Shown: positions 1-37,321 of the stretch, piece by piece
Layout: every line of letters starts with the position of its first letter
Position numbering within the stretch: the first letter of the stretch is position 1
NCBI GenBank assembly: GCA_029881995.1
Contig: JAOULO010000032.1
Span: 1-37,321 of the forward strand
Length of the DNA stretch: 37,321 nucleotides
Direction of reading: 5' to 3'
DNA from: Gammaproteobacteria bacterium
GTDB lineage: Bacteria > Pseudomonadota > Gammaproteobacteria > UBA6429 > Thiohalophilaceae
The notes under the pieces: generated by a model
Databases searched by the model: none
What the model saw: the letters and a program-made list of their open reading frames with translations, nothing else
What the model was told of the DNA's origin: nothing
Translations under genes and position numbers: made by a program

Positions 1-3000
1 CATGCTTTAAATACCGTCGCCAAGGTTATGCTGGATGCCTATGGCCCTGCCGATCCCATGGACTCCCCTCAGACTCATCCTTTAGGTTTGAATGTTCCTT
101 TGTTGGAACGCAGCTTTAATGCGCTGGTGCCACAGGCTAGTGCACTTGTACATCGTTTTTACGAGGAACTATTCGTTCAGTTTCCTCAAGTGAAACCCAT
201 GTTTGAGGGAAGTGATCAGGCTGAGCAGGAAAAGAAATTGATCAATGCCCTACAGCTGGTCATTAATAACTTACGCAATGTCGATACTCTTGCCAAAGCA
301 CTGTCAACATTGGGTGAAAAACATCAGCAGTATGGTGTCTTACCTGAACATTATACGGCAGCCGCCAATATTCTGATAAAGGTTATGCAGGAGATGGCAG
401 GTGAGCTATGGAGTGGTGACTTACAAACTGCCTGGGAACAGGCGTTGGGTGTGGTTGCCAAAGTTATGCTAGATGCTTACAAGGAAGTGGATCCCATTGA
501 TACACCTGAAGGTCATCCACTTGGTCTAAACGTACCAGTACTGGAAAAGAGCTTCAATGCCCTGGCTCCCAGAGCAAATGAGCTGACGCTTCGTTTTTAT
601 GAAGAGCTGTTTAATCGATATCCCCAGGTACGGATCCTGTTTACCAATTCCAGTAAGGAAGAGCAGGCCAAGAAATTGGTCAACGCGCTGCAACTGGTCG
701 TATCTAATCTACGTAATGTCGATACATTGGCTAAGGCCCTGACGACACTGGGTGAGAAACACCAGAAATATGGTGCAGAACCTGAGCATTACAATGCTGT
801 CGCGGCAACCTTACTTGAAGTGATGCAGGAATTTGCCGGTGAATTGTGGACACCTGATGTCAAAGCCGCCTGGGAACATGCTTTAAATACCGTCGCCAAG
901 GTTATGCTGGATGCCTATGGCCCTGCCGATCCCATGGACTCCCCTCAGACTCATCCTTTAGGTTTGAATGTTCCTTTGTTGGAACGCAGCTTTAATGCGC
1001 TGGCGCCACAGGCAGGAGCTATGGTGCATCGGTTTTATGAAGAACTATTTAATCGTTTCCCTCAGGTCAAACCCCTGTTTGCGAATACCACTCAGTCTGA
1101 GCAGGAAAAGAAACTGGTCAATGCATTACAACTGGTTGTATCGAACCTGAGAAATATAGATACCCTGGCAAAAGCATTAACTACATTAGGTGAAAAGCAC
1201 CAGCAATACGGTGCTCAGGCTGAACATTATAGTGCTGTCGCCAATACTTTACTTGATGTAATGGCTGAATTTGCCGGCGATCTATGGACTGACGAGCTTA
1301 AACAGGCCTGGCAACATGCTTTAAGCACTGTTGCCAAGGTTATGCTGGACGCCTATTCAGATGAGCCAATCGTCACTGAAACAGAGCAGACGGCAGCGCC
1401 AGAGTCAGAACCACCTTCACCCCAAAAAGAAGTACCACCACATCCACTTGGTCTGGATGTAGAGACACTGACCAACAGTTTTAATCTACTTGCCCCACAG
1501 GGTGAGGTATTAGTTGCGAAATTTTATGAGGAGTTGTTTTCGCAATATCCTGATGTCAAACCGATGTTTGCCAATACGACACCGGAAAAACAACAACAAA
1601 AACTCCTTGCTGCTTTGGGGCTCGTAGTTGATAACCTCAACAACGTAGATGTTTTAGCGAAGGCCTTGAAAGAATTGGGCATTCGCCATCAGAAATATGG
1701 CGCGGAACCTGCACACTACCAGGCAGTTGCCGCAACTTTGTTAAATGTAATGCGAGAGTTGGCCGGTTCGGCGTGGACACAACAAGTTCATGATGCCTGG
1801 ACTCAAGCATTAAATGTAATCGCTAAAGTAATGCTTGATAGCTATACCCATTCGGAGAACGAGACAATGGCTACTAATATGAACAGTGCTGCAGCACTTA
1901 GTGAAGATGAGAATGTGGAATTGACCAGAATGCGTTCGGCGGTCAATGGTGCAATGACAGCAATCATGATGATTGATCGTGATTTCAATATCACATATGT
2001 CAATGACGCGACGGTCAAATTGTTGAGTCAACATGAACAAATACTTAAGGGAATTTATCCAAGTTTTAGTGTTGGTAACCTTTTGGGATCATGTATTGAC
2101 CAGTTCCATAGCAACCCACAACATCAGCGTCAGTTGTTAAGTAATCCAAATAATTTACCGTATACCACAGATATCACAGTGGGTCCGTTGAAATTCCAGT
2201 TAAATGTATCTGCCATGATAGACCCTGGTGGAAATTATGTTGGGAACACTCTGGAGTGGTCAGATGTTACAGACTTACGGCATAAGGAGCATGAGGTAGC
2301 ACGTTTACAGTCTGCGGTTCAGGGTGCAACAACAAATCTGATGATGTGTGATGCCGATCTAAATATTACCTATGCAAATCCAGCAGTGATTACCATGCTT
2401 AAAAAACGTGAGGTAGAGTTACGAGCGGTTTGGCCGGGTTTGACTGTGGATAATTTGATTGGTACCTGTATTGATGGGTTCCATAAAAACCCAGCCCATC
2501 AACGGGCACTGTTGGCCGATCAAAGCCGGTTACCAGCCAAGGCAGAAATCAGTGTTGGTGATCTGGAGTTTGAAGTTAATGCGACTTATATCGCAGGCCC
2601 TAATGGCGAGTACATGGGTAACATGGTCGAATGGAAAGATTTGACCGAAAGTAATAAACAGAAACGCGAAGTTGCCAGATTACAGGCCGCGGTTGAAGGT
2701 TCGGCATCCAATCTGATGATGTGTGATGCTGATCTTAATATCACCTATGCAAACCCTGCTGTTATTAAGATGCTATCGGCACGCCAAGCTGAACTACGCC
2801 AGATGTGGCCGGGGTTAGATACGAATAATCTTATCGGACAATGCATTGACCAGTTCCACAAAAACCCTGCCCATCAACGTGCACTCTTATCAGATAAGAG
2901 TAGACTGCCAGCCAAGGCAGAAATCCAAGTTGGTGATCTGGAATTCGAGGTTAATGCAACCTATATAGAAGGCCCCAGTGGTGAGTACATGGGGAACATG

Positions 3001-4602
3001 GTCGAATGGAAAGACCTGACCGAATCTAACAAGCAAAAGCGTGAAGTAACACGTCTGCAGGCAGCCGTTGAAGGCTCTGCATCCAACTTGATGATGTGTG
3101 ATACTGATCTGAATATTACTTATGCAAATCCATCCGTTATTAGTATGCTTGCCCGTCGTCAGGCGGAGCTACGGCAAATGTGGCCTGGCCTTGATGCGCA
3201 TAATTTGATTGGGCAATGTATTGATCAATTCCATAAAAACCCCGCTCATCAACGTGCTCTGCTTTCAGATAAAAGTCGTTTGCCCGCTAAGGCCGAGATT
3301 ACTGTAGGCGACCTGGAATTTGAAGTAAATGCTACCTATATTGGCGGCCCAAATGGCGAGTATATGGGGAACATGGTGGAATGGAAAGATATCACTGAAG
3401 CGAAAGATGCTGAACGCCAAATACAGGGACTCATTGATGCTGCCACTGAAGGACAGTTGGATAAACGCATAGACTATTCAAACTATGAAGGGTTTATGGC
3501 AGGACTGGGTGAAGGTATAAATAGCCTAATGAATGCAGTAGTTGCACCTATTAAAGAAGGTAAGCGTGTTATGTCAGCCTTGGCTGAAGGTGATTTGACC
3601 AAGAAAATGGATGGTGACTTTAAAGGCGAGTTTGCTGAACTTCGTGATGCCATTAATGAGTCGGTAACCAATCTGTTTAACATGGTTAATGAGATACGAA
3701 GTGCATCCGGTAATATTGCTTCGGGTTCAGGTGAGATTGCACAGGGTAATGCTGACCTAAGCCAACGTACTGAAGAACAGGCATCCTCTCTGGAAGAAAC
3801 TGCATCCAGTATGGAAGAGATGACCAGCACGGTTAAACAGAATGCCGATAATGCCAGGCAGGCTAATCAGTTGGCCTCTGAAGCACGTACACAAGCGGAA
3901 AAAGGTGGTGCAGTTGTAACGAATGCCATCACAGCGATGTCAGAGATCAACAGTTCAAGTAAGAAAATCTCAGACATTATTGGTGTTATCGATGAGATTG
4001 CCTTCCAGACCAACCTGTTGGCCCTGAATGCAGCGGTAGAAGCAGCGCGTGCTGGTGAACAGGGACGTGGTTTTGCGGTGGTTGCCGGTGAAGTTCGGAA
4101 TCTTGCACAACGAAGTGCCGGTGCTGCAAAGGAAATTAAATCACTCATTAAAGACAGTGTTGAGAAAGTGGATGAAGGTTCAAAACTGGTGGATGAGTCT
4201 GGTGCAACTCTGACAGAAATCGTCAGTGCGGTACAGAAGGTGAGTGATATTATTGCCGAGATTTCCGCAGCAGGCCAGGAACAATCATCTGGTATAGAGC
4301 AAGTTAATAAGGCTGTGATGCAAATGGATGAAATGACGCAACAAAATGCAGCATTGGTAGAGCAAGCTGCATCGGCCAGTGAGTCCATGGAAGAACAGGC
4401 CAAGGGACTCATTAAATTGATGGAGTTCTTTGAGATTGGCAATTCAGGAGGAACAGGTGGTTTTAGTGGACGCTCATCCGCTGCATCTACTACACCTGCC
4501 GCTCGTTCAGCAGAGCCGGCAGCATCATCTTCACCAAGGGCAGCAGCAAAGCGTCGCCCTGAATCTCAAAATAATGATGATGATGAATGGTCTGAATTCT
4601 AA
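1..4602 (+). CDS. Soluble multi-globin, multi-PAS methyl-accepting chemotaxis receptor (5' partial), Aer2/McpB-like
   Basis: The frame is open from base 1, and the first residues ([14 protein letters not shown]) are the end of another globin unit. The ATG at 28 is therefore not the start and the gene begins outside the window. Visible order over 1533 residues: four globin domains (residues about 15-160, 161-306, 307-452, 453-615), four PAS domains (about 643-1142), HAMP-like helices (about 1143-1240), and a methyl-accepting hairpin with the tip [21 protein letters not shown] (from residue 1332). A Ser/Ala/Pro-rich tail ends in EWSEF. Each globin keeps B10 Tyr (RFYEELF or KFYEELF), CD1 Phe and the proximal F8 His (108, 254, 400, 563). 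No transmembrane segment is visible. EWSEF fits the xWxxF pentapeptide that tethers CheR/CheB, and cheR lies 22 nt downstream. Inferred role: cytoplasmic sensing of O2, NO or CO through heme, signalling to a CheA kinase encoded elsewhere. The domain assignment is firm; the ligand is inferred. Confidence 0.93.
43..1845 (+). repeat. Tandem array of globin-domain coding units
   Basis: Four in-frame units end at the recurring motif KVMLD(A/S)Y, at 480, 918, 1356 and 1845. The first three units are exactly 438 bp (146 codons). The fourth is longer because of an acidic, Pro-rich linker at about 1357-1440. The end of a fifth unit occupies bases 1-42. Linkers alternate: units 1 and 3 begin [11 protein letters not shown] and unit 2 begins [11 protein letters not shown]. 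This suggests that a two-globin block was duplicated. Confidence 0.9.
1927..3426 (+). repeat. Tandem array of four PAS-domain coding units
   Basis: Four units begin at 1927, 2302, 2677 and 3052, each exactly 375 bp (125 codons). Each contains an N-terminal MMxDxDxNITY strand, a CIDxFHxNPxHQR segment (His at residues 703, 828, 953, 1078) and a closing (L/V)EWxD(V/L/I)T strand (Trp at 753, 878, 1003, 1128). In Aer2-type PAS-heme domains a His in the E-eta helix ligates heme and a Trp on the last strand contacts O2. The matching positions suggest these are heme PAS domains. Units 2-4 are much more alike than unit 1. Confidence 0.85.
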
Positions 4603-4624
4603 TTAAAACCATAGGTGACGTTTG

Positions 4625-5464
4625 ATGCCTTCAGTGTACGAACGGGAATTTGAGTTCAGCCGGAAAGATTTTGAGCATATTCGAGATGTTGTTGGAGACA
4701 GGACAGGTATTGTCCTGTCAGATCACAAAATTGATATGGTCTATGGACGTTTGTCGAGGCGGCTTCGTCAATTAGGGATTAAAAAGTTTGCTGAGTATCT
4801 CTCTCGTTTATCAGAAGATGAACAGGAGCTGATAGAGTTTACCAATGCCCTGACGACAAACTTGACGTCTTTTTTTCGGGAACCACATCATTTCGAATTT
4901 CTCAAACAGACAGGCTTACCAGCACTTTTAAGAAACCGGCCAAATAAAAAATTACGTATCTGGTCGGCTGGTTGTTCAACCGGGGAAGAGCCTTATACCA
5001 TTGCCATGACTGTGAAAGAAGCCATGCTTTCACATTATAACTGGGATGTAAAAATTCTCGCGACAGATCTTGACTCAAATGTGGTGAGCAGGGCCAGTGC
5101 CGGGATTTATACAGAGGAAAAAGTCAATGGCGTGGATAAAGCAAGAATAAAGAAGTGGTTCAGAAAAGGAAGAGGCAGTGATCATGCAGGGCAAATGAAA
5201 GTGTCATCTGATTTGCAGGAACTGATTACATTCAAGCAACTGAATCTTATGCATGAATGGCCTATGAAAGGGCCGTTTGACATTATATTTTGCCGGAACG
5301 TTGTGATTTACTTTAATAAGGATACTCAAAGAGAGTTATTTGATCGTTATGCAAATTATTTGGCTAATGATGGATATCTGTTTGTTGGGCACTCAGAGTC
5401 TCTGGCGAAAGTTAGTGACAGGTTTAAATTAATTGGCAAAACAATTTACCATAAAGTGGCTTAA
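4625..5464 (+). CDS. cheR: Chemoreceptor glutamate methyltransferase CheR
   Basis: CheR methylates glutamates on chemoreceptors using S-adenosylmethionine, setting adaptation. The 279-residue protein has the usual size and both CheR parts: an N-terminal helical domain (about 1-85, ending in the TSFFREPHHF segment) and a SAM-binding methyltransferase domain with IWSAGCSTGEEPYT (about 114-127), ATDLDSN and the late FDIIFCRNVVIYF motif. I chose ATG 4625 because AGGTG at 4613-4617 gives 7-nt spacing; a TTG one codon earlier is possible. It follows the receptor by 22 nt and is followed by cheD after 2 nt, so the genes are surely co-transcribed. The receptor's C-terminal EWSEF probably docks on this enzyme's beta-subdomain, as known for pentapeptide-dependent CheR proteins. 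Confidence 0.96.
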   Translation: MPSVYEREFEFSRKDFEHIRDVVGDRTGIVLSDHKIDMVYGRLSRRLRQLGIKKFAEYLSRLSEDEQELIEFTNALTTNLTSFFREPHHFEFLKQTGLPALLRNRPNKKLRIWSAGCSTGEEPYTIAMTVKEAMLSHYNWDVKILATDLDSNVVSRASAGIYTEEKVNGVDKARIKKWFRKGRGSDHAGQMKVSSDLQELITFKQLNLMHEWPMKGPFDIIFCRNVVIYFNKDTQRELFDRYANYLANDGYLFVGHSESLAKVSDRFKLIGKTIYHKVA

Positions 5465-5466
5465 AT

Positions 5467-6111
5467 ATGTTAGGTGATGATGATAAACCCAGACCAGCAA
5501 AGACACTTCGTGGATTTTCTGAAATTAATCGTTATTGGGATAGACAACGAAAAATTTACTCGGCAAAAATATTACCTGGGCAGTACTATGTCACTATTGA
5601 GGATGAGTTGATTGTCACTGTGCTTGGCTCATGTGTATCGGCCTGTATTCGAGATCCAGCAATGCGCATCGGTGGAATGAACCACTTTATGTTGCCTACT
5701 GGAGAACACCAACAGAAATTATTTGAAAAAAACAGTGATGCTACCCGATATGGTAACTTTGCGATGGAAAAATTGATTAATGATATTTTAAAACATGGTG
5801 GTAGAAGAGAGAACCTGGAAATTAAGGTTTTTGGAGGAGGCAAAGTCATAGAACATATGACAGAAGCCGATGTGGGAAACAGAAATATTAAATTCGTCAG
5901 GGAGTTTCTGGCAACAGAGGGATTCAGGATCGTTGCAGAAGATATGGGAGATATCTTTCCTCGCAAAATTATCTATGATCCAATGTCTGGCAAAGTGCAG
6001 GTTAAAAAACTACGTTCAATGCATAATGATACTATTGCCAAACGTGAAAAGAGTTACCAGAAAGAAATCGAGAACAAGCCGCTTGCTGGGGATATCGAGC
6101 TCTTTGATTGA
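5467..6111 (+). CDS. cheD: Chemoreceptor glutamine deamidase CheD
   Basis: CheD deamidates specific receptor glutamines to glutamates, which makes them available to CheR and CheB. The family's catalytic Cys and His are visible in LGSCVSACIRD and GGMNHFMLP, both in the first half of a 214-residue protein. An N-terminal extension of about 35 residues precedes the conserved YYVTIEDELIVTVLGSC block, and a basic C-terminal tail follows FPRKIIYDPMSG. The ATG lies 2 nt after the cheR stop with no good Shine-Dalgarno sequence, so translation is probably coupled to cheR. Gene order receptor-cheR-cheD-cheB matches the P. aeruginosa che2 cluster, which supports an adaptation module dedicated to the upstream receptor. 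Confidence 0.95.
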   Translation: MLGDDDKPRPAKTLRGFSEINRYWDRQRKIYSAKILPGQYYVTIEDELIVTVLGSCVSACIRDPAMRIGGMNHFMLPTGEHQQKLFEKNSDATRYGNFAMEKLINDILKHGGRRENLEIKVFGGGKVIEHMTEADVGNRNIKFVREFLATEGFRIVAEDMGDIFPRKIIYDPMSGKVQVKKLRSMHNDTIAKREKSYQKEIENKPLAGDIELFD

Positions 6112-6122
6112 GGTAAGAGAAA

Positions 6123-7202
6123 ATGAAAAAGATTGGTGTGCTGGTCATAGATGACTCTGCCCTGATAAGAAAACTTTTAACAGAGTTATTAAATAAAGAT
6201 CCTGAGATAGAAGTTCTTGATGCCGCTGCGGACCCTTTTATTGCGCGTGAGAAAATCAAGAAATTGAATCCGGATGTTTTGACACTGGATGTTGAAATGC
6301 CAAAAATGGATGGTATAACATTTTTACGGAATCTTATGCGCTTACGTCCCATGCCGGTTGTGATGGTATCTACCATGACAGAAAAGGGGGCAGAAGTCAC
6401 TCTTGAGGCACTCGAACTCGGTGCTATTGATTATGTAACCAAACCTAATCTAGATGTTGCCGATTCAATGGGGGATTATGCAGAGGAGATAATCGAAAAA
6501 ATTAAAGTGGCTTCAAAGGCCAAAGTCCGTTCTATTGAAGACCGTGTCAAAGCCGATAAGGTAGAACCTAAACTCAGTGCTGATGCCATTATAGAGAAAA
6601 AGGCGGGTCGTAAATCTCACCTCAAAACGACTGAGAAAATTATTGCTATCGGTGCCTCAACCGGTGGAACTGAAGCTATTAGAGAGGTGATTGAGCGTTT
6701 GCCGGCTAATTCACCTGGAATTGTTGTTACCCAGCATATACCAGCTGCATTTAGTGCTTCGTTTGCCAAGCGTTTGAATAGTGTATCTGCAATTACCGTG
6801 AGTGAAGCAAAAGATGGAGACCAGATAATTCCTGGGCATGCTTTTATTGCGCCTGGCGATAAGCATCTTATGGTAGAAAGAAGTGGTGCACGTTATTACT
6901 GCCGTTTGAATGATGGTCCACCGGTTAATCGACATATACCCAGTGTGGATGTCCTTTTTCGTTCGGTTGCCCAGAATGTCGGCCCAAATGCCATAGGTGT
7001 CATGTTAACGGGTATGGGGGCAGATGGTGCTGAAGGTATGATGGAGATGAAAACAAATGGTGCAACTAATATTGCCCAGGATGAAAAAACCTCTGTTGTA
7101 TGGGGGATGCCGGGAGAGGCCGTCAAAATTGGGGCGGTTGACAAGGAATTGCCGCTGGAAAAAATTGCCGGCAAACTTATGTCACTCATCCAGAAAGGAT
7201 AA
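6123..7202 (+). CDS. cheB: Protein-glutamate methylesterase/glutaminase CheB
   Basis: CheB removes receptor methyl groups when its receiver domain is phosphorylated by CheA. Residues 1-120 form the receiver, with the acidic pair in VIDDSALIR and the phospho-acceptor Asp in LTLDVEMPKMDG. A linker of about 45 residues follows. The C-terminal methylesterase domain (about 168-358) carries the Ser of GASTGGTEAI, the His of TQHIPAAF and the Asp of MLTGMGADGAEGM, so the catalytic triad is intact. Length (359 aa) is normal. The start at 6123 is supported by GAGGTAAGAG just upstream, 11 nt after cheD. It is the last gene of the cluster; the next gene, fliA, has its own promoter. Confidence 0.97.
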   Translation: MKKIGVLVIDDSALIRKLLTELLNKDPEIEVLDAAADPFIAREKIKKLNPDVLTLDVEMPKMDGITFLRNLMRLRPMPVVMVSTMTEKGAEVTLEALELGAIDYVTKPNLDVADSMGDYAEEIIEKIKVASKAKVRSIEDRVKADKVEPKLSADAIIEKKAGRKSHLKTTEKIIAIGASTGGTEAIREVIERLPANSPGIVVTQHIPAAFSASFAKRLNSVSAITVSEAKDGDQIIPGHAFIAPGDKHLMVERSGARYYCRLNDGPPVNRHIPSVDVLFRSVAQNVGPNAIGVMLTGMGADGAEGMMEMKTNGATNIAQDEKTSVVWGMPGEAVKIGAVDKELPLEKIAGKLMSLIQKG

Positions 7203-7271
7203 AAGCTTTTAGTGGATAGCTATCTTATTGAAACTAATAGAAATTAAATAATTTTATCTTTTAGGCCCAAT

Positions 7272-7288
7272 TTGGCCCGCCAATTGCA
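7272..7288 (+). promoter_or_regulatory. Sigma54 (RpoN) promoter upstream of fliA
   Basis: TTGGCCCGCCAATTGCA has the essential GG (7274-7275) and GC (7286-7287) exactly 10 nt apart. It matches the consensus TGGCAC-N5-TTGCA at all but one core base (A to C in GGCAC). Transcription would start near 7299, about 59 nt before the fliA ATG. In several flagellated gammaproteobacteria fliA is under RpoN control with a FleQ-type activator, so position and function agree. Confidence 0.72.
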
Positions 7289-7357
7289 ATTTTAACTCTG
7301 CTAAAGATTTCGTTCCGTATAACCGACTTGGGTAAAGGGTTGAGGAGGATGCGATGC

Positions 7358-8131
7358 ATGGATAGCCATAGCTCTGATGACCAGTCACATGAGAATAGTG
7401 GATATAACGAAGTGAGAAATGCACGTAAGTATAAGGGTGATCAACTCTGTTCAGCCGATGAACTGGTAGAAAAACACGCCTCTCTCGTTCATCGTATTGC
7501 CTATCATCTATCAGCTCGACTTCCTGCCAGTGTGATGGTCGACGATCTGATTCAGGCCGGTATGTTGGGCTTGCTGGATGCCTCAGGTTTGTATGATCCA
7601 ACTCAAGGTGCCAGTTTTGAAACCTATGCCACTATCCGAATTAGAGGTTCAATGCTTGACGAATTACGTCGAAATGACTGGGCCCCGAAATCTATTCACC
7701 GTAAAGAACGGGATCTCATGCAGGCAATCCAGAAAATTGAATCCCGCACCGGGCGAGATGCCCGAGGCCAGGAAATTGCTGATGAGCTGGGAATCTCTAT
7801 CGATGAGTACCATCAGATTTTACAGGAAACCAGTACCTGCCGGGTTTTGAATTTTGTGGATTTGGGTGTGAGTGAAGATCTATTGGGAGAAGGTATGCAA
7901 TCAAGACAACCAGAGCCATTGGCCGATGTGCAAAAAGCGGAGTTTCGCCAGAATCTGTCCAAGGCCATTTCCAGCTTGCCAGAGAGAGAATGCTTTGTCG
8001 TCAGTATGTACTATGATGATGAATTGAATTTAAAAGAAATCGGCGAAGTTCTTGGTGTGAGCGAATCCAGGGTGAGTCAGCTACTGAGCCAGGCCCACCT
8101 TAGAATACGCACTAAATTTAATGAAATATAA
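7358..8131 (+). CDS. fliA: Flagellar sigma factor FliA (sigma28)
   Basis: FliA directs RNA polymerase to late flagellar and chemotaxis promoters. The protein has the family's regions in order: region 2 with HLSARLPASVMVDDLIQAGMLGLLDA, ASFETYATIRIRGSMLDELR and DWAPKS; region 3 with GRDARGQEIADELGI; and region 4 with ALPERE-like SLPERECFVVSMYYDDELNLKEIGEVLGVSESRVSQL. From ATG 7358 it is 257 aa, close to the usual length. That start has GAGGAGG at 7342-7348 with 9-nt spacing; ATG 7349 in the same frame directly abuts this site and is less likely. It stands alone between the che cluster and a terminator, not in the common flhF-fleN-fliA operon. An RpoN promoter precedes it. Confidence 0.95.
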   Translation: MDSHSSDDQSHENSGYNEVRNARKYKGDQLCSADELVEKHASLVHRIAYHLSARLPASVMVDDLIQAGMLGLLDASGLYDPTQGASFETYATIRIRGSMLDELRRNDWAPKSIHRKERDLMQAIQKIESRTGRDARGQEIADELGISIDEYHQILQETSTCRVLNFVDLGVSEDLLGEGMQSRQPEPLADVQKAEFRQNLSKAISSLPERECFVVSMYYDDELNLKEIGEVLGVSESRVSQLLSQAHLRIRTKFNEI

Positions 8132-8200
8132 TTGTTCGACAATAGATTTACTTAAGTAACACTACAAAAAATATAACAATTATACTCTTTTCAGGTTTAC

Positions 8201-8230
8201 GAGCCATCTGTGAACAGATTGGCTCTTTTT
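8201..8230 (+). terminator. Intrinsic terminator after fliA
   Basis: The stem GAGCC-A-TCTG pairs with CAGA-TT-GGCTC around a TGAA loop, with one small internal mismatch, and is followed by TTTTT. It sits about 70 nt after the fliA stop. Confidence 0.75.
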
Positions 8231-8235
8231 GCACT

Positions 8236-8261
8236 TATAAAAAGCTAATATTTGCCGACAA
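8236..8261 (+). promoter_or_regulatory. Possible FliA (sigma28) promoter before the membrane/VWA gene pair
   Basis: GCCGACAA at 8254-8261 matches the sigma28 -10 consensus GCCGATAA at 7 of 8 bases. The -35 side is weak: TATAAAA lies upstream, but with a shorter gap than the usual 15 nt after TAAA. It lies 54 nt before the ATG of the next gene and directly after a terminator. Confidence 0.35.
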
Positions 8262-8314
8262 TAGAAAGAATCAGTTTTGCTCCCATCACGATTTCTGACC
8301 GAGGAGGTTCTTTT

Positions 8315-9751
8315 ATGGAGTCAAAAATTTTCTTACTGGTACCAAACCCGATGTTGTCTGCACTGATCTGGTTTGTACTGGTAATTCTAGTCATGTATTT
8401 TGCCCGGACACCGGCGCATCTTGCCTTCCGATCTTTATGTAAGGTGATCCACAATGCAATGCGTATGTCAGCTCGAGCTATCATGCGAACTGAAGAGCGA
8501 CTGGAACTAAGAAATCGTGAAGTACTTCTGGCGCATGGTCGAGATGCGATTGAGAGAGTTATTGAACGTGAGTTTGAGCGTGTCGATGCTACGGTTCGAA
8601 AGGATCTTTCTGAATACCCTGCTTTGCATCGTCAGTTAAGCGAAGAAATCACCTTGATTGATGAAGACTACAAGCAAAGTGCTGAAGTCCCACCTGCACC
8701 TCCTGGCTGGATCAAGGCGGTCGATGCTGTAGCCAGTATTCCAGCAAAAGATGACCCAATGGTTGGCAGTATTCTTGATGATATTCATCATTCTCTGGTC
8801 AAGGCCAATAACAACGCGATTGAGGAATATCGTAAATCCAGCCACAAGCGTCATATCTATCTGAAAGATATGATGCCTCACTGGCGTAAGGTGCTGTCAG
8901 CTTTGAACCTTGTTGATAAGAATGTAAATAGTATTCTTGATCGAGCCAAGGTGATTGATCGCCATATGGATAACTATGAAAATATTTTAAAGAAAACAGA
9001 TCGTGCGGTACGTGAGCTTTCATCCTCATCCATGACGCAGTTTTTTATTGCTGCTTTTGTTATGTGTATTGCGGTAGGTGGTGCGATTATCAACTTTAAT
9101 TTGATTGCACGGCCTATGTCAGAAATGGTGGGTGGTACCAATCGAATCATGGGTTTCCAGACTTCAAATATTGCAGCACTGGTAATTATTCTTGTAGAAC
9201 TTGCCATGGGGCTGTTCCTTATGGAGGCCATGCGTATTACTCGATTGTTTCCAGTTATTGGGGCTTTGAATGATAAGTTACGTGTCAAAATGTTCTGGAT
9301 CTCATTAACCATTTTAACAAGCCTAGCAGTAGTTGAAGCAGGTCTGGCCTTTATGCGTGAGATACTGATGCAGGATGAAGCCGCAACACGCGCCGCACTA
9401 CGTGGTGGGGCCGCAGAGGTCATCCAGGATTCATTCCTGTGGATTACAACCGCTGCACAAATGGGGATGGGCTTTATTTTACCGTTTGCCTTAACGTTTG
9501 TGGCAATTCCTCTGGAATCATTTATACATTCATTCCGCACGGTTATTGGTGTGGTAGCTGTTGGCACGCTTCGTTCTCTTGCCTGGGCATTACGAGTGTT
9601 AGGTGATATCGCTAAGTTCACAAGCAATACATTTATTCATACCTATGACTTGATTATATTCCTGCCACTCTGGATAGAGACCGTTGTTCAGGGAAAGCAA
9701 GCCGAAAAAAAGGGCGCTAAACCAGGCGATAATAAAGCACGCGCCTGGTAA
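8315..9751 (+). CDS. Multi-pass inner-membrane protein of unknown function
   Basis: I do not recognise this 478-aa protein. One hydrophobic segment lies at residues about 13-30. A long, charged, helix-rich soluble region follows (about 31-240), with runs such as RDAIERVIEREFERVDATV. Four or five more membrane segments come next: about 243-265, 286-307, 326-346, 373-397 and possibly 402-425. The C-terminus is short and basic. The start is set by GAGGAGG at 8301-8307, 7 nt before ATG 8315; the upstream in-frame TTG at 8252 would lie within the possible promoter. A VWA lipoprotein gene follows 42 nt later in the same direction, so the two are probably an operon. The soluble domain and pairing suggest an inner-membrane scaffold or transport partner; this is inference only. 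Confidence 0.85.
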   Translation: MESKIFLLVPNPMLSALIWFVLVILVMYFARTPAHLAFRSLCKVIHNAMRMSARAIMRTEERLELRNREVLLAHGRDAIERVIEREFERVDATVRKDLSEYPALHRQLSEEITLIDEDYKQSAEVPPAPPGWIKAVDAVASIPAKDDPMVGSILDDIHHSLVKANNNAIEEYRKSSHKRHIYLKDMMPHWRKVLSALNLVDKNVNSILDRAKVIDRHMDNYENILKKTDRAVRELSSSSMTQFFIAAFVMCIAVGGAIINFNLIARPMSEMVGGTNRIMGFQTSNIAALVIILVELAMGLFLMEAMRITRLFPVIGALNDKLRVKMFWISLTILTSLAVVEAGLAFMREILMQDEAATRAALRGGAAEVIQDSFLWITTAAQMGMGFILPFALTFVAIPLESFIHSFRTVIGVVAVGTLRSLAWALRVLGDIAKFTSNTFIHTYDLIIFLPLWIETVVQGKQAEKKGAKPGDNKARAW

Positions 9752-9793
9752 TAATGTTTTATGTTATAAGCACAATATAGGGGATTTATATCA

Positions 9794-10450
9794 ATGGTAT
9801 TTAGAATGAAAGCGATATTGCTTGGGAGTATGATGGGTTTACTATCTGCCTGTGCGGATAGTGGCCCATACAACCACGGTGTCTATATGCTGCTTGATAC
9901 TTCGGGAACTTATACCAAGGAACTGGTTCAGGCACAACGGGTAATTAACTTTGCACTGACACAGTTAAAACCGGGTGATACTTTTGCAATTGGACGTGTT
10001 GATACTGGTAGTTTTAGTGAAAAAGATATTATTCATAAGCAAACTTTCGATGATCGACCAAGTATGTCGAATCAACAGAAACGTCAGTTTCGAGAAAAAA
10101 TTAATCGATTTGTTAAAACTGTAAAACCAAGTCGATACACTGATATAACTGGTGGTATCTTACAGGCAACAGAGTTTCTTAAAGAGCGTGCTACAAGAAA
10201 AAAGACCATCATTATCTTCTCAGATCTTAAGGAAGAAATTCAAAAAGGCTATGTCCGCAATATTGATTTTCATCTTGAAGGATTTAGAGTTATCGCATTA
10301 AATGTAACCAAGTTGAGAAGTGATAATATTGATCCACGAAAATATATGAAACGCATGGAACAATGGAAAAACCGAGTTGAATCAGGTGAAGGTGAATGGA
10401 TGGTGATTAATGATATATCCAGGCTAGAGCCAATTTTTATTGAGGATTAA
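9794..10450 (+). CDS. Lipoprotein with a von Willebrand factor A-like (VWA) domain
   Basis: The N-terminus has a short signal peptide ending in the lipobox LSAC (Cys20), so the protein is probably lipid-anchored in the envelope. The rest reads as a VWA fold. YMLLDTSGT (Asp35, Ser37, Thr39) is a DxSxT form of the metal-binding MIDAS motif. SRYTDITGGI (about 113-122) supplies the MIDAS Thr and the following helix, and IIIFSDLKEE (Asp144) supplies the second acidic site. Length is 218 aa. AGGGGA at 9778-9784 supports ATG 9794; ATG 9806 would still leave a signal peptide. It is coupled to the membrane protein upstream and closed by a strong terminator. The partner is unknown. VWA domains usually bind protein ligands through a divalent metal. 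Confidence 0.85.
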   Translation: MVFRMKAILLGSMMGLLSACADSGPYNHGVYMLLDTSGTYTKELVQAQRVINFALTQLKPGDTFAIGRVDTGSFSEKDIIHKQTFDDRPSMSNQQKRQFREKINRFVKTVKPSRYTDITGGILQATEFLKERATRKKTIIIFSDLKEEIQKGYVRNIDFHLEGFRVIALNVTKLRSDNIDPRKYMKRMEQWKNRVESGEGEWMVINDISRLEPIFIED

Positions 10451-10474
10451 TACGAGTATAAAAAGTGCTCGAAT

Positions 10475-10504
10475 AATGCCAGCATTGTAGCTGGCATTTT
10501 TTTT
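10475..10504 (+). terminator. Intrinsic terminator after the VWA lipoprotein gene
   Basis: AATGCCAGC pairs with GCTGGCATT around the loop ATTGTA, followed by a run of eight T. It ends the two-gene membrane/VWA unit. Confidence 0.93.
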
Positions 10505-10623
10505 GTCTTTTATACATAATTATAGTAATGTTATTATGAAGAGATAGAATATATTATTTTTCTGTCTTTAGTCATTGTTGTCATTTTTTGTTATTTGTTC
10601 TGGCTTAGAGTGTCATTTATATA

Positions 10624-10650
10624 TTAAGAAGCAGAGATTATGGCCGATAA
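10624..10650 (+). promoter_or_regulatory. Candidate FliA (sigma28) promoter before the DUF1249 gene
   Basis: A perfect sigma28 -10 element, GCCGATAA, lies at 10643-10650. It is preceded at the standard 15-nt spacing by TTAA (3 of 4 against TAAA). The predicted start is near 10657, about 39 nt before the DUF1249 ATG. The same bases also form the start of a 16-codon ORF (10640-10690), which I consider fortuitous. Confidence 0.45.
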
Positions 10651-10695
10651 AAAGTTTAATACTGGAGACATTACCAGTGAGGTAAGGTAGATAAC

Positions 10696-11148
10696 ATGAG
10701 TCATACGATTGCCGCATTAAGAGCCAGAGATCCTATGTGGATTTATGAGCGTAACTATGCTCTGCTTACTGGGCTGTTTAGTAAAATGCTGGAACAGACA
10801 GCAAGTGAAGAAGCTACTTTTTTCATTCCAGGTCGTGGCGAGACTAAGGTTCGTGTTGTTGAAAGATGTCGTTATACCATTACATTGGTGCTTACCGAGG
10901 CCTACAGTGCAAAGTCAGTGCCTGAAATCAAAATGCAGGTACGTCTTTACAATGATGCTAGGGTAACTGAGGTAATTTCCTACCAGGGATTTACTGGTTT
11001 ATTACCTAAACATAAAGACCTCGGAAAGGGTAATCCACAAAATCATCAGGAAAAACGTCAGGCTAATCTGTTATTACATGACTGGCTGGTTTCTCTGCAA
11101 AAATCTCAGGTACCCCTTCAGTCCACTTCGGATTGTCCCACACAGTAA
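10696..11148 (+). CDS. DUF1249 (YqiB-like) family protein
   Basis: The 150-aa protein matches the DUF1249 family represented by E. coli YqiB. Recognisable parts are the N-terminal YERNYALLTGLF segment, the central VVERCRYTITLVLTE, the MQVRLYNDARVTEVIS strand pair, and a C-terminal KRQANLLLHDWL helix. It is soluble, without signal peptide or membrane segment. AGGTAAGG at about 10680 supports the start. The function of the family is not established; in enterobacteria it sits near cpdA and nudF, which are absent here. Here it lies behind a possible FliA promoter and ahead of a Sel1-SPOR gene. Confidence 0.85.
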   Translation: MSHTIAALRARDPMWIYERNYALLTGLFSKMLEQTASEEATFFIPGRGETKVRVVERCRYTITLVLTEAYSAKSVPEIKMQVRLYNDARVTEVISYQGFTGLLPKHKDLGKGNPQNHQEKRQANLLLHDWLVSLQKSQVPLQSTSDCPTQ

Positions 11149-11217
11149 GGTTGCACATCATCCTTGAGTTTTGTTCTTCATTAAGATGAAGGATGCAGTT
11201 AACAAGAGGTCAGAACA

Positions 11218-11901
11218 ATGAGCAAGAAGTCATTCAGGTTAGTACTCATTGTGACAGCGATATTCACATCCGGGTTATATCCATCATCTATCGTGGCGAA
11301 TGATTATCAGCGTGCTGTCGCGGCCACTAAAGCCGGAAATTATGATGAGGCTGTTACGCTCTGGAAAAAACTGGCGGCAAAAGGTAATCCAGTTGCGCAA
11401 TATAATCTTGCCGTTTTCTATCGTGAGGGATACGGTGTTGATAGTGATAAGTCTGAGTCAACAAAGTGGTACAAGGTTGCTACAAAGCAAAGACTGATAT
11501 CAGCAACAGATGAATTAAACAGTGACAGCGTCAAACCAGCAAGAGAGAGCGATATTCAGCGTGTAGAACGTTCGCGGGTTAATAAAACTCTTTCTGATAT
11601 GAATCCTGTTGGTTGGGTTCTGAATCAAAATCCAAGGAATTATACCCTGCAACTTGCGAGCAGCCGCAGTGAAAAACATGTGATAAAATATTACAATGAA
11701 AATCAGATGCAGGGCAAAGGTGGGTATTACAAAAAAATACAGGACGGTGAAACCTGGTACTTTTTAATATACGGCTCTTTTGACTCAGTCGCTTCAGCCA
11801 GCGATGAAATCGAACAACTACCAGAAGAAATACGAAAATGGTCTCCCTGGGTGAGACGTCTTGGGAATATCCAGAAGGTCATTAAACAAACTGGGTTGTA
11901 A
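11218..11901 (+). CDS. Exported Sel1-repeat and SPOR-domain protein
   Basis: The 227-aa protein starts with a basic/hydrophobic signal sequence (about 1-27, ending near SSIVAN). A Sel1-like repeat follows at about 30-90: DYQRAVAATKAGNYDEAVTL and GNPVAQYNLAVFYREGYGV, with the typical A-x-x-x-L/Y-Y spacing. A C-terminal SPOR domain (about 140-222) has YTLQLASSRSEKHVIKYY and ETWYFLIYGSF. SPOR domains bind denuded septal peptidoglycan, and Sel1 repeats form helical protein-binding surfaces. A periplasmic or envelope-anchored adaptor acting at cell-wall sites is therefore likely. AAGAGG upstream of ATG 11218 supports the start. Transcription ends at a bidirectional terminator shared with ssrA. Confidence 0.87.
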   Translation: MSKKSFRLVLIVTAIFTSGLYPSSIVANDYQRAVAATKAGNYDEAVTLWKKLAAKGNPVAQYNLAVFYREGYGVDSDKSESTKWYKVATKQRLISATDELNSDSVKPARESDIQRVERSRVNKTLSDMNPVGWVLNQNPRNYTLQLASSRSEKHVIKYYNENQMQGKGGYYKKIQDGETWYFLIYGSFDSVASASDEIEQLPEEIRKWSPWVRRLGNIQKVIKQTGL

Positions 11902-11908
11902 AAATAAA

Positions 11909-11935
11909 AAGGGACTCGGAAGAGTCCCTTGTTTA
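11909..11935. terminator. Bidirectional intrinsic terminator between the SPOR gene and ssrA
   Basis: AAGGGACTC pairs with GAGTCCCTT around GGAA. On the plus strand the tail is TTGTTTATT; on the minus strand it is TTTTTATTTTT. It therefore serves the SPOR gene and the convergent tmRNA gene. Confidence 0.9.
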
Positions 11936-11940
11936 TTGTC

Positions 11941-12301
11941 TGGTGGAGGCGGCGGGAATCGAACCCGCGTCCGCCAGCCCTCTGCCATCGGCTCTACATG
12001 CTTATTCAGTCAATTAATTTAACCAGAAGCTACCCGACTGGCAGGGAAAACAGCTGGCGATTTCGGTAAGAGTTTAACGCATCCATCCCGAACAAACTTC
12101 AGCGCGATCCTATATGGGATGACTCCGGTTATCTGCGCGTACAGGCACACCTCAGGCCGAAGGCTTTACGCTGGTTATTAAGCAGCTAAAGCGTAGTTGT
12201 CGTCGTTGGCAACTATAAGTTTTGCAAACAGATTAACGAGGAATTTGCACCTCGGCATGCACCTCCGGTTTCGTAACCCGCGTCGAAGCCAGGTCGCCCC
12301 C
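11941..12301 (-). ncRNA. ssrA: Transfer-messenger RNA (tmRNA)
   Basis: Read on the minus strand, the RNA begins GGGGGCGACCTGGCTTCGAC at 12301 and ends in GCCTCCACCA at 11941, with an encoded CCA. The first seven bases pair with CGCCUCC before the ACCA end, with one G-U pair, forming the tRNA-like acceptor stem. A T-arm GGGTTCGATTCCC is visible. The tag reading frame (12210 to 12181, then TAATAA) encodes ANDDNYALAA, whose ALAA end is the usual protease signal. The length of 361 nt is close to the E. coli tmRNA. It rescues stalled ribosomes together with SmpB, encoded immediately upstream on the same strand. Confidence 0.98.
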
Positions 12302-12350
12302 GAAGTCTTACTTTCTTTCCGACAAGGAGTCTATCGAAAAGTTGCCTATA

Positions 12351-12379
12351 TATATAGGAATAACTTGTCCCGTGTTCAA
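12351..12379 (-). promoter_or_regulatory. Sigma70 promoter of ssrA
   Basis: On the minus strand, TTGAAC (12379-12374) is followed by a 17-nt spacer and TATATA (12356-12351). Transcription would start near 12344. This gives a 5' leader of about 43 nt before the mature tmRNA end, consistent with RNase P maturation. Confidence 0.65.
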
Positions 12380-12396
12380 TTAATTTTGATTAAAAA

Positions 12397-12876
12397 TTAA
12401 CCTTTTTTCATAATGCGTTGCTTATCACGCTGCCAGTCACGTTCTTTCAGGCTGGCCCGTTTGTCGTGAGCCTGCTTACCCTTGGCCAGTGCAATCTCCA
12501 GTTTGGCTCTGCCTTTGACCCAGTACATGGCGGTGGGAACCAGGGCATAACCTTTGCGTTCGACTGCTCCGATCAGACGATTGAGTTCACCCCGGTTTAA
12601 TAGCAATTTACGGTCACGCATAGGCCTTGGCTGAATATGGGTTGAGGCTGTCTGCAAGGGGGTTATCTGACATGCAAACAACCAGGCCTCCCCATCCCGA
12701 ATGAATACATAGCTGTCTTGCAGGTTTACTCGACCTGCCCGCAAGCTTTTAACTTCCCAACCTTCAAGTACCAGACCGGCTTCAAGGCGATCTTCCAGAT
12801 GATAGTCATGTCGGGATTTTTTATTCAGGGCAATGGTGCTGGATGAACCACCCTTTTTGTCTTTTTTCTTAGCCAT
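12397..12876 (-). CDS. smpB: SsrA-binding protein SmpB
   Basis: SmpB binds the tRNA-like part of tmRNA and delivers it to stalled ribosomes. At 159 aa it has the normal size. Family segments visible are [29 protein letters not shown], the NLQDSYV strand, and a long basic C-terminal tail ([28 protein letters not shown]) that folds in the ribosomal decoding centre. It lies directly upstream of ssrA on the same strand, and the ssrA promoter begins just past its stop codon. The start ATG at 12876 gives the expected MAKKK N-terminus. Confidence 0.98.
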
Positions 12877-13012
12877 CAGGACATTATATCTAACTTGTGG
12901 GAAAGGCGGATACTACCATTAAATTCCTCTTAAATTCTGTCTGAGCTTGAGATAGGGTCTAAAATGGTTAAGAATCTTATACTTAGTTAAAGGATAAAGA
13001 CGAGGAGATTAA

Positions 13013-14440
13013 ATGGTGAGTATTCGGGAGTCGATCCATGGTGAGTGGTCTTCGCGCTGGGCCTTTATTTTAGCGGCTACGGGTTCAGCCGTTGGATTGG
13101 GGAATATCTGGAAGTTTCCATATATTACCGGAGAAAATGGTGGCGGTGCGTTTGTCCTGGTTTATCTGGCCTGTATTCTGGTTATCGGTGTTCCCATTAT
13201 GATGGCGGAAATTATGCTGGGTCGCCGTGGACGTCAAAGTCCAATCAATACCATGCGAGACCTTTCCATTGAGGCCGGTCATTCCACGCATTGGCAATAT
13301 CTGGGCTGGTTAGGTGTGATTGCGGGTTTCCTAATTCTTTCCTATTACAGTGTAATTGCCGGTTGGGCCATAGCCTATATTATGCGTGCCTCCTCAGGTG
13401 TATTTACTGATGCTTCAGTCGAAGTCATAAAAAATGAATTTGTTTCTCTGGTCGGTGATCCTGAAAAACTTATCGCCTGGCATACCCTGTTCATGGTAAT
13501 GACCATGGTGGTGGTTGCTCGCGGGGTACAGGGTGGTCTGGAAAAGGCGGTCAAGTTTCTGATGCCCTCTCTGTTTATCATTTTGATTTTACTGGTGGGC
13601 TATTCCATGCAAAACGGTGAGTTCAATATGGCAGTAAAATTCCTGTTTACTCCTGACTTTGAAGCCCTGTTTTACAAAACCGATGCGCAGGGCAATCAAT
13701 ACATGTCTTGGAATGCCGTTTTAATTGCCATGGGCCATGCCTTTTTTACCCTGAGCCTGGGAATGGGGGCTATCATGGTTTATGGTTCTTATCTGCCAGC
13801 CGGTACGTCAATTGCTAAAACAACTTTTATGATTGCTCTGGCGGATACTGTTGTGGCCCTTCTTGCCGGTTTGGCCATATTCCCTATCGTTTTTGCCAAT
13901 AACCTGGAACCGGGTTCGGGACCGGGATTGATTTTTAATACCTTACCGTTTGCCTTTGGTCATATGGATGGGGGAATCATATTTGGGACATTGTTTTTTA
14001 TTCTCCTGACCTTTGCCGCCTGGTCATCCAGTATTTCCCTGATTGAACCGGCGGTTGCCTGGCTGGTCGAAAATGTGAAAATCAGCAGGGCAAAGGCTGC
14101 CATCCTGATGGGACTGGCCTGTTGGGGAATGGGCTTGCTGACCGTGTTTTCCTTTAATATATGGTCAGATCTGAAACCACTTGAGGATATCAAGATTTTT
14201 AAAGATGCCACCATCTTTGATCTACTTGATTATCTCACGGCCAACATCATGTTACCGTTGGGTGGTTTGTTAATCGCCATCTTCTCGGTCTGGATCATGA
14301 GTCGTGAGGCCAGTATGGAAGAGCTGGATATGGGCGATAGGATTGGGTTTAAACTCTGGCGTTTTCTAGTCAGATATATCACTCCCATCGCAGTGATAAT
14401 TGTGTTCCTGAATGTTTTGGGAATCGTAACCTTTAAGTAG
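13013..14440 (+). CDS. Neurotransmitter:sodium symporter (NSS/SNF) family transporter
   Basis: The 475-aa membrane protein has about eleven to twelve hydrophobic segments. It carries the diagnostic first-helix motif GSAVGLGNIWKFPY (residues about 23-36), where NSS proteins bind Na+ and substrate, followed by ENGGGAFVLVYL. Family members import amino acids or related amines with sodium; the substrate cannot be read from sequence. The start at ATG 13013 has GAGGAG at about 13002. It lies 6 nt upstream of ratA and is likely co-transcribed with it. The position between smpB and ratA separates a pair that sit together in pseudomonads. Confidence 0.93.
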   Translation: MVSIRESIHGEWSSRWAFILAATGSAVGLGNIWKFPYITGENGGGAFVLVYLACILVIGVPIMMAEIMLGRRGRQSPINTMRDLSIEAGHSTHWQYLGWLGVIAGFLILSYYSVIAGWAIAYIMRASSGVFTDASVEVIKNEFVSLVGDPEKLIAWHTLFMVMTMVVVARGVQGGLEKAVKFLMPSLFIILILLVGYSMQNGEFNMAVKFLFTPDFEALFYKTDAQGNQYMSWNAVLIAMGHAFFTLSLGMGAIMVYGSYLPAGTSIAKTTFMIALADTVVALLAGLAIFPIVFANNLEPGSGPGLIFNTLPFAFGHMDGGIIFGTLFFILLTFAAWSSSISLIEPAVAWLVENVKISRAKAAILMGLACWGMGLLTVFSFNIWSDLKPLEDIKIFKDATIFDLLDYLTANIMLPLGGLLIAIFSVWIMSREASMEELDMGDRIGFKLWRFLVRYITPIAVIIVFLNVLGIVTFK

Positions 14441-14446
14441 TGTGTT

Positions 14447-14878
14447 GTGGCAGTTATAAATAAAAGTGCACTGGTGCCTTATACACCGGTTCAGATGTTC
14501 AGCCTGGTCGATGATGTTGAGGCCTATGTGGAGTTTTTACCCTGGTGTAGCGGTAGTACTGTGATTCAACGTACCGAACTGGATGTGACAGCCAGCCTGG
14601 AGATTTCCCATAGTGGATTTCAGAAGGCCTTCACAACACGAAATGTGTATGGCAAAGCCCAGCAGATTAATATGCATCTAGTGGAAGGCCCTTTTAAAAA
14701 GCTTGAAGGTATCTGGCAGTTTCAGCCTCTGGGTGAAGAGGGATGTAAAATTATGCTGGATCTGGAATTTGAATTTTCAAACCGTTTAATCGGAATGAGT
14801 TTTGGTCCTCTTTTTGGGCAGATGGCTGGTAGTCTGGTGGATGCATTTACCCAACGTGCCATTGTCATATATGGTTAA
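14447..14878 (+). CDS. ratA: RatA/COQ10-type SRPBCC (START-like) protein
   Basis: The 143-aa protein is of the coenzyme-Q-binding/RatA family. Typical segments are SALVPYTPVQMFSLVDDVEAYVEFLPWC near the N-terminus, the GPFKKLEGIWQF turn, and a long C-terminal helix (FGQMAGSLVDAFTQRA). The E. coli homologue was reported to block ribosomal subunit association; the eukaryotic homologue binds ubiquinone. Which applies here is unknown. Translation starts at GTG 14447, 6 nt after the symporter stop. It is followed by rnfH, its standard partner. Confidence 0.92.
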   Translation: MAVINKSALVPYTPVQMFSLVDDVEAYVEFLPWCSGSTVIQRTELDVTASLEISHSGFQKAFTTRNVYGKAQQINMHLVEGPFKKLEGIWQFQPLGEEGCKIMLDLEFEFSNRLIGMSFGPLFGQMAGSLVDAFTQRAIVIYG

Positions 14879-14887
14879 GGAGCGTGT

Positions 14888-15181
14888 ATGAAAGTTGAAG
14901 TGGCTTATGCCTTAGCTGATGAGCAGGTGATTATTCCATTACAGGTGGAAGCTGGGACGACAGTTGAACAGGCCATTCAATTGTCTGGTATCCAGGAAAA
15001 ATATCCCGAGATCGATTTGAAGGTAAACAAAGCCGGTGTCTTTGGCAAAATCTGCAAGCTTGATACTCCCCTTAAAGAGCAGGACAGGGTAGAAATCTAT
15101 CGTAAGTTAATTGCTGACCCGAAAGAATCACGCCGCAAACGGGCAGAAAAGAAAGAATCCAGAAAAGAAGATAATGACTAG
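14888..15181 (+). CDS. rnfH: RnfH family ubiquitin-like protein
   Basis: The 97-aa protein has the RnfH beta-grasp sequence: MKVEVAYALADEQVIIPLQVEAGTTVEQAI, then GVFGKICKLDTPLKEQDRVEIYRKLIADPKESRRKRAEK. The basic tail is typical. The family's biochemical role is unclear; the name comes from rnf-cluster members in Rhodobacter. It starts 9 nt after ratA with AAGGAG at the ideal distance. The stop codon overlaps the convergent bamE stop at a shared CTAG. Confidence 0.93.
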   Translation: MKVEVAYALADEQVIIPLQVEAGTTVEQAIQLSGIQEKYPEIDLKVNKAGVFGKICKLDTPLKEQDRVEIYRKLIADPKESRRKRAEKKESRKEDND

Positions 15182-15522
15182 TCGTCTTCCTCTTCCGTCT
15201 TTAGTGGTGGATTTGGATAACCTCGATTGTCAATCTTGCTGAGTTTGTCGCCTTTGAATTCAAGTTTCATACGGCGTTGTTCAAGAATGTAGTTATCTCC
15301 CTTACGCAAGGTATAAACATAATCCCAGCGGTTCTTGTGGAAGGCATCCTTGATGATGGGTGTACCCAGCAGGAACTTAACCTGCTTTTTGGTCATTCCC
15401 ACTTTAAGCTGATCCAGCTCTTCCTTGTCGATCACATTACCCTGCTGGACATCAGCCACATAGACGCAGCTGGACAGCAAAAGCACCGGAAAAATAAAAC
15501 TAGAAATGAGAATCTTTCGCAT
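15178..15522 (-). CDS. bamE: Outer-membrane assembly lipoprotein BamE (SmpA/OmlA)
   Basis: BamE is a lipoprotein of the beta-barrel assembly machine at the outer membrane. The signal peptide ends in the lipobox LLSSC (Cys19). The mature part carries the family core: KEELDQLKVGMTKKQVKFLLGTPIIKDAFHKNRWDYVYT. Length (114 aa) is normal, with an acidic tail EEEDD. It is transcribed divergently from fur, separated by 75 nt, as in many gammaproteobacteria. The TATAAT-containing stretch near 15541 lies in this gap and probably serves one of the two genes. The gene ends by overlapping rnfH tail to tail by 4 nt. Confidence 0.97.
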   Translation of the reverse strand: MRKILISSFIFPVLLLSSCVYVADVQQGNVIDKEELDQLKVGMTKKQVKFLLGTPIIKDAFHKNRWDYVYTLRKGDNYILEQRRMKLEFKGDKLSKIDNRGYPNPPLKTEEEDD

Positions 15523-15597
15523 TTAGATCGGTTTTCAGACTATAATTAACGGAAGCGAATCATAACCGAAATGCGACTCTGTCCCAAAGGGTAAATG

Positions 15598-16014
15598 ATG
15601 GAAAGTAAAGATTTAAAACAGGCCGGTCTAAAGGCCACTGTGCCACGCCTGAAAATTCTCAAGTTCCTCGAGGAAAGCAAGGTGAGGCATATGAGTGCTG
15701 AGGATGTTTATAAATCCCTGCTGGATTCAGGTGAAGAAGTGGGCCTGGCAACGGTGTATCGGGTGTTAACCCAGTTCGAGTCTGCGGGCCTGGTAACGCG
15801 CCATCACTTTGAAGGGGACCACTCCATTTTTGAGCTGAATGATGGGGAACATCACGACCATATACTTTGTGTGAAGTGTGGTCGAGTGGATGAATTTGTG
15901 GATGATGTTATCGAGGCACGGCAGGCGGCTATTGCTCGTGAGAATGGCTATTCCATGGAAGACCACTCCCTGTATATCTTTGGTATCTGTTCAGATTGCC
16001 AGTCTAAAAAGTAA
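15598..16014 (+). CDS. fur: Ferric uptake regulator Fur
   Basis: Fur represses iron-uptake genes when it holds Fe2+. The 138-residue protein starts MESKDLKQAGLKATVPRLKILKFLE, the Fur winged-helix N-terminus, with the recognition region EEVGLATVYRVLTQFESAGL. The metal-binding half contains EHHDHILCVKCGRVDEF and the final CSDC, so both zinc-type CxxC pairs are present. Two adjacent in-frame ATGs exist; 15598 gives 6-nt spacing to AAAGGG, 15595 only 3. It is divergent from bamE and ends 3 nt before the convergent recN stop. I see no convincing Fur box in its own upstream region. Confidence 0.97.
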   Translation: MESKDLKQAGLKATVPRLKILKFLEESKVRHMSAEDVYKSLLDSGEEVGLATVYRVLTQFESAGLVTRHHFEGDHSIFELNDGEHHDHILCVKCGRVDEFVDDVIEARQAAIARENGYSMEDHSLYIFGICSDCQSKK

Positions 16015-16017
16015 TAA

Positions 16018-17691
16018 TCAGGCTTGAGCTTTTTCGATCATTTCCCGTGCATGGGAAATAGTCTGCTCAGTAATTTCCAGACCACCTAACATTCTGGCCA
16101 GTTCATCCACCCGTTGTTCAATTTGCAGGGGTTGGATCTGGGTAATGGTCAGGTTACCATCCACATGCTTGCTGACCTGCAGGTGATGATGGCCAAGGGC
16201 TGCCACCTGGGGCAGGTGGGTGACGCACAGGACCTGGCGGTTCCCGGCCAGCTTACGCAGTCGCTGACCGACGATTTCTGCGACCCGGCCACCAATGCCA
16301 ACATCCACCTCATCGAACACCAGGGTAGGGATGACTGCCGCCTGGGTGGTACAGACCTGGATGGCCAGACTGATACGGGAGATTTCACCACCAGAGGCGA
16401 CTTTGGTGAGAGGCTTTACGGGTTGACCGGGATTGGCACTGACCAGAAATTCGATCTTTTCCATGCCATTGGCGGTCGGTGTGTCTTCAGGCAGAGAGTC
16501 CAGTTGTACCTCGAATTGACCGCCGCCCATGCTCAGCTCCTGCATGGCATCGGTAATATGGCTGGAAAGATGTTTGGCCGCCTGCTGGCGTTGTTTGCTC
16601 AGTTTACCGGCCAGCTTGCGATAGGCCTGTTCTGCCTGCTGGATTTCCCCTTCGATTTTCTCGATACGAACATCGGCTTCTTCCAGTTCTTTTAGTTCTT
16701 CCTGTAGCTCAGGCAGTACAGCATGTAATTGCTCGGGTTCGATACGGTGCTTGCGGGCCAGGCTGTGAATTTCGGTCAGGCCCTGTTCCAGTTGGTTAAG
16801 CTGCTCAGGATCCAGTTCCAGCTCAGACAGGTAGTGACGTAATTCGGTACTGGCCTCATTGATCTGGATCGCAGCCGAGTCGAGCATTTCGGCAACACCT
16901 TTGAAAACAGGATCCATCTCCTGCAGTGATGAGACATCGACCTGACAATGCGACAGTATTTGGGTAATAGCCAGTTCATCGGCCTCACTCAACTGCTGGA
17001 TCAAACGTTCCGTGGTCGCCATTAACTGACTGGCATTACTCAGACGTCGGTGATCCAGTTCCATCTTACTCAGCTCACCCTCTTTGAGACTGAGGGCCTC
17101 AAGCTCCTGAACCTGATAGCGGAGCAGATCCAGGCGGGAATCCCGATCCGTCTTGGCCTGGGACAGGCGTTTATACTCAGCCTGTAATGACTGCCAGTTT
17201 TTGAATGCACTGGCGACATCTTTCAGGAGATTGCCGTTATCGGCAAAATTATCCACTAACTGACCCTGGAGTTCTCTTTTCAAAAGAGATTGGTGTTCAT
17301 GCTGGCCATGCAAATCCACCAGCATTTCACCCAGTTCGCGCAACATACTGACCGGGGTGGGTTTGCCATTGATAAAGGCCTTGGAGGGGCCTTTGAGGCT
17401 AATGGTCCTGCGGATAATGCACTCATTGGCACTATCCAGTTCATGCTCGACCAACCAGGCCTCGGCTACGGGGTTGTCACTGGTATCAAAAGACACACTG
17501 ACCTCGGCCTTGTCGGCCCCATGGCGTACCACATCACTGCCTGCTCGGTCTCCCAGGGCCAACCCCAACGCATTGAGGAGAATGGATTTACCGGCACCGG
17601 TTTCACCCGTGAGTACGGTCAGGCCGCCATCAAGGGCCAGATCGAGCTTTTCGACAATGGCGAAGTTCCAGATGTGGATGTGGTTGAGCAT
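16018..17691 (-). CDS. recN: DNA repair ATPase RecN
   Basis: RecN is an SMC-like ATPase used in double-strand break repair. The 557-aa protein has Walker A GETGAGKS at about residues 29-36 in the N-terminal lobe. A long central coiled-coil region (about 155-365, rich in Glu, Gln and Leu) follows. The C-terminal lobe carries the ABC signature ASGGEISRISLAI and Walker B PTLVFDEVDVGIGG. The QHEHQSLL segment after the first lobe is also family-typical. It lies convergent to fur and downstream of nadK on the same strand, with 128 nt between them. No LexA box was convincingly identified upstream. Confidence 0.97.
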   Translation of the reverse strand: MLNHIHIWNFAIVEKLDLALDGGLTVLTGETGAGKSILLNALGLALGDRAGSDVVRHGADKAEVSVSFDTSDNPVAEAWLVEHELDSANECIIRRTISLKGPSKAFINGKPTPVSMLRELGEMLVDLHGQHEHQSLLKRELQGQLVDNFADNGNLLKDVASAFKNWQSLQAEYKRLSQAKTDRDSRLDLLRYQVQELEALSLKEGELSKMELDHRRLSNASQLMATTERLIQQLSEADELAITQILSHCQVDVSSLQEMDPVFKGVAEMLDSAAIQINEASTELRHYLSELELDPEQLNQLEQGLTEIHSLARKHRIEPEQLHAVLPELQEELKELEEADVRIEKIEGEIQQAEQAYRKLAGKLSKQRQQAAKHLSSHITDAMQELSMGGGQFEVQLDSLPEDTPTANGMEKIEFLVSANPGQPVKPLTKVASGGEISRISLAIQVCTTQAAVIPTLVFDEVDVGIGGRVAEIVGQRLRKLAGNRQVLCVTHLPQVAALGHHHLQVSKHVDGNLTITQIQPLQIEQRVDELARMLGGLEITEQTISHAREMIEKAQA

Positions 17692-17718
17692 ATTGGCTTT
17701 TAAATCCCCTTACTTCAT

Positions 17719-17739
17719 CCCTCTCCATGGGGGAGAGGG
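17719..17739. repeat. Short intergenic palindrome (CCCTCTCC/GGAGAGGG)
   Basis: CCCTCTCC and GGAGAGGG flank a 5-nt loop in the recN-nadK gap. The CCCTCTCC...GGAGAGGG type of palindrome is a common dispersed intergenic repeat in proteobacteria. It could also act as an RNA hairpin upstream of recN. There is no T tract on the transcribed strand. Confidence 0.55.
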
Positions 17740-17819
17740 GGGAGTATGAATACTGCTTTAATATATTGGCGCAATCATATAAAAACCCGGCAGGGGTGGA
17801 AATAGATAAAACGCCGAAA

Positions 17820-18695
17820 TCAGAAATTCTCACCCCAGCGCAGCTTGGCACGTAGGATTTCATAGTGGTCGTGTTTACAGGGATGGATCAGGCGTATCAC
17901 CCGGCTTTTTCGTTCAATGATCACCTTGTCCCCGGAAACCAGGGAAAAATTGGTCTGACCATCACAGGTGACCTGGGCCTTATCGGTGGAATCCTTGACG
18001 TGGAGTTCTATTTTGCTTTCACCATCGATCACGATGGGGCGAAAACTCATGGTATGGGGGCAAATGGGGACCAGTACCAGGGCATCCAGGTCCGGTTGCA
18101 GGATGGGACCACCCCCGGACAGGGCATAGGCCGTCGAGCCGGTTGGGGTTGAGACAATCAGTCCATCGGCCCGCATGGTGTTCAGAAACTTACCATTGAT
18201 GAAGGTTTCCGTTTCGATCATGCGCGCCACATCCCACTTGTGAACCACGACATCATTAAAGGCATCATTTTTACTGATACGGCCATCCTGGTGTTCCACG
18301 GTCATGTTCAACATGATGCGATGTTCGACCTCATACTTGCCATCAAACAGTTCTTCGAAGCGCCGGCCGATCTCATCCGGGGAAATGTCCACCAGAAAAC
18401 CCAGCCGACCGAGGTTAATACCTAATATCGGAACGTTATAGTCAATCAGGTTACGGGCGGCATTGAGTAAGGTGCCATCGCCACCCACGATAATGGCGAG
18501 ATCGCACTCATTGCCAATCTTTTCAAGAGAGGCGGTCGGCAGCTTATGGTTGGAAATCTTGGAAGCGGTTTCGTCTTCGAGCATGACACTGCAGTCGTAT
18601 TTGGCCAGTTCCTCGCTGATATGCACCAGGGTTTCACCCATAGTGGACTCGCCGTATTTACCAATTAAACCAATTGTGGAGAATTCGCCTGCCAT
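17820..18695 (-). CDS. nadK: NAD kinase (ATP-dependent, NadK)
   Basis: NadK phosphorylates NAD to NADP. The 291-aa protein contains the catalytic GGDGTLLNAAR motif (about 71-81), the NLGRLGFLVD segment, and the NAD-site block DGLIVSTPTGSTAYALSGGGPI. All are intact and the length is normal. It begins at ATG 18695 and is divergent from hrcA, with about 196 nt between them including the CIRCE operator. recN follows on the same strand, a common gammaproteobacterial pairing. Confidence 0.97.
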   Translation of the reverse strand: MAGEFSTIGLIGKYGESTMGETLVHISEELAKYDCSVMLEDETASKISNHKLPTASLEKIGNECDLAIIVGGDGTLLNAARNLIDYNVPILGINLGRLGFLVDISPDEIGRRFEELFDGKYEVEHRIMLNMTVEHQDGRISKNDAFNDVVVHKWDVARMIETETFINGKFLNTMRADGLIVSTPTGSTAYALSGGGPILQPDLDALVLVPICPHTMSFRPIVIDGESKIELHVKDSTDKAQVTCDGQTNFSLVSGDKVIIERKSRVIRLIHPCKHDHYEILRAKLRWGENF

Positions 18696-18803
18696 ACCTG
18701 ATTAATTCTTGTTTATTTTCCGCAAAGTTAGCACATGAGCGACCTCAAGGGCTATGCAGTCGTTAACTTATGTTGTGAATCGAGTAAATTTATACGAATT
18801 TAC

Positions 18804-18830
18804 TTAGCACTCCTGTCTGGGGAGTGCTAA
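18804..18830. promoter_or_regulatory. CIRCE operator (HrcA-binding inverted repeat)
   Basis: TTAGCACTC, a 9-nt spacer (CTGTCTGGG) and GAGTGCTAA form a perfect match to the CIRCE consensus. It lies 61 nt before the hrcA start. HrcA binds this element and represses the chaperone operon in unstressed cells, so hrcA is autoregulated here. I see no second CIRCE before grpE, dnaK or dnaJ. Confidence 0.97.
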
Positions 18831-18891
18831 ATTTGGTTAATCTTATTAAAATGCATGTTGCTAATTGATTGTTGTTTCAGGTTTATGAATT

Positions 18892-19929
18892 TTGACTGCT
18901 AGTCCTATTATTCTCGATGAACGTGCACAGAATCTGCTCAAGGTTCTGATCGAGCGTTATATCAAAGATGGTCAGCCCATAGGCTCTCGTACCCTGGCCA
19001 AAGACAGTGGTATGAAATTCAGTCCAGCGACCATCCGCAACGTGATGGCTGACCTGGATGATCTGGGGCTCATTGTTTCGCCCCACACCTCGGCCGGTCG
19101 TATCCCGACGGTACAGGGTTATCGCCTGTTTGTGGACAATCTGGTGACAGTCAAACCTCTGCGCAATAATCTTATCGAAAAGCTCAAACAGGAAATGGCG
19201 TCAGATTCTTCCGATGAAATGATTAATAAGGCGTCGGCCCTGTTATCCAGTGTTACCCAGATGGCCGGGGTGGTGATGATCCCTCGCCGTGAGAAACTGA
19301 CCCTGCGCCAGATTGAATTTCTGCCCCTCTCCGGCCAGCGGGTGCTGGTGGTTCTGGTGGTCAATGAGCAGGAAGTACAGAACAAGGTGATCCATACCGA
19401 CCGGAAATATGGACAATCTGAGCTGCAGCAGGCAGCCAACTTCCTAAACCGTGAGTATGCCGGTAAGGATCTGACCAATATTCGAGAGCTGTTATTAAGT
19501 AGTATGCAGCAGGCCCGTGAAGATATGAATCGTATGATGATGACAGCCATGGACGTTACGGGACAGGTGCTGGATGAAAAACGCAATAGTGACTACATCA
19601 TGGCTGGGGAGACCAACCTGATGAGCTATGCCGAGATGGGCGATGTGGACAAGCTGCGCCAGTTGTTCGATGCCTTCACCACTAAGAACGACCTACTGCA
19701 CCTGCTGGATAAATCCATCCACACCGATGGGATGCAAATCTTCATCGGAGAGGAATCCGGTTACAAGGTGCTGGATGAATGTTCCGTCGTGACCTCACCT
19801 TATACGGTGCAGGATCAGGTAGTGGGTGTGCTCGGGGTCATTGGACCAACTCGCATGGCCTATGATCGGGTTATCCCGATTGTCGATGTTACTGCAAAAA
19901 TATTGAGCTCGGCCTTGAGCTCAGAATAA
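18892..19929 (+). CDS. hrcA: Heat-inducible transcription repressor HrcA
   Basis: HrcA is the repressor that binds CIRCE. The 345-aa protein has the N-terminal winged-helix block LLKVLIERYIKDGQPIGSRTLAKDSGMKFSPATIRNVMADLDDLGLI and the SAGRIPTVQGYRLFVD segment. A GAF-like central region and the C-terminal VLGVIGPTRMAYDRVIPIV end follow. Translation probably starts at TTG 18892, with CAGG at about 18878; the ATG at 18885 is out of frame and stops after five codons. It is first in a hrcA-grpE-dnaK-dnaJ operon, the arrangement seen in gammaproteobacteria that use HrcA besides or instead of sigma32. Confidence 0.96.
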   Translation: MTASPIILDERAQNLLKVLIERYIKDGQPIGSRTLAKDSGMKFSPATIRNVMADLDDLGLIVSPHTSAGRIPTVQGYRLFVDNLVTVKPLRNNLIEKLKQEMASDSSDEMINKASALLSSVTQMAGVVMIPRREKLTLRQIEFLPLSGQRVLVVLVVNEQEVQNKVIHTDRKYGQSELQQAANFLNREYAGKDLTNIRELLLSSMQQAREDMNRMMMTAMDVTGQVLDEKRNSDYIMAGETNLMSYAEMGDVDKLRQLFDAFTTKNDLLHLLDKSIHTDGMQIFIGEESGYKVLDECSVVTSPYTVQDQVVGVLGVIGPTRMAYDRVIPIVDVTAKILSSALSSE

Positions 19930-20009
19930 TCATCCCTATATATCGGAGTGTCTATGCCCGGAGGCGGGCAGGGCAGTGTTTACGACAAATGCCCGAACTG
20001 GAGAGGCAA

Positions 20010-20630
20010 ATGAGCGATAAAGAAACAGAAGCAAATGTAGAACAGGATATCGAGGCGGCTAAAGAGCAGGCCGAGATAGAATCTGAAGCACAGGCCCAAC
20101 CCGATGATGCCGGAGAAAATCTGGCTGGTAAGCTGGCCGAGGCCGAGAAAAAGGCTGAGGAGAACTGGGACAAACTGGTTCGTACCCAGGCAGAGATGGA
20201 TAACCTGCGTCGCCGTACCGAGCGTGAGCTGGAAAACGCCCACAAGTTTGCCCTGGAGAAGATTGCCCAGGAATTGCTGGGGGTACGCGATAGCCTGGAA
20301 ATGGGTCTGGCCGCAGCACAGGCTGAGAATGCCGAACTGGCCAGTCTGACAGAGGGTACCGAGCTGACCCTGAAGATGTTGACCAGTCTGATGGAGAAGT
20401 TTGCCATCAAAGAGGTGCATCCCCTGGATGAACCCTTTAATCCCGAATTGCACCAGGCCGTTTCCATGATCCCGGCCCCTGATAAGGCGGCCAATACGGT
20501 CATTAACGTGATGCAAAAGGGCTACACCCTCAATGAGCGCCTGATTCGCCCCGCCATGGTGGTGGTATCCAATGGCGAGGGAGCTGCTACAGCGGAGCAG
20601 AAGGGCTCAAATGTGGATGAAGAGGCTTGA
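20010..20630 (+). CDS. grpE: Nucleotide exchange factor GrpE
   Basis: GrpE releases ADP from DnaK. From ATG 20010 it is 206 aa: an acidic, disordered N-terminus (about 1-45), a long helix with ENWDKLVRTQAEMDNLRRRTERELENAHKFALEKIAQELLGVRDSLEM, and a C-terminal beta domain with HPLDEPFNPELHQAVSM and VMQKGYTLNERLIRPAMVVVS. GGAG at 20000-20003 favours ATG 20010; an in-frame ATG at 19989 lacks a ribosome site. A small GGGTC/GACCC hairpin lies just after the stop (20635-20648), in the gap to dnaK. Confidence 0.96.
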   Translation: MSDKETEANVEQDIEAAKEQAEIESEAQAQPDDAGENLAGKLAEAEKKAEENWDKLVRTQAEMDNLRRRTERELENAHKFALEKIAQELLGVRDSLEMGLAAAQAENAELASLTEGTELTLKMLTSLMEKFAIKEVHPLDEPFNPELHQAVSMIPAPDKAANTVINVMQKGYTLNERLIRPAMVVVSNGEGAATAEQKGSNVDEEA

Positions 20631-20718
20631 TCTCGGGTCCAAAGACCCCATGTATTAGGCAGTATAGATATTTTTAATTATCAACGAATTGAACAAATAA
20701 TTTTGGAGAATTAAGGCG

Positions 20719-22653
20719 ATGGGCAAGATTATCGGAATTGACCTGGGTACAACCAACTCATGCGTGGCCGTGATGGAAGGCGGTAATACCAAGGTTATAG
20801 AAAACAGCGAGGGTGATCGCACCACCCCTTCTATTGTGGCATTTACAGGTGATGACGTACTAGTTGGCCAGTCTGCCAAGCGTCAGGCCGTGACTAACCC
20901 CACGAATACCCTGTTTGCAGTTAAACGTCTGATTGGTCGCAAGTTCACCGATGCCGAAGTCCAGAAAGACATCGACATGGTGCCTTATAAAATCATCAAG
21001 GCCGATAATGGCGATGCCTGGGTGGAAGCCGACGGCAAGAAAATGGCCCCACCTGAAATTTCAGCCCGCGTACTGATGAAAATGAAAAAGACCGCCGAAG
21101 ACTATCTCGGTGAGCCTGTCACGGAAGCCGTTATTACGGTCCCAGCCTATTTCAATGACTCACAGCGTCAGGCTACCAAGGATGCCGGTAAGATTGCGGG
21201 TCTGGAAGTCAAACGTATTATCAATGAGCCCACTGCCGCGGCCCTGGCCTTCGGCATGGACAAAAAAGAAGGTGACCGCAAGGTAGCTGTCTATGACCTG
21301 GGTGGTGGTACCTTCGATATCTCTATTATCGAAATTGCCGATATCGATGGCGAACACCAGATCGAAGTGCTGTCCACCAATGGTGACACCTTCCTCGGTG
21401 GTGAAGACTTCGACATGCGCCTCATCGATTACCTGGCGGAAGAATTCAAGAAAGAGCAGGGCATTGACCTTAAGGGCGATCCCCTGGCCATGCAGCGTCT
21501 GAAAGAGGCGGCAGAAAAGGCCAAGATCGAACTGTCTTCTTCTTCACAGACCGATGTGAACCTGCCTTATGTAACGGCAGATGCCACTGGTCCTAAGCAC
21601 TTAAATATTAAAGTCACCCGCGCCAAGCTGGAATCACTGGTTGAAGACCTGATTGCCCGTTCCATTGAGCCGTGCAAGGTTGCCCTGAAAGATGCTGGTG
21701 TGTCTGCCTCTGAAATCAATGATGTGATTCTTGTTGGTGGTCAGAGCCGTATGCCTAAAGTACAGGAAGCGGTACAGGGCTTCTTTGGCAAGGAACCTCG
21801 TAGGGATGTAAACCCAGATGAAGCGGTTGCTGCGGGTGCCTCAATTCAGGGTGGTGTACTGGGCGGTGAGGTGAAAGACGTATTGCTGCTTGACGTAACA
21901 CCCCTGTCACTGGGTATCGAAACCATGGGTGGTGTGATGACCAAGCTCATCGACAAAAACACTACCATCCCGACCAAGGCGAACCAGGTGTTCTCAACGG
22001 CCGACGACAACCAGAATGCGGTAACGGTTCATGTTATTCAGGGTGAACGCGAACGTGCCGATGCGAATAAATCCCTGGGTCGTTTTGACCTGACGGACAT
22101 TCCACCTGCACCACGCGGTGTGCCACAGATTGAAGTGACCTTTGACATCGATGCCAACGGTATCCTCCATGTATCTGCGAAAGATAAGGGTACGGGTAAG
22201 GAACAGTCCATTGTCATCAAGGCCTCCAGTGGTCTGTCGGATGAGGAAGTTGAAAAGATGGTCAAGGATGCCGAGGCCCATGCTTCAGAAGATAAGAAGT
22301 TCCATGAGTTGGTCAATGCCCGCAACCAGGCTGACGGTATGATTCATGCGACGAAGAAATCTATGGAAGAGTTGGGCGACGATAAACTCGAAGCCGGTGA
22401 GAAAGAGTCAATCGAAGCGGCCATCAAGGATCTGGAAGAGGCCATCAAGGGTGATGACCTGGACAATATTGAAGCCAAGACCAAGGCCCTGGCCGAGGCC
22501 TCTGGCAAGATGGCAGAACGCCTGTATGCTGAAAAAGGTGCGGCCGGTGCTGAAGGCGCTGCCCCTGGTGCCGATGCCGGTGCTCAGCAACAGAAGGCCG
22601 ATGATGATGTGGTAGATGCCGAGTTCGAAGAAGTCGACGACGCTAAGAAATAA
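20719..22653 (+). CDS. dnaK: Chaperone DnaK (Hsp70)
   Basis: This is the ATP-dependent Hsp70 chaperone. The 644-aa protein has the ATPase start [17 protein letters not shown], the phosphate-2 motif [16 protein letters not shown], the interdomain linker [16 protein letters not shown] (about 389-404), the substrate-binding domain, and a lid ending in the canonical acidic tail [13 protein letters not shown]. All features are intact. TTTTGGAGAA precedes ATG 20719. It lies 88 nt after grpE and 115 nt before dnaJ. A strong hairpin without a T tract stands between dnaK and dnaJ. Confidence 0.99.
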
Positions 22654-22680
22654 ACCCCTTCATCAGGTTTAGGCAAACAT

Positions 22681-22708
22681 GACAGGCGTGTTGAAGAGCA
22701 CGCCTGTC
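22681..22708 (+). other. Strong RNA hairpin in the dnaK-dnaJ gap
   Basis: GACAGGCGTG pairs perfectly with CACGCCTGTC around an 8-nt loop. It is followed by GTTGTGTG and not a T tract, so it is not a clear terminator. It may protect the dnaK mRNA 3' end or lower dnaJ expression relative to dnaK; both are inferences. Confidence 0.7.
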
Positions 22709-22768
22709 GTTGTGTGTCAGGAAGTAACAAAAATATTAATTTACCAACTAACGATTTGATAGAAGAAT

Positions 22769-23920
22769 ATGGCCGATAAACGCGACTATTACGAAGTTCT
22801 GGGAATATCCAAAAACGCCAGTGAGGCCGAGATCAAAAAGGCCTTTAAGCGCATGGCCATGAAATTCCATCCTGATCGCAATGCTGATAATCCGGAAGCA
22901 GAAGAGAAATTCAAAGAGGCCAAAGAGGCCTACGATATCCTGAGTGACAGCCAGAAGCGGGCTGCCTATGACCAGTTTGGTCATGCCGGTGTTGACCCCA
23001 GTGCCGGTATGGGCGGTGGAGGTTACGGTGGTGGCGGTGCCAGCTTCTCTGACATCTTCGGTGATGTGTTTGGTGATATCTTTGGCGGCGCTGGTGGCGG
23101 CCGAGCCGGTGGTGGTCAGCGAGTCTATCGCGGAGCCGATCTGCGCTACAACCTGGAGCTGGATCTGGAAGAGGCCGTAGGTGGTACTACAGTCCAAATT
23201 CGTATCCCTACCCATGTCGGCTGTGATGAGTGTGGCGGCACCGGTGCCAAAAAAGGTACTAGCCCCACTACCTGTACCACCTGTGGCGGTCATGGCCAGG
23301 TGCGTATGCAGCAGGGCTTTTTCTCCCTACAGCAGACCTGCCCCCGTTGCCATGGCAGTGGCAAGATGATCGATAATCCCTGTGGCAAGTGCCGTGGCCA
23401 GGGGGTGGTTGAAAAACACAAAACCCTGTCAGTGAAAGTACCTCCTGGTGTAGACACCGGGGATCGTATTCGTCTTTCTGGTGAAGGAGAAGCGGGTGAG
23501 AACGGCGGCCCAGCTGGTGATCTGTATGTGCATATGCATGTTCGTCCCCACAAAATATTTACCCGTGAAGGCAATGACCTCTACTGTGAAGTCCCCATTA
23601 GCTTTGTTACTGCCGGTCTGGGTGGTGAACTGGAAGTCCCAACCCTGGATGGTCGAGTCAAACTCAAAGTCCCGGCAGAAACCCAGTCCGGTAAGATGTT
23701 CCGCCTGCGCGGCAAGGGTGTCAAATCCCCTCGTGGTGGTGGTCCTGGTGATCTGCTTTGCAAGGTCGATGTCGAGACACCAGTCAAGCTGACGAAAAAA
23801 CAAAAAGAACTACTTCAGGAATTGGGTAAGTCAATGGAAGAGGATAGTGTTCACCATAGTCCTCGCGCCGCCTCCTGGCTGGATGGGGTGAAGAAATTCT
23901 TCGAAGATATGAAATCCTGA
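22769..23920 (+). CDS. dnaJ: Chaperone DnaJ (Hsp40)
   Basis: DnaJ hands substrates to DnaK and stimulates its ATPase. The 383-aa protein has the J domain with HPD in MKFHPDRN (about 31-38), and a Gly/Phe-rich stretch with [26 protein letters not shown] (about 80-110). Four CxxCxGxG zinc repeats follow ([32 protein letters not shown]), then the C-terminal substrate domains. It is the last gene of the CIRCE operon. The ATGGCCGATAAA start resembles a sigma28 -10 element by chance. Confidence 0.98.
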
Positions 23921-23930
23921 TTCAAACCCT

Positions 23931-24104
23931 TAACCGCAAAGAGCGCGAAGGAACGCAAAGTTTATTTTTTCACCTTGAATTTTTTCTCAGAGAGTTAATT
24001 AAGGGTGTTTGTTTCTTTTCTCAGGTATTAGAATGCCATCGTTCACTGTCACGCAGGACGTGAAAGTGGTTTTACTTTGCGATACTTCGTGTCCTTTGCG
24101 GTTA
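23931..24104. mobile_element. MITE-like element with 31-bp terminal inverted repeats
   Basis: The left end 23931-23961 and the reverse complement of the right end 24074-24104 share the pattern TAACCGCAAAG-N4-CGAAG-N4-GCAAAGT, with 26 of 31 bases identical and the differences confined to the two N4 positions. The 112-bp interior is AT-rich and non-coding. This fills most of the dnaJ-dapB gap. The AACCGCAAAG...GCAAAG type of sequence recurs between genes in diverse bacteria, so this is probably a dispersed non-autonomous repeat. No obvious target-site duplication was seen. Confidence 0.65.
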
Positions 24105-24122
24105 GAATTTAAAAGGTACTGA

Positions 24123-24932
<810 letters not shown>

Positions 24933-25103
24933 TTAGCCAGTTTAAAATTAAATAGATATTGCGAAGGCAGCTATAAACAATCCTGGCGAGGTATTTTCCT
25001 TGTTATTTTACCTCTATGTGATACCTGTGTGAGCATTTCCTTGAGTTCCACTTATTTTTGTATAGTATTTAAACCATATAAAAATAATACGGTATGAGAA
25101 TCA

Positions 25104-28100
25104 ATGTCGGGCTGCTCGCCATCCTTGATAAACTGGGCCAAAATATCACCACCTAAACCTGTAAACATTCTCTTCAGAGAAAGGTTATTTCAGAAAATGG
25201 ATGTTCTGAAGGAGCACGATTGTATCTGGGTTTGTGCACCTGGTGGCTACGGCAAAACATCCCTGACGAGTAGTTATCTCGAAAAATCCAAAGCGAAGGC
25301 CTTGTGGTATCAGTTGGACCATAATGATGGTGATGTTTCAAATTTTTTTCATTATCTGAGGCAATCTGCCCAACAGACTTTATCGATTACAGATGAACTT
25401 CCTGTGTATTCAACGGAGTATAAGGGTAGTGAAGAATTATTTGCACTGAATTTTATAAATGAAATAAATCATTTAATTGGGTCTCAATGGTTCCTTGTTC
25501 TGGATAATTTTCAGGAAATACCACAAGAATCTGGTTTGCATAATGTCTTGAAACATTGTTTGTTGAATATGCCACCTGACTTACAACTTATTGTGAACAG
25601 TCGTGAAATGCCATCACCAATTTATGCCCGATGTATTGCAAATGAAAATATATCTGTGATCGGAAAAACAGAATTATCATTAACTCAAACAGAAGCTCTT
25701 GAAATATGTAAACTTAAGAGCTTTGAACAAATTTCGGATGAGAATTGTAACACTTTATTTCGCTATAGCCAGGGTTGGGTGTCGGCGCTGGTTTTAATGC
25801 TGAAAAACTATCAGTTGTCAGGAAGTCTGGATACTGCGCCTGACAATGTTTTTGATTACTTTGCCGAAGAAGTGATAAAAAATAGTGATAAGGCAACACA
25901 GAAATTTCTCATGAAAACGGCTTTTTTACCCGAAATTACAGCGGTAATGGCTGATAAGATTACAGGGCAGACAAATTCAGAAAGTATTCTTGAGTTTTTC
26001 TCCCAGAATAATTATTTCACTACACGAATACTCTCGAGTGATATTGTTTATAAATATCATGATCTGTTTCGTGTGTTTCTTATGAAAATGGTCGAGAAAA
26101 ATTTCACTGCTATTGAAATATCTTCATTGAAGAACAAGATTTCATCCGTATTGATAGAAAATGGTGATTATGAAACAGCGGTAGAGCTGCTCGTTGATAC
26201 TTGTAACTGGCAAAGGCTAGGTAAGCTGGCTAGCGAACAAGCTCAAACACTTTTTTTACAGGGGCGTGTAAATGTAATTGAAAAATGGTTAAGCAACATA
26301 CCATATGAAATAAGCAGTCAAAACCCATGGTTGCTGTATTGGTTGGGGGTATCATGCGTCCATTATAATCCAGTCAAATCACGAGATTATCTAGCTGGTT
26401 CTTATAAATTATTCAAGCAGGACAATATGCAAACGGGTGTGGTTTTGTCGTGGGCAGGAGTTGTTGATACATACGTGTATGAATGGGGTGATTTTTCAGT
26501 ACTTGACTACTGGATTGAAGAGGCAGGTCTGATTAAACAGCAAGATATGTCTCGTCTGTCTCCAGACATATCTACAAGATTCATTTTCGCCTTTTTTATG
26601 GCGCTGATGTATCGGCAACCTGATCACCCTGAAATGGATCAATGTTTATCAAGGTTAAAAGAAATATTTCAAAACACTGTGGATTTGCATGTCAAGGTTA
26701 TGATTGGTCACCATCTGGTGTTGTATTATACATGGTGGAAAGGCGATATGGGCGAAACGGCAATGGTGCTTGAATGGTTAAGGCCTGTTGTAGAAAAAAT
26801 CAATCTATCCCCCATGCTGAATATCGTCTGGCTTTGTATGAGAGCCAATTATCAGTCTGTTAGAGGCGAGGCTGAAGAATGTATTCGTTCAGTTGACGCA
26901 GGTTTGCGAATTGCAAATGAAAGCGGTGTTCATCTGTGGGATTTTATGCTTTATTCACAATACGTTTGGGGTGAGTTGGTTCAAGGCAATGAAGAGAAGG
27001 CTTTTCAATATATTCAGAGCATGTCAAATGTTACAGATCAGACGAGGTTAATGAATGTTTGTCTTTTTCATGATACTGCCAGTATTGTTGCTATACGACG
27101 AGGAGAAATTGCACAGGCTAAATCACATAATGCAACAGCGACTGACTACGCTAATAGTACCGGTATGCCGTTTGCCCAAGCCATGTGCTATCTGACCAGT
27201 GCCAGAATAGCATCGCTGAATGGCGGTTATGAAAAATCTGACGACTATATTGATCAGGCAAAACAAATTGGGGAGAGGATGGGATCCCAGTTTATTCATT
27301 TTTTGTGTTTGTTGTTGTCGTGCGTGAATGATGATGAACAGGGAAATGAGAGTTTTATAAAAAACCTACAACAGACTATGGCCTTTGGGAAAAAATATGG
27401 GTTTTATGCACATATGTGGCTATCTAAGAACGTCTTATCCAGACTATGTACGATTTCTTTAGGGAATAACATTGAAAATGAATACGTAAGTGAGTTAATC
27501 AAAAAGAACAACCTACAAGCTAAAGTACAACAGACTTATGAAGGTGATAAAGTATGGCCTGTAAAAATCACAACGCTGGGTGAATTTTCCGTCTTAATTC
27601 AAAGCTCTAAAGAATATATCGACAAAACAAAATATCACAAACCTCTTCAGTTACTGCAGGCAATTATTTGTCTAGGAGGAGAGGATGTTCCTCGTAGCAA
27701 ATTGATTGAATTATTTTGGCCAGACACAAAAAGTAAATCAGCTGGCCATGCTCTGACGACAAATCTCTACCGATTGAGAAAAATATTGAAATCGGAATCT
27801 GCAGTTATTCTCTCCGAAGGGAATATTAGTTTGAATAAAGATTACTGCTGGCTAGATTATTTTGCCGTGCAATCAATAATCTCAGAAATTGAGAATGAAT
27901 TGTTGATTTATAAAACTAATATCGATGAAGAAAAACTACTCTATTCAGCTCGAATGCTACAGAGTTTGTATAAAGGAAAGTTATTTACTAATTGGGAAGG
28001 TGATTGGGTCCATCAACAACAAAGTCGCTTACACCATAAATATTTACGGATAGTAAAAAAAATGGGTACATATTTGATAGATACAAAAAACTGGGAAGAA

Positions 28101-28319
28101 GCTATAGAGTGTTATTCTCATGCAGAATACTATGAGCCATTAATTGAAGAATTTTACCAACAACAAATGTTATGTCATCTTGAAATGGAGAATATGTCAG
28201 AGGTATTAGTGGTTTACAGACGCTGCATGATCAATTTGAGCAAAGGGTTGGCTGTTGCACCGTCACGGAAAACTGAATTATTAAGGCAGAAAGCCAGTAA
28301 TCGCAACTTAGTAGATTAA
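25104..28319 (+). CDS. STAND-ATPase/TPR regulator with C-terminal SARP-type DNA-binding and BTAD domains
   Basis: The 1071-aa protein opens with a P-loop NTPase of the MalT-like STAND class: Walker A APGGYGKTS (residues 45-53) and Walker B FLVLDN (130-135). Winged-helix and arm regions follow, then a long helical TPR-like middle (about 350-800). Unlike MalT it does not end in a LuxR helix-turn-helix. Residues about 817-905 form an OmpR/PhoB-type winged helix (ITTLGEFSV, LLQAIICLGGEDVPRSKLIELFWPD, GHALTTNLYRLRKIL). Residues about 912-1062 form a bacterial transcriptional activation domain (LYKGKLFTNWEGDWV, YYEPLIEEFYQQQMLCHLEM, VVYRRCM). This is the SARP architecture best known from actinomycete regulators. 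The ribosome site is weak. Signal and targets are unknown; the two lipoprotein genes downstream are the natural candidates. Confidence 0.88.
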   Translation: MSGCSPSLINWAKISPPKPVNILFRERLFQKMDVLKEHDCIWVCAPGGYGKTSLTSSYLEKSKAKALWYQLDHNDGDVSNFFHYLRQSAQQTLSITDELPVYSTEYKGSEELFALNFINEINHLIGSQWFLVLDNFQEIPQESGLHNVLKHCLLNMPPDLQLIVNSREMPSPIYARCIANENISVIGKTELSLTQTEALEICKLKSFEQISDENCNTLFRYSQGWVSALVLMLKNYQLSGSLDTAPDNVFDYFAEEVIKNSDKATQKFLMKTAFLPEITAVMADKITGQTNSESILEFFSQNNYFTTRILSSDIVYKYHDLFRVFLMKMVEKNFTAIEISSLKNKISSVLIENGDYETAVELLVDTCNWQRLGKLASEQAQTLFLQGRVNVIEKWLSNIPYEISSQNPWLLYWLGVSCVHYNPVKSRDYLAGSYKLFKQDNMQTGVVLSWAGVVDTYVYEWGDFSVLDYWIEEAGLIKQQDMSRLSPDISTRFIFAFFMALMYRQPDHPEMDQCLSRLKEIFQNTVDLHVKVMIGHHLVLYYTWWKGDMGETAMVLEWLRPVVEKINLSPMLNIVWLCMRANYQSVRGEAEECIRSVDAGLRIANESGVHLWDFMLYSQYVWGELVQGNEEKAFQYIQSMSNVTDQTRLMNVCLFHDTASIVAIRRGEIAQAKSHNATATDYANSTGMPFAQAMCYLTSARIASLNGGYEKSDDYIDQAKQIGERMGSQFIHFLCLLLSCVNDDEQGNESFIKNLQQTMAFGKKYGFYAHMWLSKNVLSRLCTISLGNNIENEYVSELIKKNNLQAKVQQTYEGDKVWPVKITTLGEFSVLIQSSKEYIDKTKYHKPLQLLQAIICLGGEDVPRSKLIELFWPDTKSKSAGHALTTNLYRLRKILKSESAVILSEGNISLNKDYCWLDYFAVQSIISEIENELLIYKTNIDEEKLLYSARMLQSLYKGKLFTNWEGDWVHQQQSRLHHKYLRIVKKMGTYLIDTKNWEEAIECYSHAEYYEPLIEEFYQQQMLCHLEMENMSEVLVVYRRCMINLSKGLAVAPSRKTELLRQKASNRNLVD

Positions 28320-28517
28320 CCGTCATTATAGTAATGAAAAATCAGCCGATATAATTTTATTTCAATTTGCCTTCTGAATAAATCACACGAATCTCACATA
28401 TCACCATGAAGTCCGTAACAGATTGAATTTACCGGACTAATTATCGTACATAATTTTTCATGAAATCAACGTTCAGACGATAAGTCTCTTGAGAACTTAC
28501 TGAATGGAGTGATGAAA

Positions 28518-30044
28518 ATGAAAAACCTGTTTAATGGAATGCGGGGTTCGTTTGTAAACCCCGTTATTTTATCGGTAGCAGTTGTAATGAGTTCGGCGGG
28601 ATGCAGTGATGATCCAAAACCAGCTACATCACGAACTGTTGGTGTGAAAGCCCAGGTAGCTGATTCTGCTAATTATACAGTTGCTGCAAGACAAACCTTT
28701 CTTCAACAGATGCTTGCATTTGTCACTGGCAAAAATACGTATGCTATTAGTGGCAGTACGATTGATCAAGTGGTTGCACTACCTCATGATCGTGGCGATA
28801 TTTACCCTAATATGTTAGCTGAGGCTGTTGTTGCAAATTTGAATGCGGACGGCTCATTTAATCTTACACTGAGAGCTGGGTATGACTGGCTGATTTTATT
28901 GAAAAACTCAAAGGCGGCTACTAAGGAAGAGAGTATTGTAGCCTATGTCACAGCCACTGCGGCCTCAGATTCAACCACCATGGTAGATATGCCCATAACC
29001 AAAGCTACAGGAAATATTGATCTGGGTGAGCTGATTCAAAATCCTGCTAATAAAGAGGAAGTAAAGTCAGCAGATGGAAAAATTACCGATGTCTCTGCAA
29101 AATTTAATATGACTGCAGAACAATTGGCAGAGATGGGTAAGCAGGATGATGCATTTAAAAATCTAATGAATGCTTACCTGAATTATGAGAGTGGTAAATT
29201 TTATATGCCATCGACTCAATTCAATTGGGATGGTACAGGTTTTTCCGGTCTTAAGAATGCGTATGGCTTACCAGCAAATTATACCTTTAATGGATATTTT
29301 ATTTATATGAGAACAGTATCATCAGAGGTTAATTTGGATGCTATCTGTGGTAACTCTGTTGAAATGAGTATGGAACCGCCAGTAGGTACCTCAGTGACTG
29401 ACGGGACTACAACCTGGACTTCTTCATCACCATTTTACACAGATACCATGGCGATGCTATCTGATGGGTCCTGTATGGATACCGATAAGGATTTTTCCGT
29501 GGCCCCAGGAACAAATGGAGAAACGCGACTTGGTTTTCCAACCGTATCAGTGGCTAAAGGCAATCCTGCCGCAGGATGGTGGTATCTGAAGAAAGATGGA
29601 GCAACTATCGCTCGGTTTGATTTTGAAGTAGCAAGACCTGCAGATGATAGTGGCAAGCCTCTGGTATACATACCTGTACCGAGAATTAGTACAGATGGGA
29701 ATGGGAAAGTCAGTTCAGTCGATATTAAATGGTTCCGATATGATACAGCGACTACAAATCATGTTGAAATAACAGACTATAAAGTTATCGATACACTTAT
29801 GACTCACTCGTTTGTTGAAGTAACTGATATGATTGGCACAACAAACAGTAATACATCTGAAGAAAGAGAGCTATCAAACAAGACTACAGGAGCCATGAAA
29901 ACAGTTAGTTTCACAAAAAGCTGGTATGCCTCTGATGCACCTTCTGTTACAAATGCGGGTTCAAATCCCATCCTTGAACAGATGAAAATCGGTTATAGGG
30001 TAGGTGGTTTGGACTATGCGTATAACTGGAAGCATGGGCTGTAG
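28518..30044 (+). CDS. Unrecognised large lipoprotein (island gene 1)
   Basis: I do not recognise this 508-aa protein. The signal peptide ends in lipobox SSAGC (about Cys27), followed by SDDPKPA, where the Asp-containing sequence after Ser leaves sorting uncertain. The mature part is rich in Thr, Ser, Asp and Asn, low in Lys/Arg clusters, and without membrane segments or familiar motifs. It reads as a beta-rich surface or periplasmic protein, with two further Cys residues (in AICGNS and GSCMDT) that could pair. Start 28518 has GGAG at 28506-28509 with 8-nt spacing; the upstream GTG 28509 and ATG 28512 are too close to it. A perfect terminator follows. Confidence 0.85.
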   Translation: MKNLFNGMRGSFVNPVILSVAVVMSSAGCSDDPKPATSRTVGVKAQVADSANYTVAARQTFLQQMLAFVTGKNTYAISGSTIDQVVALPHDRGDIYPNMLAEAVVANLNADGSFNLTLRAGYDWLILLKNSKAATKEESIVAYVTATAASDSTTMVDMPITKATGNIDLGELIQNPANKEEVKSADGKITDVSAKFNMTAEQLAEMGKQDDAFKNLMNAYLNYESGKFYMPSTQFNWDGTGFSGLKNAYGLPANYTFNGYFIYMRTVSSEVNLDAICGNSVEMSMEPPVGTSVTDGTTTWTSSSPFYTDTMAMLSDGSCMDTDKDFSVAPGTNGETRLGFPTVSVAKGNPAAGWWYLKKDGATIARFDFEVARPADDSGKPLVYIPVPRISTDGNGKVSSVDIKWFRYDTATTNHVEITDYKVIDTLMTHSFVEVTDMIGTTNSNTSEERELSNKTTGAMKTVSFTKSWYASDAPSVTNAGSNPILEQMKIGYRVGGLDYAYNWKHGL

Positions 30045-30065
30045 CTATCCTTAACTGATGGGTAA

Positions 30066-30096
30066 GCAAAAACGCCACCTTCGGGTGGCGTTTTAT
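30066..30096 (+). terminator. Intrinsic terminator after lipoprotein gene 1
   Basis: AAAACGCCACC pairs perfectly with GGTGGCGTTTT around the stable tetraloop TTCG (hairpin 30069-30094). Flanking GGGTAA/TTACCC can extend the stem. Confidence 0.95.
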
Positions 30097-30432
30097 TACC
30101 CATCTGCAATATTAGTATTATCTAATTTAGGTCTGATATGGAGTTCCATAATCTGACCTTTCAGCTAACATTTTCTGGTCACGGCCACAGGTTGGTTGGT
30201 GATCATTTGAGATACCATGAGTGATTGAATAATTAGTAATATTACTTCAATCCTGGTTTGTTCTGCTACATATCGCATTCTTAAAAACCTCCCAAATGCA
30301 TAAAATTCCCTAAGTATTTTCATTATTTTGCCGATTTATTGTTAACAGATTTTTACAAATATCTGTCCGATCAAGCCTGACTGAGCGCTGACTCCTAAGG
30401 GCTGACTGGCCAACAATAAAGGAGTGAGTCTT
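30097..30432. other. Non-coding gap between the two lipoprotein genes, with CTGACT direct repeats
   Basis: About 335 nt hold no convincing gene. A 28-codon ORF at 30138-30224 has a possible AGG ribosome site but no recognisable product. Three direct copies of CTGACT lie just before the next gene at 30377, 30388 and 30402 (spacings 11 and 14). The 11-bp step is the period typical of SARP operator repeats, and a SARP-type regulator is encoded nearby. Confidence 0.4.
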
Positions 30433-31650
30433 ATGAATAGTTATCTACGTGGTGCTGCTGTAAGCAGTGTGCTGGCAGCCATTTTAATGACGGGGTGTAG
30501 CAGTGATGATTCTGCAAAACCTGCATCCTCTTCTTCTACCCCACTGGCTGAAGCAGTCAGTACTGCCAAAACCAAGGTAGAGGCGATCACCAAGGTTAGT
30601 TCGGCTAATGCCATGTTATATGGTGCCATCGGTGTCGCCCCGAATTTTGGTGATGGTTGGAGCACGACGAATGAGTTTATTGATATGACTGGTGATGGTT
30701 CGACTAAAATCACCCTGCAAAAACATTTAGTGAATACACTTAATCCAGCTGCCCTTAATCCCAGTAAAGCGGCAATTAATATATTTGGCAGAATGCGTTC
30801 TGCGATTAATATACCCTGTGCATTGGGAACTGGTTTACCTGCATCATCATTCTCTGGTAGATATCTGACCAATGGTAGCCATACTCTAACACTGACAGCT
30901 GCCATCATTACCAGTGTAAAGTCAACTTGTGGCCTTGATATGACAGGGATGGACGGCAAGGCTATTACGATTACAGTAACGGATGCAAGCACTACAACTC
31001 ATTATGATAAGAAATATGCAATTGATATAACAGCAATAGACGCTAATCAATCAATTATTAATTTCTTTATTAAAGATGATGCTTCAAATGTGAATCTTGG
31101 TTTTAGTGATAAAAGTGCCCAGGGGCAGTATCGCACCATGGTACATCATAACAAGACAACGGATATTACCCGTGCGTCTTATATTTCTGATGGCCTGACT
31201 ACAAAAACGTGTGCTACAGACAAGTATTATGTGTACAGCTATCGTCTTTATTACGATGGTAGCAAAGACCAGGGTACTGTCCTGTCATCGCATAGTCAGT
31301 GTAACTCGGTTAATGCTGCACAGAGTGAGCGCTTTATACTGGCAGGGAAACCAAATACGACCAGTGCTTCGTTTTCTCTGAGTATGATTCATGGTTCTAT
31401 TGATACTTCCAAACGTGAAGCCTGTATCAAGAATGATGGGACATCAATCAGTGATGGTGCCCGTTGTACGGCAAGTTCGACAGCTGTCGCGGGTGCTGAT
31501 GTTAGTGCTGGAGCTAGTACGCTTCTGGATACACTGTTGACAACAACCAGTGGTACTAATCCAGCAGACTGGTATGGCAGCTTTAATGAGTTGGATGCGC
31601 CAGCCTTTACGACTGAAGCTGAAATGCTGACAAATAATTTTGCTCCATAA
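30433..31650 (+). CDS. Unrecognised lipoprotein (island gene 2)
   Basis: I do not recognise this 405-aa protein. The signal peptide ends in lipobox LMTGC (Cys22), followed by SSDDSAKPASSSS, a Ser-rich linker like that of island gene 1 (both read GCS-x-D-D...KPA). The mature part is rich in Thr, Ser, Ala and Asn, with six spaced cysteines after the lipobox (NIPCAL, STCGLD, KTCATD, SQCNS, EACIKN, ARCTAS), enough for three disulfides. This suggests an extracytoplasmic, surface-exposed protein. ATG 30433 has GGAG at 30421-30424 with 8-nt spacing; the GTG at 30424 overlaps that site. It has its own leader and terminator, so it may be transcribed separately from gene 1. Confidence 0.85.
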   Translation: MNSYLRGAAVSSVLAAILMTGCSSDDSAKPASSSSTPLAEAVSTAKTKVEAITKVSSANAMLYGAIGVAPNFGDGWSTTNEFIDMTGDGSTKITLQKHLVNTLNPAALNPSKAAINIFGRMRSAINIPCALGTGLPASSFSGRYLTNGSHTLTLTAAIITSVKSTCGLDMTGMDGKAITITVTDASTTTHYDKKYAIDITAIDANQSIINFFIKDDASNVNLGFSDKSAQGQYRTMVHHNKTTDITRASYISDGLTTKTCATDKYYVYSYRLYYDGSKDQGTVLSSHSQCNSVNAAQSERFILAGKPNTTSASFSLSMIHGSIDTSKREACIKNDGTSISDGARCTASSTAVAGADVSAGASTLLDTLLTTTSGTNPADWYGSFNELDAPAFTTEAEMLTNNFAP

Positions 31651-31675
31651 CAATCGATATCTTTCATGTCGATAA

Positions 31676-31705
31676 AATACCGGTCCTCAGGGCCGGTATT
31701 TTTTT
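31676..31705 (+). terminator. Intrinsic terminator after lipoprotein gene 2
   Basis: AATACCGG pairs with CCGGTATT, with inner CC/GG pairing around TCAG and one bulged T, followed by a run of T. It closes the 25-31.7 kb insertion. Confidence 0.92.
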
Positions 31706-31745
31706 ATCTGTCAATTAAATATTAGGGGTTTCTTATTTACTCCCC

Positions 31746-31774
31746 TAGCGATAAATCCTGATTTTCGTTACAAT
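31746..31774 (+). promoter_or_regulatory. Possible sigma70 promoter of carA
   Basis: TACAAT (31769-31774) is a good -10 element. TAGCGA, 17 nt upstream, is a weak -35. The predicted start near 31781 gives a leader of about 93 nt containing the leader ORF and hairpin. Confidence 0.4.
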
Positions 31775-31801
31775 CCCCCCGGTCTGAACACATTTCCGAC
31801 C

Positions 31802-31858
31802 ATGAATTTTCGAGCGGGAGGCTTCCTTACAGGTTGCCTCCCGTTTTTGCACGCCTAG
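31802..31858 (+). CDS. Putative carA leader peptide
   Basis: The ORF encodes 18 residues, MNFRAGGFLTGCLPFLHA, and ends 15 nt before carA. It spans the whole terminator-like hairpin, so a translating ribosome would unfold it. An Arg codon (31811-31813) stands immediately before the stem, which would suit attenuation by arginine supply. No clear ribosome site precedes the ATG, so translation is unproven. Confidence 0.4.
   Translation: MNFRAGGFLTGCLPFLHA
31815..31848 (+). terminator. Terminator-like hairpin in the carA leader (possible attenuator)
   Basis: CGGGAGGC pairs perfectly with GCCTCCCG around a 13-nt loop, followed by TTTTT. It lies after the predicted promoter and before carA. It is thus positioned to stop transcription before the gene unless relieved. 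A smaller GGTC/GACC stem (31781-31801) precedes it. Confidence 0.7.
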
Positions 31859-31873
31859 ATTCTGGAGGGTACA

Positions 31874-33016
31874 TTGAGAAAACCGGCTCTGTTAGCACTC
31901 GAAGATGGCACTGTATTCCACGGTGAATCCATTGGTATTGATGGCCAAACAACAGGCGAGGTGGTGTTCAATACTGCCCTGACTGGCTATCAGGAAATTC
32001 TCACTGACCCCTCCTATGCCCAGCAAATCGTCACCCTGACTTACCCTCACATTGGCAATGTCGGTACCAATCCGGAAGATGAAGAAGCCACCGGCCTGTT
32101 TGCCAGTGGCCTGGTGGTGCGTGATGTGCCGCTGTTGGCCAGTAACTGGCGTAGCACCGAATCCCTGACCGATTACCTGGCCCGCCGCAAGGTGGTGGCC
32201 ATTGCCGATATTGATACCCGCAAGCTGACCCGAATCCTGCGTGAGAAGGGTGCCCAGAACGGCTGTATCGTGGCCGGTGACAATATCGACGAAGCAGCCG
32301 CCATTGCCGCAGCCAAAGGTTTCCCCGGCCTGAAGGGCATGGACCTGGCAAAGGAAGTGACTACCCACCAGCCTTACGAGTGGGCCCAGGGTAGCTGGAC
32401 ACTGGAAGGCGGCCTGCCTGAAGCGCCTCATCCCATTGAAGAAAAACTACCCCATCACGTGGTGGCCTATGACTTTGGGGTGAAAAAGAATATCCTGCGC
32501 ATGCTGGTGGACCGTGGCTGTCGCCTGACCGTGGTGCCTGCCCAGACCCCGGCCGACGAGGTTATGAAGCTCAAACCTGATGGTGTATTCCTGTCTAACG
32601 GCCCCGGTGACCCCGAGCCCTGTGACTATGCCATTAATGCGGTACAGGAGATTGCCGGTAAGGTGCCCATGTTCGGTATCTGTCTTGGTCACCAGATTCT
32701 GTCACTGGCCAGTGGTGCCAAGACCATCAAAATGAAATTCGGCCATCATGGTGCCAACCATCCTGTACAGGATGAAGAGAGTAAGCAGGTGATGATCACC
32801 AGTCAGAACCACGGCTTTGCCGTAGATGAAGCCACACTGCCCGATAATTTGAAGACAACCCATCGCTCTCTGTTTGATGGTTCCCTGCAGGGTGTGGAAC
32901 GAACCGATGTGGCGGCCTTTAGTTTCCAGGGACACCCGGAAGCCAGCCCAGGCCCACATGATGTAGCCCCGTTGTTTGATCATTTTATTGAACTCATCGA
33001 AAACCAGAAAAGTTAA
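31874..33016 (+). CDS. carA: Carbamoyl-phosphate synthase small (glutaminase) subunit CarA
   Basis: CarA hydrolyses glutamine and passes ammonia to CarB for carbamoyl phosphate, feeding arginine and pyrimidine synthesis. The 380-aa protein has the N-terminal domain [17 protein letters not shown]...[15 protein letters not shown] and a class I glutaminase domain with the nucleophile Cys in [10 protein letters not shown]. The His/Glu pair is in [13 protein letters not shown]. Translation starts at TTG 31874, with GGAGG at 31864-31868 at good distance; no in-frame ATG fits. carB follows after 21 nt. Confidence 0.97.
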
Positions 33017-33037
33017 ACGAAGTACCGAAGCAAAACT

Positions 33038-36000
33038 ATGCCAAAAAGAACAGACATCAATTCCATTCTCATCATCGGTGCAGGTCCTATCGTTATTGGT
33101 CAGGCCTGTGAGTTTGACTATTCCGGTGCCCAGGCCTGTAAGGCGCTTAAAGAAGAGGGTTACCGTGTCATTCTGGTGAATTCCAACCCGGCGACCATCA
33201 TGACCGACCCGGAGATGGCCGATGCGACCTATATCGAGCCCATTACCTGGCAGGCAGTGGAAAAGATTATCGAGAAGGAAAAGCCCGATGTGCTGTTACC
33301 CACCATGGGTGGCCAGACGGCATTGAACTGTGCGCTGGATCTGGATCGCATGGGTGTGCTGGCAAAACACAAAGTGGAAATGATCGGTGCCACTAAAGAT
33401 GCTATCGACAAGGCTGAAGACCGTGACCGTTTCCGTATTGCCATGGAAAAGATTGGTCTCGACATGCCCAAGGCGGCTGTGGCCCATACCATGGAAGAGG
33501 CACTTGAGATTCAAAAGACGGTGGGTTTTCCAACTGTAGTACGTCCTTCCTTCACCATGGGCGGCAGTGGTGGCGGTATCGCCTATAACAAGGAAGAGTT
33601 TCTGGATATCTGTGAGCGCGGCCTGGATTTGTCCCCAACCAATGAATTATTGGTCGAAGAATCCATCCTCGGTTGGAAAGAATACGAGATGGAAGTTGTT
33701 AGAGACCGCAAAGACAACTGTATCATCATCTGTTCCATAGAAAACTTTGATCCCATGGGTGTGCATACTGGCGACTCTATTACTGTTGCCCCGGCTCAGA
33801 CCCTGACCGATAAAGAATACCAGATCATGCGTGATGCCTCTCTTGCTGTGTTACGTGAGATTGGTGTGGATACCGGTGGTTCGAACGTACAGTTTTCAAT
33901 CAATCCTGATAATGGTCGTATGATCATTATCGAGATGAACCCACGCGTATCCCGTTCATCGGCGCTGGCCTCCAAGGCAACGGGTTTCCCCATCGCCAAG
34001 GTCGCGGCCAAGCTGGCTATCGGTTATACCCTGGATGAATTGCAAAATGAGATCACCGGTGGTGCGACCCCGGCTTCCTTTGAGCCAAGTATCGATTATG
34101 TGGTTACCAAGATCCCTCGTTTTACCTTTGAGAAATTCCCCAAGGCCGACGCCCGACTGACCACACAGATGAAGTCGGTGGGTGAGGTGATGGCCATGGG
34201 CCGTACCCAGCAGGAATCCATGCAAAAGGCCCTGCGTGGTCTGGAAACCGGGGTGGATGGTTTTGATGAAATCATCGACATCAATGCCGAAGGTGCACTG
34301 GATACCATCAAGAATGAACTGCGTATCCCTGGTGCTAACCGTATCTGGTATATCGGTGATGCCTTCCGTGCCGGCCTGAGTTTGGACGATGTTTTTGAAT
34401 TAACAAAAATTGATCGCTGGTTCCTGATCCAGATCGAAGAGCTGATCACTCTGGAGGCTGAAGTCAAAGCCGGTGGTATGAAAGCCCTGGATGAACGACG
34501 TGTGCGTTACCTGAAACGTAAAGGTTTCTCGGATCGGCGTCTGGCCAAACTGCTTGGCATCGGTGAAAAAGAATTTCGTGCCCATCGTCATAGCGTGGGT
34601 GTGCGCCCTGTCTATAAACGTGTGGATACCTGTGCGGCGGAGTTTGCCACCAGCACAGCCTATATGTATTCCACATATGAAGAAGAGTGTGAGGCCGAGC
34701 CGACAGATAAAGAAAAGATCATGGTGCTGGGTGGCGGCCCCAATCGTATCGGACAGGGCATTGAGTTTGATTACTGCTGTGTACACGCAGCACTGGCCAT
34801 GCGTGAAGATGGTTATGAAACCATCATGGTCAACTGTAACCCGGAAACGGTTTCCACCGATTACGATACCTCTGATCGTCTCTACTTTGAACCACTGACA
34901 CTGGAAGATGTACTTGAGCTGGTGGACCTGGAAAAACCCAAAGGCATTATCGTTCAATACGGTGGTCAAACCCCATTAAAGCTGGCTCGTGATCTGGAAG
35001 AGGCCGGTGCACCGATTATTGGTACCACACCTGATTCCATTGACCTTGCGGAAGACCGTGAACGCTTCCAGAAACTGTTAAACGAGCTTGGTTTGAAACA
35101 GCCACCAAACCGTACTGCACGTAATGAAGCAGAGGCCGTCAAGCTGGCTGAAGAAATTGGTTACCCATTAGTAGTACGCCCCTCTTATGTATTGGGCGGT
35201 CGTGCCATGGAGATCGTCTATAACGAAGAACAACTCAATCGTTATATGACCGATGCCGTAAAAGTTTCCAATGAATCACCTGTGCTGCTGGACCGTTTTC
35301 TGGATGATGCCATTGAGGTCGATATTGACGCTATCTGTGACGGTGAAGATGTCGTGATCGGCGGTATCATGCAACACATTGAGCAGGCGGGGGTTCACTC
35401 AGGTGATTCGGCCTGTTCCTTACCGCCCTATAACCTGTCGAAGGCTGTGCAGGATGATATGCGTGAGCAAATTGTCAAAATGGCCAAAGGACTGAATGTG
35501 GTCGGTCTGATGAATACCCAGTTCGCAGTCCAGGGTGATACGGTTTATGTGCTGGAAGTGAATCCACGTGCATCACGTACCGTACCATTCGTATCAAAGG
35601 CCACCAGTAAACCACTGGCCAAGATCGCAGCACGTTGCATGGTCGGTAAAACACTTAAGGATCAGAAATTCACTAAAGAGATTATTCCAGAATACTATTC
35701 CGTTAAGGAAGCCGTGTTCCCCTTCATCAAGTTCCCCGGTGTGGATACCATCCTTGGACCGGAAATGAAATCCACCGGTGAAGTGATGGGTGTGGGTCGT
35801 ACCTTCGGTGAAGCCTTTGGTAAATCCCAGATTGCGGCAGGTTCCACATTACCTGAAAACGGCACGGCATTTCTGAGTGTGCGAGAGGCAGACAAGTCTG
35901 GCATCTCCTCGATTGCAAAAGATCTTCATGATACGGGTTTTGAGATTGTTGCAACACGAGGCACCGCTGAAGTGATTGAGAAAGCCGGTGTTCCTGTCAA

Positions 36001-36259
36001 AGTTGTGAACAAGGTAACGGAAGGGCGTCCCCACATCGTGGATATGATCAAGAATGATGAAATCAGTTTGATTGTGAATACCACAGAAGGGCCTCAGGCC
36101 ATTGCGGATTCCTACACCATTCGACGCAACGCACTACAACATAAAGTGGCCTATACTACGACTTTGGCAGGTGGAGAGGCGATCTGTATCGCCCTTAAAG
36201 AAGACAACATGAGCGAAGTGAATCGTTTACAGGATTTACACCAGGAGATATCGGTATGA
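33038..36259 (+). CDS. carB: Carbamoyl-phosphate synthase large subunit CarB
   Basis: CarB makes carbamoyl phosphate from bicarbonate, ammonia and two ATP. The 1073-aa protein shows the internal duplication of two ATP-grasp halves: [29 protein letters not shown] near the start and [29 protein letters not shown] in the second half. Each half has its VVRPSF(T) or [11 protein letters not shown] loop. An oligomerisation segment lies between them, and a C-terminal MGS-like allosteric domain (about 935-1073) contains [14 protein letters not shown]. Length and motifs are standard. The stop overlaps the greA start in ATGA. Confidence 0.98.
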
Positions 36260-36741
36260 GTGGCAGACCCCCGATGACAGCAACGGGCGCGGAACGTTTA
36301 AAGGAAGAGCTCAAGGAACTGAAACAGGTTCAACGTCCAAAAATTACCCAGGCGATTGCCGAAGCGCGTGAGCATGGCGATCTTAAAGAGAATGCCGAGT
36401 ATCATGCTGCTCGTGAACAACAGAGTTTCTGCGAAGGTCGTATTCAGGAACTGGAAGGTGCAATTTCCAATGCTGAAGTGATTGATGTCAAAACCGTTGG
36501 TGCCAATGCCGGTAGTCGAATTGTCTTCGGTGCCACGGTTGAACTTTACGATATTGATGAAGAAAAAGATGTCACCTACCAGATTGTTGGTGACCTGGAA
36601 GCCGACATCAAACAGAATCGTATTGCGGTATCTTCTCCTATTGCCCGTGCCCTGATTGGCAAGAATGAAGGAGATGAAGTAACTGTCGTGGCACCGGGTG
36701 GTGATCGCGAGTATGAAATTGTTTCCGTAAAATATATCTAG
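36256..36741 (+). CDS. greA: Transcription elongation factor GreA
   Basis: GreA rescues backtracked RNA polymerase by stimulating transcript cleavage. The 161-aa protein has an N-terminal antiparallel coiled coil whose tip carries the acidic [20 protein letters not shown] segment, and a C-terminal globular domain with [21 protein letters not shown] and [20 protein letters not shown] 36256 overlaps the carB stop as ATGA, with AGGAGA 8-9 nt upstream, giving translational coupling. ATG 36274 would also leave a complete domain. The carA-carB-greA order is the usual pseudomonad-type operon. Confidence 0.97.
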
Positions 36742-36756
36742 AAATATTTCCTTATG

Positions 36757-36784
36757 CAGATGACCTTAATCAGATGACCTTAAT
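36757..36784 (+). repeat. 14-bp tandem duplication over a start codon
   Basis: CAGATGACCTTAAT occurs twice head to tail (36757-36770 and 36771-36784). Both copies contain an ATG, 14 nt apart and so in different frames. Only the second opens the downstream gene. The first reads MTLIR and stops at a TGA overlapping the second ATG. Confidence 0.95.
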
Positions 36785-37208
36785 CAGCGATCGTCTTCTG
36801 CTTACCCTCTGGGTTGGTGGTATGTGGATCATTGGCTATGTTGTGGCACCGGTATTATTCAAGATGCTGGAACGTCAGCTTGCCGGTAGTGTGGCAGGTC
36901 AGTTGTTCACCATTATGAGTTATATCGGCCTGGTCTGTGGAATCCTGTTACTTACCAGCATGATTTACCGAACCGGTTTTGAAAATTTACTGCAGTGGCG
37001 AGTGGTTGTGTTGATTAGCATGATTGTCATCGTGATCATTGGTCAGTTTGTGCTGCAACCGATGATGGCAGAACTCAAGGCCGCTGGATTAAGCGGTGAT
37101 ATACGGGCCCAGTTTGGTCGCTTACATGGTATATCTTCTGTTTTGTTTATGATTAACAGCCTGGCCGGGCTGGCCTTAGTTGTATTTGGTTTATCTACGA
37201 AAGACTAA
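36774..37208 (+). CDS. DUF4149 family small membrane protein
   Basis: The 144-aa protein has four membrane segments: about residues 5-30 (LLLTLWVGGMWIIGYVVAPVLF), 45-65 (IMSYIGLVCGILLLTSMI), 76-95 and 121-140. A conserved-looking RLHGISSVLFMINSLAGL segment lies at the last helix. This fits DUF4149 (TMEM205-like), common after greA/carB in gammaproteobacteria; the function is unknown. No Shine-Dalgarno sequence is apparent at ATG 36774, but an upstream mini-ORF ends in an ATGA overlap, which could couple translation. It is convergent with yhbY, and the stop codons overlap. Confidence 0.88.
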   Translation: MTLISDRLLLTLWVGGMWIIGYVVAPVLFKMLERQLAGSVAGQLFTIMSYIGLVCGILLLTSMIYRTGFENLLQWRVVVLISMIVIVIIGQFVLQPMMAELKAAGLSGDIRAQFGRLHGISSVLFMINSLAGLALVVFGLSTKD

Positions 37209-37321
37209 GCCTTGGGTAAAACGAGCTTTGGCTTTTCTGCCTGTCGATAAAATGAAGCGGTATGACCAATGGTCTGTACCAGTTCACTCTTTGTCTGCTC
37301 TGTTATTTGTTCGATCATGGC
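37205..37321 (-). CDS. yhbY: CRS1/YhbY-type RNA-binding protein YhbY (partial, C-terminal 38 residues)
   Basis: On the minus strand the frame runs from the window edge to a TAG at 37207-37205. It reads MIEQITEQTKSELVQTIGH followed by TASFYRQAEKPKLVLPKA, with one Ala before the Met. This matches the C-terminus of YhbY, a small 50S-associated RNA-binding protein (E. coli ends with a QVIGKTLVLYRPTKERKISLP-like segment). The rest of the gene lies beyond the window. Its stop overlaps the convergent DUF4149 stop by 3 nt. The place next to carAB-greA is the standard one. Confidence 0.87.
   Translation of the reverse strand, partial: AMIEQITEQTKSELVQTIGHTASFYRQAEKPKLVLPKA

Follow-up and report, generated by a model that had tools for sequence, protein, structure and literature searches.

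Tandem globins and four PAS domains in a soluble Aer2-type chemoreceptor encoded beside parA: a possible gas-binding layer in a chemosensory array

The haem sensors described in the accessible part of a review (PMC13401364) carry either a single globin or between one and three PAS-haems. In F7 chemosensory systems the gene order, as given for stage 1 in the accessible text of the source (PMC7184735), is antagonist (STAS), cheY, cheA, two cheW-like genes, aer2, cheR, cheD, cheB, an mcpA-like gene, antagonist and phosphatase. Our literature search compared titles and abstract beginnings, mostly of top-ranked matches, with most subscription papers lying outside it, and within that scope neither a poly-globin chemoreceptor nor a globin in CheA or CheW was found. 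The original prediction, that no receptor with the present layout had been described, agrees with this literature; in genomes, however, the one-globin version is widespread, and the novelty therefore lies in the expansion and in the spread to CheA and CheW.

The window (the whole stretch of 37,321 nucleotides that was analysed) is an entire contig, C74, whose first base falls within a repeat array. Open-reading-frame reading gave a frame of 1533 aa that spans positions 1-4602 and is open at its 5' end. Boundaries of the globin, PAS, HAMP and MCP domains (aa) were taken from profiles built on the repeats of the window and of a second contig, C84. The features are as follows.

1..127, + strand: array edge (tail of a preceding globin, the linker and the beginning of G1), by identity to 877-1003
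76..480, + strand: globin G1 (profile aa 26-165), pairs with MC-03 globin 3
514..918, + strand: globin G2 (profile aa 172-311), pairs with MC-03 globin 4
952..1356, + strand: globin G3 (profile aa 318-456), nearest to MC-03 globin 5, fork not resolved
1441..1845, + strand: globin G4 (profile aa 481-620), pairs with MC-03 globin 6
1903..2280, + strand: PAS1, Aer2 type, FHSNP and EWSD (aa 635-760), by motif and profile
2278..2655, + strand: PAS2, Aer2 type, FHKNP and EWKD (aa 760-885), by motif and profile
2653..3030, + strand: PAS3, Aer2 type (aa 885-1010), the unit set against 6ceq, 3vol and 4hi4
3028..3405, + strand: PAS4, Aer2 type (aa 1010-1135), by motif and profile
3406..3705, + strand: HAMP region (aa 1136-1235), 92 residues aligning to 3vol 141-232 (Aer2, after its PAS)
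3868..4338, + strand: MCP signalling domain (profile aa 1281-1460), 303 surrounding residues aligning without gaps to E. coli Tsr
4585..4599, + strand: EWSEF, CheR/CheB-binding-type pentapeptide at the C-terminus, by sequence
4622..5464, + strand: cheR
5467..6111, + strand: cheD
6123..7202, + strand: cheB
7328..8131, + strand: fliA (flagellar sigma factor), closing the conserved block

Pfam recognised four Globin stretches, PAS, HAMP and MCPsignal in the window chain. B10 Tyr, CD1 Phe and F8 His, already noted in each globin, are all kept in G1-G4, together with E7 Gln and E11 Leu. The PAS units had been noted to keep an FH and a terminal Trp; the chain has four copies each of FH[SK]NP and EW[SK]D, and the haem-ligand His (FHxNP) and C-terminal Trp of Aer2-type PAS domains are present by motif in 4/4 units. 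The alignments to 3vol and Tsr indicate a HAMP pair and a 36H signalling domain. The C-terminal WxxF is present in 51 of the 54 C-complete receptors, EWSEF of the window among them. Consistent with the prediction of a soluble receptor, no membrane helix was evident from 19-residue Kyte-Doolittle means (window maximum 1.43; highest of 54 receptors, 1.63).

The prediction of at least four tandem globins plus four PAS domains in one receptor was borne out by Pfam and the repeat profiles, but it understated the count, as the gene is longer. "At least four" is an assembly-limited number because the contig starts inside the repeat array, and the exact repeats at the contig edges rule out four as the true number. 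Bases 1-127 of the window are an exact copy of 877-1003. The 3' end of C84 carries three further globins and the beginning of another, immediately after cheA-cheW-parA, and its last 119 bases are an exact copy of window 463-581. Judged by sequence, window 1-4602 is the 3' portion of a gene truncated by the contig edge, and the 5' portion lies on C84. If the two contigs are one gene, the chain would be of ~2,133 residues with at least eight globins, a count that rests on two contigs placed together by sequence and not bridged by reads. A profile search of the genome with PF00042 gave eight matches, every one on C74 or C84, and no missing globin unit was found with this profile beyond these two contigs. 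A six-unit array, with C84 fused directly to G2, was rejected, as G1 would have no place in it, the first 127 bases of its contig being a copy of the G2-G3 junction. Eight is thus the minimum number of globins, unless the assembly is wrong. The whole gene, with at least eight globins and four PAS, would probably offer 12 haem sites.

An assembly artefact or neutral repeat growth could have inflated the count of units that have no function. The contigs do break off within exact repeats, 127 and 119 bases long, and mixed strains are possible in a draft with 4.16% estimated contamination. However, the sister species MC-03 has an uninterrupted gene on one contig, with six globins, four PAS and conserved gene order, on which ground chance repeats or an artefact were rejected; the units also pair at 56-76% aa identity. 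In the globin tree, which is built on few columns, contains many weakly supported forks and has bootstrap values that had yet to settle, G1, G2 and G4 of the window pair with MC-03 units 3, 4 and 6 at 100% bootstrap, and G3 is nearest to unit 5. The units diverge widely at silent sites while the protein is conserved (pN 0.15-0.33 versus pS 0.64-0.88 in 21/21 unit pairs). We consider this explanation hardly credible.

The globins were predicted to be flavohaemoglobin-like. In a structure-sequence search their best solved relatives were HGbRL, HGbI, VHb and flavohaemoglobin, HGbRL being the closest by sequence (3wfw, E 5.5e-20), and HemAT-type sensors were absent from the 39 solved-structure matches at E up to 1e-5. 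Globin PF00042 scored 241 bits over the four stretches together versus 66 bits for Protoglobin, which is also above its own cut-off of 25. B10 Tyr, CD1 Phe, E7 Gln, F8 His and a predicted 3/3 fold, features of the VHb/flavohaemoglobin lineage, are all present. These comparisons place the globins as Vitreoscilla/flavohaemoglobin-like rather than HemAT-like, as had been predicted; a HemAT-type globin-coupled sensor (S lineage) was rejected, since the globin lineage differs. The haem site of HGbRL is unusual and swapped, according to the accessible part of its description, and normal coordination in the present globins is therefore not to be presumed.

With such relatives, the globins might scavenge NO (or superoxide/CO) near the array and shield the PAS-haems, like NO-dioxygenase single-domain globins with a borrowed reductase. 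The units contain B10 Tyr, E7 Gln and E11 Leu, which we take to be a flavohaemoglobin-type pocket signature, and VHb and flavohaemoglobins are among the closest solved globins. On the other hand, a FAD/NAD reductase domain is absent from the Pfam matches of the chain, and we regard scavenging as unlikely.

B10 Tyr, CD1 Phe, E7 Gln and F8 His are intact in all 18 tandem units examined. Over the relatives, the haem-pocket residues are retained in 74/74 receptor units, 8/8 CheA and 9/9 CheW, a count that excluded 17 loci duplicating named ones and units shorter than 110 aa. The scan patterns covered the stretches around B10 Tyr and E7 Gln, which biases the conservation seen there in a single unit of each locus; neither F8 His and CD1 Phe nor the remaining tandem units were selected in this way. 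Structure prediction agrees with the expected folds: in two models (mean pLDDT 85.0 and 83.4) the predicted globin superposes on oxygen-bound Hell's Gate globin I at 1.1-1.2 A and the predicted PAS on the Aer2 PAS at 2.2-3.3 A (the structure alignment took in 43 of the 49 listed relatives). It is plausible from these models that each fold can hold haem.

Among the best 80 of the 92 relatives confirmed in the scan, receptors with one globin are common in uncultured Gammaproteobacteria and those with two or more are rare. A relative with a strain name, Kineobactrum sediminis (L155), has a single globin. The same globin was also found fused to CheA, CheW and STAS proteins. It is inserted before the P3 domain in five CheAs and closer to Hpt in that of L120; it stands at the C-terminus, as one to three units, in the CheWs of L111, L144, L122 and L125, and as one internal unit in those of L127 and L134. 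In L100 and L154 the globin of CheA is sister to that of the locus's own receptor (100/98 and 98/88), and the two receptor globins of L120 are mutual sisters (100/100), a separate duplication. On the globin tree the CheA label requires four changes (gains or losses), three of them forced by well-supported branches, and the CheW label also four, two of them forced. Sequence comparison indicates that the fusions have more than one origin. A globin CheA accompanies 4/4 receptors with at least two globins versus 2/32 with one globin, the entry of the window genome having been added by hand; these are not independent points because three of the only four multi-globin receptors belong to a single family.

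These fusions bear on the original idea that each globin is a true signalling sensor, with its ligand signal passed on mechanically and O2 sensing made cooperative or graded by the string. The haem pockets are retained in all tandem units, and the accessible texts record cooperativity of sensor globins for PccGCS (PMC12805357) and different roles for the three PAS-haems of V. vulnificus Aer2 (PMC13401364). However, the places where the same globin is attached, namely the linkers of CheA and both the C-terminus and the interior of CheW, have no obvious mechanical path in common, and the inter-globin linkers vary in sequence and also in length, spanning 6 to 29 residues in MC-03. In one AlphaFold model pLDDT falls below 50 over residues 137-154 of the modelled piece, which join the last globin to PAS1, and this poorly ordered segment speaks against rigid globin-to-PAS signalling. 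Mechanical sensing by every globin appears rather unlikely to us.

The gene order cheY-cheA-cheW-parA-receptor-cheR-cheD-cheB forms a conserved block, the same in MC-03, and follows the F7 order except for a single cheW and an extra parA; an mcpA-like gene and a phosphatase were not found among the genes looked at. parA adjoins the soluble receptor, a feature of ParA-positioned cytoplasmic arrays. A GxDPLAW tag is present in 33/33 receptors directly after parA versus 0/25 others, and also on STAS proteins where these follow parA. From this genetic association we infer that the N-terminal tag, GFDPLAWM here, docks the neighbouring ParA and so places the array in the cell. A literature search for 'DPLAW' returned unrelated papers only. 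According to the accessible text of PMC10241942, partners of such ParA-type ATPases are not always identified, and the tag offers a sequence handle on how these ATPases find chemosensory cargo.

The position of this ParA-associated tag at the far N-terminal tip would suit a globin string that acts as a spacer, setting how far the CheA/CheW baseplate stands from the ParA-bound N-terminus or from an opposite baseplate, with haem incidental; according to the accessible part of PMC3964821, a cytoplasmic array is built as a sandwich with two baseplates. But a spacer would have no need of pocket residues that are invariant in 18/18 tandem units whose mean identity is 57% (although 34 of 140 columns do not vary in any of them), and it leaves the globins in CheA and CheW unexplained. 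We find this role very unlikely.

The explanation we favour, holding it with about as much doubt as confidence, is an Aer2-type receptor of an F7-like, ParA-positioned array, in which the PAS-haems signal and the tandem VHb-like globins form a dense gas-binding layer. The anatomy is strong, the domains and pockets being read from sequence, and the mechanism is drawn from pattern and arithmetic. By analogy with Aer2, the PAS-haem domains would sense O2 (or NO) and relay via HAMP to CheA, and the globins would bind the same gas. Because they sit at differing attachment points through flexible linkers, the globins may act mainly by number and local density rather than along a single rigid allosteric route. 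Such a layer would set the affinity range and slow or smooth the response at nanomolar O2, while the N-terminal tag and ParA would position the array.

The globins on CheA and CheW of relatives give the impression that haem is being packed into this signalling cluster. The probable twelve haem sites, together with these globins on kinase and coupling protein, some separately acquired, suggest that haem density within the signalling array itself is under selection. More tentatively, and with considerable doubt, the array may be a haemoglobin body, whose receptor, kinase and coupling protein repeatedly took up the same globin. If receptors with eight globins each stand on a 12-nm lattice and every globin spans 4 nm, arithmetic puts the haem of its globin layer at an estimated ~40 mM. 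Such a body would store gas locally, filling within seconds at ~10 nM O2 and thus setting the pace of oxygen taxis, and ParA would pass it to daughter cells via the portable GxDPLAW tag. This raises a testable question, whether binding capacity, besides affinity, shapes bacterial oxygen sensing.

Among known systems, Aer2/McpB of F7 systems (P. aeruginosa, V. cholerae and V. vulnificus) shares, in the accessible texts, the FHxNP-type PAS-haem with a HAMP pair after the PAS, the 36H-type signalling domain, the C-terminal WxxF and the lack of a membrane helix (PMC7184735, PMC13401364), as well as the order cheY-cheA-cheW-receptor-cheR-cheD-cheB (PMC7184735). In contrast, the present family has N-terminal globins, from one to eight or more, and parA between cheW and the receptor; the window receptor has four PAS, against one, two and three in the Aer2s named in PMC13401364. 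HemAT-type globin-coupled sensors likewise join a globin to an MCP signalling domain (PMC13401364, in part), whereas here the globin is of the VHb/flavohaemoglobin lineage, occurs in several units and is separated from HAMP by PAS. HGbRL of Methylacidiphilum, the nearest solved globin, is also fused, but its partner, in the accessible description, is Roadblock/LC7 and not a chemotaxis part. The TlpT/PpfA cluster of Rhodobacter sphaeroides and ParC of Halothiobacillus share the ParA-type ATPase gene beside chemotaxis genes, and their partners dock by the N-terminus according to the accessible texts (PMC3964821, PMC10241942); what distinguishes the present family from them is a conserved GxDPLAW tag, carried by STAS proteins after parA as well as by receptors.

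The window comprises all 37,321 bases of one contig, C74, of a draft genome. Window bases 1–4602 were found to be one open frame, still open at the contig edge. On this frame, Pfam recognised globin in four stretches, together with PAS domains, HAMP and an MCP signalling domain; profiles built from the repeats themselves located four globins (G1–G4), four PAS units (PAS1–PAS4), the HAMP region and the MCP domain. The signalling domain and E. coli Tsr could be aligned gap-free over 303 residues, which fits class 36H. The chain ends C-terminally in EWSEF; a WxxF ending was observed in 51 of the 54 C-complete receptors, the window's counted. Elsewhere in the window, the 1071-aa protein encoded by bases 25104–28316 matches BTAD and, weakly, an NPHP3-like NTPase.

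Bases 1–127 of the window are identical to 877–1003, and the final 119 bases of a second contig of the same genome, C84, are identical to window 463–581. C84 terminates in a 501-residue frame comprising an N-terminal GxDPLAW tag, three globins and the beginning of a fourth, preceded by fliK, a STAS gene, cheY, a CheA with globin, cheW and parA. The sister species MC-03 (G017, L096) has the same block unbroken on a single contig (fliK, stas, cheY, cheA with globin, cheW, parA, receptor, cheR, cheD, cheB, fliA), its 1839-aa receptor carrying four PAS units behind six globins. Therefore, the two contigs are very probably two sides of one gene. Because the window begins with the sequence of the G2–G3 junction, a further unit resembling G2 is expected ahead of G1. 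Three globins on C84, this unit and four in the window would, if the contigs form one gene, give a receptor of at least eight globins and about 2,133 residues, provided the extra unit has G2 length. In G018, the third member of the genus, one contig stops just past the first globin and another starts inside the globin preceding PAS, as an unresolved string would do. The original prediction of at least four globins and four PAS units in one receptor was borne out, and was even an understatement.

Such receptors are rare. Among 40 genomes of the window's family, G018 not counted, more than one globin per frame was observed in three (the window genome G000, G017 and G026). In a sample of 275 genomes across the class, which did not include MC-03 or G026, two matches in one frame (E up to 1e-15) occurred only in the window's own genome. 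Among the best 80 of the 92 relatives confirmed in the scan, which are the named loci, three receptors have two or more globins (L096 six, L105 three, L120 two). Single-globin receptors, Kineobactrum sediminis and Woeseiaceae included, contribute 56 units to the globin tree. Outside receptors, cyanobacterial proteins (L159:8511–10388 and L160:7905–9911, the two scanned, with further loci alike) carry a pair of related globins ahead of pentapeptide repeats, and some of these loci adjoin single globin genes. Myxobacterial proteins (L174:5055–8432, L175:5115–8411) have a C-terminal globin; the scan of L174 showed a protein kinase that also contains leucine-rich repeats.

We compared 121 globin units, after setting aside 17 loci that duplicate others. 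Every one of the 121 has B10 Tyr, CD1 Phe and E7 Gln; F8 His is found in 120, the exception belonging to a group outside chemotaxis and STAS proteins; and E11 Leu in 120, one STAS unit having Phe. All five positions, including the B10 Tyr, CD1 Phe and F8 His named in the original prediction, are invariant in the 18 tandem-receptor units; these units are 57% identical on average between pairs, and 34 of their 140 columns do not vary. Comparing the window genome's seven complete units with one another (21 pairs) gave a pN of 0.15–0.33 versus a pS of 0.64–0.88; dS was computable for 6 pairs, the remainder being saturated. AlphaFold models from the window sequence and alignments of relatives gave mean pLDDT 83.4 and pTM 0.46 for G1–G4, and 85.0 and 0.50 for G4-PAS1-PAS2; given the low pTM, we trust the domain folds and not their arrangement. 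In these protein models without haem, the predicted globins superposed on oxygen-bound HGbI at 1.1–1.2 Å and the PAS units on Aer2 PAS at 2.2–3.3 Å. HGbRL, the globin closest by sequence, is reported to have swapped proximal and distal sites, so haem coordination in the present globins may depart from the usual.

Globins were also found on other chemotaxis proteins:
L017:13623–16238, CheA with a haemoglobin domain in a linker (also L096, L100, L105, L120, L154)
L048:2717–4540, L122:3–1322, L111:198–1145 and L144:5024–6061, CheW with one to three C-terminal globins
L127:6948–7889 and L134:6951–7892, CheW with an internal globin

Globin-bearing CheA occurs in the window genome, where the globin lies between Hpt and the dimerisation domain, and in L096, L097, L100, L105, L120 and L154; an Hpt-globin frame in L146 is truncated by the contig end. 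The globin follows the region that we take to be P2 (Pfam gave no label there) in five complete CheAs and precedes it in L120. CheW has one C-terminal globin in L111 and L144, two in L122 and three in L125 (scanned through its copy L048). By accession, L120 and L122 are one genome, as are L105 and L125; therefore, two genomes have globins on receptor, kinase and a CheW. Their globin CheWs are encoded on contigs separate from the che block; the cheW within that block has no globin. STAS proteins bear globins in L139 and L062–L064.

The tree built from the 121 units rests on few columns, leaves 35 of its 118 inner branches open, and has a bootstrap that had not settled. Explaining the CheA label on it takes four gains or losses, of which starred branches force three; the CheW label likewise takes four, of which two are forced. 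Within L100 (100/98) and within L154 (98/88), the CheA globin clusters with the genome's own receptor globin, and five other CheA globins form one group (96/90). By the tree, the CheA globin was acquired more than once. MC-03 units 3, 4 and 6 pair with G1, G2 and G4 (bootstrap 100 each); C84 unit A clusters with MC-03 unit 1 and the first globin of L097, and units B and C with MC-03 unit 2. These pairings indicate a string that predates the divergence of the two species and that lengthened further in the window's line. The two receptor globins of L120 are mutual sisters (100/100), which points to a separate duplication.

The tag marks the protein encoded directly after parA:
L017:17556–17620, GxDPLAW tag near the N-terminus of a receptor, STAS or globin-STAS protein whose gene comes immediately after a chemotaxis-type parA

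In the best 80 of 92 loci plus C84, G-x-[DN]-P-L-[AS]-W lies near the N-terminus of 33/33 receptors directly after parA and of 0/25 with another gene upstream; receptors open at the 5' end were left out, and two with upstream off contig (one tagged, one untagged) were set aside. STAS genes after parA on the locus + strand have it in 7/7 cases, other STAS frames in 0/21. Some loci fit this pattern less well: in L155, the 187-aa frame after an opposite-strand parA has no tag, and L127, L133 and L134, which have no parA upstream, keep remnants resembling the tag but lacking Trp. A second set, the best 30 loci of a class-wide search, was chosen by ParA and not by globin. Split afterwards at an E-value gap, with relatedness uncorrected, it has a tagged gene next to 14/16 close ParAs (the window's own included), two receptors without globin among them, and to 0/14 distant ones, three of these without a next frame in reach. 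The remaining close loci are L216, with a tag variant without Trp, and L225, with cheR next. After several distant ParAs the next gene begins like ParB, KKRGLGRGLDALLG. GxDPLAW looks like a ParA docking tag. PMC10241942 describes partners docking ParA-type ATPases through charged N-termini, and for H. neapolitanus it took CheW to be the partner of ParC. Among the literature searched, no relevant paper mentions 'DPLAW'. The tag loosely resembles the ParB start (RGLDALL).

The host genome has three COX1-family genes. This family includes oxygen reductases and also NO reductases; the gene content thus makes oxygen use by the host likely. Because the four PAS units keep the motif residues named in the original prediction, the input may cautiously be taken as O2 or a related gas. 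PMC13401364 reports O2 sensing by Aer2 receptors via PAS-haem, and PMC7184735 places Aer2 in the context of F7 systems. Taking the 12-nm array lattice of PMC3964821 and assuming 4 nm for each globin, we estimated globin-layer haem at about 40 mM; a 300-nm patch would fill by diffusion in about 7.5 s at 10 nM O2 and in 0.08 s at 1 µM. By the same arithmetic, the layer haem concentration is equal for one or eight globins; capacity is what increases. Beyond their predicted gas binding, we propose that the globins may act by density rather than through one mechanical path, because the stretch between G4 and PAS1 is poorly ordered in the AlphaFold model, the globin linkers are varied, and globins are attached to several proteins at different places.

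Pfam's Globin model scored 241 bits on the chain; Protoglobin, at 66 bits, was above its own cut-off and far lower. In a sequence search with one globin unit, G3, the nearest solved structures were HGbRL, HGbI, Vitreoscilla haemoglobin and flavohaemoglobins, and the 39 matches at E up to 1e-5 included no HemAT-type sensor. G3 therefore groups with the Vitreoscilla haemoglobin/flavohaemoglobin type, unlike the sensor globin lineage of HemAT. PAS3, the PAS unit tested, matched the haem PAS of Aer2 (6ceq, from V. cholerae by its title; 3vol; 4hi4); its FHKNPAHQR is identical in 3vol, of which residues 141–232 align with the window HAMP region. Both the haem PAS and the HAMP region of Aer2 have aligned counterparts here, and the receptor layout is new in number and reach inside a known kind, the Aer2-type receptor of an F7-like cluster.
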